Positions 1 through 64,000 of a DNA stretch of 64,000 bases are shown piece after piece. The translations under genes and the position numbers were made by a program. Source of the DNA: Oscillospiraceae bacterium (lineage in GTDB: Bacteria; Bacillota; Clostridia; Oscillospirales; Ruminococcaceae); NCBI GenBank assembly GCA_016281125.1, contig JAEEIA010000040.1:26784-90783 (forward strand), given 5' to 3'. Within the stretch, counting starts at the first letter, position 1. The number at the start of each line of letters is the position of its first letter. Below the pieces are notes generated by a model that was not told the DNA's origin, ran no database searches, and was given only the letters and a program-made list of their open reading frames with translations.

Positions 1-2236
1 GGAAGTCCTCAATCTCCTTCGGATAGAGGTTCTCACCGCCGCGGATGATCATATCCTTGATGCGGCCTGTGATCTTGAAATAGCCGCTCTCCGGCAGTCT
101 GCGTGCGAGGTCGCCGGAATGGAGCCAGCCGTCCTCGTCAATGACAGCGGCGGTTGCCTCCGGCATTTTGTAGTAGCCCTTCATGATATTGTAGCCGCGG
201 GCGCAGAACTCGCCGTCCACGCCGTCCGGAACCTCCTCGCCGGTTTCCGGATCCACAATCTTGCATTCGACGCCGAAAATCGGGCCGCCGACGGTGTTGA
301 CGCGCGCTTCAATCGAGTCGGTCGTCTTGGACATGGTCGTTGCCGGGGATGCCTCGGTCTGACCGTAGGTGATGCAGATTTCCGGCATGTGCATCTTTTC
401 AATGACCTCTTCCATGGTCTTGATCGGGCACGGCGAGCCTGCCATGATGCCCGTTCTCATGTGGGAGAAGTCGGTGCTCGGGAAGTTCTCATGTCCGAGC
501 ATGGCAATGAACATTGTCGGAACGCCGTGGAAGCAGGTGATCTTCTCCTTATTGATGCAGTTCAGACCCTTTCTCGGCGAGAATGCCGTGATCGGGGACA
601 TGGTGACGGCATGCGTCACGGAGGCGGTCATCGCCAGCACCATGCCGAAGCAGTGGAACATCGGCACCTGAATCATCATGCGGTCCTCAGAGGACAGATC
701 CATGCAGTCGCCGATGGCCTTGCCGTTGTTGACGACATTATAATGTGTCAGCATGACGCCCTTCGGGAATCCGGTTGTGCCGGAGGTATACTGCATGTTT
801 GCGACGTCGTCCTTCTTGATTGCGCGGCGGCGGCGCTCGACCTCAGCCAGCGGCACCTCCGTATACTTTGCAACAGCCTCATCCCATGTATAGCAGCCGG
901 GCTGCTTGCTCTCAATGGTAATGACATTTTTGAGGAACGGGAACTTTGCGGATTCCAGCTTGCCCGGCTCGGAATCGGTGATCTCCGGAATCAGCGTCCG
1001 GATAATCTCATTGTAATCGGTACCCTTGTAAGCGTCGATCATAACCAGCGTGTGCGTATCGGACTGCTTGAGCACATACTCGGTTTCGTGGATCTTGTTG
1101 CCGGTATTGAACGTGACGAGCACTGCGCCGATTTTGGTCGTTGCCCAGAATGTGATATACCATGCGGGCACATTGGTTGCCCAGATTGCAACCTTGTCTC
1201 CGGCACCGACGCCCATTGCGATCAGCGCGCGCGCAAAGGTATCGACATCGTCGCGGAACTGCGGATAGGTGCGGGTGTAGTCCAGCTCAGTATAGCGGAA
1301 TGCATACTGATTCGGGAACTGCTCGCAGATGCGGTCGAGCACATCCGGGAAGGTGTAGTCGATCAGGCGCTCCTTCGGCCACGGATAGAAGCCGTTGCCG
1401 CGGTTGCTGACCTGGAGCTCATGCTTATACTTGGTGTGATACTTGGACATGTAGTCTGCAAACTGCGGGAACACGACGGCTGCATCGGAAAGGCCGGGCA
1501 TCCAGCGCTTGACCCATTCCAGCGAGATAAAGCCGGTGTAATTGATACCGGAAAGTGCTGCCATCATGGCATCCAGCGGCAGGTCGCCTCTGCCCATCAT
1601 CTCATAGCGGAGCACGCCGTCCTTGAAGGAACTGTCCTTCGTCTGCACAAACTTGATGTAATTGCCGAGCGTGGAAACGGTTTCCTCCGGCGATTCGCCG
1701 CCGTAGCGGTACGGATGATGCATATCCCACAGCGCCGCGACATGAATGCTGCCGACCTGATCGAGCAGCTTTTTCAGGCGTTTGGTATCACTGAACACGC
1801 CGTTGGTTTCCACCAGCAGCGTCACGTCATGCTTTTCCGCCTCCGGAATCAGGGAGGTCAGCACGGAGGCGAGATAGCTGTCATCGACAACGCCGGTCAC
1901 CTCGCCGTAGCGGTCGCCCAGCACGCGGACATACGGTGCGCCGACAGCCTGTGCCAGCTCCATACATGCGAGAAGCTCTCTGCGGTTCTGTGCTTCATTG
2001 TCCTGCTCGTTCAGGCAGCAGTTGGAGCTGATGCAGGGAATTTCCAGCTTGAGGGATTTCAGCTTTGCAACGGTTTTGGGGAGCATGACGCCGGTGAACG
2101 GCTTGCTGCGGAACGGATCCGCGGGCAGACCGTAGCAGCGGAGCTCGATGCCGTCAAAGCCGAGGTCTTTTGCCATAGAGTATACATCCGGCCACTCAAA
2201 ATCCGGACAGCCCAGCGTGGAAAAACAGATTTTCAT
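1..2236 (-). CDS. TIM-barrel sugar isomerase/epimerase-like domain fused to acyl-CoA synthetase (3' end outside window)
   Basis: The minus frame is open from ATG 2236 to the window edge, 745 codons. It is absent from the ORF track, apparently because no stop is reached. Residues 1-280 begin MKICFSTLGCPDFEW and contain ELRCYG and ALWDMHHPY, as in sugar phosphate isomerase/epimerase (AP-endonuclease-2-like) TIM barrels. From about residue 290 it becomes an AMP-forming acyl-CoA synthetase, with the P-loop YTSGTTGFPKG, then TYGQTEASP, GWLHSGD and GRIKDMIIRGGENLYP. I read the junction codon by codon and it is continuous, with no stop. The RBS TGGGAGG precedes the ATG. The synthetase half should activate a carboxylic acid through an acyl-adenylate to a CoA thioester. 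The barrel's substrate is unknown. Only the C-terminal end of the synthetase is missing. Confidence 0.9.
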   Translation of the reverse strand, partial: MKICFSTLGCPDFEWPDVYSMAKDLGFDGIELRCYGLPADPFRSKPFTGVMLPKTVAKLKSLKLEIPCISSNCCLNEQDNEAQNRRELLACMELAQAVGAPYVRVLGDRYGEVTGVVDDSYLASVLTSLIPEAEKHDVTLLVETNGVFSDTKRLKKLLDQVGSIHVAALWDMHHPYRYGGESPEETVSTLGNYIKFVQTKDSSFKDGVLRYEMMGRGDLPLDAMMAALSGINYTGFISLEWVKRWMPGLSDAAVVFPQFADYMSKYHTKYKHELQVSNRGNGFYPWPKERLIDYTFPDVLDRICEQFPNQYAFRYTELDYTRTYPQFRDDVDTFARALIAMGVGAGDKVAIWATNVPAWYITFWATTKIGAVLVTFNTGNKIHETEYVLKQSDTHTLVMIDAYKGTDYNEIIRTLIPEITDSEPGKLESAKFPFLKNVITIESKQPGCYTWDEAVAKYTEVPLAEVERRRRAIKKDDVANMQYTSGTTGFPKGVMLTHYNVVNNGKAIGDCMDLSSEDRMMIQVPMFHCFGMVLAMTASVTHAVTMSPITAFSPRKGLNCINKEKITCFHGVPTMFIAMLGHENFPSTDFSHMRTGIMAGSPCPIKTMEEVIEKMHMPEICITYGQTEASPATTMSKTTDSIEARVNTVGGPIFGVECKIVDPETGEEVPDGVDGEFCARGYNIMKGYYKMPEATAAVIDEDGWLHSGDLARRLPESGYFKITGRIKDMIIRGGENLYPKEIEDF

Positions 2237-2475
2237 AATGATACCTCCCAGTATCTGCGCAATAAAAAACGGTGTGAAGCCTGCTCAGACCTCACACCGT
2301 TGATTATGCATGATTTCGGACTTTTCCGCATGTATCATTCCGAAACGCCCGTGCACAACGAAGCAGGCCTGTGACAATCTGCCAAGACCGTAAGTCGAAG
2401 GACGAGCGTAAATACATCGTACATGGAAAACATCCCTTTCCGCCGGATACAGCAAGACCGTTCCGGCAACTGATA
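2237..2475 (-). promoter_or_regulatory. long structured 5' leader of the fusion gene
   Basis: About 240 nt separate the predicted transcription start from the ATG. A 5' hairpin pairs GCCGGA with TCCGGC, a small one pairs GGAAA with TTTCC, and a terminator-like hairpin ends the leader. The loop of that hairpin contains AGCAGGC, which complements GCCTGCT upstream in the leader (+ strand 2361-2367), a possible pseudoknot or competing fold. A small frame ending in MHNQRCEV stops with TGA at 2287-2285 inside the hairpin, so a translating ribosome would cover its 5' arm. I saw no T-box, SAM, TPP or FMN signature. It could also be a free-standing small RNA. Confidence 0.5.
2262..2301 (-). terminator. 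leader terminator/attenuator hairpin
   Basis: On the minus strand AACGGTGTGA pairs perfectly with TCACACCGTT (10 bp, 14-nt loop). TTTTATT follows directly, about 25 bases before the start codon of the fusion gene. A terminator in this place suggests attenuation. Confidence 0.7.
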
Positions 2476-2480
2476 GCAAT

Positions 2481-2509
2481 ATTATAGCACACGCGACAGG
2501 GTTTGTCAA
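2481..2509 (-). promoter_or_regulatory. sigma-A promoter for the leader and fusion gene
   Basis: Minus strand: TTGACA (2509-2504), a 17-base spacer and TATAAT (2486-2481). This is a perfect consensus promoter. Confidence 0.85.
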
Positions 2510-2654
2510 GGATTTGTCAATCTCCCGCGCAGATTTCGGCAGATTCAACAGTAATCCGTGCAGGATGCGTCTGCGTTTCAGCGAGATAAAGCGAAAAAGC
2601 CCTGCGCTTTTTTCGGCATCCGGCACGGAAAGATAAAATAAAATCAAAATGATA

Positions 2655-2683
2655 TTGACTTTTTGTGCAGTTTCGTGTATAAT
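2655..2683 (+). promoter_or_regulatory. sigma-A promoter for the DUF1508 gene
   Basis: TTGACT, 17-base spacer, TATAAT, about 65 bases upstream of the ATG at 2748. Confidence 0.8.
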
Positions 2684-2747
2684 AGAGTCAGCGGCTGCGT
2701 TTGAATGTGATACAGCCGGAGATTTTGAAAACAGGAGGATCAAGGAA

Positions 2748-3119
2748 ATGGGCAAATATCTGATCAAAACGACCAAGACCGGGATCAAGTTTGATCTGAA
2801 GGCCGGCAACGGTGAGGTCATCGCAACCTCTGAGGTGTATACCACTGAGAAGGCATGCCGCGCCGGTATCGCAAGCGTGCAGCGCAATGCGCCGATTGCA
2901 GCGGTGGAAAACCAGACGGTCGAGGGCTTTGCCAAGGAAAAGCACCCGAAGTTTGAGATCTACAACGACAAGGCAGGCGAATTCCGTTTCCGTCTGAAGG
3001 CAACCAACGGTCAGATCATTGCGGTCAGCGAAGGCTACAAGGCTCTGAGCGGATGCATGAACGGCATCGAATCCGTCAAGAAAAATGCCGATTCCGAAAT
3101 CGTGAAGCAGGAAGCATAA
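2748..3119 (+). CDS. YegP/DUF1508 family protein, two tandem repeats
   Basis: A 123-residue soluble protein. I start it at ATG 2748, which follows ACAGGAGGATCAAGGAA; the longer ORF start at 2649 lies upstream of the promoter. It contains two copies of the DUF1508 unit, residues ~1-55 and ~65-115. Both share the pattern F.LKA.NG..IA.SE.Y......C..GI.SV..NA. The biochemical role of this family is not established. The next gene follows after 34 bases and ends at a hairpin, so the two are probably cotranscribed. Confidence 0.85.
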   Translation: MGKYLIKTTKTGIKFDLKAGNGEVIATSEVYTTEKACRAGIASVQRNAPIAAVENQTVEGFAKEKHPKFEIYNDKAGEFRFRLKATNGQIIAVSEGYKALSGCMNGIESVKKNADSEIVKQEA

Positions 3120-3153
3120 GCATTCTGTGATACAAAAATCTGGAGGTATTACA

Positions 3154-3444
3154 ATGGCACTGGATATTAAGGCTGAGATCGAAAAAATCATTGCGCAGGT
3201 GACCAAGGACGGTGACCTGAAAGAAAAGTTCATGAAGGATCCGGCAGCGACCGTCCGCGGACTGGTCGGCGATCAGGCGGATGACGATACCATCAAGAAG
3301 ATCATCGAGATGGTCAAGGAAGCAATCGGCAAGAGCGGCGGCCTGAGCGGCCTCGGCGAGAAGATTACCGGCGTACTCGGCAGCATCCTCGGCAAGAAGG
3401 ATGATGACAACGACGACAAGAAGGAAGAAAAGAAGGACGAATAA
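3154..3444 (+). CDS. small acidic helical protein of unknown function
   Basis: 96 residues, starting at ATG 3154 behind GGAGGTATTACA rather than at the ORF-track start 3127. The N-terminal 65 residues look helical, with a KFMKDPAATVRGLVG segment that recalls short Clostridia proteins and, more loosely, nitrile-hydratase-type leader segments. A glycine-rich stretch (GKSGGLSGLGEKITG) follows, then a charged Asp/Lys/Glu tail. There is no signal peptide, membrane segment or catalytic motif. I do not recognise a function. No modification enzyme lies nearby, which argues against a peptide precursor. Confidence 0.75.
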   Translation: MALDIKAEIEKIIAQVTKDGDLKEKFMKDPAATVRGLVGDQADDDTIKKIIEMVKEAIGKSGGLSGLGEKITGVLGSILGKKDDDNDDKKEEKKDE

Positions 3445-3460
3445 TCCGCTGATAAGTGCC

Positions 3461-3490
3461 AAGCGCTTCGGGGAAAACCCGGAGCGCTTT
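3461..3490 (+). terminator. hairpin terminator after the small-protein pair
   Basis: AAGCGCTTCGGG pairs with CCCGGAGCGCTT (one T-G pair) around a GAAAA loop. The following bases, TTGCCTTTCT, are only moderately T-rich. Confidence 0.65.
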
Positions 3491-3557
3491 GCCTTTCTCA
3501 GCGGAGAATCCGCATCCGGCAGTGCCTTTCAGACAGCCATAAAAAATTTGCGGAGCA

Positions 3558-3584
3558 TGTGACCAAACAGAAGGTTTTTCCGTC
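3558..3584 (+). promoter_or_regulatory. possible ECF-type promoter of the sigma factor operon
   Basis: TGTGAC, 17 bases, CGTC, lying 27 bases before the start codon. It resembles the TGAAAC/CGTC elements used by SigW- and SigM-type factors. No good TATAAT is present here, so self-activation by the encoded sigma factor is a fair inference. Confidence 0.4.
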
Positions 3585-3610
3585 TGTGGGTGTAAAGGAG
3601 GTCAGAACGC

Positions 3611-4174
3611 ATGACAGCAGAGGATCAGCGGCTGGTTGCTATGTTTGAGTCCCGGGACGAACAGGCAATCGCAGAGGCCGAAAAAAACTACGGCGGATTC
3701 TGTTACAGCATTGCCTACCGCATTTTGCAGAATGTACAGGATGCGGAAGAATGTGTGAATGACGCAATGCTCCGTATCTGGAATGCAATTCCGCCTGCCA
3801 AACCCGACAGCCTGCGGGCTTTTGTCATCACACTGACAAGAAGGCTCGCACTTGACCGGTACGATGCGCACCGTGCGGCAAAACGCGGCGCCGGTCAGAC
3901 GAATATCCCGCTGGAAACGCTCTCCGGCAGTCTGACATCGACAGCGGACCCCGCGCGCACAGCAGAGCAGAAGATGCTCCGCGAGGCACTCGGCAGATTC
4001 CTTTCCGGTCTGCCGAAGGACACCCGCATCATGTTTGTGGAGCGTTACTGGTATATGCTGTCCGTGCGCGAGATTGCAGAGCATCACGGTGTCAGTCAGA
4101 GCCGTGTGAAAATGTCACTGTCGCGCACCAGGAAAAAGCTGGAGAATTTTCTGATGGAGGAGGAACTGCTATGA
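3611..4174 (+). CDS. ECF-family RNA polymerase sigma factor
   Basis: 187 residues, usual for an ECF sigma factor. Region 2 lies at ~20-90 (YSIAYRILQNVQDAEECVND, then LRAFVITLTRRLALDRYD). Region 4 lies at ~125-180, with the helix-turn-helix VREIAEHHGVSQSRVKMSLSR. The start follows AAAGGAGGTC. Its last codons overlap the ATG of the next gene by 4 bases (ATGA), which implies translational coupling and a sigma/anti-sigma pair. It should direct polymerase to a small regulon, probably including its own promoter. Confidence 0.9.
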   Translation: MTAEDQRLVAMFESRDEQAIAEAEKNYGGFCYSIAYRILQNVQDAEECVNDAMLRIWNAIPPAKPDSLRAFVITLTRRLALDRYDAHRAAKRGAGQTNIPLETLSGSLTSTADPARTAEQKMLREALGRFLSGLPKDTRIMFVERYWYMLSVREIAEHHGVSQSRVKMSLSRTRKKLENFLMEEELL

Positions 4175-5571
4175 ATGACAGAGAGCTTTACCGGCTGATG
4201 GAACTGATTCCGGAAGCATACACAGAGGAAACTGCGGATTTTCTGAAAATACACAGCGCAGATGACTGTATGGCAAAGCCCGCACCGGTCATCCGGAAGA
4301 ATACACAGGGGCTGCAAAACAACATCCTCTGGCGGATCCTGCTCCCGACCGGTGCTGCTGCCTGTCTGGCCGTTCTGGTTTTCGCGGGCATCCGGACCGG
4401 GCTGCATGAAAAGCCGGTGACAGAATCGTCCTCCGTACCCGAAATGACGGCTGTTGCTGCACAGACCGGAACGACGTCCGCGGAAACATCCCGTACCGAG
4501 GCAGCCGTACTGTACACCGAAGCCGTCAAGCAGACTGTCGTTCGTCAGGAGCGTACCGCCCCGGTGCAGAGCGGAACAACCGCCGTGACAGCAACCGAAA
4601 GCCGGCAGTCCGCAGACAGTGAACAGACAGTCGCCCGGACTGCGGCCGCGCAGGAAAAAGCAACTGAGCCGGCAGCAACTGCCGAACCCGCCCCGCAGCC
4701 TGACCCGCGCTATCAGCCGGGGGATGTCAATATGGACGGAACGGTGGATCTTTCAGACGCACAGATTCTTTATAAGGAGTATGTGGCCGTCGTCATTGAG
4801 GGCGGCGAAAGCATTCTGACCCCGCAGCAGATTGCGCTGGGGGATGTTTATCCGAATACGAAAGACGATAATCTGGATGTATACTTGGCAAGACTGCACG
4901 GTATAACAAGGCCTGAAGGAATAATCATGACAGACTATCTGATCAGCTATCAGGATTTCACTCTGATTATGGACTACCATACGTACAGTGTGGCGGGCTT
5001 TGACATGGGCGGCATGAATGTGTTGGAATATGCCGCGTATCTCGGTCTGCCGCCGGAGGAACCAGAGCTCCGTTACGCCGGAGAAACCGTTACCATGCGG
5101 GGCGATTCGCTCTCGAAGGACAGCGTAACCGTCAGAAGCCTCGGCAGCTTTCCGGTCAGCACCGAAAGATGGGAGATGACATATGCTTCGGTGGAATCCT
5201 GCGGTGATTTCACGATCATGTATGACGGCAAGGGCGACCTCGCAGGCCGCGGAGTCACCCTCTACGGTAGAATCAGTCAGGGAAAAAGGCATACGGACGA
5301 GTATTCGGAGGATTGGGAACGCAGCGCTGCGGATGGAGGCATGGAAAAACACGCTGTCGGTGACACGGCAGTTTACCTGGATCGGGATTCTTACGGCACC
5401 AGCAGCCGCCGGAACAAAGAAGCATCGTGCTATGATACCATAGCATTGGAGTGGAGAAACGGCGATTATCTGATATCCGTCAGTACACACAGTCAGGAAC
5501 CGTTTGAAACGTATCCGGATGAGATTCTGGAGCAGATCATTGCAGATTTTGTTGTCATTCCGGCGAAATGA
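4171..5571 (+). CDS. anti-sigma-like single-pass membrane protein with extracellular dockerin-like module
   Basis: 466 residues. Residues 1-49 are cytoplasmic and charged, suitable for holding the sigma factor. Residues ~50-75 form one membrane segment (PTGAAACLAVLVFAGI). Residues ~78-175 are a Thr/Ala/Glu stalk. Residues ~183-245 resemble a dockerin: GDVNMDGTVDLSDAQ is a good calcium loop, but the second loop, GDVYPNTKDDN, is degenerate. Residues ~250-466 are an unassigned extracellular domain. In cellulolytic clostridia, RsgI-type anti-sigma factors display carbohydrate-sensing modules outside. This protein has a similar layout but no RsgI N-terminal signature that I can recognise. The anti-sigma role is inferred from coupling and topology. 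Confidence 0.75.
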   Translation: MNDRELYRLMELIPEAYTEETADFLKIHSADDCMAKPAPVIRKNTQGLQNNILWRILLPTGAAACLAVLVFAGIRTGLHEKPVTESSSVPEMTAVAAQTGTTSAETSRTEAAVLYTEAVKQTVVRQERTAPVQSGTTAVTATESRQSADSEQTVARTAAAQEKATEPAATAEPAPQPDPRYQPGDVNMDGTVDLSDAQILYKEYVAVVIEGGESILTPQQIALGDVYPNTKDDNLDVYLARLHGITRPEGIIMTDYLISYQDFTLIMDYHTYSVAGFDMGGMNVLEYAAYLGLPPEEPELRYAGETVTMRGDSLSKDSVTVRSLGSFPVSTERWEMTYASVESCGDFTIMYDGKGDLAGRGVTLYGRISQGKRHTDEYSEDWERSAADGGMEKHAVGDTAVYLDRDSYGTSSRRNKEASCYDTIALEWRNGDYLISVSTHSQEPFETYPDEILEQIIADFVVIPAK

Positions 5572-5586
5572 ATACAATAAATATAA

Positions 5587-5614
5587 GGGGCGCTGATGTA
5601 ATAATCAGCGCCCC
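5587..5614 (+). terminator. strong hairpin after the sigma/anti-sigma operon
   Basis: GGGGCGCTGAT pairs with ATCAGCGCCCC (11 bp) 16 bases after the stop. No T-run follows, so it may stabilise the mRNA end as well as terminate. Confidence 0.6.
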
Positions 5615-5630
5615 ACAGCTTGTAGAAAAA

Positions 5631-5819
5631 GGTATCGCTGCGCGAGGATTCATAATGAGGGCTCTGCCCTCAAGCTCCTGCTGGGGATATATCCCCAGAC
5701 CCCATTTTGTATATAAATGACGAAGCTGCGAACTTATCATCAAAGTGGGATTCCAAAGGGATAGTATCCCTTTGGCGGGTTTGGGCGGAGCCCATTATCA
5801 ATCATCGCGGAGCGATACC
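5631..5819. repeat. interspersed palindromic element, copy 1
   Basis: 189 bp bounded by imperfect inverted ends: GGTATCGCTGCGCGAGGATT on the left, and GGTATCGCTCCGCGATGATT read from the right on the other strand. The pairing extends into ATAATG. Inside are two perfect hairpins: CTGGGGATATATCCCCAG (5681-5698), and CCAAAGGGATA/TATCCCTTTGG (5753-5775). Related copies lie at 54026-54220 and 59146-59205. It contains no convincing ORF. The element starts 4 bases past the stop of the phosphoesterase gene and may serve as its transcription end. Confidence 0.75.
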
Positions 5820-5823
5820 GTTG

Positions 5824-6381
5824 TCACAGCACGGGTGTTCCCGCCTGCCAGGTGCGGTATACAGCACCGTCAATCGTTTTCCACGTAAACACGCCGTTTT
5901 CCAGAGCTATATAACTGTTTTTTGAACCGTCCTTCGGGATTGACACGGAGCCGGGATTCAGGCAGACATGCCCGCCGGCCTCCGCGCAGAGCGGCACATG
6001 CGTATGCCCGTACAGCAGAATATCCCCCTGCCGCAGCTTCGGCAGATTGTCCGCATTCCAGACATGTCCGTGCGTTGCGAAGATCTGCACGGCGCCCTCG
6101 GAAATCAGCGCGTAATCCGCAAGCACCGGGAAATCCAGCACCATCTGATCGACCTCCGCCTCGCAGTTGCCGCGCACACAGAGAATGCGGTCAGCCAGCG
6201 GATTCAGCAGCGAAATCACCGTTTTTGGCGCATATTCCTGCGGCAGATCGTTGCGCGGCCCGTGATAGAGCAGATCCCCGAGCAGCAGCAGACGGTCTGC
6301 CTGTTCTGCGGCAAAGCGCTCTGTCAGCAGTCTGCAAAAATGCGCAGAGCCGTGAATATCCGATGCAATCATCCATTTCAT
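5824..6381 (-). CDS. yfcE: YfcE/MJ0936-type metallophosphoesterase
   Basis: 185 residues, usual size for YfcE-like phosphodiesterases. The five metal-binding blocks are all visible: SDIHG near the N-terminus, GDLLYHGPRND, GNCEAEVD, ATHGHVW and GHTHVP. It should hydrolyse a small phosphodiester with a two-metal centre in the cytoplasm. The physiological substrate of the family is uncertain. Its ATG overlaps the stop of the upstream gene (ATGA), so it is the last gene of a three-gene minus-strand operon. Confidence 0.9.
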   Translation of the reverse strand: MKWMIASDIHGSAHFCRLLTERFAAEQADRLLLLGDLLYHGPRNDLPQEYAPKTVISLLNPLADRILCVRGNCEAEVDQMVLDFPVLADYALISEGAVQIFATHGHVWNADNLPKLRQGDILLYGHTHVPLCAEAGGHVCLNPGSVSIPKDGSKNSYIALENGVFTWKTIDGAVYRTWQAGTPVL

Positions 6382-7016
6382 TCTGCGGATGCTCCTTTCG
6401 TGCTTCTGACCGGCAGCCGGATGACCGTTTTCAGCTTGTCCGGTGCGGTCTTTCGCGGGTCGGAGAGGTAAATCTCATGATGCTGCCGCCCGCTTTCAAA
6501 ATCAGTCTGATATCCGTTTTCCTGCATGAACTGCTCCATGCGTGCTATGGTCGCAGGCTCATCGTCATAGGAGCCGATGTGCATGATCTGCACGCAGAGC
6601 CCCTCTGTAATCTGCCGCAGCTCCACATCGGAGCAATCCAGCTTTTTCTTTTTCAGCACAGTTTCCCGCGCCCACTGCACATCTGCCTCCGTGATGAAAT
6701 CCGGCAGACGGATGACAGACACCCATTCCAGCACGGATTTATCCGTCAGCACGGCGCCGTTCAGATTCCAGAAGCCCTCCAGCGGCGGCACGACATATTC
6801 ATAGAAGCCCTTGATGCGGTAGTCGGTCTTATAGCTCATTTTCAGCGTATAGGCGACCGCATACAGTTCAGCCAGCGCGGTTTGGTATGCGCCGTCCGGC
6901 TCGTTCGGATCGCCCCTGCCCGTGACGGCCAGAAACTGCGCAGCCGGAACTGTGACGATCGACGGTACATTTTTCGGCAGATAGAATTCCTTGTATTCTT
7001 TCTTGAAATCAAACAT
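6378..7016 (-). CDS. GyrI-like small-molecule-binding domain protein
   Basis: 212 residues resembling stand-alone GyrI-like (SOUL/AraC effector-binding fold) proteins. Supporting segments are AAQFLAVTGRGDPNEPDGAY, the YKTDYRIKGFYEYVVPPLEG block, and CVQIMHIGSYDDEP near residue 145. There is no DNA-binding domain. Members bind or hydrolyse small compounds, and the ligand here cannot be read from sequence. The gene overlaps both neighbours, which supports a tightly coupled operon. Confidence 0.8.
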   Translation of the reverse strand: MFDFKKEYKEFYLPKNVPSIVTVPAAQFLAVTGRGDPNEPDGAYQTALAELYAVAYTLKMSYKTDYRIKGFYEYVVPPLEGFWNLNGAVLTDKSVLEWVSVIRLPDFITEADVQWARETVLKKKKLDCSDVELRQITEGLCVQIMHIGSYDDEPATIARMEQFMQENGYQTDFESGRQHHEIYLSDPRKTAPDKLKTVIRLPVRSTKGASAE

Positions 7017-8403
7017 GTTCCGCTCCTTTCCGCTGCTTTCGCAGATGCTCCAGCGCGGCAGTCAGCTCCGGAATGGCGCGCTCCGGCAGTCCGCGCTCCG
7101 CATAGCGGTCAGTGTGGTACGCCGCTGTGACTGCATCGAGTGCGTCCTGCGGCGTGTGATGCGCCAGCCATTTGCTGCGGATTTCCCGCACGGTATCGGA
7201 ATCGCGGAGCTCTCCGGTTTCCCATGCAGGCGCCGTCACCAGCAGCTGATAACCGGCGTAAAATTTTTCGCGGGAATCCGGCATCGCCTTCCACGCGCGC
7301 AGCTTCTGCCGCCAGAGGCGCTTTTCCTGCTTTGCGGTCAGCTTTCGCCGCAGAATCGTTTCAGTATCGTGAAATTCGGCGGAATCTGATCTGTGTCTGT
7401 CCTTAGCGGAATTGCGGAGATCGCCGCGCAGGAACGCAATCAGCCGCCCGATCATGCTGCGGATCACATAGAACCAGTCGGAGAGCAGATTGCGCCAGAT
7501 GATCACAGCCACCAGAATAATCGGAATCCACAGGATCAGCCAGAACGGACTGAATTCGCCTTCCAGCGGCGGCAGTTCCATCATTTCTTCTTCATCGGTC
7601 TTGTATTTGCCGGTCATCTTATCAGCAGTTTTTGCGATGAGAGCCAGAAGTCCGTATACCGCTCTGGCTGCGGTATCGCGCATCCATGCGATCAGCGCAC
7701 CGATTTGATCACGGAACAGGAATACCGCCGCAGCCAGCAGCAGCAGACCGAGCACAAGAATCAGATTGGTACGGCGGATGTCCTGCGGAACCTGCGTTTC
7801 CGTATTGCTTCGTCGGTTCACGAGCCGGATCAGCATAAACTGATTGCGCAGCAGAAGATACAGCACTGCAACCACCGCCGTGACTGCAAGATACCACGCG
7901 GAATGTACCGGCAGTTTCGCATAATGCAGCATCAGCGCAGAAAGGCATACCGCAGTGAGAAACGCGGCAAAATGCGACTGCGTAAAGAATGTATCCGGCG
8001 AGTGATCCAGCCCGCGCATCGGGAGGAAAACCACAACAGCCGTCAGCACAACGGCATTGAACAGGCTGCCGCTCAGCCGGAATACAGCAAAGACACTGAG
8101 CGCGGCAGCGGGAATTGCAGCAGCCGCTTTGAGCGCAAACGCCCTGCGCGGGGATGTCCGCAGGCGGTGACCGATCTGATACGCAATCAACTGCACAGCA
8201 AAGGAAACGGCGCAGACCGCCGCAGAGGGCAGCAGAATCTGAAGCTCGGAATGAACGGACGTCAGTGCTTCTTCAAACAGCGTTGTCAGAAGCGCAATCT
8301 CTCCCTGCTCCGCACGGAGCGAAAGCATCAGGATGCAGACCGGGAACCATGCAAGACTCCGGCAGAAGATCGCCGTCACAGTCAGCAGCTTTTCTGACCG
8401 CAT
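7009..8403 (-). CDS. multi-pass membrane protein, possible DUF4129-like C-terminus
   Basis: 464 residues from ATG 8403. The ORF-track ATG at 8409 abuts the GGGGG Shine-Dalgarno sequence, so the second ATG is better spaced. About six to seven hydrophobic segments fill residues 10-300, including LILVLGLLLLAAAVFLF and FWLILWIPIILVAVIIW. Residues ~300-464 are cytoplasmic, charged and helical, ending with TAAYHTDRYAERGLPE. That tail recalls DUF4129 proteins that accompany transglutaminase-like genes, but no transglutaminase is nearby. Function is unknown. It is the first gene of the operon with the GyrI-like and YfcE-like genes. Confidence 0.75.
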   Translation of the reverse strand: MRSEKLLTVTAIFCRSLAWFPVCILMLSLRAEQGEIALLTTLFEEALTSVHSELQILLPSAAVCAVSFAVQLIAYQIGHRLRTSPRRAFALKAAAAIPAAALSVFAVFRLSGSLFNAVVLTAVVVFLPMRGLDHSPDTFFTQSHFAAFLTAVCLSALMLHYAKLPVHSAWYLAVTAVVAVLYLLLRNQFMLIRLVNRRSNTETQVPQDIRRTNLILVLGLLLLAAAVFLFRDQIGALIAWMRDTAARAVYGLLALIAKTADKMTGKYKTDEEEMMELPPLEGEFSPFWLILWIPIILVAVIIWRNLLSDWFYVIRSMIGRLIAFLRGDLRNSAKDRHRSDSAEFHDTETILRRKLTAKQEKRLWRQKLRAWKAMPDSREKFYAGYQLLVTAPAWETGELRDSDTVREIRSKWLAHHTPQDALDAVTAAYHTDRYAERGLPERAIPELTAALEHLRKQRKGAEHV

Positions 8404-8436
8404 ATGCATCCCCCTTTCTTTTTCATGTATACGGTT

Positions 8437-8465
8437 ATTGTACCATATGCGGCGCGGTTTGTCAA
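8437..8465 (-). promoter_or_regulatory. sigma-A promoter of the membrane protein-GyrI-YfcE operon
   Basis: Minus strand TTGACA (8465-8460), 17-base spacer, TACAAT (8442-8437), 34 bases before the chosen ATG. Confidence 0.8.
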
Positions 8466-8562
8466 TTCCGGAGGAACACGGGGAAGAAAACGCCGGCGGC
8501 AGTGCCGCCCTCCGTTTTAACTCCCATTTTTACACAGCGGTCGCTTTTTTGCCCTTCTCCCA

Positions 8563-8591
8563 TTGCACTTTTCAGTATAATATGCTATAAT
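8563..8591 (+). promoter_or_regulatory. sigma-A promoter of the DegV gene
   Basis: TTGCAC, 17-base spacer, TATAAT, 55 bases before the ATG at 8647. Confidence 0.75.
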
Positions 8592-8646
8592 ATGCAGGGG
8601 AGGGGCATGCAGATCCGAAAAACGCCCCGAACGAAAGGAGCATGAC

Positions 8647-9522
8647 ATGGCTGAATACATCATTGCAGCAGCATCGACCGCTGATTTGCCGGATTCGTTT
8701 TACCGGGATCACAATATCCCGCTGATCCGTTACACATACTCGATCGGGATGGAAACTTTTGAGGATGACTGCAAAGAGGAATCCCGTGCGCGCGCCTATC
8801 AGGATATGCGCAGCGGGACGGTCTATACCACCTCCATGATCAATGAGGAAACCTATTATGATTTCTTCCGCAGGCTGATGGAAACCGGCAAGGACGTGCT
8901 GTATCTGGATATGTCCAGGGAAATGTCAAGTTCCTATCAGGCCTCGCACCGTGCTGCAAGCAGAATTCAGGCGGAGTTCCCGGATCTGCAGCTTGTGCTG
9001 CCGGATACCCGCTGCATTTCCGGCGGACTGGGTCTGCTGGTGCGCGAATGTGTCCGTCATATGGAGGAGGGCATGAGCTTTCAGGCGCTGCTGAATTTCT
9101 GCGAGAGCACCAAGCTGCATATCATGCACCGTTTTACCGTCGATGACCTGAACTATCTTAAACGCGGCGGCAGAGTGTCCAACGCCTCTGCGATGATCGG
9201 TTCCATGCTGTCAATCAAGCCGGTGCTCTATGTGCCCGATGACGGCAAGCTGACTGTTTCCTCCAAGGTGCGCGGACGCCGTGCGGCGCTGAATGCGCTG
9301 CTGGAGGGCGTCAAGCGGGACATGGTTTCGCCGTCCGGACAGCAGATCATCATCAATCATGCGGACTGTCTGACCGATGCAAACTGGCTCCGCAGCGAGC
9401 TGCTGGATGCGTTCCCGACGCTCGGCAGCGTCGATATATTCAGCCTGGGCATCATCATCGGTGCGCACTGCGGGCCCGGCCTGCTGACCGTGTTCTATCT
9501 CGGTGATCAGCGCAAGCCGTAA
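8647..9522 (+). CDS. DegV family fatty-acid-binding protein
   Basis: 291 residues, usual for DegV (EDD fold). The N-terminus IIAAASTADLP is the family's first block. TVYTTSMINEETY, LDMSREMSSSYQAS and VLPDTRCISGGLG follow, then DDLNYLKRGGRVSNASAMIG and the C-terminal IIGAHCGPGLL. DegV/FakB proteins bind a fatty acid so that FakA can phosphorylate it for phospholipid synthesis. No fakA is in the window, so the FakB role is only likely. The ATG is preceded by AAAGGAGCATGAC. The gene stands alone, bounded by its promoter and a terminator. Confidence 0.92.
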   Translation: MAEYIIAAASTADLPDSFYRDHNIPLIRYTYSIGMETFEDDCKEESRARAYQDMRSGTVYTTSMINEETYYDFFRRLMETGKDVLYLDMSREMSSSYQASHRAASRIQAEFPDLQLVLPDTRCISGGLGLLVRECVRHMEEGMSFQALLNFCESTKLHIMHRFTVDDLNYLKRGGRVSNASAMIGSMLSIKPVLYVPDDGKLTVSSKVRGRRAALNALLEGVKRDMVSPSGQQIIINHADCLTDANWLRSELLDAFPTLGSVDIFSLGIIIGAHCGPGLLTVFYLGDQRKP

Positions 9523-9531
9523 ATAAAAAAT

Positions 9532-9573
9532 AAAGCCCGGAAGCAGCTTTGAAAGGCCGCTTCCGGGCTTTTT
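9532..9573. terminator. bidirectional terminator between degV and the convergent membrane gene
   Basis: AAAGCCCGGAAGC pairs with GCTTCCGGGCTTT. A T-run follows on the plus strand and TTTATTTTTTATT on the minus strand. Confidence 0.85.
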
Positions 9574-9578
9574 CCGTA

Positions 9579-10478
9579 TCAGTGCTTTGCGTGCCGGATC
9601 GTATGCTTTCTGCGCCGGATGCCGTGCAGCAGTCCGAAAATCAGATAGCAGCCGACCGCTGCGATGATGCTCCAGACGGCCGTCCGGATCACGGCGTTTG
9701 TGCCGCCGTAGAGATATCCGGTGACCGCGGCAAAGGTGTGGTCGGTCTTGACGGCAAAGCGGTCGAACCAGCGCGTGTGCTTCAGCCACAGCGCCGGAAT
9801 CAGCAGCAGAACCGATGCGATCAGCGCACCCGTGCCGATCCAGTAGAAGCCGGTTTCCGGCTCCCGGTGATTGGCAAAGAACAGCAGCAGTATGAACAGG
9901 ATGACGGTGCCGAAGGCTGCGGCGACCGCATAGCCCGCCCACGGGATATATGTTCTGGCGGTTTTCAGCACACCCGTATCTGCGAGCGACTGAAAGCGGA
10001 ACACGTCACAGGCGGAGAGAATCCGCTCTGCCGCGTTGGCCTTTGCCGTTTTGACGGCTTCATGATAGGTGTCATCTTTGATGACATTGTGCTTTGCGGC
10101 ATAATCCTCAAAGAAAGCAGTGATCTGATCGTCCAGCTCTGAAAAATCATGCCGGATTTCCAGCTTGGCGGTATCGCCGCGCAGATATGCAAAGCCGTTC
10201 GAGATGCCGTCTGCAATCATCGGCTCCAGCTTGTCCGGCGTGATTGCGTCTGCATAGACAGAAGCGGGAATGCCGGATGCGCTTTCGGCGGCCTTGAATT
10301 CCGTCTGCAAGGTGTTGGATACCTTATTGGCAAGCTGCTGCTCCGTGACGACCGGCAGCACGGCTTCGGTATTCAGCATCCGGAATCGCACCGAACCGGC
10401 GAGGAATGCAAGGATGCATGAGAAAATCAGAAAGACCGTGAGGATCACGCATGTGATATAGGTGGATGTCCGTTTCAC
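9579..10478 (-). CDS. four-pass membrane protein of the sortase cassette
   Basis: 299 residues with a GTG start behind GGAGGTACAAC. One membrane segment lies at ~8-28 (ITCVILTVFLIFSCILAFLA). An extracytoplasmic region of ~150 residues follows, then three membrane segments at ~180-200, ~215-235 and ~265-285. A basic tail (GIRRRKHTIRHAKH) ends the protein. I do not recognise the family. It lies 30 bases downstream of the sortase gene in the same operon, so a role in cell-envelope display is a guess by association. Confidence 0.7.
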   Translation of the reverse strand: MKRTSTYITCVILTVFLIFSCILAFLAGSVRFRMLNTEAVLPVVTEQQLANKVSNTLQTEFKAAESASGIPASVYADAITPDKLEPMIADGISNGFAYLRGDTAKLEIRHDFSELDDQITAFFEDYAAKHNVIKDDTYHEAVKTAKANAAERILSACDVFRFQSLADTGVLKTARTYIPWAGYAVAAAFGTVILFILLLFFANHREPETGFYWIGTGALIASVLLLIPALWLKHTRWFDRFAVKTDHTFAAVTGYLYGGTNAVIRTAVWSIIAAVGCYLIFGLLHGIRRRKHTIRHAKH

Positions 10479-10508
10479 GTTGTACCTCCGTTGCTCCGCG
10501 CGGCAGAA

Positions 10509-11201
10509 TCACTTTGCATCTGCCGGGGCATTGAATTTTCTGCTGACCGGTTCACACCAGACGCCGATGCGCTTGTCGGCGCTGCCGATGACCTGCGGGG
10601 CGCAGGTATACAGCGTCAGACGGTCGTCCTTGCTGACTGCAAGCCAGTGCTTATCCTCTTTATCGAAGCTGATCTGCTCTTTGACCTTATACGTGAACTG
10701 ACCGTAATTTGTGAACAGCTCAACCTCGTCGCCGGGCTTTAATTTGGAAAGCTCGGAGAAGTAAGTCGTGACATGCGCGTCGATGACGGTGTTGCCGTGG
10801 TCGCCGATGATTGCAGACTGCGAGCTCTGGCAGGCGCCGCGGTCGAGCAGCTCGGCATTGACGCCGTAATACACGCCGACGGTCAGGCCGATTGACTCGG
10901 CGGACAGCACAGCGTACTGCTCGCCGAAGACCGGATAATTGATCTTGCCGTCTTCAAAGGTATCCGCATCCGGCTTTTTGACGGTTTCGATTTCGTTTTC
11001 CTTGATATGCAGACCGTCCGTCGTGCCGGTCGTTTTCAGGTTGTCCATAAATGCGATGTTCAGATATTTCTGGACATAGTGGACAGGTGCCAGGGAATAG
11101 CAGAGCACCAGAATGCCGCCTGTCAGCAGCAGGAGCAGCAGCGGCGTCAGCAGATATGCGGGCAGCGAGCTGCGCTGCTTTGCGGTTTTTTCCTCAGCCA
11201 T
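10509..11201 (-). CDS. sortase
   Basis: 230 residues. The N-terminal signal anchor is LLTPLLLLLLTGGILVLC. The catalytic domain occupies ~85-215. The catalytic triad can be read directly: His in VIDAHVTTYF, Cys in LTLYTCAPQ (the TLxTC pattern) and Arg in KRIGVWC. Size and motif spacing fit a class D-like or other non-A sortase; class cannot be fixed by eye. It should cleave a sorting signal on an exported protein and join it to a nucleophile outside the membrane. Its ATG overlaps the upstream gene by 8 bases. No LPxTG substrate is encoded in this cassette. Confidence 0.88.
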   Translation of the reverse strand: MAEEKTAKQRSSLPAYLLTPLLLLLLTGGILVLCYSLAPVHYVQKYLNIAFMDNLKTTGTTDGLHIKENEIETVKKPDADTFEDGKINYPVFGEQYAVLSAESIGLTVGVYYGVNAELLDRGACQSSQSAIIGDHGNTVIDAHVTTYFSELSKLKPGDEVELFTNYGQFTYKVKEQISFDKEDKHWLAVSKDDRLTLYTCAPQVIGSADKRIGVWCEPVSRKFNAPADAK

Positions 11202-12009
11202 GGAGCGCCTCCTGTTTTCTGCCGCGCAGACTGATCCAGGTCAGTCCGCCGACGGCCAGCAGGATCACGCCGCAGGAGCCGAACACCGGAACGGTCATGT
11301 TCCAGCCTGTTTCGTCCACAGAAGCGCCGACCGAGGTGGAGTCGATCAGGTCGCCCTCACCGTCGCGGACGGAGTAGCTGATGCCGTCTTCTCCGAGCTG
11401 ATCGACGGAAATATGCATTCCGAGCTGTTCGCCCAGCGTGATAAAGCTGCCGGCGATGTCCGCCTGGCTGCCGGTGTCCATCTGCTTGATTATGCTGTTG
11501 CGCTCCGAGGTCGAGAGCGAGGCGAGGAAGGCCGCGCGCTGATCCGCCGGCAGGGCAGCAACATAGGCCTGCTTTTCCTCCAGCGTCATATTGATAAAGG
11601 GCTTTTCAGGCTCCGGATAGGTCACCGGCTCGGTTTTGGTCGGTTCCGGATCCGCGCTCTGGGAAGCGGGCGGGGCGGTGGTCTGCATGGCCTTGCGGAT
11701 GTCCGGGCCGCTGACGCCGAATTGCTCGCCGACCTTGTTCCAGATCTCGTCCTCCTGCAAAATGACCATTTCCGCCCAGACATCATACGGGAGATACTGG
11801 CCCTCAATCTCCATGCCGTTTTCGTCGTGCGGTACGGTTTCGTACCGGTTTTTCGCGTTCTGGATCATGGTTTCAGGCATACCGATTCTCCGCATGGCGG
11901 CATATACATCTTCGATGCTGCCTTCCGCAGCTGCGTGCATGGTCAGGCAGCAGACTGCACAGACCGCTGCCGGCAGTACGGCAAGCAGGCGTTTCCGGAT
12001 TTTTTTCAT
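11194..12009 (-). CDS. secreted, C-terminally membrane-anchored protein of the sortase cassette
   Basis: 271 residues from ATG 12009, which follows AAAGGACGGATCCT. The ORF-track ATG at 12036 lacks an RBS. It has a signal peptide (KKIRKRLLAVLPAAVCAVCC), an extracellular helical domain, a Pro/Thr/Glu stretch around residues 105-135, a second helical region and a C-terminal membrane segment (PVFGSCGVILLAVGG) followed by RGRKQ. The C-terminus has the layout of a cell-wall-sorted protein but no LPxTG or close variant is visible. First gene of the three-gene operon. Function unknown. Confidence 0.75.
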   Translation of the reverse strand: MKKIRKRLLAVLPAAVCAVCCLTMHAAAEGSIEDVYAAMRRIGMPETMIQNAKNRYETVPHDENGMEIEGQYLPYDVWAEMVILQEDEIWNKVGEQFGVSGPDIRKAMQTTAPPASQSADPEPTKTEPVTYPEPEKPFINMTLEEKQAYVAALPADQRAAFLASLSTSERNSIIKQMDTGSQADIAGSFITLGEQLGMHISVDQLGEDGISYSVRDGEGDLIDSTSVGASVDETGWNMTVPVFGSCGVILLAVGGLTWISLRGRKQEALHG

Positions 12010-12088
12010 AGGATCCGTCCTTTCGGTTCGTTTCAAACGGCTCCGGCTTTCTGCCGGAGATGTACCGGATCGTTCCGATACAGCCTAT

Positions 12089-12117
12089 ATTATATCACAA
12101 TATCGCAGAAAATGCAA
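12089..12117 (-). promoter_or_regulatory. sigma-A promoter of the sortase cassette
   Basis: Minus strand TTGCAT (12117-12112), 17-base spacer, TATAAT (12094-12089), 80 bases upstream of ATG 12009. Confidence 0.75.
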
Positions 12118-12140
12118 GCAATGCGCTGCTTTTCGCAAAA

Positions 12141-12170
12141 AGCGTGCGGGAAACCGGTTCCCCGCACGCT
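12141..12170 (-). terminator. terminator of the giant LRR-dockerin gene
   Basis: AGCGTGCGGG pairs with CCCGCACGCT (10 bp) and is followed on the minus strand by TTTTTGCG, 23 bases past the stop at 12193. It is nearly symmetric, with CTGTTTTT on the plus side. Confidence 0.8.
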
Positions 12171-12192
12171 CTGTTTTTGCATCCTGCTGCTG

Positions 12193-15100
12193 TCAGAAGG
12201 TGATCTTTTTGGCGATGTACCGCAGCAGATCGGTCAGATCGGTTCCGTCGGTTTTGCCGTCCTTGTTGCAGTCGGCATTGGCAAGCCCCTGATCCGTGAT
12301 GCCGGCCTCGCTGTCCGCATTGAGGAACCGCGCGAGCAGCACGGCATCGGAAACGTCGATGCTGTTGTCACAGGTGATGTCGCCGCGGCCTTTGGAGGCC
12401 GGTGCATCGCTGCGGATCGCTTCAAATCTGCGGTCAAAGCGCTGTGCGTACTTCTCTGCCGTGGAGTTTTCATAACCGCGGATCACGCCGGTATAGGAAT
12501 TATAATCGAACAATTCCTTGGGGTTGGCAAAGGTATTCGGCGCGTCGAAGATTTCCGTTTCCGGATTCAGCAGCGTGACCGACAGCAGATTCTCACATCC
12601 GCCGAATGCCTCATAGTCGATGCTTCTGAGCGTTTTCGGGAGTGTGATATCCGTCAGCATCTCGCTGTTTCCGAATGCGCTTGAGCCGATTGTTTCAAGC
12701 CCCTCATTGAAAACAACTTCCCGGATGCAGAAGCTGTCGAAGAACGCACTGTTTCCGATCTCCTTCAGGGTGGAAGGCATCTCCACCTTTGCGATTCCTG
12801 TGTTCCAGCAGAACGCGAATTCATTGATATGCGTGATGCCCTCAGGCAGTTTGACCGTCAGCGCCGGGTTCGTGCTGCTGTACAGATATCCGGAATCATA
12901 GAACGCACGGTTCAGCGCGCCGCCGCCGATCACGCGGATGCCCTCCGGGAACGTAAATTCGGTCAGGCTGCCGTCGCGGAGCGATTTGCTGATCTGATCG
13001 GTATTGGTTTTCAGCAGAATGCCGTTCTCGATGACAAAGGTGTCCGTTTTGCTGTCCAGCCATTTCGTGCTGTCAAAGGCATTGTTGCCGACATTGGTCA
13101 GGCTGTCCGGCAGTGTGACCGCTGCCAGCGAGCGGCAGTACCGGAACGCTTCTGAATCAATGGATTCCGTACCCTCCGGAATCACAATCGCTTTCAGATT
13201 GTTGCTGCTCTGAAATGCGCTCTGTGCGATGCGCTTGAGATCCTTCGGCAGCGTCAGCTCGCGGAATGCGGTGTTCTGGAACGCAGACGTTCCGATCTCG
13301 GTGATATGTTCGGAAAGCTGTACGGATTCCAGTCCGGTGCAGTTGTCAAATGCATTCGATCCGATTTTCGTGACGCTGTCTGCCATTTCAACCGATTCCA
13401 GCAGCTTGCAGTTCAGGAACGCGCCCGATCCGATGCTTGTGATGCCGTCCTCAATCACGACCTTTTTGATCTGATCTCCCCACGGCGCCGGGCAGGCAGG
13501 ACTCTTCTCCTCCTGCGGCGCGACAGTGGAAGACGTGAAATAAGGGCCGCGGTAATAATTTCCCATATCGCCGGTGCCGGAGATCGTCAGCGTGCCGTTT
13601 TCATCCAGCGTCCAGAGCGCATTCTCGCCGCAGGCATTTTCAGGGGGGATCAGCGAAGGATTCACATCCTCCAGCGCTTCAAAGCGATAGCCCATTTTCT
13701 TTGCGTAGTCTTCTGTTGTGGAGCCCTTCCGGCCGCAGAGCGTTCCGGTGTAGCTTTCGCCCTGATTGCTGAACAGAACGAACTTATCACTGAACTCAGC
13801 GATCGGATTTACGATCGTAACGCGTTTCAGCGCAGGGCAGTTCATTGCGAAGGGGTTCGCGTAACTCCGTACCACATCGGCGCGTCCGAGGAGCGTCAGC
13901 TCGGTCAGGCTGCTGCACTCGCTGAAAGCATCATCGCCGAGGCTCACAAGATCATACGGCAGCACAACGGATTTCAGTGCACTGCATCCCCTGAATGCGT
14001 CCCACCCGATCGAGATCAGTTTCTTCGGCAGATTGATCTCACGCAGCTTGACGCAGTTTTCAAATGCACCGTCACAGATTGATGAAACCGACTCCGGGAT
14101 CGTGATCGTTTCCAGTCCCTTGCAGTTATCAAATGCGCATACACTGATCAGTTCATAGCCGTCCGGAATCACAACAGAGGTGATCTTGTCATATCCCTCA
14201 AAAGCGCAGTTTGCCATCTGTTTTATCCCCGCCGGGAGTTCAACGGTGCCGGAATTGACCGTGCCGCAGTCCGTCAGAATGTCATTGATGATGACGAACG
14301 GCTGCTTTTTCAGTTCCGCATACCACGGCGTATCCTCAAATGCAAATTTGGAGAATTCCGTGAGTGAATACGGCACGTAGATGTCCGAAAGCTGCGTGCA
14401 GCCCATGAACGCGTAATCCTCGACCGTGCTCAGCGCAGAGGGGAGATGTATGCTTTTCAGTGCGGTGCAGTTTCCGAAGCAGCAGGCTCCCAAATAGGAC
14501 GAATCTCCCGTAAATGCGATTTCCTCCAGTTTGTCACAGCCATAAAATGCAAAAGAACCGAAAATTCCGATTCTCGCCGGGAAGCTGATGCGCTTCAAAC
14601 CGGATTTGCAGAATGCAAACGAACCGATCCAATCCAGCGTGGACGGCAGTGAAACGGATTCCAGATCCTTGCAGTCATAGAACGCGAAATTGCCGATCTC
14701 TTTGACACCCTCACCGATCACGATTTTTTTCACGCTGCTTTTGCTCCACGGTGCGGGTTCCGGAACGTCAGCCTCATCCCGCCGTACCGCGTATTCGAAT
14801 TCGTAAGGCACCTTATCCGTGAAGGATGCAAAATAATTGTACATTTTGCCGCTGCCGGAGATCGTCAGCGTACCGGTCGCTTCATCCAGCGTCCAGCGGA
14901 GGTTCTGTCCGCAGACATTGTCGCCGGCCGGATCCCCGATGAAGCGGAACGGATAGCCGTTTTCCATTGCAAAGGTCTGTGCTGTGGAACCCTCATAGCC
15001 GCAGATCGTCGGCAGGCCGAAAAAGTCATTTGCGGCAAAGCCGAGTGATTCCGTGCTGAGCGGGAGCGTCGGATTCAGGATCGTGAGTGTGTCCGGACGA

Positions 15101-15549
15101 CACTCTTTGAACACGCCGGTGCCGAGCTTTGTCACATTTGCCGAGAGCGTCAGGTTTTCAAATGAGGCGGCGCGGAATGCGTAATCGCCGATTTCCGTCA
15201 GTGAATCCGGCAGAGAAATGCTCCTCAGCGCGGTATTGCCGGCAAAGGCATTGCTGCCGATGCGCGTGACGCCTTCCCCGATCTTCACGCTTCTGAGATC
15301 GGTGCCCCAGGGCGCCGCGGTTTCTCTGCCTTTTTCAGGATCGCTGTAATCAATGATTTCGCCGCTGCCGGTAATGGTCAGGCGGTCGTCTTCTCTCAAC
15401 TCCCATTCAGTGCCGGTGCCGCAGGCGCCTCTGGCAATAGAGCTGATCTCAGTAGGCACATCTGCCGCCGCGGCCGGAAAAACGGAAACCGTGCCTGTCA
15501 GCGTCAAACAGAGCGCACTGACAAGCGCAATCGTTCTGAATGCTTTCAT
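12193..15549 (-). CDS. BspA-type leucine-rich-repeat surface protein with C-terminal dockerin module
   Basis: 1118 residues. The signal peptide is MKAFRTIALVSALCLTLTGT, cleaved near AAAADV. Most of the protein is BspA/TpLRR-like repeats of ~22-24 residues, with the pattern I...AF..C..L..I.LP..L..IG. Three copies of a separate cap unit (CG....W.L.....LTISGSG.M..Y) begin near residues 43, 212 and 640 and split the repeats into blocks. Residues ~1053-1116 form a two-loop dockerin-like domain (GDITCDNSIDVSDAV and ADCNKDGKTDGTDL). It is probably secreted and docked onto a cohesin partner or held by calcium-dependent contacts. Ligand unknown. Monocistronic, with its own promoter and terminator. Confidence 0.92.
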   Translation of the reverse strand: MKAFRTIALVSALCLTLTGTVSVFPAAAADVPTEISSIARGACGTGTEWELREDDRLTITGSGEIIDYSDPEKGRETAAPWGTDLRSVKIGEGVTRIGSNAFAGNTALRSISLPDSLTEIGDYAFRAASFENLTLSANVTKLGTGVFKECRPDTLTILNPTLPLSTESLGFAANDFFGLPTICGYEGSTAQTFAMENGYPFRFIGDPAGDNVCGQNLRWTLDEATGTLTISGSGKMYNYFASFTDKVPYEFEYAVRRDEADVPEPAPWSKSSVKKIVIGEGVKEIGNFAFYDCKDLESVSLPSTLDWIGSFAFCKSGLKRISFPARIGIFGSFAFYGCDKLEEIAFTGDSSYLGACCFGNCTALKSIHLPSALSTVEDYAFMGCTQLSDIYVPYSLTEFSKFAFEDTPWYAELKKQPFVIINDILTDCGTVNSGTVELPAGIKQMANCAFEGYDKITSVVIPDGYELISVCAFDNCKGLETITIPESVSSICDGAFENCVKLREINLPKKLISIGWDAFRGCSALKSVVLPYDLVSLGDDAFSECSSLTELTLLGRADVVRSYANPFAMNCPALKRVTIVNPIAEFSDKFVLFSNQGESYTGTLCGRKGSTTEDYAKKMGYRFEALEDVNPSLIPPENACGENALWTLDENGTLTISGTGDMGNYYRGPYFTSSTVAPQEEKSPACPAPWGDQIKKVVIEDGITSIGSGAFLNCKLLESVEMADSVTKIGSNAFDNCTGLESVQLSEHITEIGTSAFQNTAFRELTLPKDLKRIAQSAFQSSNNLKAIVIPEGTESIDSEAFRYCRSLAAVTLPDSLTNVGNNAFDSTKWLDSKTDTFVIENGILLKTNTDQISKSLRDGSLTEFTFPEGIRVIGGGALNRAFYDSGYLYSSTNPALTVKLPEGITHINEFAFCWNTGIAKVEMPSTLKEIGNSAFFDSFCIREVVFNEGLETIGSSAFGNSEMLTDITLPKTLRSIDYEAFGGCENLLSVTLLNPETEIFDAPNTFANPKELFDYNSYTGVIRGYENSTAEKYAQRFDRRFEAIRSDAPASKGRGDITCDNSIDVSDAVLLARFLNADSEAGITDQGLANADCNKDGKTDGTDLTDLLRYIAKKITF

Positions 15550-15656
15550 GATGATTCTCCCTTTCTGTTTGTAAAAATGTGCTGTGAAGTTTTGCTCTGT
15601 CTGCTGTTCCCCGTACAGCCGTGCTGACAGAGCATACCGAATACTAAGCTATTGTG

Positions 15657-15685
15657 ATTATACTGCGAAATATGTGCAAAAGCAA
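15657..15685 (-). promoter_or_regulatory. sigma-A promoter of the LRR-dockerin gene
   Basis: Minus strand TTGCTT (15685-15680), 17-base spacer, TATAAT (15662-15657), about 110 bases upstream of the ATG. I see nothing else in the rest of the 410-base divergent region except the pckG promoter. Confidence 0.7.
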
Positions 15686-15877
15686 GCATGTTCACGGATT
15701 CTTCATAATAATCGGCGCTTGCTACAAGAATCCGCCGGAATATTTGTCGGAAATACCTGTAACCGATTTCCGCTGAATGCCGTATGAAGAAAAAGCAGCC
15801 TCATTTCCTGATTATTGCGATTTGCTGACCGGCATTTGCCGAATCCGTGGTTTTTCACACTTCTTATGGGAAAACGC

Positions 15878-15906
15878 TTGACATTCGCGGCGATTTCCGG
15901 TATAAT
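15878..15906 (+). promoter_or_regulatory. sigma-A promoter of pckG
   Basis: TTGACA, 17-base spacer, TATAAT, 53 bases before the ATG at 15960. This is a perfect consensus and fits a highly expressed gene. Confidence 0.85.
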
Positions 15907-15959
15907 GTAAAAGAGGAAAATTTGGTTTTTCCCGGAAAGTTTTTTAGGAGGTCTGTATT

Positions 15960-17795
15960 ATGTCTCTGACAAAGAATCCCAATGTCAACAAATGGGTCGA
16001 GGAAATGATCGCCCTCTGCAAGCCGGACAATGTCGTCTGGATCGACGGCTCCAAGGAGCAGCTCGATCAGCTGGTCGCTGAGGTTACCGCTCTGCCGGAC
16101 GGTCATCCCGATAAACTCTATAAGCTCAATGAGGAGAAGTATCCCGGCTGCCTCTATCACAGAACCCGCCCGAACGACGTTGCCCGCGTTGAGGACAGAA
16201 CCTTCATCTGCTCCCGCAGACAGGAGGATGCAGGTCCGACCAACAACTGGATGGATCCGAAGGAAATGTACGCAAAGCTGACCCCGCTCTATGACGGCGT
16301 CATGAAGGGCAGAACCATGTATGTCATTCCGTACAGCATGGGCCCGATCGGCTCGCCGCTCGCAAAGGTCGGCGTTGAGGTCACCGATTCGATCTACGTC
16401 GTTCTGAATATGAACATCATGACCCGTATGGGCACCAAGGCTTTTGAGAACCTCGGTGATGTTTCCAATGACTTCGTCCGCGGTCTGCACTCCAAGGCAG
16501 ACGTCAACCCGGAGAACCGCTACATCGTGCAGTTCCCGGAGGACAATGCAATCTGGTCGATCAACTCCGCATACGGCGGAAATGTTCTGCTCGGCAAGAA
16601 GTGCTTCGCGCTGCGCATCGCTTCCTATCAGGCAAAGAACGAGGGCTGGATGGCTGAGCATATGCTCATTCTCGGCGTGCAGAAGCCGGACGGCGATACC
16701 AAGTACATCTGCGCGGCGTTCCCGTCTGCATGCGGCAAGACCAACCTCGCAATGCTGATTCCGCCGGAAGGCTACCGCAAGGCAGGCTACAAGGTCTTCA
16801 CCGTCGGTGATGACATTGCATGGCTGAAGCCTGGCGCTGACGGCAGACTGTACGCAATCAATCCGGAGTACGGCTTCTTCGGCGTCGCACCGGGAACCAA
16901 TGAAAAGTCCAACTACAATGCACTTGCATCCACCAAGAAGAATGCAATCTTCACGAACGTTGCACTGGATAACTCCGACAATACTCCGTGGTGGGAATCC
17001 CTGACCAAGGAGCCGCCGGTCGATGCAACCGAGTGGAAGGGCGAAAAGGTCAACGGTCCGGAGTTCTGCGCTCAGGTTGACGCAAACGGCAAGCACCTGA
17101 CGCTGGCACATCCGAACAGCCGCTTCACCGCACCGGCAGAGAACTGCCCGTGCATCAGCCCTGAGTTCAACAATCCGCAGGGCGTGCCGATCTCCGCAAT
17201 CATCTTCGGCGGCAGACGTGCATCCACCACGCCGCTGGTTTACCAGTCCTTCGACTGGACGCACGGCACCTACATGGGCTCTGCTGTTTCCTCTGAAACC
17301 ACCGCAGCTGCAACCGGCGCAGTCGGCGTGCTCCGTCACGATCCGATGGCCATGAAGCCGTTCATCGGCTACAATGTCGGCGACTACTGGGCACACTGGC
17401 TCGAGATGGGCGAGAAGCTCGGTGACAAGGCACCGAAGATCTTCAACGTCAACTGGTTCAAGAAGGACGCTGAGGGTCACTTCATGTGGCCGGGCTTCGG
17501 CGACAACATGAGAGTCCTTGACTGGATCATCAAGCGCTGCGAAGGCACCGTTGATGCTGACGAAACCGCAATCGGCTATCTGCCGAAGCCGGAGGATATC
17601 AACATCGAAGGCCTCGAGGGCGAGGTTGATCTCAATCAGATGAAGGCACTCGTCGCTGTTGACAAGGATCTCTGGAAGAAGGAGATTGTTGAGATGCGCA
17701 GATACTATGACGAGGACATCAAGGCAAAGGGCGGCAAGATTCCGGCTGCTCTGTACGATGTGCTTGACAAGATCGAGGCAAACCTCAACAAGTAA
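15960..17795 (+). CDS. pckG: phosphoenolpyruvate carboxykinase (GTP)
   Basis: 611 residues, the length of the GTP-dependent family; the ATP-dependent type is ~530. The catalytic P-loop FPSACGKTNLAML carries the GTP-type hyper-reactive cysteine. GDDIAWLKPG is the metal- and phosphate-binding block. NCPCISPEFNNPQGVPI and FGGRRASTTPLVYQ are family signatures. It interconverts oxaloacetate + GTP and PEP + GDP + CO2. In rumen and gut anaerobes it often runs in the carboxylating direction towards succinate; direction here is inferred. The start follows TTAGGAGGTCTGTATT. Monocistronic. Confidence 0.96.
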   Translation: MSLTKNPNVNKWVEEMIALCKPDNVVWIDGSKEQLDQLVAEVTALPDGHPDKLYKLNEEKYPGCLYHRTRPNDVARVEDRTFICSRRQEDAGPTNNWMDPKEMYAKLTPLYDGVMKGRTMYVIPYSMGPIGSPLAKVGVEVTDSIYVVLNMNIMTRMGTKAFENLGDVSNDFVRGLHSKADVNPENRYIVQFPEDNAIWSINSAYGGNVLLGKKCFALRIASYQAKNEGWMAEHMLILGVQKPDGDTKYICAAFPSACGKTNLAMLIPPEGYRKAGYKVFTVGDDIAWLKPGADGRLYAINPEYGFFGVAPGTNEKSNYNALASTKKNAIFTNVALDNSDNTPWWESLTKEPPVDATEWKGEKVNGPEFCAQVDANGKHLTLAHPNSRFTAPAENCPCISPEFNNPQGVPISAIIFGGRRASTTPLVYQSFDWTHGTYMGSAVSSETTAAATGAVGVLRHDPMAMKPFIGYNVGDYWAHWLEMGEKLGDKAPKIFNVNWFKKDAEGHFMWPGFGDNMRVLDWIIKRCEGTVDADETAIGYLPKPEDINIEGLEGEVDLNQMKALVAVDKDLWKKEIVEMRRYYDEDIKAKGGKIPAALYDVLDKIEANLNK

Positions 17796-17817
17796 TCAAA
17801 CGAAAACGGCATAACAC

Positions 17818-17852
17818 GAGCCCGTATCCGGACATGGATACGGGCTCTGTTT
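17818..17852 (+). terminator. terminator of pckG
   Basis: GAGCCCGTATCC pairs with GGATACGGGCTC (12 bp, 6-base loop), followed by TGTTTTC. Confidence 0.85.
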
Positions 17853-17913
17853 TCATAATAAGAAAAGAACACGGCGATGCGTTCAAAATCAAATCAACGC
17901 ACCGACGTTTTTT

Positions 17914-17973
17914 GTTTGTTTATACAAACCGTTGAAACAACCTATTGACATTGCAGTTAGCATATGCTACAAT
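17914..17973 (+). promoter_or_regulatory. promoter with candidate TetR operators
   Basis: TTGACA (17945-17950), 17-base spacer, TACAAT (17968-17973). A perfect 12-bp palindrome TAGCATATGCTA (17958-17969) lies in the spacer and enters the -10 box. A second inverted repeat, GTTTGT-TTAT-ACAAAC (17914-17929), lies just upstream. Either could bind the TetR-family protein encoded next, giving autoregulation of the whole operon. Confidence 0.65.
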
Positions 17974-18017
17974 GATAAACGGATTATTGATAATCGAATT
18001 TTCACAGGAGGGACAGA

Positions 18018-18653
18018 ATGGCCACACCGGATAAAAGCATCGACCCACGGCTGCTCGCCAGTGCAAAGGCAGAATTCATGAAATACGGCTACCTCAAAGC
18101 AGAGCTAAAGACGATTTGTGAGAACGCCGACATCACAACAGGTGCGGTTTACAAGCGCTACAAGGGCAAGGAAGACCTGTTCAGTGCGGTTGTTGAGGAC
18201 ATTGCCTCTGAACTGACCGATTTCGTTGAAAGCCGCTCCGAGCTTGATTTTTCGTTGCTTTCAGACGATGAGATCTATGATTCATGGGTGATGTCGTATG
18301 AATCCATGATGCCGCTTTTCAAGCTGCTCTACCAAAACAGGGACACGGTTTTTCTGCTGATCGACAAGGCAGCGGGCACACGCTACGAGAATTTCAACCA
18401 TGAATACGTCACGAAAATGAGCTGCGCCTATGAGCAGTTCTACACAGAAGCCTATAAAAGAGGACTTGCCCACGCAGAGGTCACAAGAGAGGAATTTCAT
18501 GTGTTGATCTCGTCGTTCTGGACTTGCGTCTGCGAGCCAATCATTCACGATATGTCATGGGAGCAGATTGAGGAGCATTGCCGTATCGTCTGTCGGTTCT
18601 TCAACTGGCAGAAGGTCATTATGTTAAAGAAAGGCGATGAAAACCATGTTTAA
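18018..18653 (+). CDS. TetR/AcrR family transcriptional regulator
   Basis: 211 residues. The N-terminal helix-turn-helix spans ~10-60 (LLASAKAEFMKYGYLKAELK, then ITTGAVYKRYKGKEDLFSAV), the usual TetR pattern. The C-terminal ~140 residues form the ligand-binding/dimer domain. ATG 18018 follows ACAGGAGGGACAGA. It is the first gene of a six-gene plus-strand operon with overlapping or closely spaced neighbours, so it probably represses the operon until its ligand, perhaps the transported compound or metal, appears. Confidence 0.9.
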   Translation: MATPDKSIDPRLLASAKAEFMKYGYLKAELKTICENADITTGAVYKRYKGKEDLFSAVVEDIASELTDFVESRSELDFSLLSDDEIYDSWVMSYESMMPLFKLLYQNRDTVFLLIDKAAGTRYENFNHEYVTKMSCAYEQFYTEAYKRGLAHAEVTREEFHVLISSFWTCVCEPIIHDMSWEQIEEHCRIVCRFFNWQKVIMLKKGDENHV

Positions 18654-20388
18654 TAAGATCAGGCCCTATATGGGCGGCAACATCAAATATACCTATGCGG
18701 CACTGGCGGTCATGTTTGCGGGACTGATCGCCTCCGCAGTGCCGTTTTTTATGGTGTACCGCATCATCAAGCCGCTGATCGGCGGCGAAACTCTTTCCGC
18801 GGGCTATTATGCAGTGCATATCACTGTTATTTGTGCATGTGAGTTAGTCTACGCTATCTTATATGTGTTGGGGCTGAAATACTCGCATATCTCTGCATAC
18901 AACACACTGAAAAACATCCGTATCTCCTTGCAGAAAAAGCTGGAGCGCCAGCCGCTCGGCACGATTCAGGATATGGGAAACGGCAGGATAAAAAAGCTGT
19001 TCACTGATGATATAGACCAGGTTGAGCTGCTGCTGGCTCATGCAATTCCCGAAGGCATCTCCAATCTTGCAATGGCACTGATAGCGATTATCTGTATGTT
19101 CTTTGCGGACTGGAAACTGGCGCTGCTGTCGCTCTGTTCTTTGCCTTTAGGTCTGTTTGCCATGGGCATGATGTTCCGCACGGGGATGCAGCGCATGAAT
19201 GCCTACTATGCCGCATCTGCAAAGATGAACGCAACGATCATTGAATATGTCAACGGCATGGAGGTCGTCAAGGTGTTCGGGCGGGACGGCGAATCCTATC
19301 GGCGGTATGAAAGCGACATCAAAAGCTACCGTGATTTCACGCTTGCATGGTATAAGGCCTGCTGGCCCTGGATGGCGCTTTACAGTGCGATACTCCCGTG
19401 TACGGCGCTTGTCATGCTGCCTGTGGGAACGCTGTTTGTTATCAATGGCACATCCACGCTTGCGGATTTTGTGCTTGTGTTCTGCCTGTCGCTGTCAATC
19501 GGTATCCCGCTGCTGAAAGCCCTCAGTTTTGCCGGAAAATTCCCGCAGCTCGGCTGCAAGATCGACGAGATCGAAAAGGCGATGGACAGCACGCCTTTGA
19601 AAACGAACAGCAATCCGTTTTCCGGTGATTCGCATATCGTGCAGTTTGAAGATGTCCGCTTTGCCTACAAGGAGCAGGAGGTGCTGCACGGTGTATCCCT
19701 TGCGCTTGATGAGGGAACGCTGACCGCACTTGTCGGCGAATCCGGCAGCGGAAAATCCACCCTCGCAAAGCTGCTTGTTCATTACTATGATCTCAGCGGC
19801 GGACGCATCACGCTCGGCGGTCAGGATATTACCGATATGAGCATTGAAGCACTGAACGATCATATCTCCTATGTTTCGCAGGAGCAGTTTCTGTTCAACA
19901 CAACGCTGTATGAGAATATTCTGATCGGCAATCCTGCGGCAAGCCGCGACCAGGTGTTAGATGCAGCTAACAGAGCGCAGTGCGGCGAGTTTCTGGGGCG
20001 TCTGCCGAAGGGCATCGACACAATGGCGGGCGACGGCGGAAAGATGCTCTCGGGCGGTGAACGGCAGCGCATCTCTCTTGCGCGGGCAATTCTGAAAAAT
20101 GCGCCTGTGATCGTACTTGACGAGGCAACCGCTTTTATTGATCCGGAAAACGAAGAGAAAATGAATGCAGCAATCGCGGAAATTATCAAGGGAAAGACGG
20201 TGCTTGTGATTGCTCACCGCTTGCAGACAATCGTGAATGCAGATAAGATCTGCGTCATGAAGGACGGCAGTATCATCGCTGCCGACACGCACGAAAAGCT
20301 CCTGCAAAGCTGTGAAGAATATCAGAAACTCTGGAACAGCAGCGAAGCAAGTGCAAGCTGGACAATCGGAAATGAGGTGCGCGCATGA
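18646..20388 (+). CDS. ABC exporter half-transporter A (permease-ATPase)
   Basis: 580 residues from ATG 18646; an alternative ATG at 18637 is too close to AAAGG. Residues ~1-310 are a six-helix exporter domain. Residues ~335-575 form the ATPase with Walker A GESGSGKST, signature LSGGERQRISLARAIL, Walker B VIVLDEATAFID and H-loop IAHRLQT. It overlaps the TetR gene by 8 bases and the next half-transporter by 4. Paired half-transporters of this kind resemble the IrtA/IrtB and YbtP/YbtQ group associated with siderophores. Direction and substrate remain open. Confidence 0.9.
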   Translation: MFNKIRPYMGGNIKYTYAALAVMFAGLIASAVPFFMVYRIIKPLIGGETLSAGYYAVHITVICACELVYAILYVLGLKYSHISAYNTLKNIRISLQKKLERQPLGTIQDMGNGRIKKLFTDDIDQVELLLAHAIPEGISNLAMALIAIICMFFADWKLALLSLCSLPLGLFAMGMMFRTGMQRMNAYYAASAKMNATIIEYVNGMEVVKVFGRDGESYRRYESDIKSYRDFTLAWYKACWPWMALYSAILPCTALVMLPVGTLFVINGTSTLADFVLVFCLSLSIGIPLLKALSFAGKFPQLGCKIDEIEKAMDSTPLKTNSNPFSGDSHIVQFEDVRFAYKEQEVLHGVSLALDEGTLTALVGESGSGKSTLAKLLVHYYDLSGGRITLGGQDITDMSIEALNDHISYVSQEQFLFNTTLYENILIGNPAASRDQVLDAANRAQCGEFLGRLPKGIDTMAGDGGKMLSGGERQRISLARAILKNAPVIVLDEATAFIDPENEEKMNAAIAEIIKGKTVLVIAHRLQTIVNADKICVMKDGSIIAADTHEKLLQSCEEYQKLWNSSEASASWTIGNEVRA

Positions 20389-22121
20389 TCGGACTGATTG
20401 GGCGAATCCTCGGCGTTTCGGGGAAATACAGGGGCAGAATCTACGGGGCGATGTTTCTTTCGTTTCTGAAAGGAATGCTGATGAAAATGCCGATTATGCT
20501 GGCATATTTCGTTGTGACGGCATTCATCGGCGGAACGATTACAAAAAAGCACTGCATTTACATCGCCGCCGCGCTCGCGGCAAGCGTTGCGGTGCAGGCG
20601 CTGTTCCAGTATTTTGCGGACAGACTGCAAAGTGCGGCAGGCTACATGATTTTTGCGGATATGCGCATGAAGCTCGGCGAGCATCTCCGACGCCTGCCCA
20701 TGGGATATTTCACAGAGGGAAACATCGGAAAAATCAGCTCGGTGCTGTCAACGGATATGGTCTTCATCGAGGAAAACTGCATGATGACCTTAGCAGACAT
20801 GATGAGCTATCTGTTCTCGCAGGCGATCATGGTGCTGTTTATGTTTTTCTTCGATTGGAGATTAGGCCTTATCTCCCTGACAGTGACGGCAGCAATGCTC
20901 ACCCTCGGCTTTGCGATGAAAAAGAGTACCCTGCACCACTCAGACGAACGGCAGGAGGCTTCGGAAAAGCTGACGGAGTCGGTGCTTGATTTCACAGAGG
21001 GCATCGGCATCATCAAGACCTTTAACCTCATGGGCGATAAATCAAAGAAACTGACCGACAGCTTTGAGCTGAACTGCAAGGTCAACCTTGACTTCGAGTT
21101 TGACCATGTGCCGTGGCAGACTGGCGTGAACCTGATATACACAGTTGGAACGGTTCTTGTTCTTGCCGTATCTTCTTATTTCTATTGTACGGGAGCGATG
21201 CCGCTGAACTTCTATATCGGGATGCTGCTGTTCCTGTTTGATCTGTTTGTTCCCATGAAGTCCTTCTACGGACAGATCGCAAGGCTGACGGTCATGAACT
21301 CCTGCATGGACAGAATCGAATCCCTCTTTGCCGAAGAAGAACTGGATGACAGCGGAACACAGACACTGACTGACAGCAGCGCGCCCGAAATCGAATACCG
21401 CAATGTGACATTTGCCTACGGGGAAAAGGACGTGCTGAAAGATGTTTCGTTCCGGTCAGAGAGAGGCACCATGACGGCGCTGGTCGGGCCGTCGGGCGGC
21501 GGAAAATCAACGATTGCAAGTCTGCTGACACGCTTCTGGGATGTGAAATCCGGCGAGATCCTTCTGTGCGGAACGGATATCCGGAAGCTGCCGCTTGCAG
21601 CACTGATGGATAATATCAGTATGGTGTTCCAGCGGGTGTATCTGTTTCAGGATACGGTGTACAACAATATCGCGCTTGGCAGGCCGGACGCAAGCCGGGA
21701 AGAAGTCATCGAAGCGGCGAAAAAGGCTCGCTGCTATGACTTCATCATGGAGCTGCCGGACGGCTTTGATACGGTCATCGGAGAGGGCGGCGCAAGCCTT
21801 TCGGGCGGTCAGGCGCAGCGGCTGTCCATTGCAAGGTGCATCCTGAAGGATGCGCCCATTGTCATTCTTGATGAAGCGACAGCAAGTGTTGACGCCGACA
21901 ATGAAAGCTATATCCAGCAGGCGATCTCGGAGCTTTGCAAGGGAAAGACGCTGCTCGTCATTGCACACAGGCTCAATACGATTGCTCACGCCGATCACAT
22001 CATGGTCATCAAGGACGGAGAAATTGCCGAATCCGGCAATCACAAAAGCCTGATGGATATGGGCGGCATCTATCATAACATGGTGACAAAACGTGCAGTC
22101 AGCACGGGCTGGAAAAAATGA
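20385..22121 (+). CDS. ABC exporter half-transporter B (permease-ATPase)
   Basis: 578 residues. Membrane domain ~15-310, ATPase domain ~340-575 with Walker A GPSGGGKST, signature LSGGQAQRLSIARCIL, Walker B IVILDEATASVD and H-loop IAHRLNT. Translation is coupled to partner A through an ATGA overlap, so the two very likely form a heterodimer. Both nucleotide sites appear intact (a glutamate after each Walker B aspartate), so neither is an obviously degenerate half. Confidence 0.9.
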   Translation: MIGLIGRILGVSGKYRGRIYGAMFLSFLKGMLMKMPIMLAYFVVTAFIGGTITKKHCIYIAAALAASVAVQALFQYFADRLQSAAGYMIFADMRMKLGEHLRRLPMGYFTEGNIGKISSVLSTDMVFIEENCMMTLADMMSYLFSQAIMVLFMFFFDWRLGLISLTVTAAMLTLGFAMKKSTLHHSDERQEASEKLTESVLDFTEGIGIIKTFNLMGDKSKKLTDSFELNCKVNLDFEFDHVPWQTGVNLIYTVGTVLVLAVSSYFYCTGAMPLNFYIGMLLFLFDLFVPMKSFYGQIARLTVMNSCMDRIESLFAEEELDDSGTQTLTDSSAPEIEYRNVTFAYGEKDVLKDVSFRSERGTMTALVGPSGGGKSTIASLLTRFWDVKSGEILLCGTDIRKLPLAALMDNISMVFQRVYLFQDTVYNNIALGRPDASREEVIEAAKKARCYDFIMELPDGFDTVIGEGGASLSGGQAQRLSIARCILKDAPIVILDEATASVDADNESYIQQAISELCKGKTLLVIAHRLNTIAHADHIMVIKDGEIAESGNHKSLMDMGGIYHNMVTKRAVSTGWKK

Positions 22122-22133
22122 AGGAGGATCATT

Positions 22134-22724
22134 ATGAACGATAACAAACTGAAAGCAAAGGACTTTATCACAATCGGCATTTTCACGGCGCTGATCTTCG
22201 TTGTGGAATTCGCCTGCGGTATGCTCGGATTCATACACCCGTACATCGTCGCTTCCTTTGTTGTTTTAATCCCGCTGGTCGGATCGATCCCGATGATGCT
22301 GTTCTACACAAAAATCGAGAAATTCGGCATGCTGACAATCATGTCTGTGCTGATTGCGATTATCATGTTCATTACCGGCATGGGCTGGCTCGGCGCACCG
22401 CTGATTATTCTTTCGGGACTGATCGCCGATCTGATTGCCAAAAAAGGCGGCTATAAGCGTTTCAAACTGACAGCAATCAGCCACGGCGTTTTCTGCCTGT
22501 GGATCTGTGCCAATTATTTTCCGGTGGTCGTCACAGCAGAAAGCTACCGCAAGGGGCTGATCGAGGGCGGATATTCGGCTGAATACTGCGATGCACTGTT
22601 CCGTGCAATCAACAGCAAGACCATTGCGGTGCTGCTGATTCTCTGCTTTGTATTCGGCGTGATCGGTGCATTTGTGGGCAAGGCTGTTGTCAGAAAGCAT
22701 TTTGAAAAAGCAGGCATTGTATGA
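22134..22724 (+). CDS. ECF transporter S component, MptD/Trep_Strep-like
   Basis: 196 residues, five to six membrane helices, with the family-like start LKAKDFITIGIFTALIFVVE and a later GWLGAPLIILSGLIADLI. S components bind the substrate and dock on the T-A module. This subfamily's substrate is not established; metal chelates or vitamin-like compounds have been proposed only by context. ATG 22134 follows GAAGGAGGATCATT. Its stop overlaps the next start (ATGA). Confidence 0.8.
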   Translation: MNDNKLKAKDFITIGIFTALIFVVEFACGMLGFIHPYIVASFVVLIPLVGSIPMMLFYTKIEKFGMLTIMSVLIAIIMFITGMGWLGAPLIILSGLIADLIAKKGGYKRFKLTAISHGVFCLWICANYFPVVVTAESYRKGLIEGGYSAEYCDALFRAINSKTIAVLLILCFVFGVIGAFVGKAVVRKHFEKAGIV

Positions 22725-23425
22725 AGGCACTGAAACTGGATCCCCGAACCAAGCTGTTTATGATCTTTGCGGTGTCATTCATCGTCATGGTCAATGCCGT
22801 TACGCCTTTGGAGTGGGCTGTGCGCATTGCCGTCACGGCGATTCCGATTTTACTGCTTGCGGCGGAAGGCAGATATGCTTCTGCCATCCGGTTTACCGTT
22901 TGTTACGGCGCCGCGCTTGCGCTGATGCGGTTCTGGCTCTCTGCGGAATCAACAGGCGTATTCTCTGCGATTCTGGTCGGTTACTGCGGCATTGTTGTGC
23001 AGTTTATGCCCGCGATGATCATGGCATGGTATGTGATCCGCACCACAAAGATCGGAGAATTTATGTCGGCGATGCAGAAAATGCACATTCCGGACGGCAT
23101 CTCGATCTCGCTTGCAGTGGTCATGCGGTTCTTCCCGACGATCAAAGAGGAATACGCTTATATCAACGATGCGATGCGGATGCGGGGAATCTCCTTCGGC
23201 GGCGGCAGATATACGAAAATGATCGAATACAGACTGGTGCCGCTAATGTTCTCCTGTCTGAACATCGGCGAGGAATTATCGGCAGCAGCAGTCACAAGAG
23301 GACTCGGCGCGCCGGTGAAGCGAACCGGCACGGTACAGCTTCGGATCGGCGCTGCCGATATTGCGGTGACAGGATTCTTTGCCGCAAGCGTGATGCTGTT
23401 TGTATTTGCAAAATATATAAGGTGA
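22721..23425 (+). CDS. ECF transporter T component (EcfT-like transmembrane protein)
   Basis: 234 residues with several membrane helices. It carries the two coupling-helix motifs of EcfT proteins, read as AMRMRGISFG (~residue 150) and AVTRGLGAP (~residue 190). LDPRTKLFMIFAVSFIVM at the N-terminus is also typical. It couples ATP hydrolysis in the fused ATPase to the S component. Encoded between S and A genes with a 4-base overlap upstream. Confidence 0.88.
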   Translation: MKALKLDPRTKLFMIFAVSFIVMVNAVTPLEWAVRIAVTAIPILLLAAEGRYASAIRFTVCYGAALALMRFWLSAESTGVFSAILVGYCGIVVQFMPAMIMAWYVIRTTKIGEFMSAMQKMHIPDGISISLAVVMRFFPTIKEEYAYINDAMRMRGISFGGGRYTKMIEYRLVPLMFSCLNIGEELSAAAVTRGLGAPVKRTGTVQLRIGAADIAVTGFFAASVMLFVFAKYIR

Positions 23426-23431
23426 GATTGC

Positions 23432-24862
23432 ATGATAGAGCTGAACCATGTCACATTCCGGTACAAAGGAATCTCTGAGGGCGGTGTGTACGATCTTTCC
23501 CTGAAGATTCGCGGCGGCGAGGTCGTTCTGCTCTGCGGCGCTTCCGGCTGCGGAAAGACGACTGCTGCAAGGCTGATCAACGGACTGATCCCGCATTACT
23601 ACAAAGGCGAACTGACCGGCAGCGTGACGGTGAACGGCAGGGATATTGCACAGACTGAGCTGTATGATCTTGCGGGGGTTGTCGGAACGGTATTCCAGAA
23701 TCCCCGCAGTCAGTTCTTTGCCGTGGATACGGACGGTGAAATCACATTCGGCGCGGAAAATATCGGAATGCCGCCAAAGGAGATTCTGGCAAGAAAGAAC
23801 GCCGTTGCAGGCGCAATGCAGATTGAGAAGCTGCTCGGCCGCAGCATCTTCGGCCTTTCCGGCGGCGAAAAGCAGATCATTGCCTGTGCGAGCGTGAGCG
23901 TTCTGTCGCCCGATATCATTGTGCTGGATGAGCCGTCCTCAAACCTTGACTGCGAGGCGATTGAAAAGCTCAAGGATATTGTGGCGCAGTGGAAGTCGCA
24001 GGGCAAAACCATCGTCATTGCAGAGCACCGGCTGTATTTTCTGCGTGAGCTTGCGGACAGAATGCTGATACTGGAAAACGGCAGAATCACAAAGGAACTG
24101 AATGCCGAAGAGATAAAAAAACTCACCAATGCCGATACCGAAAATCTTGGGCTCCGTCCGATGACGCTCCCCGAAATACACGGTTCGCACCAAAATACAG
24201 ACATACAGGGCGATGTGCTGTTGCTCGAAGATTTCCGTTTTACGTATAAGGACGGCAAGCACGGCATCAATATTCCTCGGCTTGAATTGCCTGCAAATCG
24301 CATCATTGCAATCACCGGCCACAATGGCGCAGGCAAAAGTACCCTTGCAAGAAATATCTGCGGACTGGAGCGAAAGTGCAGGGGTACGCTCACCATGAAT
24401 GGCAAAAAGCTGAAAGCAAAGGCGCGCCTGCGTCACTGCTATATGATCATGCAGGATGTGAACCACCAGCTTTTTACCGAAAGTGTCCGCGATGAGGTAA
24501 TGCTGAGTATGACGGACAAATCCCTGAACGATCAGCAGAAAGCCGATGCGATTCTCGCACAGCTTGACCTGACGGAATACGCTGACAAACATCCGATGGC
24601 GCTTTCCGGCGGACAGAAGCAGCGCACGGCAATTGCTTCGGGGATTGCATCCAGCAAGCCCATTCTCATCTTTGACGAACCGACCAGCGGCCTTGACCTT
24701 GCACATATGAAACAGGTGTCAGACCAGCTGAAAAAGCTGAGAGATATGGGCAAAACAGTCATTGTTGTTACCCACGATCATGAATTGATCCGTTCCTGCT
24801 GCGACCATATCGTCAGGCTTGAGAACGGCTGCGCTGCGGAAAACTGTCCGCTTGGCGAATGA
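23432..24862 (+). CDS. ECF transporter ATPase, two ABC domains in one chain
   Basis: 476 residues with two complete nucleotide-binding domains. First: GASGCGKTT, signature-like LSGGEKQIIACASV, IIVLDEPSSNLD. Second (from ~265): GHNGAGKST, LSGGQKQRTAIASGI, ILIFDEPTSGLD. It replaces the separate EcfA1 and EcfA2 of the housekeeping module, so this is a dedicated importer with its own energy unit. Last gene of the TetR operon. Confidence 0.92.
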   Translation: MIELNHVTFRYKGISEGGVYDLSLKIRGGEVVLLCGASGCGKTTAARLINGLIPHYYKGELTGSVTVNGRDIAQTELYDLAGVVGTVFQNPRSQFFAVDTDGEITFGAENIGMPPKEILARKNAVAGAMQIEKLLGRSIFGLSGGEKQIIACASVSVLSPDIIVLDEPSSNLDCEAIEKLKDIVAQWKSQGKTIVIAEHRLYFLRELADRMLILENGRITKELNAEEIKKLTNADTENLGLRPMTLPEIHGSHQNTDIQGDVLLLEDFRFTYKDGKHGINIPRLELPANRIIAITGHNGAGKSTLARNICGLERKCRGTLTMNGKKLKAKARLRHCYMIMQDVNHQLFTESVRDEVMLSMTDKSLNDQQKADAILAQLDLTEYADKHPMALSGGQKQRTAIASGIASSKPILIFDEPTSGLDLAHMKQVSDQLKKLRDMGKTVIVVTHDHELIRSCCDHIVRLENGCAAENCPLGE

Positions 24863-25130
24863 AGTGTTCAGGGCAGATGTGTGTGTGCCATGATTTTTAT
24901 ACAGTCAGCATCTGCTGCTTCGGCTGTTTTTCCCGAAAAGACCATAACAACAGAAAGCAGGCTGCGTCACTGAATGGCGCAGCCTGCGATGATAAATATA
25001 GCTTTTCGGTGTCCCTCTGTCGCAGGGCGTTCCCGCTTGCGGAACTCTTGAACGCTGGGGGATTCCGCCCGCTGCGGACGGCGGCCGGAGACTCCCCGCC
25101 TCCGGACTCTCGCTATTGGTTTCTAAGGAA
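24863..25130. other. intergenic hairpin cluster between convergent operons
   Basis: 268 bases without a gene. GCAGGCTGCG pairs with CGCAGCCTGC (24957-24987), a strong terminator-like hairpin lacking a clean T-run. Smaller inverted repeats follow: CCCT/AGGG, GTTCC/GGAAC and CCGGAG/CTCCGG up to ~25110. It probably ends transcription from both sides. Confidence 0.5.
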
Positions 25131-26198
25131 TCACCCCACAAGGCCGGAGCGTTCGATGCCTTCTGTGAAATGCTTTTGCAGGCAGGCATAGAGAATCAGC
25201 AGCGGGGTAATCGAAATCAGGCAGCCTGCCTCCAGCCAGACAATTTTCTCCCGGATGCTGACATTGGCATTCGCATTGTTGAAGATTGCCAGATTCAGCG
25301 TCGCATCCAGATTTTTCAGCACCATGGAAATCGTCTTGCGGTTTGAGAAGAACGATCCCGCCACATAATAATCATTCCAGTACCAGACAATCGAAAACAG
25401 GAACACCGTCAGCACGGAGGAGCCTGCATTCGGAATCATCACCCTGAGGAACGTCCGGAACGGCCCGCAGCCGTCCAGATAGGCGGCATCCTCCAGCTCC
25501 TTCGGCAGTCCGCGGAAGAACTGCCGGAAAATGAAGATCATCAGTCCCGCGCGGATGCCGTTGGCCGTCATTGCGGGCAGGTACATCACCAGCGGATTGT
25601 CGATCAGATTGACCGTGCCGAACAGAAAATACCGGAACGTCACATACAGCGGAATCGAAATGATCTGCGTCGGGACGAGAATCATCAGAATGACGATGCC
25701 GAACAGCAGCTCCCGCCCTTTGAACCGGAACCGCGCAAAGCCGTACCCGGTGACGGCGCAGGACGCAACCTGACACAGGGAGCAGCCGATATTCAGCAGC
25801 AGCGTGTTCAGCAGCGGGTTATTGCTGCTTTTCGTCAGCCCCATGGCGCGGACGGTATCCTTCATGACGGAAAGCGTCGGGTGCCGCGGGATCCAGATGA
25901 TCGTCGGGTCACTCATGTCGCCGCTGTCGCGGAAGCCGTAGCTGATCATGAACAGCAGCGGCGTCAGGATCACGAAGCCCAGCCCGAACAGAATCAGAAA
26001 ACGGAACACCGGCCAGCATTTCTCCGCGAGCTGCTTGCGGCGCATTGCAGCGATTTCCGCCTTGTTCATGTGCTGCATCCGGATATGCACGGCCTCCTTT
26101 TTTGTCAGACCGCGGCCGATTTCATGCGGCTCGTGTGTATCCGGGATTGCAGAGGCGGGAATGCGGGCTTCGGCCGTCTGTGCCTGCGTTTGCTCCAT
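25131..26198 (-). CDS. carbohydrate ABC transporter permease (MalG/CUT1-like)
   Basis: 355 residues. A ~65-residue cytoplasmic N-terminal extension precedes six membrane helices. The permease-ATPase coupling loop reads ELEDAAYLDGCGPFRTFLRV, the EAA motif of binding-protein-dependent importers. ATG follows AAAGGAGGTGCGGAT. It pairs with the permease gene just upstream (14 bases apart). No ATPase gene is present in this locus, so a shared MsmK/UgpC-type ATPase elsewhere is expected. Confidence 0.9.
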   Translation of the reverse strand: MEQTQAQTAEARIPASAIPDTHEPHEIGRGLTKKEAVHIRMQHMNKAEIAAMRRKQLAEKCWPVFRFLILFGLGFVILTPLLFMISYGFRDSGDMSDPTIIWIPRHPTLSVMKDTVRAMGLTKSSNNPLLNTLLLNIGCSLCQVASCAVTGYGFARFRFKGRELLFGIVILMILVPTQIISIPLYVTFRYFLFGTVNLIDNPLVMYLPAMTANGIRAGLMIFIFRQFFRGLPKELEDAAYLDGCGPFRTFLRVMIPNAGSSVLTVFLFSIVWYWNDYYVAGSFFSNRKTISMVLKNLDATLNLAIFNNANANVSIREKIVWLEAGCLISITPLLILYACLQKHFTEGIERSGLVG

Positions 26199-26212
26199 AT
26201 CCGCACCTCCTT

Positions 26213-27136
26213 TTACTCGACCTCGTAGAACACGTACTTGTTGATGATAACCGTGATGATGCCGACGGCGGCCATCACGATGAGAAAATAACTCCAGGAC
26301 ATCGCCGCGGCATAGGCATATGACATATCCTTCTGCTGGATTGTCAGCACGCGCAGCATGACGGCGTTGTCGGTTTTGGTAAACGAATCAATGACTGTAT
26401 AAATGAAATTTGCAAGGATCATCGGGCTGACATAGGGCAGCGTGATTTTCCAGAAATACTCCCACGCGGTCGCGCCCTCCATGGACGCGGCCTCCTTGGC
26501 GGACGGCGGGATATTCTGGAGCGCCGCAAGGAAAATCAGAATCTGGATGCCGGAGCTCCAGACCAGCCCGAAGATATTGGTTGTGACCGTGTTGATGACG
26601 GTGCTGAGGGATTCGCTGATATCCATGACGCCTAAAAACACCAGCAGCTTGTCCACCATATCGGTTTCAAAAAGCGTGGAAAACTGCGCGCCGCTGTCGG
26701 CACCGGTCACAGCGATATTGCCGCTGATGATGTTGTAAACCGGCCCCGTTGCAATGATGACCGGGAGAAAGAAAATCGCGCGGGCAAAGCCTCTGCCCTT
26801 GAATTTCTGATTCAGGATCACAGCGATGAACAGCGAAAAAATGAGAATCATCGGTGTGGTCAGGGCAGTATCGCGCAGCACGGAGGCCAGCGCCTGCCGG
26901 AATTCGCGGTCGGCGGTGAAGGCATTTTTGAAGTTGCCGAGCCACTGCCAGTCCGAGAGCGGCAGCCAGATCTTCTGCATGCCGCCGCTGTCCGGCTTTA
27001 ATCTGCGGTTATCCATAAAGCAGTAGCAGAGCGACTCTGCCAGCGGTTTCAGGAACCACAGCACCGTTCCGATCAGCCAGACCGAGATGAAGCCGTAGCC
27101 GTACAGCGATTTTCTGCGTTCATATGGGATTTTCAT
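26213..27136 (-). CDS. sugar ABC transporter permease (MalF/CUT1-like)
   Basis: 307 residues with six predicted membrane helices. The EAA coupling motif is at ~200 (PPSAKEAASMEGATAWEYFW). N-terminal RRKSLYGYGFISVWLIGTVL is typical of this permease group. The start overlaps the DUF5696-like gene's stop by 4 bases, tying the second permease pair to that secreted protein. Confidence 0.9.
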   Translation of the reverse strand: MKIPYERRKSLYGYGFISVWLIGTVLWFLKPLAESLCYCFMDNRRLKPDSGGMQKIWLPLSDWQWLGNFKNAFTADREFRQALASVLRDTALTTPMILIFSLFIAVILNQKFKGRGFARAIFFLPVIIATGPVYNIISGNIAVTGADSGAQFSTLFETDMVDKLLVFLGVMDISESLSTVINTVTTNIFGLVWSSGIQILIFLAALQNIPPSAKEAASMEGATAWEYFWKITLPYVSPMILANFIYTVIDSFTKTDNAVMLRVLTIQQKDMSYAYAAAMSWSYFLIVMAAVGIITVIINKYVFYEVE

Positions 27137-29484
27137 GATGCTGCCGCGGCTCCTTCCTTCACATAGTCTTTCAGGTACCGTGTCTGTCCGCCGCAGGTTA
27201 CGGCGCCTGTATCCAGATCGACGACGGTTTCCGTTCCGTTTGCGTACCGCGTTGTGAAGCGGCTGCCGTCCTCGCGGAAGCTGATGATATACGAATCACT
27301 GACCGCAGAGAGCGTATCCTTCGCAAAGCGGTAATACTGTGCAGCCTGTTCTGTCCAGTCAGCAGCGTATGCGTAGTAAAAAACATCAAAATCGGTATCC
27401 TTGAGCAGCTCCGTTTCCGCAGCGAGCATGTCAAACCGCAGATCGCTGCCGGTGGCCACAGCCCGCAGAACCGTATCCCTGATATCTGCGCTGCCGTTGA
27501 CGGATTCGGTTGTATACGGCAGTACCCCGTGCAGAACGGTCTGATACAGCGGGATGTCCCCGTCGAAAATGTTGAATCCGCTGGAACAGAGCGGCAGGTC
27601 GGTGACCGCGTCCGTATAGGGCAGCACATAGGCATTCGGATGCTCCGAAAGCACCTTGCCGAGCGTGCGCTGCATCTGCGAGAGCTGCTTCGTCACGGTC
27701 TGCATCGCAGTATCGCGGGCGGTGTAGCTCTGCCTGCCGTAGTCGCCGTACAGCGACGAAGCGAGTTCCCCGATGCCGATGCCCGGCAGTCCGGCCGCTT
27801 CACAGCTGCCGCACAGCTTTCCGAGCAGCTTCGGGAATGCAGCCGGGGAAAGCAGGGACATCGTTTTTTTCTTGCCGTAGGGCACGCCGTATGCGCGCTC
27901 GTAATCCACAATGCGCGCAAATGCGCCGGAAACACGCACGGCGGTATCGGTCAGCGCCCAGTATCCGTTTCCGGAATAAAACGCCGTGTTACTGCAAACG
28001 GGATACCATTCCGCACCCGCTGCGTCGAGCGAAGCGGTCAGCTGTCTGAACGCCTTTTGCCCGCCGAGTACGGCTGAGGGCTTTGCCTTGCAGTCTGCCT
28101 TGCCGCTGATTCCGGCGTCCGTCCAGCGGTTCAGCGACACCTGAAGCCGATCGGCGCCCGCATCCTGCAAATCCCGGACGATCTGCTCCATATCTGAATA
28201 GGATGTCACGGCGGTTTTCATGAACACCGGAAATCCCAGCACATTGCGCTGCTTCATGCAGCCGCCGTAGAGATCAACGTGCAGCCTGGAATCATCCGGC
28301 TTTGCCTTGACCTGCACATGCTGATCCTCCAGCAGATACTGCCGGTATCTGGCCGCAAGATCGGCAAAGTCAAGCTCCTGGCTTCGGTCGACGTTGATGC
28401 TGTCCGAAGCCGTCAGCGGATAATACCGCACGGCAATGCTGCGCGGCGCCATATTCTTTTCGTAAACGTCAAGCGGCTGCATCTGGTCGCCGCCGAGATA
28501 AAACTGGTCGCTGCTGCGGAGAATAAATTTGAAATAGCAGCGGTTGTATTCGGTGTTGGACTGTCCCTTGCCGCTGACATCCGCGCAGAGCTGACAGTTT
28601 CCCTCGCCCTCGGATGCGACCGCGAGCAGTGCGTTTTCGCCCTTGCAGATGCCGTACATCGGGAGCGACACGCCCTTGACGACCGCGCCCTTTGTCTTGG
28701 GAACGGCCGTGCGGTCAGCGCCGTAGATCATCTGGCAGTACGGCGATGCCGCATTTTTGCCGTTGTTGAACTGAATGACCGCACCGGAGCCGTCCGGAAT
28801 GACGAAGCAGCCCTCCTCGGTGCTGTCCGCCGCGCCGAAGCCGTTCAGTACGGCGAGCGCCTGTGCAAGCTGCGGCTCCTCGTCGTCGGGGCCGTGCTTT
28901 TCCGTGATTTCCGAGGTATCGGTGCGCACCTCCAGGTAATCGTCCCGGAGCTGATAGCTGACCGGCACCTTGATGCCGCACTTGCGGAAAAAGTAGGTGA
29001 TTCTGACGCCGTCCGGCAGCAGCTCCTGCGTAATGACCGTTTTCAGCGGATCTCCGGACGGGAATTCGTTTTTGGAGCGCTTGCTGAGCAGCGCATCCGT
29101 CAGCACCAGGCAGGACGCCAGCTTGCTGCGGATTGCAGGCGTCGCAATGCGGTCGCAGCGCGCGTTGACCGGCGACGACCACCAGACATAGCCGTTGGTC
29201 TTGTTGACCAGCGCAAACAGATCCTCCGGCTTTTCATCGGCATCCTCATCGAGCAGCTCCGTATCCCATACCCAGAGTGCAAGCCGGTCATTTTCTGCGG
29301 CAATGCGCATCTTTGCAAAGACCTCGTCCTCCGTTCGCGGAGGGAGCTCCGGTTCCTCTGTTTCCGCAGCGCTTTCAGCGGCGGCGGAATCCGCATTCTC
29401 CTCCGCATAGGCGGAAAGCCCGGTAAACGGCAGAAGCATCACGGCAGAAAAAAGCAGCGCAAGTAATCGTTTCATGTTCGGCAT
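27133..29484 (-). CDS. DUF5696-like large secreted protein
   Basis: 783 residues from ATG 29484, chosen because AAAGGAGGTGTTGTG precedes it; the track start at 29568 has no RBS. Signal peptide MKRLLALLFSAVMLLPFTG, then a Glu/Ala-rich linker. The mature protein has LFALVNKTNGYVWWSSPV near residue 85, an extended beta-rich half and a second half that looks like a TIM-barrel glycosidase-type fold (DLQDAGADRLQVSLNRWTDA). Proteins of this kind commonly sit beside carbohydrate ABC permeases in Clostridia and Paenibacillus. No enzymatic activity is known to me; family assignment is from memory. Confidence 0.7.
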   Translation of the reverse strand: MPNMKRLLALLFSAVMLLPFTGLSAYAEENADSAAAESAAETEEPELPPRTEDEVFAKMRIAAENDRLALWVWDTELLDEDADEKPEDLFALVNKTNGYVWWSSPVNARCDRIATPAIRSKLASCLVLTDALLSKRSKNEFPSGDPLKTVITQELLPDGVRITYFFRKCGIKVPVSYQLRDDYLEVRTDTSEITEKHGPDDEEPQLAQALAVLNGFGAADSTEEGCFVIPDGSGAVIQFNNGKNAASPYCQMIYGADRTAVPKTKGAVVKGVSLPMYGICKGENALLAVASEGEGNCQLCADVSGKGQSNTEYNRCYFKFILRSSDQFYLGGDQMQPLDVYEKNMAPRSIAVRYYPLTASDSINVDRSQELDFADLAARYRQYLLEDQHVQVKAKPDDSRLHVDLYGGCMKQRNVLGFPVFMKTAVTSYSDMEQIVRDLQDAGADRLQVSLNRWTDAGISGKADCKAKPSAVLGGQKAFRQLTASLDAAGAEWYPVCSNTAFYSGNGYWALTDTAVRVSGAFARIVDYERAYGVPYGKKKTMSLLSPAAFPKLLGKLCGSCEAAGLPGIGIGELASSLYGDYGRQSYTARDTAMQTVTKQLSQMQRTLGKVLSEHPNAYVLPYTDAVTDLPLCSSGFNIFDGDIPLYQTVLHGVLPYTTESVNGSADIRDTVLRAVATGSDLRFDMLAAETELLKDTDFDVFYYAYAADWTEQAAQYYRFAKDTLSAVSDSYIISFREDGSRFTTRYANGTETVVDLDTGAVTCGGQTRYLKDYVKEGAAAAS

Positions 29485-29634
29485 CACAACACCTCCTTTT
29501 CCAATGTACTCCCGGTTCACGCAGCAGTACGCCGCTGTTTGCGGCTTCTGAAAGGTCATCGCTCTCAACGGTTTGCGTTTTTGGAAAGACTCTTTTCAGA
29601 ATTGTGTTGCTGTGAAAAAAAGAATTCATGTATC

Positions 29635-30192
29635 CTAATATTTCCACAATTCAATCTCATACGGAAGCATATCTTTGTAATCAAACTTCACAATGAAAAA
29701 GAAATACGGAGCGTCAGTGTTTGGAAATTCAATCGAAAAACTGTCTGCGGCGTATTTCGGATGATGTTTGCCGCGGCGGTATTGTTTCCATTTCAGAATT
29801 CTCCACTTGTCCGAGATTTTGATATCACCAAATTTGATCCCGTTTACCTCATAGATTTCCTGAGAAAATATTTTATCCAGATTCGCAGCAAGTGTTTCAT
29901 TTCCATTCTGATCTAAATGAATGAACCAGTCATACGCCTTTTCGATGCATTCTTCTATATGCGCCAGCACATCCAGCATTCGCCTGACGGTTTCCTCCGG
30001 AATCACATTGTCTGATCCTTTATATTCAATCTCGATCTCACCGGCTTCCGAATCAATCAATGCATACCCTTCGTCGCTGTAGAAACGGAATTCTGAAAAT
30101 TCTCTGTTTTCCAGTAAGAATATGACATCATCGAGAGTATAATCGTCTACATCCTGAAAAACGACTTTTCCTGAACAGAATGATTTCGGCAC
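29635..30192 (-). CDS. hypothetical protein in an AT-rich island
   Basis: 185 residues with a GTG start at 30192, eight bases after GAGGAG; the track's GTG at 30201 sits inside that RBS. No signal peptide or membrane segment. Acidic and aromatic-rich (EFSEFRFYSDEGYALID, PYFFFIVKFDYKDMLPYEIE). The base composition is visibly more AT-rich than every neighbour. That and its size resemble immunity-type or other mobile accessory proteins, but I cannot name a family. It interrupts an otherwise coherent transport locus. Confidence 0.7.
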   Translation of the reverse strand: MPKSFCSGKVVFQDVDDYTLDDVIFLLENREFSEFRFYSDEGYALIDSEAGEIEIEYKGSDNVIPEETVRRMLDVLAHIEECIEKAYDWFIHLDQNGNETLAANLDKIFSQEIYEVNGIKFGDIKISDKWRILKWKQYRRGKHHPKYAADSFSIEFPNTDAPYFFFIVKFDYKDMLPYEIELWKY

Positions 30193-30374
30193 AACACTCA
30201 CTCCTCACAAATTCTGATTTATCACAGCAATACAGCTCCGAAAAGGGACTTTCTGAAAGCGCAAACCATTGGGCGCAGTAACCTTTCAGAAGCCGCGGAC
30301 AGCGGCGTGTATTATGATTTTCGGGAGAGTATCGCTAACCGCCCCCGGAGGGAAATGCCGGCGCGGGCTCCGCG

Positions 30375-31004
30375 CTATACACGGATGCGATACAGAATTT
30401 CTGTGTACAGCGTATAGAAAAAGACATAGACCTTCTGGAACAGGCTGAGGAGCAGCACCGCCAGAAACAGAATCACAAGCATGGCAAAGAGCGTCAGCAG
30501 AACTGCCATGACCGTCTTGGTGACGGTATACTGATGCACCGCCTTGACTGCGGAGAACAGCAGCAGCCCCGACCAGATCAGCCCGATATAATAGACCGCG
30601 GCAAAGAAAACCATTTCCTCCCGCACAAGAATATGCGAGAGAATCACGTTGATGAACGTGGAGATAATGTACGGGATCAGCGCGTAGGAGCTGTAAATGC
30701 AGATGTTCTTCATCGTGCCCTCGCCGTCCAGCAGGGTACAGACCGCCCAGTTCCCGACAACCCACGCGAGAAAATATACGACCGAGCGCATCAGATACGG
30801 CACGACCGAAAACAGCGCGTCCGGCAGCGGGCGGAACTGGAACCCGCACCAGCGGTCGTTGGCAATCAGCGAGAAAAACAGCGCCGCAATGATGATGACC
30901 GTATATTTCAGCGTGCCGCCCTTTTTCCAGCGGAGATCCTCAAAGCCCTCAAACGGGTGCAGCACGGTATGCCGGACCCACTGCGGCTGTGTCAGATCCA
31001 TCAT
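30375..31004 (-). CDS. Yip1-family-like membrane protein
   Basis: 209 residues, five membrane segments: KYTVIIIAALFFSLIA, MRSVVYFLAWVVGNWAVC, ICIYSSYALIPYIISTF, FAAVYYIGLIWSGLLLF and VLLTLFAMLVILFLAVLL. The spacing and the SYALIPYI motif fit bacterial Yip1-domain proteins. Its ATG overlaps the NHL/TPR gene stop by 4 bases. Similar genes accompany carbohydrate ABC loci in related bacteria; molecular role unknown. Confidence 0.8.
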   Translation of the reverse strand: MMDLTQPQWVRHTVLHPFEGFEDLRWKKGGTLKYTVIIIAALFFSLIANDRWCGFQFRPLPDALFSVVPYLMRSVVYFLAWVVGNWAVCTLLDGEGTMKNICIYSSYALIPYIISTFINVILSHILVREEMVFFAAVYYIGLIWSGLLLFSAVKAVHQYTVTKTVMAVLLTLFAMLVILFLAVLLLSLFQKVYVFFYTLYTEILYRIRV

Positions 31005-32521
31005 GCCGCCGCACCTCCCTTTTGCCTGTTATGCTTTTTCTTCCGGTATTGCTTCAGGACGATCCATGCCGCAAGCAGCAGAACGCATCCGGCCAGAATC
31101 CCGTTCAGATGCGCCCGCAGCCACTCCGAACGGTAGCGCCCGAATGCACGGTTATAGACCCACGAGGCATCTGCGCGCTTGGCGTATTTCATTGCGTCGC
31201 GGTAGCGCCCCATATTGTAATATGCGCTGGAAATGCCCAGGCAGGCTCTGCGGTAATTGCCGTCCTGCCGCAGCACCGTCTGCCACGGTTCGAGCGCCTC
31301 CTCGTAGTAGCCCCGGTTGTAGAGGTCGGTCGCGGTATGGACGGTCTGCCCGAAATCCGTCTGCGTAAAGACCGTGACCGCACCCTTTCCGGCATCGAGC
31401 ACGCAGATTTCCTCACAGCCTGCGCCTTTTGTTTCCACGGCGGTGACATTGCCGCCGGAGGAGAATGTGCCGAGCTGATCGCCGGTGCCGCCCAGAATAA
31501 ACAGCAGATTTGCCTCCTTGTCATACTGGAACACGCGGCCGGTTGTCTGGTCAAGGCAGTTGATCGAGCCGTCCTCGCCGATGTCGAGATCGACGATCCG
31601 GGTTTTGTAGGTCGTGCCGGAATACCACGCGGAGAACAGGTCGCCCCACTTGTGGTCGGACAGATATCCGAACAGGTTATAGCCCTCCGGATTGACCTTT
31701 TTCACGATGTCGGTGTCCGACGCGCCGGAGGAGGTCGAGGTGTAGATAAATCCCTTCTCGCTGTCAATGTCGAAATTGTCGAATGCGGTCGGCGCAGCGC
31801 GGTTGCTGTGCCGCCGCCCCTCGTCGGAGGCAATGAGATTCCAGAAATGATCTGCAATGACCTTTGCCGTTCTTGCGACGGCGTTTGCACCGTAATAGCC
31901 GATGAATTCGCCCTCTGCGCTGAACATCGCGGCGCCCTTGGTCGTGTTGCTCAGCACAATGTAAATATTGCCCGCGCTGTCGCAGAGAATCTTCTGCGGC
32001 AGGAAGGTCAGATCCCTGTCGTAAACCGGGGAATCCGGCTTGGTGATCTCCATGCACACGGTGCCGTCCGGCTCGCAGATCAGCGCGCGGTTGTTTTCCG
32101 TGTCGGCAATGTACATGCGCCCCGTATCCGGCGACACAAACACGCCCCTCGGATTCTTGAGCCTTGTGCGGGTTCCGTCGGGCAGGGTGAAGCTGTCGTA
32201 AATTTGCAGCACTGCTGTCAGATCGCCGTCCGTTTTCACGATGCGGCTGTTTCCGGTGTCTGCAATGTAGAAGCAGTCATCTGCACTGCGGAACAGATCC
32301 TGCGGACTGCTGAACGCGCCCGTGCCGAGGTCGGTGCCGCTGACCGAACGCTCTGCCACATATCCGGCATGCGAGGGCACCGCCTCGCCCAGCCGGTTGT
32401 AGTTGTAGACGTCATACGGCTCGTCCGCAGATGCCGTCAGCGTCAGCACGGAAGCGGCTGCCGCAAGGGAACAGAGAACCGCTGCGCACTGTCTGCGCAG
32501 AAAACTGATATGCTGTTTCAT
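31001..32521 (-). CDS. secreted NHL beta-propeller protein with TPR-like segment and C-terminal anchor
   Basis: 506 residues. Signal peptide (AAVLCSLAAAASVLTLTASA). Residues ~50-360 contain NHL-type repeats such as DCFYIADTGNSRIVKTDGD and MYIADTENNRALICEPDG, predicting a six-bladed propeller. Residues ~385-450 form a TPR-like pair of helices (YNRGYYEEALEPWQTVL and YNMGRYRDAMKYAKRA). A membrane segment (AGCVLLLAAWIVL) and a Lys/Arg tail end the protein. The propeller is therefore outside, anchored at its C-terminus, and may bind or hand over glycans. Confidence 0.85.
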   Translation of the reverse strand: MKQHISFLRRQCAAVLCSLAAAASVLTLTASADEPYDVYNYNRLGEAVPSHAGYVAERSVSGTDLGTGAFSSPQDLFRSADDCFYIADTGNSRIVKTDGDLTAVLQIYDSFTLPDGTRTRLKNPRGVFVSPDTGRMYIADTENNRALICEPDGTVCMEITKPDSPVYDRDLTFLPQKILCDSAGNIYIVLSNTTKGAAMFSAEGEFIGYYGANAVARTAKVIADHFWNLIASDEGRRHSNRAAPTAFDNFDIDSEKGFIYTSTSSGASDTDIVKKVNPEGYNLFGYLSDHKWGDLFSAWYSGTTYKTRIVDLDIGEDGSINCLDQTTGRVFQYDKEANLLFILGGTGDQLGTFSSGGNVTAVETKGAGCEEICVLDAGKGAVTVFTQTDFGQTVHTATDLYNRGYYEEALEPWQTVLRQDGNYRRACLGISSAYYNMGRYRDAMKYAKRADASWVYNRAFGRYRSEWLRAHLNGILAGCVLLLAAWIVLKQYRKKKHNRQKGGAAA

Positions 32522-32577
32522 GCCTGACCGCTTCCTCCTTTCAGGGTTGTTGGTTTCTCAGCGGTTTCTTCCGCCGC

Positions 32578-33468
32578 TCAGTCCTTGATGCCGGAATGTG
32601 CCATGGTTTCCATGACCTGACTCTGTGCGATGATGAAGAACAGCACGGGCGGGACGAACAGAATCACTGCCGCCGCCATGGTCACGCCTTGCCGGGAGAT
32701 GCCCGCGGAGGCCGCCTGCTGAATCACGGTCGGGAGTGTTTTCAGCGATTCGTCATAGATCACGCTGCCGCCCGTGATGTTCCACGCGCCCTGAAATGCG
32801 AAGATTGCCATGGTCATGAGCGCGGGCTTCTGGTTCGGGATCACGATGCGCCAGCAGATTGTGAACAGGCCTGCGCCGTCCACCTTTGCCGCCTCGATCA
32901 TTGCATCGGGGACGGAGGCCATGGACTGCCGCATCAGATACAGCCCCATTGCGGATGCAACCGCCGGGAAAATCAGCGCAGACATCGTATTGATCATGTG
33001 CAGCTTCGCCATGACGATATACTGCATCAGATAGATGACATTGCTGTTGTAAAGCAGCGCGAGCACAATGATCGCATTGATGATCTTATTGCCCGGGAAA
33101 TCGACCTTCGCCAGACAGAATGCCGCCATGGATGCAAACACGCACTGCAACACCGTCACCGCAAGCGTTACGAACACACTGTTGAACACGTAGCGGGAAA
33201 ACGGCACCCACATCTGTCCGAGCACGCGGTAGGTGTCCTTGAAATTGTCGAGCGTCGGGTTCAGCGTGTACCACTTCGGCGGGAACATGAACATCTCATT
33301 GACCGGCTTGACCGCATTGACGAGCATCAGCCAGATCGGCAGCACCATGAACACGCCGAGAATCAGCAGCAGCAGAAAAATCATGACCGTTCCGGCATGC
33401 TTTCTGCCTGCACGCCGGTTGGAGGCTTTCAGCCTGACGGGCCTTTTGCCGGTTTTGGATTCAGACAT
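32578..33468 (-). CDS. carbohydrate ABC transporter permease (MalG-like), first pair
   Basis: 296 residues, six helices, EAA motif at ~195 (PDAMIEAAKVDGAGLFTICW). N-terminal basic stretch (RPVRLKASNRRAGRKH) is cytoplasmic. It follows the partner permease by 12 bases. Together with the solute-binding protein upstream it forms a standard CUT1-type importer that lacks its own ATPase. Confidence 0.9.
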   Translation of the reverse strand: MSESKTGKRPVRLKASNRRAGRKHAGTVMIFLLLLILGVFMVLPIWLMLVNAVKPVNEMFMFPPKWYTLNPTLDNFKDTYRVLGQMWVPFSRYVFNSVFVTLAVTVLQCVFASMAAFCLAKVDFPGNKIINAIIVLALLYNSNVIYLMQYIVMAKLHMINTMSALIFPAVASAMGLYLMRQSMASVPDAMIEAAKVDGAGLFTICWRIVIPNQKPALMTMAIFAFQGAWNITGGSVIYDESLKTLPTVIQQAASAGISRQGVTMAAAVILFVPPVLFFIIAQSQVMETMAHSGIKD

Positions 33469-33480
33469 TGTCCCGCCTCC

Positions 33481-34434
33481 TTATTCCATATATTTGCCGA
33501 GTACGCGGCTGATCAGCTTGTTTGCCGCATACATCGCAATGAACAGAATCATGCAGATTGCAGATGCATAACCCATTTCAAAGCGCACCCAGCCGTAGTC
33601 ATAGGCATGTGTCATGATCGTATGTGCGGCGTAATCCGTGCTCGGGAATCCGACCAGGTTCCGTGCGACGATGTCTGCGGTAAAGGCGGAAACAATCTGC
33701 ATGACCGCCGCAAACATCAGCGAGGGCCCCATGCCGGGAATCGTGATGTAAATGAGCTCCTGCCACCGGTTTTTGATGCCCTCAACCGCGCCGGCCTCAT
33801 ACAGTGCCGGGTCGATGTTCTGGAAGCCTGCGCGCATGGCGAGGAATCCGGCGCCCATGCTGACCCAGAGCTGCACGATGATGACGACCGCGAGAATGTA
33901 CCGTGAATCGGTGAGCCACTGGATTGCGGAGGTCGTGATGCCGAGATTCATCAGCGCGGAATTGGCGATGCCGTAGCTGTCGCCGGAGAAAATCAGCTGC
34001 CAGACCGCATACACGCCGGAGGCCATGGACGGCGCATAGAAAATCAGCGTAAAGATGACCTTCAGCGTCCGGTTCATCTCGTTGATGAGCCACGCGAGCA
34101 GAAAGCTCAGGAAATAGCTCAGCGGGCCGGTAAAGACCGCAAAAATCAGCGTCACGCGGATGGATTTGATGAACACGCTGTCGTTCAGAAACAGATTGTA
34201 GAAATTGCTCAGCCCGACCCATTTGGGCGGGAACGTCGCCATGTCGAAATCGGTCAGGCCGACCGGCAGCGACATGATGACGGGGATGACGGTGAATAAC
34301 GTGAACAGCAGCATGAACGGGAGCATCATCAGGTAGGCCTCGCGGTTCTGCCGGATGCGCCGCAGGAGCTGCTGACGCTGTTCCTTTTTGGTTTTTCTGC
34401 CGGTCTGATCCGGCTGCTTTTCAGGCTGCGGCAA
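33481..34434 (-). CDS. sugar ABC transporter permease (MalF-like), first pair
   Basis: 317 residues, probably with a TTG start at 34434, eight bases after AGGAGG. The track's GTG at 34443 directly abuts that RBS and is unlikely. Six helices follow a basic N-terminus. The coupling motif is DPALYEAGAVEGIKNRWQEL at ~220. Lies 21 bases after the solute-binding protein gene. Confidence 0.88.
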   Translation of the reverse strand: MPQPEKQPDQTGRKTKKEQRQQLLRRIRQNREAYLMMLPFMLLFTLFTVIPVIMSLPVGLTDFDMATFPPKWVGLSNFYNLFLNDSVFIKSIRVTLIFAVFTGPLSYFLSFLLAWLINEMNRTLKVIFTLIFYAPSMASGVYAVWQLIFSGDSYGIANSALMNLGITTSAIQWLTDSRYILAVVIIVQLWVSMGAGFLAMRAGFQNIDPALYEAGAVEGIKNRWQELIYITIPGMGPSLMFAAVMQIVSAFTADIVARNLVGFPSTDYAAHTIMTHAYDYGWVRFEMGYASAICMILFIAMYAANKLISRVLGKYME

Positions 34435-34455
34435 TCCGTACACCTCCTGTGCCGT

Positions 34456-37341
34456 TTACTGGATGCCGAGATTCTCGCGCTTTCTGCGGATCTCGTCGTT
34501 GATATCGCTGTTGTAGTACATGAGCGTATCGCGGGGGTTCTCGTTGGAATTGACCGTTTCGCGGAACGCATTCATAATGTTGCGCGTGACGGCATAGGAT
34601 GCGGGGAGCACGGGAATTTCCCGTAAAGCGTCCCGCTGCGCCGTCAGCACGGAGAGCTCCTTCTGTGACCAGTTCAGCTGCGCGAGCGCTTTGGTATTTG
34701 CGGCCTCATAGCGTCCCATCTGTCCCATGAGCCCCTCGAGCTCGCTGCCGTAAGCTGCCTGCACCTCCGCCGAGCTGAACCATCGGACGAATTCCCATGC
34801 GGCCTCTTTGTTTTTGACCTTATTGAAGATGACAGCGCCGGTGCCGCTTGAATTCGATGCGTGGCAGACCGTGCCGTCCGGCTGTTCGGTGCCGGGCATG
34901 ACCGTGAAATCCCACAGGCCGCGGATTTCCGGGGCGGCGACCGAAAGCTGATTATAGAAGCTGTAATTTGCAATGACAATCGGATACTGTCCGGTGCGGA
35001 AATAGCTGTATGCATCGTAAACCTGCATGAACTTGTAATCACGGTACAGATCCGTCCATTTTTCAAAGCACTGGATTGCAGGCACCGTGTCAAAGGTCGT
35101 GCGGGTCAGGTCATCATTATAATAGTTCAGCCCCTGCTGGAGCAGCATGGAGGCAAAGGTGTGTCCCGGCTCCGTTGCGGCGGCGACATTCGCGGACGGC
35201 AGAATCAGTCCGACGCCGAGATGCTTTCGCTGGAGTGCGGGCAGCGCGCCGATCAGATCGTCCCAGGTGCGCGGCAGCTCCGTGAAGCCGAGCTCCGTCA
35301 GAATATCCTTCCGGTAGAACATCATGGTCCAGCTCTGCGTCAGCGGCATCCCGTACACGCCGTCCTGATACTGATACTGCACGGCGGCCTCCGGATGGAA
35401 GTCCTGCATGGCTTCTTCGTAGCCGTCAAACTGCGTCAGATCCGTCAGCAGGCCGCGGCAGGCCAGATTGACCGGGAATTCCCCGCCCAGAAACAGCGCG
35501 ACATCCGGCCCCTTGCCCGCGAGCGTCGCTTCGACCACGCCGCCCGCCACGAGATTCACCGAAACGGGAATCTCCGGGTGCTTCAATGCGAAATCATTCT
35601 CGACCAGCTCGCGCACCGCAAGTGCCTGATCACGGCCGAGATTGACCCAGACCTCGATTGCGTCATCCGTACCCGCATCGGAGATTGTGTTGTAGTCCTC
35701 CGTAAAGGAACCGGCCAGCGCGCGGATCCGGAATCCGAGCTGCCGGAAGAATCCGGCTTTCAGCGGTGCAAACTGCGCTTGCGGGGAGACCAGCTCGATG
35801 TAGTCGATTTCCAGCGGCTGACTGCGCCGGTCGCGGATGAATGCGGAGATCGTCGAGAGATTGTCCTTGATCTGCCGCACATACTTCGGAATGCGCGTCG
35901 GCTTGGCCGTACATTTGTCAAGGATCACATACATTCTTTGCAGTGCGGCGGCCTCGGAGCCCTGCATGCCGGAGAGCTGCTCGATGCCGTCCTGCGCGTC
36001 CCGGAGCTCCTGCGAAATCCGCCGGAGATCGGAAAGCAGCGTCGGGATGCTCTCCTCGACATAGTAGTCGTTATACGGATCGGGGTTCGGCCCCGTCACC
36101 ATCAGAATCTGCTGATAACAGGTGTTGAGCGCAGTGATGGTCTTTTCCAGCTTTCGCATCGTGTCGCCGATTTCGCCGGGGATGGCCTCCAGCGTCAGGG
36201 TGTGCGCCTCATCCGCTGTCAGATAGAGATAGGCGGTTTCGCCGTTCTGCTGCGCCGTCGTCAGCGACCAGTCCGTGTCGTAGTAGAATTTCAGCTGGGA
36301 GAACGCGTCGCTCGGGACGCTGCCGTCAATCAGCAGACGGCGGTTGGAGTAAAAGCCGCGGATCACGTCCTGCCGCGCCTTGATCCCGAGCTGATACCAG
36401 CCGTCGCCCGGCAGGGTTCCGGCGGGAATCTCCCATGTCACGGCCTGCCCGGCCTGATTCCAGTTCGCGCCGCCGATTGTGTTATAGACGGTTTTGACCG
36501 GATCGGACGGAGAAACCGTGCAGGAATTGCGGTCGTAGGCGGGCGAAAGCGTCGGCGCGGATTTATATGCTGCATCTTCGCCCTCAATGCGGACGGTTCC
36601 GGCGGGTGTATTCTGCAAATCCGCCTGGGACGGCGCCTGATACGCAGGCGTCTGCGGCGGCTGACAGAACCGGATCGTGTCAATGCCGACGGAGGCCTTG
36701 ATGCCGGTCAGCGTCAGCGTGTGATGCCCGGCGGACAGGCTGAACAGCAGCGGCGTGTTGAACAGGCCGTCGCGGTCGTATAGAAATCGTGTCTGCCACG
36801 CGGGAGATTCGACCTGTGCGGGACGGATCTGATTGCCGCGGGCATCTGTTTTGAATCCTGTCCGGCTGACAAAGCGCTTGCTCAGGCTGATGCGGGAGGC
36901 CGCTTCAAACGGCAGGGCGCCGTCCAGCGAGAGCGAAAGCTCAGCGCGGTCGGAGGGGGATTCCAGTGCGTAATAGCGGATTTCCGCCGCGTAGCAGCCG
37001 GATTCCGGCACATCAAATTCATAGCTGACGGAGCCCTCCGCGCTCTGCCAGATCAGCACATGCTCCGTGCCGTCCAGTGTTCCGACGGAGAAGTCGCCGT
37101 CTGCGGCTTCGGTATAGTCCGCGCCGTGCAGCAGAATCTCCGCGTCCGGACGCGGGTCGGCGGCGTGTGCGTCGTAGTAATCGCTGTAACTGTTTTCCGG
37201 TTCAAACCGCAGGGCGTAGAGCGCATCGTCTTCGGGCTCCGCTGCGGACGCCGCAACCGGGAATAACCCGCAGAAACTGCCGCAGAGGAGAATCGAAACA
37301 GCCGCTGCGGCAAGCCGCCTGACCGTATTTGCTGCGAACAC
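34456..37341 (-). CDS. large extracellular solute-binding protein with N-terminal carbohydrate-binding-like regions
   Basis: 961 residues from GTG 37341, placed behind AAAGGCGGTGATGCT; upstream ATGs lack an RBS. Signal peptide (LAAAAVSILLCGSFCGLFP). No lipobox cysteine of the usual [LVI][ASTVI][GAS]C form is evident. Residues ~40-520 are beta-rich, with CBM-like fragments (TVRIEGEDAAYKSAP, VTWEIPAGTLPGDGWYQLGI). The last ~420 residues match the MalE-type fold: GKGPDVALFLGG, YGMPLTQSWTMMFYRKDIL and AWEFVRWFSSAEVQAAYGSE. First gene of a ~12-kb minus-strand locus. The ligand is probably an oligosaccharide, unidentified. Confidence 0.88.
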   Translation of the reverse strand: MFAANTVRRLAAAAVSILLCGSFCGLFPVAASAAEPEDDALYALRFEPENSYSDYYDAHAADPRPDAEILLHGADYTEAADGDFSVGTLDGTEHVLIWQSAEGSVSYEFDVPESGCYAAEIRYYALESPSDRAELSLSLDGALPFEAASRISLSKRFVSRTGFKTDARGNQIRPAQVESPAWQTRFLYDRDGLFNTPLLFSLSAGHHTLTLTGIKASVGIDTIRFCQPPQTPAYQAPSQADLQNTPAGTVRIEGEDAAYKSAPTLSPAYDRNSCTVSPSDPVKTVYNTIGGANWNQAGQAVTWEIPAGTLPGDGWYQLGIKARQDVIRGFYSNRRLLIDGSVPSDAFSQLKFYYDTDWSLTTAQQNGETAYLYLTADEAHTLTLEAIPGEIGDTMRKLEKTITALNTCYQQILMVTGPNPDPYNDYYVEESIPTLLSDLRRISQELRDAQDGIEQLSGMQGSEAAALQRMYVILDKCTAKPTRIPKYVRQIKDNLSTISAFIRDRRSQPLEIDYIELVSPQAQFAPLKAGFFRQLGFRIRALAGSFTEDYNTISDAGTDDAIEVWVNLGRDQALAVRELVENDFALKHPEIPVSVNLVAGGVVEATLAGKGPDVALFLGGEFPVNLACRGLLTDLTQFDGYEEAMQDFHPEAAVQYQYQDGVYGMPLTQSWTMMFYRKDILTELGFTELPRTWDDLIGALPALQRKHLGVGLILPSANVAAATEPGHTFASMLLQQGLNYYNDDLTRTTFDTVPAIQCFEKWTDLYRDYKFMQVYDAYSYFRTGQYPIVIANYSFYNQLSVAAPEIRGLWDFTVMPGTEQPDGTVCHASNSSGTGAVIFNKVKNKEAAWEFVRWFSSAEVQAAYGSELEGLMGQMGRYEAANTKALAQLNWSQKELSVLTAQRDALREIPVLPASYAVTRNIMNAFRETVNSNENPRDTLMYYNSDINDEIRRKRENLGIQ

Positions 37342-37416
37342 AGCATCACCGCCTTTCGTATCCTGCGCGGCACCGGTTTGCGGCTGCATCCGCGGCAGGG
37401 CATAATCATACACTTT

Positions 37417-37445
37417 ATTATAACATAAATGAACGGAAAATGCAA
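37417..37445 (-). promoter_or_regulatory. sigma-A promoter of the solute-binding protein locus
   Basis: Minus strand TTGCAT (37445-37440), 17-base spacer, TATAAT (37422-37417), about 75 bases before the GTG. The rest of 37446-37700 shows nothing I can name. Confidence 0.75.
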
Positions 37446-37702
37446 TGATTTCAGGACGTAAAATCATACCGGCATTGCAGCATGAAAAGAGTGTTTTCCC
37501 TGACCTGCGCCGTGCAGTGGCTGGCACATGCAGATAAAAGCATAGATTTCCTACTTGTATAATCTGATTTCGCTCCGGGCTGCTGTGACGAAGAAAATGG
37601 CCTGGAAACTGTACAGACTGTACAACGGCAGGCTCGGATTCTGCCGTTTCAGCAGCGTTTCTGCCAAATTCCGGGCGCGGAGAAAATATTTTTGAAAACC
37701 AC

Positions 37703-37730
37703 TTGATTTTTTCCGAAAATATGATACAAT
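37703..37730 (+). promoter_or_regulatory. promoter of the ferredoxin gene
   Basis: TTGATT, 16-base spacer, TACAAT, with the ATG 70 bases downstream. Confidence 0.65.
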
Positions 37731-37799
37731 AGGGGAGGAGAGCCGTGGACCGCTCTCCGAACACAAACCACCACATTTTATATAACAGGAGGTAACATT

Positions 37800-37970
37800 A
37801 TGGCATACGTAATCAGTGATGCTTGCATCCAGTGCGGTGCATGTGCAGACGCATGTCCGGTCGGCGCAATCTCTGAGGGCGACGGCAAGTACGTCATCGA
37901 CGCAGATGCATGCCTTGAGTGCGGCGCATGCGCAGATACATGTCCGGTCGGCGCACCGGAGCAGCAGTAA
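37800..37970 (+). CDS. 2[4Fe-4S] clostridial-type ferredoxin
   Basis: 56 residues, too short for the ORF track. Two CxxCxxCxxxCP clusters can be read: CIQCGACADACP and CLECGACADTCP, symmetric around YVIDADA. This is the classical low-potential electron carrier of fermenting Clostridia, serving pyruvate:ferredoxin oxidoreductase and hydrogenase. ATG follows ACAGGAGGTAACATT. It has its own promoter and terminator, so it is monocistronic. Codon choice (GCA, TGT/TGC) suggests high expression. Confidence 0.96.
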   Translation: MAYVISDACIQCGACADACPVGAISEGDGKYVIDADACLECGACADTCPVGAPEQQ

Positions 37971-37986
37971 TCCTGCCAGAACGTGC

Positions 37987-38025
37987 AGCACGGCGGTTCC
38001 CGAAGCGGAGCTGCCGTGCTTTTTC
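37987..38025 (+). terminator. terminator of the ferredoxin gene
   Basis: AGCACGGC pairs with GCCGTGCT, followed by TTTTT. A second hairpin, GCCGTATTT/AAATACGGC (38044-38067), lies just after. Confidence 0.8.
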
Positions 38026-38118
38026 GCTCTGTGCCGCAGAAATGCCGTATTTTTCCATAAATACGGCGGCAGGGATATGCGTTTTTTGCCTGAATTGAAA
38101 AAAAATCCGCAAAACCTC

Positions 38119-38147
38119 TTGCTTTTTCAGGAGAACTGTGATATAAT
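38119..38147 (+). promoter_or_regulatory. sigma-A promoter of rplS
   Basis: TTGCTT, 17-base spacer, TATAAT. Confidence 0.75.
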
Positions 38148-38153
38148 AATACA

Positions 38154-38373
38154 GCATTTGAATATCCGCCGGTCCTTGGCCGGCGAGGTCAGAATGCCAT
38201 GCATACGCAAAAAGGGCGTTTTTCCGTGATTTGCGGTATGCAAAACATTATGACGATTGGGTGGTCCGCTGCATTTGCCCTCCGCATTCATGAAAGATGA
38301 GGGATTCTGCCGGTGCATCTGCACGGGAGCGATGTATGAACATCCGTAAACAATTCAAGGAGGAACTCATAAA
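38154..38373 (+). promoter_or_regulatory. structured leader of rplS, possibly an L19 autoregulatory leader
   Basis: About 220 nt between promoter and ATG. Visible helices: CGCCGG/CCGGCG near 38169, GCATAC/GTATGC around an AAAAA/TTTTT inner stem (38201-38241), CCCTC/GAGGG (38278-38304) and GTGCA/TGCAC before the RBS. Ribosomal L19 leaders are known in low-GC Firmicutes; this may be a divergent example. Confidence 0.45.
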
Positions 38374-38718
38374 ATGAATGCACTTGAGCAAATCAGCAAG
38401 TCCAGCATGAAGGCTGACGTCCCGGAGCTGAATGTCGGCGACACCGTGAAGGTACACGTCCGCATTCAGGAAGGCGACAAGAGCCGTATCCAGGTTTTCG
38501 AGGGCACGATCATCGCCAAGAAGCACGGCGGGATCAGCGAAACCTTCACCGTCCGCAGAGTTGCGCACGGCGTCGGCATTGAGCGCGTGTTCCCGGTTCA
38601 TTCCCCTGCTGTTGACAAGGTCGAGATCGTCCGCAGAGGCGTCGTTCGCAGAGCGAAGCTGTACTATCTGCGCGGCAGAGTCGGTAAGGCGGCAAAGGTC
38701 AAGGGACTGGTTCGTTGA
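38374..38718 (+). CDS. rplS: 50S ribosomal protein L19
   Basis: 114 residues, the normal length. Recognisable segments: [56 protein letters not shown] and the basic C-terminus [17 protein letters not shown]. It sits at the 30S-50S interface. ATG follows CAAGGAGGAACTCATAAA. It heads the rplS-lepB-rbgA-rnhB block usual in Firmicutes, though a terminator separates it from the lepB genes. Confidence 0.98.
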
Positions 38719-38731
38719 TTGCAAAAAAGCG

Positions 38732-38760
38732 AAAGGGGACTGGCGCAGTCCCCTTTTGTT
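38732..38760 (+). terminator. terminator after rplS
   Basis: AAAGGGGACTG pairs with CAGTCCCCTTT (11 bp, 3-base loop), followed by TGTTTTT. Read-through may feed the lepB genes, because no clear promoter lies in the remaining 50 bases. Confidence 0.85.
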
Positions 38761-38809
38761 TTTACTATGGAATATGATTTAATATAAGATGAGAAAAGAG
38801 GCATGATGT

Positions 38810-39460
38810 ATGTCTGAGCAGACAGTTCCGGAACAAAACACGAATGAAACCCGCAGCCGGGGAGGACTCCTCGGCGATCTGATGGATATTGTCGAAGCAG
38901 GTCTGGTCACAGTCTTTCTCTTTTTGCTTCTGTTTGCTTATCTGGTACGACCGGTGACGGTGGAGGGCGGCTCCATGAATCCGACGCTGCTCAATAAGGA
39001 TCAGATTCTGATTCTGATGACGCTGTACGAGCCGAAGAACGGACAGATTGTGGTGCTGGATGACGAGGTTTCCGCGCTGTTCCGGGATTATGAGCAGACA
39101 GAGGTCATGGAAAAGGACGGCGCCAACATGGTGCTCGTCAAGCGGCTGATTGCGAAAGCGGGACAGACCATTGATATTGATGCTTCGCAGGGCACCGTCA
39201 AGGTGGACGGTGTGCTGCTCGATGAACCGTATATTGCAGATCCGACAACCGACGACGACGGCGCGTTCCGGTATCCGATGACCGTGCCGGAGGGATACAT
39301 TTTTGTGATGGGCGACAACCGCCTGTACAGCATGGACAGCCGCAGCCCGCAGGTTGCGCTGATTCCTGAGCGCGAGATCCTCGGAACGGCGATGTTCCGC
39401 TATGACCGCGACAAGGAGCAGCGGACAAAGTGGACGGAGCGGTTCGATTACTTATTCTGA
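38810..39460 (+). CDS. lepB: signal peptidase I, paralogue 1
   Basis: 216 residues. Cytoplasmic N-terminus of ~30, one membrane anchor (GLVTVFLFLLLFAYLVRPV). Catalytic Ser in VEGGSMNPTL, Lys in MVLVKRLIAKAG, and box E GDNRLYSMDSRSP near residue 170. It removes signal peptides from exported preproteins on the outer face of the membrane. It is near-identical over long stretches to paralogue 2, starting 18 bases after its stop, so a recent duplication is likely. ATG follows AAGAGGCATGATGT, a weak RBS. Confidence 0.93.
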   Translation: MSEQTVPEQNTNETRSRGGLLGDLMDIVEAGLVTVFLFLLLFAYLVRPVTVEGGSMNPTLLNKDQILILMTLYEPKNGQIVVLDDEVSALFRDYEQTEVMEKDGANMVLVKRLIAKAGQTIDIDASQGTVKVDGVLLDEPYIADPTTDDDGAFRYPMTVPEGYIFVMGDNRLYSMDSRSPQVALIPEREILGTAMFRYDRDKEQRTKWTERFDYLF

Positions 39461-39478
39461 TACGAAACGGAGGGATCC

Positions 39479-40153
39479 GTGATGGAGCCTTGGGAGAAGG
39501 AGCAGCAGACCTCCCCTGCGGCGGGGCAGGAGCCCGGCGGCGACGGGGAGAGCGGCCACTTTTTCAGTGACCTGATGGATATTGCGGAGGCCGGTGTGCT
39601 GACGGTATTCATCTTTCTGCTGGTGTTCATTTTTCTGATCCGCCGCGTAACGGTTGACGGCGGTTCCATGAATCCGACGCTGATCGACAAGGATCAGATT
39701 CTGATTCTGATGTCGCTGTATGAGCCGAAGAACGGGCAGATTGTTGTGCTGGATGACAAGGTTTCCGCCGTGTTCTGGGATGAGGAACAGACGCAGGTTG
39801 CAGAAAAGAACGGCTCTGACATGATACTCGTCAAGCGGCTGATTGCGAAAGGCGGACAGACCATTGATATTGACGCATCGCAGGGCACCGTCAAGGTGGA
39901 CGGCGTGCTGCTGGATGAACCGTATATCGCTGATCCCACGACTGTTGACGACGGCGCGTTTCATTATCCGATGACCGTGCCGGAGGGGTACATTTTTGTG
40001 ATGGGCGACAACCGCCTGTACAGCATGGACAGCCGCAGCCCGCATGTTGCACTGATTCCGGAGAGCGAAATCCTCGGAACGGCGCTGCTTCGCTATGACC
40101 GCGAAAAGGATCTGCGGACAAAGTGGACGGAGCGGTTTGATTTCTTATTCTGA
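39479..40153 (+). CDS. lepB: signal peptidase I, paralogue 2
   Basis: 224 residues, same architecture as paralogue 1: anchor AGVLTVFIFLLVFIFLIRRV, catalytic Ser in VDGGSMNPTL, Lys in MILVKRLIAKGG, GDNRLYSMDSRSP. The two differ mainly in the cytoplasmic N-terminus, which here is Gly/Glu/Gln-rich. ATG or a nearby start is preceded by AACGGAGGGATCCGTG. All catalytic residues are intact, so it should be active. Cotranscribed with its neighbours. Confidence 0.93.
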   Translation: MMEPWEKEQQTSPAAGQEPGGDGESGHFFSDLMDIAEAGVLTVFIFLLVFIFLIRRVTVDGGSMNPTLIDKDQILILMSLYEPKNGQIVVLDDKVSAVFWDEEQTQVAEKNGSDMILVKRLIAKGGQTIDIDASQGTVKVDGVLLDEPYIADPTTVDDGAFHYPMTVPEGYIFVMGDNRLYSMDSRSPHVALIPESEILGTALLRYDREKDLRTKWTERFDFLF

Positions 40154-40174
40154 TACGAAACGGAGGGCACAGCA

Positions 40175-40978
40175 ATGGAGCCTTTTGAGGAAGAAAAGCA
40201 GATGACGGCGGAGGCCGTTCAGGAAGCAGCGGAAACCGTGCAGGAGGCTGAGAAAGCCGTTCAGGAAGCAGCAGAAGCTGTGCAGGAGGCTGAGGGCGCC
40301 GTGCAGGAAGCAGCGGAAGCTGTGCAGGAAACCGCAGAAGCTGCACAGAATACAGAGGCCGCAGACGGGGAGGCACAGCCGGAGGCGGAGGCCGCAAAGG
40401 AAAAGGAAGGCGGCCTGCTCGGAGATCTGATGGATCTGATCGAATCCGTGGTTGTGTCCGTCTTTGTGGTGATGCTGGTCTTTACGTTTCTGGTCTGTAC
40501 GGCGGATGTCGAGGGCTCTTCGATGGAGCCGACGCTGCTGGAGAACAACCGCCTGCTCGTCAACCGGATCGACAAGCATTACAAAAGAGGCGATATTCTG
40601 ATCTTGGACAGCGACAAGGCGCGGATCCCGGAGCCGGACGGCACGATTTATGAGAAAAAGGGTCTGGAAAAGCGCATTGTCAAGCGCCTGATCGCACAGG
40701 GTGGTCAGCAGATTGATATTGATTTCACCGAGGGCATTGTCCGCGTGGATGGCGAGGTTCTTGACGAGCCGTATATCAGTGCGCCGACAATGCGCGACAT
40801 CGGCGGATTTACGTATCCGATCACGATCCCGGAGGGCTATGTCTTTGTCATGGGCGATAACCGTCCCGTTTCCAATGACAGCCGCTCGGATATGATCGGG
40901 CTGGTTCCGGTGGAGAACATCATCGGCAAGGTGATCATCCGGATTTCGCCGCTGAGCGATTTCGGAAAGGTCGAATAA
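40175..40978 (+). CDS. lepB: signal peptidase I, paralogue 3, with repetitive N-terminal coiled region
   Basis: 267 residues. Residues ~10-65 are near-perfect 7-residue repeats of the type VQEAAEA, predicted to be a long acidic helix or coiled coil in the cytoplasm. Then comes an anchor (VVVSVFVVMLVFTFLVCTA), catalytic Ser in VEGSSMEPTL, DKHYKRGDILIL, Lys in RIVKRLIAQGG and GDNRPVSNDSRSD. The catalytic core is closer to the common SipS type than the first two. The N-terminal repeats are unusual for this family and could bind a partner. Confidence 0.93.
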   Translation: MEPFEEEKQMTAEAVQEAAETVQEAEKAVQEAAEAVQEAEGAVQEAAEAVQETAEAAQNTEAADGEAQPEAEAAKEKEGGLLGDLMDLIESVVVSVFVVMLVFTFLVCTADVEGSSMEPTLLENNRLLVNRIDKHYKRGDILILDSDKARIPEPDGTIYEKKGLEKRIVKRLIAQGGQQIDIDFTEGIVRVDGEVLDEPYISAPTMRDIGGFTYPITIPEGYVFVMGDNRPVSNDSRSDMIGLVPVENIIGKVIIRISPLSDFGKVE

Positions 40979-41003
40979 TTCGGAACACGGAGGGAGGCAG
41001 CCT

Positions 41004-41873
41004 ATGGAGGATATGAAGGATATCCAGTGGTTTCCCGGCCATATGGCGAAAACGCGGCGTATGATCGCAAAGAGTCTGCCGCTTGTGGATGCCGCAGCCG
41101 AGCTGCTGGACGCCAGACTGCCGATGAGCAGCCGCAATCCGGAGCTGCGTTCCCTGACCGGAAAAAAGCCGCGTCTGATCATCCTGAACAAGGCGGATAT
41201 GGCCGATCCGGATGTGACGCAGCAATGGATGCAGTATTACAGAAAACAGGGCTTCGCCGTAATCACGGCGGATTCTAAATCGGGCAGGGGCGTGAAGCAG
41301 TTTGCGCCCGCACTCCGGGAGCTTCTGAAGGAGCAGCTGGAAAAATATGCCGCAAAGGGCATGAAGGGCAGACCGATCCGCGTGATGATCCTCGGCATTC
41401 CGAATGTCGGAAAGTCCTCGCTGATCAACCGTCTGGCAGGCGGAAAGCGCGCGAAGGCTGAGGACAGAGCCGGTGTGACGCGCACGCAGCAGTGGATCAA
41501 GACTGCAGACGGCGTCGAGCTGCTTGATACGCCGGGCGTGCTCTGGCCGAAGCTGGACGATCAGGAGGTTGCGGTGCGCCTTGCGATGACGGGCGCCGTC
41601 CGCGACGACATTCTGGATAAGGAAGCGCTCGCGGCGCGTCTGATGACGCTGCTGCATACGGAATACCCGCAGGCGCTGGAGCAGCGCTATAAGATTCCGC
41701 CGGAGCTGGAGGCAGAGGGCTTTGCCTATCTGGAGCTCATGGCGAAGAACCGCGGAATGCTGCTTTCCGGCGGCGTGCCGAATACGGAGCGTGCGGCGAT
41801 TACGCTGCTTGACGAGTTCCGCGGCACAAAGCTCGGGCGGATCTCGCTGGAGAAGCCGCCCCGGGGGGACTGA
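41004..41873 (+). CDS. rbgA: ribosome biogenesis GTPase RbgA (YlqF)
   Basis: 289 residues. Circularly permuted GTPase: the G4 motif LNKADM (~57) precedes the P-loop GIPNVGKSSLIN (~130) and G3 DTPGVLWP (~175). N-terminal QWFPGHMAKTRR is the family signature. It promotes late assembly of the 50S subunit in Firmicutes, fitting its position after rplS. ATG follows GGAGGGAGGCAGCCT. rnhB starts 2 bases past its stop. Confidence 0.96.
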   Translation: MEDMKDIQWFPGHMAKTRRMIAKSLPLVDAAAELLDARLPMSSRNPELRSLTGKKPRLIILNKADMADPDVTQQWMQYYRKQGFAVITADSKSGRGVKQFAPALRELLKEQLEKYAAKGMKGRPIRVMILGIPNVGKSSLINRLAGGKRAKAEDRAGVTRTQQWIKTADGVELLDTPGVLWPKLDDQEVAVRLAMTGAVRDDILDKEALAARLMTLLHTEYPQALEQRYKIPPELEAEGFAYLELMAKNRGMLLSGGVPNTERAAITLLDEFRGTKLGRISLEKPPRGD

Positions 41874-41874
41874 T

Positions 41875-42507
41875 ATGGCAAGGGCATTGAAGGTTTATCA
41901 GGAGCTGTTTGATTTTGACGCGGAGGTGCGGACGCATTTTCCGGTGTTCTGCGGCGTGGACGAGGCCGGCAGAGGTCCGCTCGCGGGCGACGTATACGCA
42001 GCGGCGGTGATTCTGAAGCCGGATACCGTGATTCCGGGGCTGAATGACAGCAAGAAGCTCTCCGAAGCCCGCCGCGAGGATCTGGCGCCGGTGATCAAGG
42101 CGCAGGCGGCCGCATGGAGCATTGCATGTGCGACCGTTGCCGAAATCGAGCAGATGAATATTTTGCAGGCGGCGCTGCTTGCCATGCGCAGAGCGGTCGA
42201 GGGGCTGGACATCGTGCCGGACTACGCGCTGGCGGACGGCAATCAGAAGCCGCCGCTGACAGTTCCGGTCGGGACGGTCATTCACGGCGACGCGAAATCC
42301 GCGAGCATTGCGGCGGCATCCGTGCTGGCGAAAACCGCAAGGGATGCGGCGCTCCGCGAGCTGGACGAGCAGTATCCGCAGTACGGCTTTGCGGCGCACA
42401 AGGGCTACGGAACCAAGGCGCATTACGAGGCGATTGCGCAGTACGGGCTCTGTCCGGCGCACCGTCCCTCGTTTCTGAAAAAGTTTTATGAGCGCGGCGG
42501 GAAATAA
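41875..42507 (+). CDS. rnhB: ribonuclease HII
   Basis: 210 residues from ATG 41875, preceded by GGGGGGACTGAT; the ORF-track start 41722 lies inside rbgA. The catalytic block CGVDEAGRGPLAG begins at ~27, with further acidic residues at LADGNQKPP and in the HGDAKSASIAAASVLAK region. It cuts RNA of RNA-DNA hybrids and misinserted ribonucleotides. Overlaps yraN by 20 bases. Confidence 0.96.
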   Translation: MARALKVYQELFDFDAEVRTHFPVFCGVDEAGRGPLAGDVYAAAVILKPDTVIPGLNDSKKLSEARREDLAPVIKAQAAAWSIACATVAEIEQMNILQAALLAMRRAVEGLDIVPDYALADGNQKPPLTVPVGTVIHGDAKSASIAAASVLAKTARDAALRELDEQYPQYGFAAHKGYGTKAHYEAIAQYGLCPAHRPSFLKKFYERGGK

Positions 42508-42865
42508 GCGGCAGACCGGCAATCTCGGAGAGGATGCGGTCTGTGCGTATCTGGAACGGCTGGGCGCAGAGATTCTCCGCCGGAATTTTACGGTTCGCGG
42601 CGGCGAGATTGATATCATTGCGCGGCAGGGGGAATACCTGCTGTTTGTGGAGGTCAAGACGCGGCGGCCGGGTGCTCTGGTATCCGGCGCGGCGGCCGTC
42701 GATGCGGCAAAGCAGCGGCGGATTATCCGCACGGCGGAGCAGTATCTGCTGAAATATCCGTGCGATTTGCAGCCGCGCTTTGATGTGGCGGAAGCGGAAT
42801 GCTCCGGCGGTTTTGTCCGGTATATCACGTATCTGGAGGGCGCATTTGATGCGACAGGCGTCTGA
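42488..42865 (+). CDS. yraN: YraN/UPF0102 family endonuclease-like protein
   Basis: 125 residues, the usual length. The restriction-endonuclease-like core reads GNLGEDAVCAYLERLG, VRGGEIDIIARQ and LLFVEVKTRR, giving the GEID...EVK catalytic pattern. Cellular role unproven. Starts within the end of rnhB, the normal arrangement in Firmicutes. Confidence 0.92.
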   Translation: MSAAGNKRQTGNLGEDAVCAYLERLGAEILRRNFTVRGGEIDIIARQGEYLLFVEVKTRRPGALVSGAAAVDAAKQRRIIRTAEQYLLKYPCDLQPRFDVAEAECSGGFVRYITYLEGAFDATGV

Positions 42866-42883
42866 GGCAGCAAAGGAGGCGGC

Positions 42884-43084
42884 ATGGTGGGAAAACGCGT
42901 GATCGTGAAGGAATGCCCGTTCTGCGGCGGAACGGATCTGGTCAAGGGCTGGCAGTACGGCAGCGGCAAGCTGTTTGCGGACGGCTGCCTGGTGCAGGGC
43001 GGCCAGGAGATCTACCACATCGTCTGCAAGGACTGCGGCAGCATCGTCCGCAGTTATGTCCATTATCCGGAAAAGCTGAAATAA
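42884..43084 (+). CDS. small zinc-ribbon protein
   Basis: 66 residues. Two CxxC knuckles, CPFCGG at 11-16 and CKDCG near 49, predict one zinc site. ATG follows AAAGGAGGCGGC. There is no other domain. It sits between yraN and thrC, 60 bases before the latter. Small ribbons of this kind can bind nucleic acid or protein; nothing more can be said. Confidence 0.8.
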   Translation: MVGKRVIVKECPFCGGTDLVKGWQYGSGKLFADGCLVQGGQEIYHIVCKDCGSIVRSYVHYPEKLK

Positions 43085-43144
43085 TACAGGAAACAGCGGT
43101 GCAGCCTGCGGGCTGTGCCTGAATTTGATAAGGAGGCGTTTGGT

Positions 43145-44641
43145 ATGGTATACCACAGCACACGAAACAGCGCGCTGGCTGTCAGCAGCGCGGAGGCGAT
43201 TGCGCAGGGCATCGCGGCAGACGGCGGACTGTTTGTTCCGGCGTTTATCCCGGAGCTTTCCGCGGCAGATTTTGACGCGCTCAAGGGACTTTCCTACGCG
43301 GAGCGCGCAGCACGGCTGTTCAAGCTGTATCTGACGGATTTTACCGATGAGGAACTGCGTGAGTGTACGCATAATGCATATGAAACCGGCAGCTTTGAAA
43401 CCCCTGCGGTGCAGGAGATCACGAAGCTGGCGGACGGCTCGATGCTGCTGGAGCTCTGGCACGGCCCGACCTGTGCGTTCAAGGATATGGCGCTCCAGAT
43501 TCTGCCGCACTTCCTGACCCGTGCGATCAAAAAGACCGGCACGGACAAGGAGGTCGTCATTCTGACGGCAACCTCCGGCGACACCGGCAAGGCGGCGCTG
43601 GCAGGCTTTCAGGATGTGCCCGGCACGAAGATCATGGTGTTCTATCCCGAGGACGGCGTCAGCTCCATGCAGAAGCGTCAGATGCAGACGCAGGAGGGCG
43701 AAAACGTCCGCGTTTGTGCCGTCAAGGGCAATTTCGACGACTGCCAGAACGGCGTGAAGGCAATCTTCACCGATCCGGAGATGCAGAAGGCGCTCAGTGA
43801 GAACGGCATGCAGTTCTCCAGCGCAAACAGCATCAACTGGGGACGCCTTGTGCCGCAGATCGTCTACTATGTTTCCGCCTATGTCACGATGCTGGAAAAG
43901 GGCATCCTTAGAAACGGCGAGCGGTTCAGCATCACTGTTCCCACGGGCAACTTCGGCAACATTCTGGCTGCGTGGTATGCAAAGCAGATGGGCGTGCCGG
44001 TCGGACATCTGATCTGCGCTTCCAATATCAACAATGTGCTGACCGATTTCATCAATACCGGTGTGTATGACCGCAGCCGCACCTTCCATGCAACGGTTTC
44101 GCCGTCCATGGACATTCTCATTTCGAGCAATCTGGAGCGCCTGCTCTATCACATGACCGGTGAGAACGATGCGCAGATCCGTGCATGGTTCTCCGCGCTG
44201 AAAACGGACGGTAAATACGACATCGGCACCGAGCTGCGCAACCGCATCCGTGCGGAGTTCACGGGCAGCTTCTGGAACGATGACCAGACCAAGGCCATGA
44301 TCGGCAAGGTTTTTGCGGAGAACGGCTATCTGAGCGATACGCATACGGCAGTCGGCATCTGCGCGGCGAGAGATTTTCTCAGCAAGGCTGCTGACAAAGA
44401 GCCGATGCTGATTGCTTCGACTGCAAATCCGTATAAGTTCGGCGCAGCGGTGCTGAGCGCAATCGGCGGCAGCGCGGACGGCGCGGACGAATACGCCGTG
44501 CTCGATCTGCTCCAGGAAAAGTCCGGCATGAAGATCCCGGCAGCGCTGGCCGCACTGAAAACGAAGGCTGTGCGCTTCAGCGATTCTGTCGCACAGGATG
44601 CAATGCCTGCATACGTAAAGGAAAAGCTGGGAATCCGATGA
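43145..44641 (+). CDS. thrC: threonine synthase
   Basis: 498 residues from ATG 43145 behind AAGGAGGCGTTTGGT. The PLP lysine lies in HGPTCAFKDMALQ; TATSGDTGKAALAGF is the phosphate-binding loop; VPTGNFGNILAAWYA and SANSINWGRLVPQ are family motifs. It converts O-phosphohomoserine to threonine. The length and N-terminal YHSTRN fit the longer thrC type of Clostridia. No other threonine genes are adjacent. Confidence 0.96.
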   Translation: MVYHSTRNSALAVSSAEAIAQGIAADGGLFVPAFIPELSAADFDALKGLSYAERAARLFKLYLTDFTDEELRECTHNAYETGSFETPAVQEITKLADGSMLLELWHGPTCAFKDMALQILPHFLTRAIKKTGTDKEVVILTATSGDTGKAALAGFQDVPGTKIMVFYPEDGVSSMQKRQMQTQEGENVRVCAVKGNFDDCQNGVKAIFTDPEMQKALSENGMQFSSANSINWGRLVPQIVYYVSAYVTMLEKGILRNGERFSITVPTGNFGNILAAWYAKQMGVPVGHLICASNINNVLTDFINTGVYDRSRTFHATVSPSMDILISSNLERLLYHMTGENDAQIRAWFSALKTDGKYDIGTELRNRIRAEFTGSFWNDDQTKAMIGKVFAENGYLSDTHTAVGICAARDFLSKAADKEPMLIASTANPYKFGAAVLSAIGGSADGADEYAVLDLLQEKSGMKIPAALAALKTKAVRFSDSVAQDAMPAYVKEKLGIR

Positions 44642-45339
44642 GCCTGTATGTCATCGGGGATACGCACCTGTCCTTCGGTGTTCAGAAGCCCATGGATATT
44701 TTCGCGGGCTGGGAGAATCATACGGCGCTGCTGCGGGATGCATGGTGCAGCCGTGTCGCGCCGGAGGATACCGTCGTGCTGGCGGGCGACATCTCATGGG
44801 GTATGACCATGGAGCAGGCGCTGCCGGACTTTCAGTGGCTCGATGCGCTGCCCGGAAAAGAGAAGATTATCTTAAAGGGCAACCACGATTACTGGTGGGT
44901 CACGATGAAGAAGATGTGCGATTTCTTTGCAGCGCATCAGCTTTCCACGCTGCGGATCCTGCACAACAACTGCTATGCCTATGAAGGGTACGGCATCTGC
45001 GGGACGCGCGGCTGGGTGAATATGGAGCCGGGCGCCGCGCCGCCGGATGACGCGAAGGTCAGTGCGCGGGAGGCACAGCGGCTGGAGGTTTCCCTGAATG
45101 CCGCAGAGCAGCAGGGCTTAAAGCCGATTGCGTTCCTGCATTATCCGCCGGTTTACGGCAGCAGCTGCAATTATCCGATGCTGGACGTGCTCTGGAAGCA
45201 CCCGGTCACGGACTGCTGGTACGGGCATGTTCACGGCCGTTCTCAGCACCGCTATGCGGTAAACGGGGAGCGGGACGGGATCTGCTACCACCTGATTGCA
45301 GGGGATTATGTACAGTTTATTCCGCAAAAGGTTCTGTAA
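44638..45339 (+). CDS. calcineurin-like metallophosphoesterase
   Basis: 233 residues. Metal-binding blocks GDTHLS, LAGDISWG, LKGNHDYWW, FLHYPP and YGHVHGRS are all present in order. Its ATG overlaps the thrC stop (ATGA). Substrate unknown. It differs from the YfcE-like protein at 5824 in having the longer GNHDYWW form. Confidence 0.9.
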   Translation: MSLYVIGDTHLSFGVQKPMDIFAGWENHTALLRDAWCSRVAPEDTVVLAGDISWGMTMEQALPDFQWLDALPGKEKIILKGNHDYWWVTMKKMCDFFAAHQLSTLRILHNNCYAYEGYGICGTRGWVNMEPGAAPPDDAKVSAREAQRLEVSLNAAEQQGLKPIAFLHYPPVYGSSCNYPMLDVLWKHPVTDCWYGHVHGRSQHRYAVNGERDGICYHLIAGDYVQFIPQKVL

Positions 45340-45371
45340 ACTGTATGAACCGAAGAAAGCGGCGGAACCAC

Positions 45372-45400
45372 TGGAAAAATTCTCCTGATTGTGCTATAAT
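45372..45400 (+). promoter_or_regulatory. promoter of the trigger factor gene
   Basis: TGGAAA, 17-base spacer, TATAAT, 83 bases before the ATG. The -35 box is weak. Confidence 0.55.
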
Positions 45401-45483
45401 AAAGTGTATCTGTCAATACGCATATGACGCGGCGCCGGGCAGCGCTGCGGCAAAGAAATAACGAAATGTTGGAGGAACAACCG

Positions 45484-46848
45484 ATGAGCTTAGTATCCGA
45501 TGTGAAAACCGATGTGAATATGAGAGAAGTAACCTTCTCGATTTCCGCCGAGGATCTTGAGGCGGCCTGCGAGCGCGTTTATCAGCGCCAGAAGAAGGAT
45601 ATTGCCGTCAAGGGCTTCCGCAAGGGCAAGGTTCCGCGCAAAATGGTGGAAAAGCTCTACGGTGAGGATGCCTTCTTTGAGGATGCAGTCAACATGATCA
45701 TCCCGGGCGAGCTGGATGCGATCCTGCGCGAGAAGGAAATCATTATCATTGACCGTCCGTCCGTTGAGCTGGTTTCCTGCTCGAAGGAAGAGGGCGCAGT
45801 GTGCAAGGCGATCCTGATCACCAAGCCGGAGGTCACGGTCGGCGAGTACAAGGGCATCCACGCACCGATGCAGGTGCGCGAGATCACCGATGATGACGTG
45901 AACCAGCAGATCGAGATGCTGCGTCAGCGTCAGGCTCGTGTCGTCGACGTTGATGACCGTGCTGCACAGACCGGCGACGAGGTCAAGATCAACTTTGAAG
46001 GCTTCATCGACGATGTCGCATTTGAAGGCGGCAAGGGCGAGGATTATCCGCTCCGTCTTGGCAGCGGCCAGTTCATCCCGGGCTTTGAGGATCAGATCGT
46101 CGGCAAGAACATCGGCGACAAGTTTGAAGTCAACGTCACCTTCCCGGAGGAGTACGGCGACGAGCGCTATGCAGGCAAGCCGGCTGTGTTCAAGACCGAG
46201 CTGCTCGGCATCACCATGCAGGAGCTGCCTGAGGTTGACGACGAGTTTGCAAAGGATGTTTCTGAGTTCGATACCATTGCCGAGCTCAAAGAGGATATCA
46301 AGAATAAGCTGACCGATTCTGCTGAGCAGCAGGCACAGGTCGCATTTGAGAACGCTGTGTTCGATACGCTCGTGGAGCGCACCGAGGCTGTCGTTCCGAA
46401 GGTCATGTTTGACCGCCGCATTGACCAGCGTGTCCGTGAGTTCGAGAACCAGCTCCAGCAGCAGTACGGCGACCTGAAGCTCGCTGAGTACCTCCAGCTG
46501 ACCGGTATGACCATGGATCAGCTGCGCGACGAGTACGAGCCGCAGTCCAAGAAGGAGGTCATGCTCCGTCTTGCACTGGAGAAGATCGCAGATACCGAGG
46601 ATATTCAGGTTTCTGACGAGGAATTCGAGGAGGCACTCCAGAACTTCGCAGCACAGATGCAGGCTCCGGTTGAGTTCGTCAAGGCGAGAATTCCGCTTGA
46701 CGATTACCGCACCGATCTGCGCGTGCAGAAGGTCGTGGAGCTCATCAAGAACAATGCTGTCGTTGACAACGACATGGCAAAGGCTGATGAAGCACCGGCG
46801 GCCGAGGAAGCTCCCGCTGCGGAGGAAGCTCCGGCTGACGCTGAGTAA
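45484..46848 (+). CDS. tig: trigger factor (ribosome-associated chaperone and prolyl isomerase)
   Basis: 454 residues from ATG 45484 behind TTGGAGGAACAACCG. The ribosome-binding loop reads KGFRKGKVPRKMVEKLYG (~35-50). The FKBP-type domain is at ~155-240 (GDEVKINFEGFIDD, FIPGFEDQIVG). The helical C-terminal arms run to ~430. An appended tail alternates EAPAAEEAPAAE, an acidic repeat of ~20 residues not needed for the fold. It heads the tig-clpP-clpX-lon-engB block. Confidence 0.96.
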   Translation: MSLVSDVKTDVNMREVTFSISAEDLEAACERVYQRQKKDIAVKGFRKGKVPRKMVEKLYGEDAFFEDAVNMIIPGELDAILREKEIIIIDRPSVELVSCSKEEGAVCKAILITKPEVTVGEYKGIHAPMQVREITDDDVNQQIEMLRQRQARVVDVDDRAAQTGDEVKINFEGFIDDVAFEGGKGEDYPLRLGSGQFIPGFEDQIVGKNIGDKFEVNVTFPEEYGDERYAGKPAVFKTELLGITMQELPEVDDEFAKDVSEFDTIAELKEDIKNKLTDSAEQQAQVAFENAVFDTLVERTEAVVPKVMFDRRIDQRVREFENQLQQQYGDLKLAEYLQLTGMTMDQLRDEYEPQSKKEVMLRLALEKIADTEDIQVSDEEFEEALQNFAAQMQAPVEFVKARIPLDDYRTDLRVQKVVELIKNNAVVDNDMAKADEAPAAEEAPAAEEAPADAE

Positions 46849-46871
46849 TCAGGATGTAAACAGATCAAGGA

Positions 46872-46914
46872 CCGGCTTTTTGCCCCGCGGTATCTGCTGC
46901 GGGGCAGAAGCCGG
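46872..46914 (+). other. two-step hairpin between tig and clpP
   Basis: Outer stem CCGGCT/AGCCGG and inner stem GCCCCGC/GCGGGGC. There is no T-run. It may tune or separate the tig and clpP messages. Confidence 0.5.
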
Positions 46915-46983
46915 AAATCTGCTTTATTGCGGCGCTCCGCGAATTCCGGGAGCTGCTGCTGATTTCCCGAAAGGATGGCAACC

Positions 46984-47589
46984 ATGAACCAGAGCTATAT
47001 GAGCCTTGTCCCGACGGTCATTGAACAGACCAACCGCGGCGAACGGGCATACGACATTTACTCCCGCCTGCTGAATGACCGCATCATCATGCTCTCCGAG
47101 GATGTCAACGACGTGACGGCGAGCCTTGTTGTCGCACAGCTGCTCTTCCTGGAAAGCCAGGATCCGGAAAAGGATATTTCGCTGTATATCAACAGCCCGG
47201 GCGGCTCCGTGACGGCGGGCATGGCAATCTATGATACCATGCAGTATATCAAGTGCGATGTTGCGACCATCTGCATCGGACTGGCAGCGTCCATGGGCGC
47301 GCTGCTGCTCTCGTCCGGCGCAAAGGGCAAGAGAATGGCGCTGCCGAACAGCGAGATCATGATTCATCAGCCGCTGATCATGGGCGGCGGACTGTCCGGC
47401 CAGGCGACCGACATCAAGATCCGAACGGATAACCTGCTCCGCACCAAGGGCAACCTGAACCGGATCCTCTCCGAGAATACCGGCAAGCCGCTTGCGGAGA
47501 TCGAGCGCGACGTTGAGCGCGATTACTTCATGACCGCGCAGGAGGCTATGAACTACGGACTGATTGACAAGGTCGTTGACAAGCGCTGA
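46984..47589 (+). CDS. clpP: ATP-dependent Clp protease proteolytic subunit
   Basis: 201 residues from ATG 46984; the ATG at 46975 touches the [29 protein letters not shown] is the conserved N-terminus. Catalytic Ser in [14 protein letters not shown], His in SEIMIHQPL and Asp in [13 protein letters not shown] region. It forms the tetradecameric barrel fed by ClpX, encoded next. Confidence 0.97.
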
Positions 47590-47634
47590 GCCCGGTTTTC
47601 CGGGATCCGATCCCATTTCACAGGAGAAAAGAAT

Positions 47635-48903
47635 ATGCCTGATAAAAATATGCGGACCTGTAATTTCTGCGGCAAGCCCGAAAGCAAGGTGCAGAGCATG
47701 TTCTCCGCAGGGCCGAACAATATCTGCGACGAGTGCGTGACCTACTGCTACGAGCTGCTGTACGGCGATCTGGATGTGAAGCCGAAGAGCCCCGGCAAGG
47801 GCAGCAAGCCGAAATCCGCCAAGGAGATCAAGCTGCTCAAGCCCGCGGAAATCAAGAAGGTTCTGGATGAATATGTCATCGGGCAGGACAGGGCGAAAAT
47901 CTCGCTGGCTGTTTCTGTGTATAACCACTACAAGCGCATCCTCAGCCAGGATGACGGCGGAGATGTGGAGATTCAGAAGAGCAACGTGCTGCTGCTCGGC
48001 CCGACCGGTGTCGGCAAGACATATCTTGCACAGACGCTCGCAAAGATTCTGGATGTTCCGTTCGCAATCGCGGACGCCACGACCATTACCGAGGCGGGCT
48101 ACGTCGGCGATGACGTTGAAAATGTGCTGCTGCGTCTGATTCAGGCGGCAAACTTCGATGTCGAGGCCGCGGAGCGCGGAATCATCTATATTGACGAAAT
48201 TGATAAAATTGCCAGAAAATCTGAGAATACTTCCCTGACCAGAGATGTCAGCGGTGAAGGCGTGCAGCAGTCCCTGCTGAAAATCATTGAGGGCACGGTT
48301 TCCAATGTGCCTCCGCAGGGCGGCAGAAAGCACCCGAATCAGGAGTTCATTCACATCAATACGAAGAATATCCTGTTCATCTGCGGCGGCGCGTTTGACG
48401 GACTGGAAAAGCATATCGTCAGCCGTACCGAATCCTCCGGACTCGGCTTCGGCGCGCAGGTGCTCTCCAAAAAGGAGAAAACCGAAAACATTTTCCGGAA
48501 GGTCATCCCGCAGGATCTGGTCAAGTACGGCATCGTGCCGGAGCTGGTCGGCCGACTGCCGATCATCACCACGCTTGACGAAATGGACGAGGAATCGCTG
48601 ATCCGGATTCTGACCGAGCCGAAAAACGCATTGGTGCGGCAGTATGCAAAGCTGTTTCACTATGATGACATCGAGCTGGAGATCGAAACCGGAGCACTCG
48701 CAGAAATCGCAAAGCGTGCGATTGAGCAGAAAACCGGCGCCCGCGGCCTGCGTGCAATCCTTGAGGGCATTCTGATGCAGACGATGTTCGATGCGCCGTC
48801 GGTCGGGAATGTGAAGAAGGTGCTCGTCACGGCGGACTGTGTGCAGAACAGCACGCCGCCGAAGCTGCTGACTGAAAAGGGCGAGGAAGTATCCGCTGCA
48901 TAA
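47635..48903 (+). CDS. clpX: ATP-dependent Clp protease ATP-binding subunit ClpX
   Basis: 422 residues. N-terminal zinc-binding domain with CNFCGKPE and CDEC. Walker [19 protein letters not shown] (~120), Walker [14 protein letters not shown], and the IGF-like/RKH pore region around [11 protein letters not shown]. It unfolds substrates for ClpP. ATG follows CAGGAGAAAAGAAT. 45 bases from clpP. Confidence 0.97.
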
Positions 48904-48921
48904 GGCATAAAGAGTCAATCC

Positions 48922-48956
48922 AGAATCTCCTGCGGTGTACGGCTGCGGGAGATTCT
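48922..48956 (+). terminator. hairpin after clpX
   Basis: AGAATCTCC pairs with GGAGATTCT (9 bp), followed by CTCTCATTCC, only moderately T-rich. With the lon promoter downstream it probably separates clpX and lon transcripts. Confidence 0.55.
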
Positions 48957-49022
48957 CTCTCATTCCGCGGAAAACCGCACAGAATTTTCATGAAGATATC
49001 ACAGTATGGCTGAGTTTTCCGC

Positions 49023-49051
49023 TTGCTTTTTGCTGCCGAATCATGTATAAT
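49023..49051 (+). promoter_or_regulatory. sigma-A promoter of lon
   Basis: TTGCTT, 17-base spacer, TATAAT, ~100 bases before the ATG. I saw no CIRCE or CtsR-like repeat beside it. Confidence 0.7.
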
Positions 49052-49153
49052 GTTATTACAGCAAATGAGCGGAGCGATCCGCGTGATCATATATCGCACC
49101 TGTCCCCGGCTGCGCACGGGAGCAGGGCTTGTCACAGTGCCGCGCAGGGCAGA

Positions 49154-51625
<2,472 letters not shown>

Positions 51626-51642
51626 GCAGGAGGTGCGCGTCC

Positions 51643-52242
51643 GTGAACTGGAATACCGCGGAATTTACCGCAGCATACGGACTGGCGAGCCAGCTCCCGA
51701 AATGCAAATGCCCGGAGATTGCCTTTGCGGGGCGCTCCAATGTGGGAAAATCCACGCTGATCAACAAGCTGTTTCAGCGGAAGAATCTGGCGCGCGTCAG
51801 CTCGGTGCCGGGCAAGACCGCAACAATCAATTTCTATCAGTGCGGGCATGTGACCTTTGCGGATCTGCCAGGATACGGCTATGCAAAGCGGTCGAAATCC
51901 GAGCTGAAACGCTGGCAGGAGCTGATCAATGCGTATTTGCAGGATGAGCGTGACCTGCGCGCCGTGCTGCTGCTGATTGACATGCGGCACCCGCCGACGG
52001 CGAATGATCTGCAAATGGTGAATTTCCTGATTGACACGGAGATGCCGTTTGCGATTGTGCTGACGAAGGCGGACAAGCTGAACAAAACCGAGCGCGCGGC
52101 GCGTCTGGCAGCGCTGCCGGATGAGCTGCCGCAGTTTGAGGATCTGAGCGTGACGGTCTTTTCCTCCGTGACCGGAGAGGGCGTTGAACCGCTCCGGGCG
52201 CTGATTGAGGAGATCACCGCCGACGATCCCGAGGAAGCATAA
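51643..52242 (+). CDS. engB: ribosome biogenesis GTP-binding protein EngB (YsxC)
   Basis: 199 residues with a GTG start behind GCAGGAGGTGCGCGTCC. P-loop FAGRSNVGKSTLINKLF, G2/G3 VSSVPGKTATINF and FADLPGYGYAKRSK, G4 LTKADKLNK. It supports 50S assembly. The lon-engB order is standard in Firmicutes. Confidence 0.96.
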   Translation: MNWNTAEFTAAYGLASQLPKCKCPEIAFAGRSNVGKSTLINKLFQRKNLARVSSVPGKTATINFYQCGHVTFADLPGYGYAKRSKSELKRWQELINAYLQDERDLRAVLLLIDMRHPPTANDLQMVNFLIDTEMPFAIVLTKADKLNKTERAARLAALPDELPQFEDLSVTVFSSVTGEGVEPLRALIEEITADDPEEA

Positions 52243-52246
52243 CAAA

Positions 52247-52278
52247 AACCCCGTCTGATTCTGTGATCGGACGGGGTT
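52247..52278. terminator. bidirectional terminator between engB and the convergent LRR gene
   Basis: AACCCCGTCTGAT pairs with ATCGGACGGGGTT (one T-G pair). On the minus strand TTTTTGTT follows, 16 bases after the stop at 52294. Confidence 0.85.
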
Positions 52279-52293
52279 CGTTCTGTTTGAACA

Positions 52294-53616
52294 TTATTTT
52301 GCAGCTGTTGTCTGTACTGCGGCGGTCGTCATGACCGGCACACTTGTCGCAGCAGGTACGGTTGTCATGACCGGAAGTGCCGTCGAAGCGGGCGCGGTTG
52401 TGACAGCAGGAGCAGATGTCGTCTGCGCCGGAGCAGCAGACGTTGCCGGCATCGTGGATGTGGTCACAGCGGGCGCAGTCGTGGTGGTGACGGCGGGCGT
52501 TGTGACGGGCTTTTCGGGCGCTTCAACCTCGACCTTGCCGTAGAGCAGATCCTCCCAGCTGGCCGGGGTGCCTGCCAGCGTATTCGTGACGTAGTATTTC
52601 AGGATCAGCTGTGCATCCTCCACGCCGACGGCGCCGTCACGGTTGATGTCGCCGTTTTTGCGCTGCGCAAAGGTCAGCGTGCTCTTGCCGCCTGCGACGG
52701 TTGCGGTGGTGTATTCCCGCAGTGCGAGCTGTGCGTCCGCAACGGTGACTTTGCTGTCACCGTCCAGATCGCCGGCGTCCTTGTCCAGGTAGCTGAGGTA
52801 TTCAAAATTGCACTTGAACTTCTCTGCGTATTCCTGTGCGGTGGAGCCGTGGTAACCGTGAATTGTGCCGTAGAACAGATAATTCAAGGTTTCTCCCGGC
52901 CATAACGGATCCGTTACGGCATCGTTAAAGAAAGCGTTTTCTCCGATTTCTGCATAGCTGCGGGTTATGATTACATCCGCAAGATTGATGCAGGAGGTAA
53001 ATGCGTACCGTTCAATAAATTGTGCGGGAATTTTGATTTCCGTCAGGGCATCACATCTGGAAAATGCACCTTCCTCTATCATGTCCAGTGAACTCGGAAG
53101 ACTGATGTTTTCCAATTTCCGGCAGTTATTAAATGCATAGGAATCAATCTTGTACAACTGCGGCTCGTCATCCATATTATAGTCAAACCGGACATCGGTC
53201 AGATTTGCGCAGTTCTCAAAAGCCCGCATGCCGATTTCTTTGACAGTATACGGAATTGTGATATCCATCAGTCTTTTGCAGTCAGAAAAAGCGCCATCAC
53301 TGATTTCCCGGACCTCCAGTGCTTCATACTCCTCCATGCCCTCAAAAGGCGGCATGCTGCAGGTTTCAACTATGAACGGCAGATGAAGCGAGGGAGGATA
53401 ACAACCTTCCTGCATCGTATCCTTTGTAAAGCCCTTGACAACCAGATACGGCTTTCCGGAAGGCCGTTCGAATGCAATCTGCATGAGCATGTCTTCATAA
53501 ACAAACGTGTTCTCCGGCAGCTCATTATCAATGCCGAACGCAGTGAAGGATGCGGAGGTGCAGGAGAATGCGGTGCAGAGCGCAGATGCCAGCGCGGTCA
53601 GTTTCGTGTACTTCAT
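52294..53616 (-). CDS. secreted BspA-type LRR protein with internal dockerin and Thr/Pro/Ala tail
   Basis: 440 residues. Signal peptide (LTALASALCTAFSCTSASF). Residues ~95-260 are BspA-like repeats (ISDGAFSDCKRLMDITIPYT and similar). Residues ~280-345 are a dockerin with both loops well kept: GDLDGDSKVTVADAQ and GDINRDGAVGVEDAQ. Unusually, the dockerin is not terminal: residues ~365-440 are a TTPAVTTTTAPAVTT-type low-complexity tail, likely glycosylated or wall-spanning, ending TAAK with no sorting motif. Own promoter and terminator. Confidence 0.9.
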   Translation of the reverse strand: MKYTKLTALASALCTAFSCTSASFTAFGIDNELPENTFVYEDMLMQIAFERPSGKPYLVVKGFTKDTMQEGCYPPSLHLPFIVETCSMPPFEGMEEYEALEVREISDGAFSDCKRLMDITIPYTVKEIGMRAFENCANLTDVRFDYNMDDEPQLYKIDSYAFNNCRKLENISLPSSLDMIEEGAFSRCDALTEIKIPAQFIERYAFTSCINLADVIITRSYAEIGENAFFNDAVTDPLWPGETLNYLFYGTIHGYHGSTAQEYAEKFKCNFEYLSYLDKDAGDLDGDSKVTVADAQLALREYTTATVAGGKSTLTFAQRKNGDINRDGAVGVEDAQLILKYYVTNTLAGTPASWEDLLYGKVEVEAPEKPVTTPAVTTTTAPAVTTSTMPATSAAPAQTTSAPAVTTAPASTALPVMTTVPAATSVPVMTTAAVQTTAAK

Positions 53617-53788
53617 GTCATTGTCCTTTCTGAAAACATATGTTCCTGTCGTTTTTTCCGAACCGGGGACGGTTCGTGCGGGGCATGTTCAGAGATCGCC
53701 TCGCTCAGATGGCGCAGGCGGTCAGCCGTTCGGGGGCGGCGTTCTGAATCATACAGATTGGAATATATTGCAACCTGTATCTGTCGCT

Positions 53789-53817
53789 ATTATAGCACAA
53801 AAAGTCTGATTTGTCAA
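53789..53817 (-). promoter_or_regulatory. sigma-A promoter of the 440-residue LRR-dockerin gene
   Basis: Minus strand TTGACA (53817-53812), 17-base spacer, TATAAT (53794-53789), giving a ~165-nt leader. The rest of the 620-base gap is AT-rich to ~53975 with no gene, followed by the nadC-side terminator and a repeat element. Confidence 0.85.
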
Positions 53818-53982
53818 TTATTGGCATGCTAATCGTATATATGCACAAAAGGGATGCGTAATAATTGCATATAGTGCATAATAAACTGCCGGATCACGGC
53901 ACGCTCCGGAAATAAACCGTTCACATCAGTGAAATGAAAAACTAAAACTATAACTATATTGCTATCTGATAGCGCGTAAAAA

Positions 53983-54009
53983 GCACCCTCCGCCAGCGAC
54001 GGAGGGTGC
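53983..54009 (-). terminator. terminator of the nadBC operon
   Basis: GCACCCTCCG pairs with CGGAGGGTGC (10 bp), followed on the minus strand by TTTTTACGC. It lies beyond the repeat element that follows nadC. Confidence 0.8.
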
Positions 54010-54025
54010 CGCATTCTGTATAAAA

Positions 54026-54220
54026 AGTGCCTTCGTCGGATTCATAATGGGGCGCTGCTCCCATACCCCTGCTGAAAGGCTAGTGCCTTTCAGTATACCG
54101 TTATTATGAAAACAATGCATTTTCTTCGTTTTCCTATATTGCGGGATTCCAAAGGGACAGTGTCCCTTTGGCGGGTTTGGGCGGAGCCCATTATAAATCA
54201 TCTCATCGCGCAGCGATACC
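54026..54220. repeat. interspersed palindromic element, copy 2
   Basis: About 195 bp, same orientation as copy 1. It begins AGTGCCTTCGTCGGATTCAT and ends ATCGCGCAGCGATACC. The right third is nearly identical to copy 1 (GGATTCCAAAGGGA, then GGCGGGTTTGGGCGGAGCCC). The two internal hairpins keep perfect pairing with changed bases: CTGAAAGGC/GCCTTTCAG (54072-54093) and CCAAAGGGACA/TGTCCCTTTGG (54149-54171). Lies between nadC and its terminator, so it is transcribed in the nadBC mRNA. Confidence 0.75.
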
Positions 54221-54239
54221 TTTATCGATAAGCTGCGGT

Positions 54240-55082
54240 TTACCGTTTGCCCCATTTCATCGAAATGTCGAACGCCTTGACGCTGTGCGTCAGCGCGCCG
54301 ATTGAGATGATGTCCACGCCGGTTTCCGCGACGCCGCGCAGCGTGTCATGGGTGATGCCGCCGGAGGCCTCCAGCATTGCTTTGCCGTCCGTGATGCGCA
54401 CGGCCTCCCGCATGGTATCATTGTCCATGTTGTCGAGCATGATGATGTCCGCCTTTGCTTCCAGCGCCTCGCGGAGCTCGTCCAGCGTCCGCACCTCGAC
54501 CTCAATGCGCACCATATGCCCGATGTGCTGTCTGAGCTGTGTGATCGCCGGGAGAATTCCGCCGCAGGCGTCAATGTGGTTGTCCTTGAGCATGGCGCCG
54601 TCGGAGAGGTTGAAGCGGTGGTTCTTGCCGCCGCCGCAGCGGACAGCATATTTCTGCATGGCGCGGATGCCGACCATGCATTTTCTGGTATCTGCAATGG
54701 AAGCGTTTGTGCCTGCGACGATATCAACGCATCTGCGCGTTTCGGTCGCAATGCCGGAGAGATGCTGCAAAAGGTTCAGCGCGGTGCGCTCGCCTTTCAG
54801 CAGGGTGCGCGTTTTGCCGTGCATCGTCGCAAGAATGTCGCCGTATTTCACGCGGTCGCCGTCCTTTGCAAGCGCGGTGAAGCTGACGCCCTCACCGGCC
54901 AGCGCAAAGACGTGCGCCGCAATCTCCGTGCCGCAGAGTACGCCCTCGTCCTTTGCCATGAGGTAGGCGTCGGATTCATGTGCTTCGTCCAGCAGAAAAT
55001 CACTTGTAATATCCATGCCGGTGATGTCCTCGTGCAGTGCGCGCAGGATCACCTCATCCACGTAGGATTGCAGCAGTTCCAT
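54240..55082 (-). CDS. nadC: nicotinate-nucleotide pyrophosphorylase (carboxylating)
   Basis: 280 residues. Family motifs: LLDEAHESDAYLMAKDEGVL, RTLLKGERTALNLLQHLSGI, CVDIVAGTNASIADTRK, GGGKNHRFNLSDGAMLKDNH and EASGGITHDTLRGVAETGVD. It makes nicotinate mononucleotide from quinolinate and PRPP. Its start overlaps the nadB stop by 1 base. Confidence 0.96.
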   Translation of the reverse strand: MELLQSYVDEVILRALHEDITGMDITSDFLLDEAHESDAYLMAKDEGVLCGTEIAAHVFALAGEGVSFTALAKDGDRVKYGDILATMHGKTRTLLKGERTALNLLQHLSGIATETRRCVDIVAGTNASIADTRKCMVGIRAMQKYAVRCGGGKNHRFNLSDGAMLKDNHIDACGGILPAITQLRQHIGHMVRIEVEVRTLDELREALEAKADIIMLDNMDNDTMREAVRITDGKAMLEASGGITHDTLRGVAETGVDIISIGALTHSVKAFDISMKWGKR

Positions 55083-56542
55083 TATAATTGTTCCTCCAGA
55101 ATCAGGTATGCGCAGGTTGCCTGCGACTTGGCTTCAAGATAATCAAGATCCATCTTCCAGTCCTCACATGCGATGAGCTGGATCAGCTCGGTCACGCGCT
55201 CATAGGCCTGCCGCATGTGCTCGGTATTCGGAATGACGAAATAGTTTTCCTGCAAAATTTTGCGCAGCTCCGTGCGGATGCCGTGCGGGATCGGCTCGGT
55301 CGCCGTGACCGGCTTGAATTCGCCGTGTACAAAGCGCGGCGTGATGTCCGCAGCAGCTCTGGCGATTTCCTGCGCGGCGCGGCGGGAAAAGACCAGCGCC
55401 TCCAGCAGACTGTTGCTTGCAAGGCGGTTGTTGCCGTGGACGCCGGTGTGCGCGCATTCGCCGCAGGCATAGAGCCGGTCTACGCGGGTCTGCGCATTGG
55501 AGTTGACGTCGATACCGCCCATGAGATAATGCTGGCAGGGGTAGATCGGAACAGGCTCTTTCGTGAGGTCGTAGCCCTGTTCCAGCAGCTTGTTGTAGAT
55601 CTTCGGAAAGCGCGCCTTTACGACTTCCGGATCCTCATGCGAAATGTCCAGCCAGAAATCCTTGGAGCCGGTGCGCTGGCTTTCCAGAATGATCGCATGG
55701 GAAACCACGTCACGCGGGGCGAGCTCCAGACGGTCATCATAGCGCTGCATGAAGCGCTCCATGTTGCAGTTGCGCAGATAGGCGCCCTCACCGCGGACAG
55801 CCTCGGAGATGAGGAAGCATTCGCGGGTGTGCTTGTTGTTGAAGGCGGTCGGGTGGAACTGAATCAGGCTGAGATTCTTGATGCGTGCGCCGAGCTCATA
55901 TGCAATGCGGATGCCGTCACCGGTTGCAATCGCGCTGTTTGTGGTGTATTCGTATACGCGCCCGATGCCGCCGGTTGCCATAATCAGGAAGTGGCAGTCA
56001 ACGGTTGTCAGTTCACCGTCGCGCAGCAGCTCCACGGAGAAGCCGGTTTCGGTCTGCATGGCGCGGCTCATGACAGTAAATTCAGAAATTGTCACATTCG
56101 GGAGGTTGCGCGTCTGTGCCAGCAGCCCTCTGAGAATCTCTGCGCCCGTGGAATCGCGGTAATGGAAGATGCGTCTGCGGCAGTGACCGCCTTCCAGCGT
56201 GCGGTCGTAGTCGCCGTCCGCGCCGCGGTCAAATTCCACGCCGTATTCGACCAGCTGTTCAATATCCTGCGCAGCCTCGGAAACAAGAATCCGGAGTGTT
56301 TTGGGGTTGTTCGTAAAGGCACCTGCGATGCGGGTGTCGTTTTCGTGCAGCTCGATGTTGTCGCCGGGGGAATTCCATACACCGGCGATGCCGCCCTGTG
56401 CGAGTGCGGAGTTGCAGAGGGTCGCTTCGCGCTTGGCCAGCACAAGCACCCGCAGATTTTCCGGCAGATGCAGCGCCGCATAGCAGCCTGCCGCGCCTGC
56501 GCCTGCAATGACAACGTCATAGTTTTGTTCGAGATTCACCAT
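55082..56542 (-). CDS. nadB: L-aspartate oxidase
   Basis: 486 residues from ATG 56542, behind AAAGGAGCCATTCTTT; the track start 56605 lies upstream of the promoter. FAD-binding N-terminus VVIAGAGAAGCYAALHL, then LAQGGIAGVW, HCRRRIFHYRDSTGAEI, EAVRGEGAYLRN, QHYLMGGIDVNS and GVHGNNRLASNSLLEALVF. It oxidises aspartate to iminoaspartate, the substrate of quinolinate synthase. The usual partner nadA is not in this operon. Confidence 0.95.
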   Translation of the reverse strand: MVNLEQNYDVVIAGAGAAGCYAALHLPENLRVLVLAKREATLCNSALAQGGIAGVWNSPGDNIELHENDTRIAGAFTNNPKTLRILVSEAAQDIEQLVEYGVEFDRGADGDYDRTLEGGHCRRRIFHYRDSTGAEILRGLLAQTRNLPNVTISEFTVMSRAMQTETGFSVELLRDGELTTVDCHFLIMATGGIGRVYEYTTNSAIATGDGIRIAYELGARIKNLSLIQFHPTAFNNKHTRECFLISEAVRGEGAYLRNCNMERFMQRYDDRLELAPRDVVSHAIILESQRTGSKDFWLDISHEDPEVVKARFPKIYNKLLEQGYDLTKEPVPIYPCQHYLMGGIDVNSNAQTRVDRLYACGECAHTGVHGNNRLASNSLLEALVFSRRAAQEIARAAADITPRFVHGEFKPVTATEPIPHGIRTELRKILQENYFVIPNTEHMRQAYERVTELIQLIACEDWKMDLDYLEAKSQATCAYLILEEQL

Positions 56543-56576
56543 AAAGAATGGCTCCTTTGACTTCAAAAGTAACTTT

Positions 56577-56605
56577 ATTATATCATAATATGCCGAAAAA
56601 AGCAA
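56577..56605 (-). promoter_or_regulatory. sigma-A promoter of nadBC
   Basis: Minus strand TTGCTT (56605-56600), 17-base spacer, TATAAT (56582-56577), 35 bases before the nadB ATG. Confidence 0.75.
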
Positions 56606-56700
56606 TGGATTTCAGAATGAAAAATCAGACGCGCAGTATACTGACAGGAGATGATCGGTATTGTTTCAACGTGCCGGAACTCCTGATATATGAAAAAATA

Positions 56701-56729
56701 TTGCAAAAAGAAGCCGGATATGTTATAAT
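56701..56729 (+). promoter_or_regulatory. sigma-A promoter of the 789-residue dockerin protein
   Basis: TTGCAA, 17-base spacer, TATAAT, 45 bases before the ATG. Confidence 0.8.
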
Positions 56730-56773
56730 ATAAAACGGCTGAGGCCGAACCAGATTCAGAAAGGGTGTAAGAC

Positions 56774-59143
56774 ATGAAAGGTACAAAAGGGATTTCCCTG
56801 CTCAGCGCGGCATGTCTGGCGCTGACGGGGCTTGCAGGCGGATTCCCGCTGTTTTCCGCAGAAACGCCCGCAGTCTATGCTGCGGCGGTGAAAGACATTC
56901 CTGTGATCCCGGAAACGGCGATGACACAGATCACCGCATATTTTGATGCGATGAAAACCTGCGAAAAGGCATATACCGATATCAATGCGGGGCCGGATCC
57001 GGCGTTTTACCACGCATACGTCAGCGATGTGCTGCGTAAGGCAGGCGAAAAGGATACGGTTTCCTTTGCTGTTTACAAAACGGCAGCGGAGGAATGTCCG
57101 TTCACGCCGCAGAATCTGAAAGAGAAGCTGACCGCGCTCAAGGTCTACGACAGCGCCAAGGATACGGTGAAGCTGGCGGCTGAAAACGCAGACGCGAAAA
57201 ATCTGAAAAACCGGCTCTGGTGGATTGACACGCAGGAGGATCCGGACGGCGTCGTGTATACCGTTTACGGCACGACCAACGAGCTGAAAACAGGAAAACC
57301 GAAGGCTGAGGATTCGGAATTCGCGGATTACTGCGATTGCAGCGCGGACGGCAAGCAGTATTACAGCATCGGCACGCCGGTGGTCATGGAAATCCGTCAG
57401 AATCTGAACGGTACGTTCTTTATTCGCCGTTATGAAAAGACTGACCGCTACACCGCAGGCGGCAGACTGTATGTCGTTTCGCATTCCGAGGAGCTTGGCG
57501 AGGATTATAAAACGGTTTATGCGCCGGTCGATCTCAAAATGCAGTTCAGGGATGCAGAAACCGGCAAGCTGACGGATGCGGCGTATCAGCTCTATAAAAT
57601 GCGTCTGCTTGACGAGCGGACACAGTCCTATTATGAGGTGAATGTGACGGTCTGCGATGTGATTGACGACAGTGGCAATCTGCGGCTCGAGTTCCCGGGT
57701 GAGGATACCGCGTTTGCATTTGAAAGACTGTGGAAAACGGTGGACGGTGAATTCAAGTATGAAGCCATGCCGGGCGAAAAGACGACTGTCGAGGCTGTCT
57801 GCAAGGATGCAAAGGGCAGCAGGGATGTCAAGGACAATCTGGTGCAGTCTTCGGGCGACACCGAACTGACCTTCACGATCACGAAAGATCCGCAGCTTGT
57901 CACATCCGATCAGCTGAGCAGTCTGTTTACGCAGGTCGGCTGGTATTATTCCGAGGTCGTGCAGGACGGCGGCGATTTTCAGACCGGGGAAGCCGCACCG
58001 GATTCTCTCGTCATGCATATGACGGAGGACGCGCTGTACAAGTCGCCCTATAAATCGGAGCTGACCGAGATCAAAGAAACAATTCAGGTTCTGCGGTATT
58101 ACACCGTGCCGTACAAGACCTATATGGAGTATGCCGATCAGCTGTTTGCCAAGCATTCCGATCTGAAAGAGATTCTCGGCGAGCGCTATGACAGCAAGAC
58201 GGATACGGTGAAGGTTTACGTGACGTTCAGCGGTTCCGGCGGGCTGGATACCGCGAATGTCATGGTGGATTATGTGGAAAAGGACGGTCTGTTCATCGTG
58301 CGCGGTGCAAAATGCACGCCGGAAAGCGAGATGACCGGTTATACGATCTCTGATAATGCAGTTGAGAATGTGGATTATTTCACAAAGGAGTATCCGCAGT
58401 ATTCGGTTCGCTATATGATCGGCACGCCGATGCAGATGACTGTCCGACGCAGTGACCTCGGGTATCAGATCGTGTCTTATACACAGACCGAAATGCTCCG
58501 CATCGGTGATGTGCTCACGCGCAGATTCTATACACCGGATGCGACCGGCCTGCCCAAGTATGTGTGCAATATTTATTCGCCGGTCAGGGTTACGGTCACG
58601 GACAATGCGACAGGCCTTCCGGCGGAAACGAAAACGGAGCTCAACAGCAGGACCGGTGCGCTGACCGTAACGACCGCGGACGGGAAGATCAAGGTTGCGT
58701 CCTCGTCCGGCACAGCGTATCTCTATGACGGGCTTGCATGGCGCTTTCCGGTCGAACCGCTGACCTTTACCGTGACCGGTGCATGCACGGTCAACGGAAT
58801 CGACGGCAAAACGCTGAAAGCGACAGGCAAGGAGAATACCTATGAGCTTGCAGCAAAGGACGGTATGGCGGAATTCACGGTTTCTGTCGGCAGGGAACCG
58901 GAGCGCGGCGATCTTTCCGGCGACGGCGATATCTCGGTTGACGACGCGCAGCTGACGCTGAAAGCCTATACAAAGAGCGTGGCCGGTCTGGACAACGGCC
59001 TGAACCCGGCGCAGGAGAAGGCGGCGGACATCAACGGCGACGGCGAGGTGTCTGTCGATGACGCGCAGCTGATTCTGAAATACTATACGCAGAAAAAGGT
59101 CGCAGGCAAGGACATCACCTGGGATGATCTGCTGAAAAAGTGA
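56774..59143 (+). CDS. secreted dockerin protein with duplicated unknown module
   Basis: 789 residues. Signal peptide (GISLLSAACLALTGLAGGFP). Residues ~45-370 and ~375-715 appear to be two divergent copies of one module. Each begins with a helical pair, then has YYSIGTPVVMEIRQ versus YMIGTPMQMTVRR, then VYAPVDLKMQFRDAETGKL versus IYSPVRVTVTDNATGLPA. Each copy closes with a beta-rich end. Residues ~718-785 are a canonical dockerin with two calcium loops, GDLSGDGDISVDDAQ and ADINGDGEVSVDDAQ. No catalytic motif recognised. Repeat element copy 3 starts 3 bases past its stop. Confidence 0.88.
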   Translation: MKGTKGISLLSAACLALTGLAGGFPLFSAETPAVYAAAVKDIPVIPETAMTQITAYFDAMKTCEKAYTDINAGPDPAFYHAYVSDVLRKAGEKDTVSFAVYKTAAEECPFTPQNLKEKLTALKVYDSAKDTVKLAAENADAKNLKNRLWWIDTQEDPDGVVYTVYGTTNELKTGKPKAEDSEFADYCDCSADGKQYYSIGTPVVMEIRQNLNGTFFIRRYEKTDRYTAGGRLYVVSHSEELGEDYKTVYAPVDLKMQFRDAETGKLTDAAYQLYKMRLLDERTQSYYEVNVTVCDVIDDSGNLRLEFPGEDTAFAFERLWKTVDGEFKYEAMPGEKTTVEAVCKDAKGSRDVKDNLVQSSGDTELTFTITKDPQLVTSDQLSSLFTQVGWYYSEVVQDGGDFQTGEAAPDSLVMHMTEDALYKSPYKSELTEIKETIQVLRYYTVPYKTYMEYADQLFAKHSDLKEILGERYDSKTDTVKVYVTFSGSGGLDTANVMVDYVEKDGLFIVRGAKCTPESEMTGYTISDNAVENVDYFTKEYPQYSVRYMIGTPMQMTVRRSDLGYQIVSYTQTEMLRIGDVLTRRFYTPDATGLPKYVCNIYSPVRVTVTDNATGLPAETKTELNSRTGALTVTTADGKIKVASSSGTAYLYDGLAWRFPVEPLTFTVTGACTVNGIDGKTLKATGKENTYELAAKDGMAEFTVSVGREPERGDLSGDGDISVDDAQLTLKAYTKSVAGLDNGLNPAQEKAADINGDGEVSVDDAQLILKYYTQKKVAGKDITWDDLLKK

Positions 59144-59145
59144 AA

Positions 59146-59205
59146 GGTATCGCTGCGCGATGCTTTATAATGGGCTGCCCCCATTATGAATCCGCCGGAG
59201 GCACG
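59146..59205. repeat. interspersed palindromic element, copy 3 (internally deleted, inverted)
   Basis: 60 bp joining the two ends of the element: GGTATCGCTGCGCGATGCTT and, on the other strand, GTGCCTCCGGCGGATTCAT. The ~125-bp middle with both hairpins is missing relative to copy 2, and orientation is opposite. ATAATGGG and CCCATTAT are left facing each other. Confidence 0.65.
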
Positions 59206-59220
59206 TTTTTTAAAGCATGA

Positions 59221-59256
59221 GGGCGTCGGCTGAAACAGCCGGCGCCCCTGCGTTTT
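59221..59256 (+). terminator. terminator of the 789-residue dockerin gene
   Basis: GGGCGTCGGCTG pairs with CAGCCGGCGCCC (12 bp, AAA loop, one T-G pair), followed by CTGCGTTTTTT. Confidence 0.88.
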
Positions 59257-59281
59257 TTCTGTGCCGGAAGACAGCAATCCG

Positions 59282-59310
59282 TTGCACTTTTTCCGATTAT
59301 ATGTTATAAT
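59282..59310 (+). promoter_or_regulatory. sigma-A promoter of the 1254-residue LRR-dockerin gene
   Basis: TTGCAC, 17-base spacer, TATAAT, with a ~145-nt leader before the ATG at 59463. Confidence 0.8.
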
Positions 59311-59462
59311 GAAATCACCGGCGAAAAAAGGATGTAACCTTTTCCGAGCCGTTCCGGTCTATAAAGGGTGAAGGCGGATGCGTCCGCCGCGGCTGCCGCA
59401 GGCAGCTTCTGACAGAATCACTCTTAACATCCATTTCCACACACAGAAAGGCAGGTACATCT

Positions 59463-62400
59463 ATGAAGATGAAACGGACACTTTCATTCCTCAGCGCGGT
59501 CGTTCTGGCGCTGACGGGATCCGGCGCAGGCCTGACAGCGTCGGCAGGTGCGCCTCCGGTAGACGGCACAGGCGTCTACGAGGGCATGAAGTACAAGATT
59601 ATGAGCGGCAAGTGCTATATTCAGGGCTACACCTCCGCACTGCCGGAGGATGTCGTCATTCCGGATCGGATCGCCAATGCGCGGGTCGTCTGGATTGATA
59701 TGAATGCGTTTAAGGACTGCACCACGCTGAAATCCGTCACGCTCCCGGAAACCATTGAGCTGCTCAACGGCTACTGCTTCAGCGGCTGCACATCGCTGGA
59801 AACGATCAATATTCCGGATGGCGCGGCGAAGCTGGAGATTTACAGCTCCGCATTTGAAAATACGGCATGGCTGAACAAGAAGCACGCGGAAAAGCAGCTG
59901 GTCACGCTCGGTCATATCGCGTTTGACGGCTCTGCGTGTTCCGGCGATGTTGTGATTCCCGAGGGCATCACGTATATCGTGGAATCCGCATTCAAGTATA
60001 ATGATGACATCACGGGCGTCACGCTGCCTTCGACGCTGACAGAAATCGGATCGCTCGCGTTCTACGACTGCGATTCGCTGAAATCCGTAGCGATTCCCGG
60101 CAGCGTTTCGAAAATCCCCGACAGTGCATTTGACGGCTGCGAAAGCCTGGAATCCGTCACGCTGGAGGAGGGCGTCGAAAGAATTGAGCGGGAAGCATTT
60201 GAAAAGTGCAAATCCCTGAAAAGCATCGAGTTCCCGTATTCCCTGGAGCACATCGGAACGGACAGCTTTGCCGGGTGCAGCGCACTGGAGGAGGTCACGC
60301 TGCCGGAAAACCTGCGGACGCTTTTCAGCGGCGCATTTACCGACTGTGCAGCGCTGAAATCCCTCACATTCTCAAATTACTATACGGCGATTGACGGAAA
60401 ACTGCCGCCGGCAGACAACGAAAACATTGATTACGGCGTCACGATCAGCAATCAGGGACGCTATACCAAGGAAGCGTCCTATCAGGGCGTTGTGCGCGCC
60501 TATGATGATTCCCCGGCGCATAATTACTGCAAGCTGTTCGGGCTGAAATTTGAGTCCCTCGGTGAAAGACAGACCTCCGGCCGGTGCGGCCAGACGATGA
60601 ACTGGAAGATGGAGGGCGACACGCTGACATTCAGCGGCAGCGGCAAAATGAGCGATTATCAGACTCCGATGAAAATTAACGGCGAGTACACCGGCGAAAG
60701 CTATCAGGGCGTTCCGGCGTGGTATGCGTACCGCGACACCGTCAAGCATGCCGTGATCGGAGAAAATGTTAAGAGCATTGAAGGTGTTGCGCTGAGCGAC
60801 ATGGCAGCGCTGGAATCCGTCACGATCTATTCAAAGGATCTGAACATTCCGGAGTTTTATGACGGTCTTGCCATCAGCAACGGCGAAAAGGACAAGAAAG
60901 ACTATTATAACGGTGTGATCCGCGGTTATGCGGGCTCCACGGCACAGGAATATGCTGAAAAGTACGAACTCACGTTTGAGGAGATCACGGATCAGCCGGT
61001 GACTACAACAGCGCTTGTGACGACAACTGCACCGGTTACGACCGTGATCGGCGACCATGAGTGCCTGACAACGGCTGCAACGACCAAAGCGACAACGAAA
61101 GCGACAACCAAGGCAACGACCAAGGCAACGACCGCTGAAAACATCGTTACATTGGGCACGACGACGATGCCGGAGGATGCGGTTACCACACAGGGACCGG
61201 TGACATCGGCGCCGGACGATACGATCCGCGGCAAGTGCGGCGAAAGTGCAACATGGGCTTTCAACATTGTCATGGAGAATCTCTGGATTGACGGCGAGGG
61301 CGCCATGGCGGATTATGACATTGACCAGCAGGAATCTGCGCCGTGGTTTGCATATGCATTCTTTGAGAATGACATGTACCAGCGCATCCGTAAGATCAGT
61401 ATCGGCAGCGGCATCACGCGGATCGGTGACGGCGCATTCGTCGGCTGCGCAAGCGTGGAGAATGTTGAGGTACCGGCAAATGTTTCAAGTATCGGCAAAA
61501 ACGCGTTCTACCTCTGCGGCGCACTGGATCAGATCACGATTCTGAATCCGGCATGCGAGATCGCAGATACCGAATGGACAATCAGCAGCGGCATTAAGAA
61601 TAATCACGCGTTCTTCAACGGTACGATCCGCGGCTATGCAGGTTCCACCGCGCAGAAGTATGCGGAGAAGTACGGATACAAGTTTGAAGCAATCGGAAGT
61701 GAAACGACAACGGCTTCCGCGGTGACAACCGCGACGGATGTGACCCGAGCGGGCGAACACGGCTGCGACACCACAACTGCAAGAACCACAACGGCAGCGA
61801 CGACAAAAGCAACGACCAAGGCAACGACCAAAGCAACAACTTCGATAACCGAATCGGTTACGACGACCATGCCGGTAGAAACAACGACCTTTATGCCGGT
61901 CACCACGAATATGCCTGATTACAGCCGTTGGGGCATGTGCGGTGAAAAAGCAAACTGGGAGTATATCGGTTTGGGAGGCCTTGCGATCGAAGGCACAGGT
62001 GATATGTCCGATTATGACGTTGCCAACGGGCAGACACCGCCGTGGTATGAGCACGCAATCAGTGACGAGAATGAAAAAATGATCGTCAATATCCATATTC
62101 TGGACGGCATCACCGGCATCGGCCGTGATGCATTCAATGGATCTCACTGGATTGGCAATGTTACAGTTCCGGTCGGTGTCACGCATGTCGGGGAGCAGGC
62201 ATTCTGCAACTGCCGCGCACTTAATCGGTTGGTTTTCATGAATCCGGATTGTGAGATTGCAGACAGCGCATTGACCGTGTGCAACGAAACCGAAAACGGC
62301 AAGGGGTATTTCAAAGGCAAGATTGTCGGCTTCAAGGATTCCACGGCACAGAAATATGCAGAAAAGTATCATTATAAGTTTGAAGAACTGGATGTGGCTC

Positions 62401-63227
62401 CGGCGTCTGTTTATCCGCTGACGGGCATGGATGTCAGCCTCAAGCTGGTTCCGTATCTGAAAGCAGACGGCTATACGGAGGCTGAGCAGAAAAAATATCA
62501 GGCGAATGCCGAAGCAATTCTGAGCAAGGTCAAAAAGATTACGCTGACAGGGGATTATTACGTTGTTGATCCGGAGCATCCGGAAAAAACGGAAATGGTG
62601 ACCGGCGGAACGATGACGCTGACGGAAAATGAGCGCGATATTCGTTTACTGGCGCAATATGACGGCGGAATGCTCATTCTCCCGCGGCTCATGTCGAAAG
62701 CGGAAAACAGATTCAACGACAGCGGTACTGTTGATGCGACCGTCGCATTCCTTGATGAAAACGGCGAGGAACTGTTCCGGGTGGCGGTCTGTGCGTATGC
62801 ATGGAATACGGAAAGCGGTATCCGGTGTTATAACGACCGTTGCCTGTATGTGGCCGATCTGAGCAAATTTAATGCTGTGAATCCCAATGAATATGATGCT
62901 GACCTGGGAGGTGCCGAGCTCTGTCTGAAATCCTTCGGAAAGGATTTCGGCACAGCGGATTACGACTGCCTGACCGCGCTCGGCGATACCGACGGCAGCG
63001 GCGAGGTTGATGTGGCTGACGCACAGCTGGCGCTGAAAGCGTACACGGCCTATGTCGCAGGTCTGGATCAGAACCTGACCCGGCAGCAGATCGTGTGTGC
63101 GGATATCAACCGCGACAACACAGTCAGCGTGGAGGACGCACAGATGATCCTCCGGTACTATACAGAAAAGAACGTCGCACTCAAGAACATCTCGTGGGCA
63201 GATGTCCGCGGCAAAAATGAAGAATAA
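59463..63227 (+). CDS. giant BspA-type LRR surface protein with Thr-rich linkers and C-terminal dockerin
   Basis: 1254 residues. Signal peptide (KRTLSFLSAVVLALTGSGAG). Residues ~65-370 are BspA-like repeats. Cap units CG....W begin at ~372, ~590 and ~823, each followed by a short repeat block. Two Thr/Lys/Ala linkers (TTKATTKATTKATT) at ~511-584 and ~743-819 separate the blocks and look like glycosylation targets. A non-repeat domain lies at ~980-1165. Residues ~1173-1240 are a dockerin (GDTDGSGEVDVADAQ and ADINRDNTVSVEDAQ). It shares the cap unit and the GYxxSTAQKYAEKY segment with the genes at 12193 and 52294, so these form one paralogous surface family. Confidence 0.92.
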   Translation: MKMKRTLSFLSAVVLALTGSGAGLTASAGAPPVDGTGVYEGMKYKIMSGKCYIQGYTSALPEDVVIPDRIANARVVWIDMNAFKDCTTLKSVTLPETIELLNGYCFSGCTSLETINIPDGAAKLEIYSSAFENTAWLNKKHAEKQLVTLGHIAFDGSACSGDVVIPEGITYIVESAFKYNDDITGVTLPSTLTEIGSLAFYDCDSLKSVAIPGSVSKIPDSAFDGCESLESVTLEEGVERIEREAFEKCKSLKSIEFPYSLEHIGTDSFAGCSALEEVTLPENLRTLFSGAFTDCAALKSLTFSNYYTAIDGKLPPADNENIDYGVTISNQGRYTKEASYQGVVRAYDDSPAHNYCKLFGLKFESLGERQTSGRCGQTMNWKMEGDTLTFSGSGKMSDYQTPMKINGEYTGESYQGVPAWYAYRDTVKHAVIGENVKSIEGVALSDMAALESVTIYSKDLNIPEFYDGLAISNGEKDKKDYYNGVIRGYAGSTAQEYAEKYELTFEEITDQPVTTTALVTTTAPVTTVIGDHECLTTAATTKATTKATTKATTKATTAENIVTLGTTTMPEDAVTTQGPVTSAPDDTIRGKCGESATWAFNIVMENLWIDGEGAMADYDIDQQESAPWFAYAFFENDMYQRIRKISIGSGITRIGDGAFVGCASVENVEVPANVSSIGKNAFYLCGALDQITILNPACEIADTEWTISSGIKNNHAFFNGTIRGYAGSTAQKYAEKYGYKFEAIGSETTTASAVTTATDVTRAGEHGCDTTTARTTTAATTKATTKATTKATTSITESVTTTMPVETTTFMPVTTNMPDYSRWGMCGEKANWEYIGLGGLAIEGTGDMSDYDVANGQTPPWYEHAISDENEKMIVNIHILDGITGIGRDAFNGSHWIGNVTVPVGVTHVGEQAFCNCRALNRLVFMNPDCEIADSALTVCNETENGKGYFKGKIVGFKDSTAQKYAEKYHYKFEELDVAPASVYPLTGMDVSLKLVPYLKADGYTEAEQKKYQANAEAILSKVKKITLTGDYYVVDPEHPEKTEMVTGGTMTLTENERDIRLLAQYDGGMLILPRLMSKAENRFNDSGTVDATVAFLDENGEELFRVAVCAYAWNTESGIRCYNDRCLYVADLSKFNAVNPNEYDADLGGAELCLKSFGKDFGTADYDCLTALGDTDGSGEVDVADAQLALKAYTAYVAGLDQNLTRQQIVCADINRDNTVSVEDAQMILRYYTEKNVALKNISWADVRGKNEE

Positions 63228-63261
63228 AGTCCTGTATACAGACTGACACGGCAGTATTTTC

Positions 63262-63299
63262 AGCCCGCACCCCCGGATTCGTCCGCCGGGGTGCGGGCT
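63262..63299 (+). terminator. terminator of the 1254-residue LRR gene
   Basis: AGCCCGCACCCC pairs with GGGGTGCGGGCT, with further CGG/CCG pairing inside; TTCTGCG follows. Confidence 0.8.
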
Positions 63300-63403
63300 T
63301 TCTGCGTTTCACCGGATGAAACTGGCAAATCATCCCAAACCGCCGGGAGATTCGTGAGAAAAATAATCCGAAATGTGAAATTTGCTAAAATCGGAAAAAA
63401 CAC

Positions 63404-63433
63404 TTGCAATTCGGGGTAAGTTTATGATATAAT
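63404..63433 (+). promoter_or_regulatory. promoter of carB
   Basis: TTGCAA, 18-base spacer, TATAAT, 28 bases before the ATG. The leader is too short for a PyrR attenuator. Confidence 0.7.
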
Positions 63434-63460
63434 GTGTAGTTGAAGTGAGGTGTTCGCAAT

Positions 63461-64000
63461 ATGCCAAAAAGAACTGATATTAACAAAGTGATGATCATCG
63501 GCTCAGGCCCGATTATCATCGGACAAGCATGCGAGTTCGATTATTCCGGCACACAGGCTTGCAAGGCACTGCGCAAGCTCGGATACAAGATCGTGCTCGT
63601 CAACTCCAACCCCGCCACGATCATGACGGACCCGGGCGTTGCCGATGTGACCTACATCGAGCCGCTGAACTGCGCACGTCTGACCGAGATCATCAAGAAG
63701 GAGCGCCCGGATGCGCTGCTGCCGAACCTCGGCGGACAGTCCGGTCTGAACCTCTGCTCCGAGCTTGACAAGGCAGGCGTCCTCAAGGAGTACGGCGTCA
63801 AGGTGATCGGCGTGCAGGTCGATGCGATTGAGCGCGGCGAGGACAGAATCGAGTTCAAGGAAACGATGGAGTCCATCGGCGTGGAAATGGCACGCAGCGA
63901 GGTCGCCTATTCCGTAGACGAGGCTGTGAAGATTGCGGATCAGCTCGGCTATCCGGTCGTTCTGCGTCCGGCCTATACCATGGGCGGCGCCGGCGGCGGC
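63461..64000 (+). CDS. carB: carbamoyl-phosphate synthase large subunit (5' part, continues past window)
   Basis: 180 codons to the window edge. The N-terminus is diagnostic: [20 protein letters not shown], then [15 protein letters not shown] and [16 protein letters not shown], and the start of the first ATP-grasp domain ending in [15 protein letters not shown]. It makes carbamoyl phosphate for pyrimidine and arginine synthesis. ATG 63461 follows GTGAGGTGTTCGCAAT. carA is not just upstream, so it is either elsewhere or downstream. Confidence 0.95.

Follow-up and report, generated by a model that had tools for sequence, protein, structure and literature searches.

In the DNA analysed here, the gene for an ECF sigma factor overlaps that of a putative membrane anti-sigma factor whose extracellular part carries a divergent dockerin. 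The pair is a new form of ECF/anti-sigma signalling, functionally like the SigI/RsgI arrays, and our leading interpretation, held at a probability of about 0.5, is that it forms a sensor on the cell surface, which engages a cohesin through its dockerin and controls an autoregulated sigma factor. Dockerins and cohesins are plug-and-socket modules that join the parts of the cellulose-degrading machine; were this interpretation right, the bacterium would read the occupancy of its own extracellular machine, and the cell might read the assembly of that machine, beyond sugars alone. The window, a stretch of 64,000 nucleotides, belongs to a genome of 3.9 Mb (G000) from a gut bacterium that degrades fibre; by comparison of the locus, its closest named relative is Ruminococcus sp. 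Phil11 (metagenome assembly, L101). The locus is composed of the following features.

3558-3590, plus strand: ECF-type promoter, with a -35 element TGTGACC at 3558-3564, a 16-base spacer and a predicted -10 element CGTCTGTGGG at 3581-3590
3594-3602, plus strand: ribosome-binding site AAAGGAGGT, from sequence
3611-4174, plus strand: ECF sigma factor of 187 aa with regions 2 and 4, from Pfam and NCBIfam matches
4171-4174, plus strand: ATGA overlap of sigma stop and partner start, indicative of translational coupling, from sequence and repeated in almost all of 31 pairs
4171-5571, plus strand: putative membrane anti-sigma factor/sensor of 466 aa, from the open reading frame, Pfam and homologues
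4171-4320, plus strand: cytoplasmic N-terminal domain, residues 1-50, presumed to bind sigma, from a pattern common to 31 paralogues
4336-4392, plus strand: single transmembrane segment, residues 56-74, from hydropathy
4405-4704, plus strand: low-complexity stalk rich in Thr, Ala, Ser and Glu, residues 79-178
4711-5004, plus strand: dockerin module with a split second repeat, residues ~181-278
4723-4758, plus strand: first calcium loop DVNMDGTVDLSD, residues 185-196, intact
4843-4956, plus strand: second calcium repeat, residues 225-262, with an insert of ~26 residues, from alignments
5038-5568, plus strand: C-terminal extracellular domain of ~180 residues, residues ~290-466
5587-5614, no strand assigned: hairpin GGGGCGCTGAT-N6-ATCAGCGCCCC on the 3' side of the operon, from sequence

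The product of the first gene matches Sigma70_r2 over residues 27-88 (8.6e-13) and Sigma70_r4_2 over residues 125-177 (1.1e-11) in Pfam, as well as TIGR02937 (6.4e-25; 87.7 bits, cut-off 42.9). As both region 2 and region 4 are present and regions 1 and 3 absent, it is an ECF sigma factor; a sigma of the SigI type, which has no region 4, was ruled out on the same evidence. The preliminary description had proposed an ECF sigma factor joined by an ATGA overlap to a membrane partner, and both the domain matches and the coupling of the two genes, with the stop of 3611-4174 overlapping the start of 4171-5571, bear this out. At the level of sequence, the partner is a coupled, single-pass protein with a cytoplasmic N-terminus. 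This sigma clade has 31 members in the genome (30 are 39-100% identical over nearly their full length, and one is a weak match), every one followed directly by the gene for a single-pass protein and nearly all with the 4-base ATGA overlap. The N-terminal domain of the partner follows the pattern M-x5-Lxx(M/L)xxIPExYxEE and matches no curated anti-sigma family in Pfam or NCBIfam, for which reason "putative" is kept in the name; no curated profile seems to cover this anti-sigma clade. Across the array, similarity among the N-terminal 45-residue segments tracks similarity among the sigma factors (Mantel r=0.56, p=0.0002), as expected if sigma factors and N-terminal domains are cognate partners, and we infer that the partner acts as an anti-sigma factor. 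The missing family match would suit a partner that is only a co-expressed surface protein, with the sigma factor controlled in some other way, but this is very improbable given the Mantel correlation and the recurrence, in 31 pairs, of one arrangement, a single transmembrane segment and one N-terminal pattern.

On the extracellular side, Pfam Dockerin_1 scores 20.4 bits (E=5.9e-4) against a cut-off of 22.9, and the module is therefore named a divergent dockerin, its homology being shown by a family profile (A2) made from five related proteins of the same kind and two small secreted proteins. Among PDB entries, the profile matches the dockerin of ScaH (8ajy, E=1.1e-8) and, at E about 3e-4, the X-dockerin of CttA (4wkz and 4iu2; 3.3e-4 for 4iu2), the CttA match covering most of the profile length, second-repeat insert included. 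In a search of the whole genome with the profile, the partner at 4171-5571 scored best, ahead of two small dockerin proteins and then, in fourth place, the C6 scaffoldin dockerin. Both F-helices are present in a model of the module (pLDDT 75); its top seven fold matches among PDB structures all fall on dockerins, with ScaH best (probability 0.99) and E-values that are weak. Within the first loop, D or N at positions 1, 3, 5 and 12 and Gly at position 6 are kept in the homologues of the same type. The first calcium repeat and its helix are 36-64% identical to eight homologues, against identities of 11-37% in the C-terminal domain and 18-39% in the stalk; since this repeat and helix are among the best-conserved segments, the dockerin assignment goes beyond chance.

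The second repeat calls for a different description from the one first given. A dockerin-like module with a good first loop was rightly recognized from the letters alone, but the second loop, described as decayed, is more than that, being split by the insert of ~26 residues, such that D225 to D262 span 38 residues in place of the usual 12 with the helix kept in the model. An insert occurs at the same site in the scaffoldin X-dockerins of the same genome (C86 and C58), and its shape is as in the X-dockerins of R. flavefaciens CttA. The group 4 and group 2 dockerins of R. flavefaciens (ScaH, the CttA/ScaB X-dockerins and the half-dockerins) include the closest solved relatives (8ajy, 4iu2/4wkz) and share the second-repeat insert, and their one-loop versions still bind cohesins (PMC5301203, PMC2930009), whereas the module here has no Gly-Arg pair and no X module was found with it, and it belongs to a membrane protein that also has a cytoplasmic domain. 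R. flavefaciens half-dockerins bind cohesins with a Ka of 10^6-10^7 M^-1, and the surface cohesin ScaE of R. flavefaciens FD-1 accepts half-dockerins with one loop as well as X-dockerins with an insert (PMC5301203); a damaged second loop is thus no argument against function. Dockerins that bind ScaE are recognized via Gly-Arg pairs (PMC5301203), and the module of the partner has Leu-Ser there instead. ScaE as a partner through these common residues was dropped, and the cohesin bound, if any, should differ from ScaE.

The sub-threshold Pfam score, the split and divergent second repeat and the missing ScaE recognition residues would also fit a structural, calcium-dependent fold that descends from dockerins but has lost cohesin binding, on a switch that reads envelope state or proteolysis like other ECF systems; the serpin and PASTA ectodomains of sister sensors, which suggest protease or wall cues, point the same way. 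Such a fold is unlikely, however, as the first loop and helix are kept across homologues, the insert has the shape seen in the scaffoldin X-dockerins of G000, and the half-dockerins of R. flavefaciens are functional (PMC5301203). More probably, the dockerin engages a cohesin. The preliminary description had made this idea depend on the presence of cohesin genes, and the genome encodes at least 16 cohesins; on contig C58, a surface-type single-cohesin protein adjoins a scaffoldin X-dockerin. The locus concerned (L181, G000:C58:11500-15646) has a protein ending in an apparent X-module and dockerin beside a single-cohesin protein with a C-terminal membrane anchor, an arrangement resembling the end of the R. 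flavefaciens sca cluster. The same contig encodes another membrane-bound dockerin, a protein of 219 aa (L196, 1105-1764) in which a zinc-ribbon-like motif at the N-terminus and a membrane segment accompany the dockerin, and for which no sigma partner is obvious.

The layout first proposed for the partner, namely a cytoplasmic part, one membrane pass, a stalk and a dockerin-like module, was confirmed, but it overlooked the C-terminal domain at residues ~290-466. In the stalk, Thr and Ala account for 18 and 20 of residues 79-178, respectively. The C-terminal domain has no Pfam match at E<10 and is poorly conserved, the exception being locus L042; a likeness to DUF4367 seen by eye was unconfirmed and was dropped. 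The model of the full ectodomain was of low confidence (pLDDT 46) and was left out of the fold search. The C-terminal domain might be the real sensor, which counts against the leading interpretation, as do the divergent second repeat, the missing ScaE recognition residues, a strict promoter motif that in most genomes points to no targets outside the operon, an operon at 3611-5571 that has no small dockerin gene, and the orthologue with PASTA where the dockerin would be. By a related reading, the dockerin would be a tether that fixes the anti-sigma factor to the cellulosome or wall, with the signal coming from the C-terminal domain or from strain on the stalk (substrate or force). A further domain past the dockerin in all close homologues, the length of the stalk and an orthologue with a PASTA ectodomain, which would likewise place the sensor on a wall ligand, are in keeping with a tether, but conservation is lowest in the C-terminal domain (11-37%) and the first calcium repeat ranks among the most conserved parts, and we consider this reading rather unlikely.

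The promoter TGTGACC-N16-CGTCTRTGGG lies 5' of the sigma gene both at 3558-3590 and at five orthologous loci (L042, L043, L044, L045 and L047), and this conservation is the basis on which 3611-4174 is predicted to be autoregulated. At L045 (G001:C45:7690-7827), the promoter is present in two near-identical tandem copies ~100 bases apart. The preliminary description had located the promoter correctly, as its conservation before orthologous sigma genes attests, but the looser form proposed for tracing a regulon, TGTGAC-N17-CGTC, was not enriched, with 18 matches against 20 in a reversed control. With one mismatch at most allowed, the promoter motif is present once in G000. The strict motif is confined to the sigma factor's own promoter in G000, G002, G011, G024 and G028, corresponds in G001 to the tandem pair, and is joined in G020 by three one-mismatch sites beyond the sigma promoter; in most of the genomes searched, it reveals no regulon beyond the sigma operon. 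With the strict motif essentially only 5' of the sigma gene, the regulon may be the operon alone. In L042, L043, L045, L046 and L047, the operon extends into one or two genes for small secreted dockerin proteins, and a small dockerin gene is absent from the operon at 3611-5571. Similar genes lie elsewhere in G000 (C76 and C38), where the motif search found no copy of the sigma promoter. The direct output of the sigma factor is therefore likely its own operon.

In the mechanism that we favour, cohesin sensing by the dockerin, the short cytoplasmic N-terminus would hold the sigma factor at the membrane in the resting state, while the flexible stalk would display outside a dockerin shaped like those of scaffoldin X-dockerins, followed by the C-terminal domain. 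When a cohesin is gained or lost, whether at the cell surface or within the cellulosome, the ectodomain would change, with either direction of signal conceivable, and this change would probably lead to regulated proteolysis of the anti-sigma factor. The freed sigma factor would then transcribe from TGTGACC-N16-CGTCTRTGGG, chiefly its own operon, and in related species the small secreted dockerin proteins of the operon could compete for the same cohesin.

Comparison among homologues shows that the ectodomain is exchangeable. At least eight keep the dockerin (L042, L043 and L045-L050); some lack it, which had been put forward as grounds for discarding the idea, and such homologues do exist, but what they show is an interchangeable ectodomain, not a spurious dockerin. 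The orthologue at L044/L102 has a sigma factor 79% identical to that of 3611-5571, a partner 56% identical over residues 1-117 and, at L044, a promoter that equals that of L042 in every base of motif and spacer. The ectodomain of this orthologue is of the PASTA kind and shares 44% identity over 536 columns with the ectodomain of L143 in G000, despite a sigma factor at L143 that is just 38% identical. Two more distant relatives, L217 and L218, have ectodomains that look propeller-like by eye. The swap at L044/L102 and the propellers imply an output part that is kept while input modules are exchanged among members, and the PASTA ectodomain of L044 shows that this sigma factor can do without cohesin sensing.

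The array within G000 is similarly varied. By eye, most of the 31 pairs have a TGTRACY-type motif followed, after 16-17 bases, by a GTC-containing element. PASTA ectodomains are found by Pfam in L126, L143 and L148, and a serpin ectodomain in L138 (3032-4525, G000:C25; Pfam Serpin 1.1e-60); a putative anti-sigma factor at L122 (4555-6015) also appears by eye to have a serpin ectodomain. The ectodomain of L141 is probably a second dockerin, as judged by motif and alignment. The ectodomains of L132 (2916-4556, G000:C1) and L137 (2984-4591, G000:C76) have no Pfam match and are related to tandem modules of scaffoldin-like proteins on C86 and C8 (best E 8e-16 and 4e-22; 0 of 100 shuffled controls matched), and the second half of L137 is related to the single-cohesin surface-type protein of C58 (1e-12); sequence profiles are documented to fail on ruminococcal cohesins (PMC11557425). 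These scaffoldin/cohesin-like modules would favour a role in reading assembly. Six pairs lie directly upstream of same-strand genes bearing dockerins, one of the dockerin matches being just under the cut-off. Across 25 genomes of the genus, members of the sigma clade number from 1 to 31, and the count rises with the number of candidate dockerins (Spearman 0.89, or a partial value of 0.64 once genome size is controlled for), a correlation that is supportive only, because the genomes are incomplete and mutually related. Extended to the array, the proposal is that cellulosome-forming ruminococci monitor the assembly of their own cellulosome by anti-sigma factors with a dockerin half (4171-5571 and probably L141) or a scaffoldin/cohesin-like half (L132 and L137), within an ECF array of ~31 members that replaces the sugar-sensing SigI/RsgI of Acetivibrio, with input domains swapped and the output sigma factor and promoter constant; we advance this wider proposal tentatively and would put it at somewhat less than even odds.

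Among the Firmicutes, ECF/single-pass anti-sigma pairs of the SigW, SigM and SigX types have an overlapping membrane partner and autoregulation from their own promoter. The pair here resembles them in all of these respects, including the ECF sigma factor, but differs in a partner without a curated anti-sigma match, a cellulosomal ectodomain and some 31 paralogues of the same clade in a genome. The SigI/RsgI systems of Acetivibrio (Clostridium) thermocellum and relatives are likewise arrays of sigma factors and membrane anti-sigma factors in a cellulosome producer, with one transmembrane segment, exchangeable extracellular modules and autoregulation (PMC6056542, PMC3413522), whereas the sigma factor here is of the ECF kind and has both region 2 and region 4. 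Most RsgI ectodomains bind sugars (CBM3, CBM42, CBM35 and PA14; PMC3413522), in contrast to the dockerin, cohesin-like, PASTA and serpin ectodomains of this array. RsgI_N (PF12791), the marker of the Acetivibrio carbohydrate sensors, was found in none of the 25 genomes of the genus, with a positive B. subtilis control, and Pfam scans revealed no CBM in the partner or its 30 sisters. Functionally, the earlier comparison with RsgI was apt, yet the proteins do not belong to RsgI: membership was rejected on the absence of RsgI_N, the presence of sigma region 4 and the lack of a carbohydrate-binding ectodomain.

An ECF/anti-sigma pair with a dockerin or cohesin is not mentioned in the literature searched, outside which most subscription journals lay, so that its absence is unproven. 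The regulation of the large cellulosomal gene sets of ruminococci has been described as not yet understood (PMC4081043), and a 2024 survey reported RsgI sensors in Acetivibrio-type cellulosome producers only (PMC11557425). An ECF array with cohesin and dockerin ectodomains would offer candidates for the missing ruminococcal regulators.

Several smaller observations concern the flanks of the operon. Upstream of the sigma gene, a 96-aa protein (3154-3444, ATG at 3154) ends in a DDDKKEEKKDE-type tail, and a like tail precedes the sigma gene in L042, L044, L048 and L050, which suggests conserved synteny. Downstream, the hairpin at 5587-5614 is a possible terminator. The intergenic DNA at 5620-5830 contains several short inverted stretches (GGTATCGCT..AGCGATACC), and a stretch resembling it occurs 5' of L126, so that this element is possibly an interspersed repeat.
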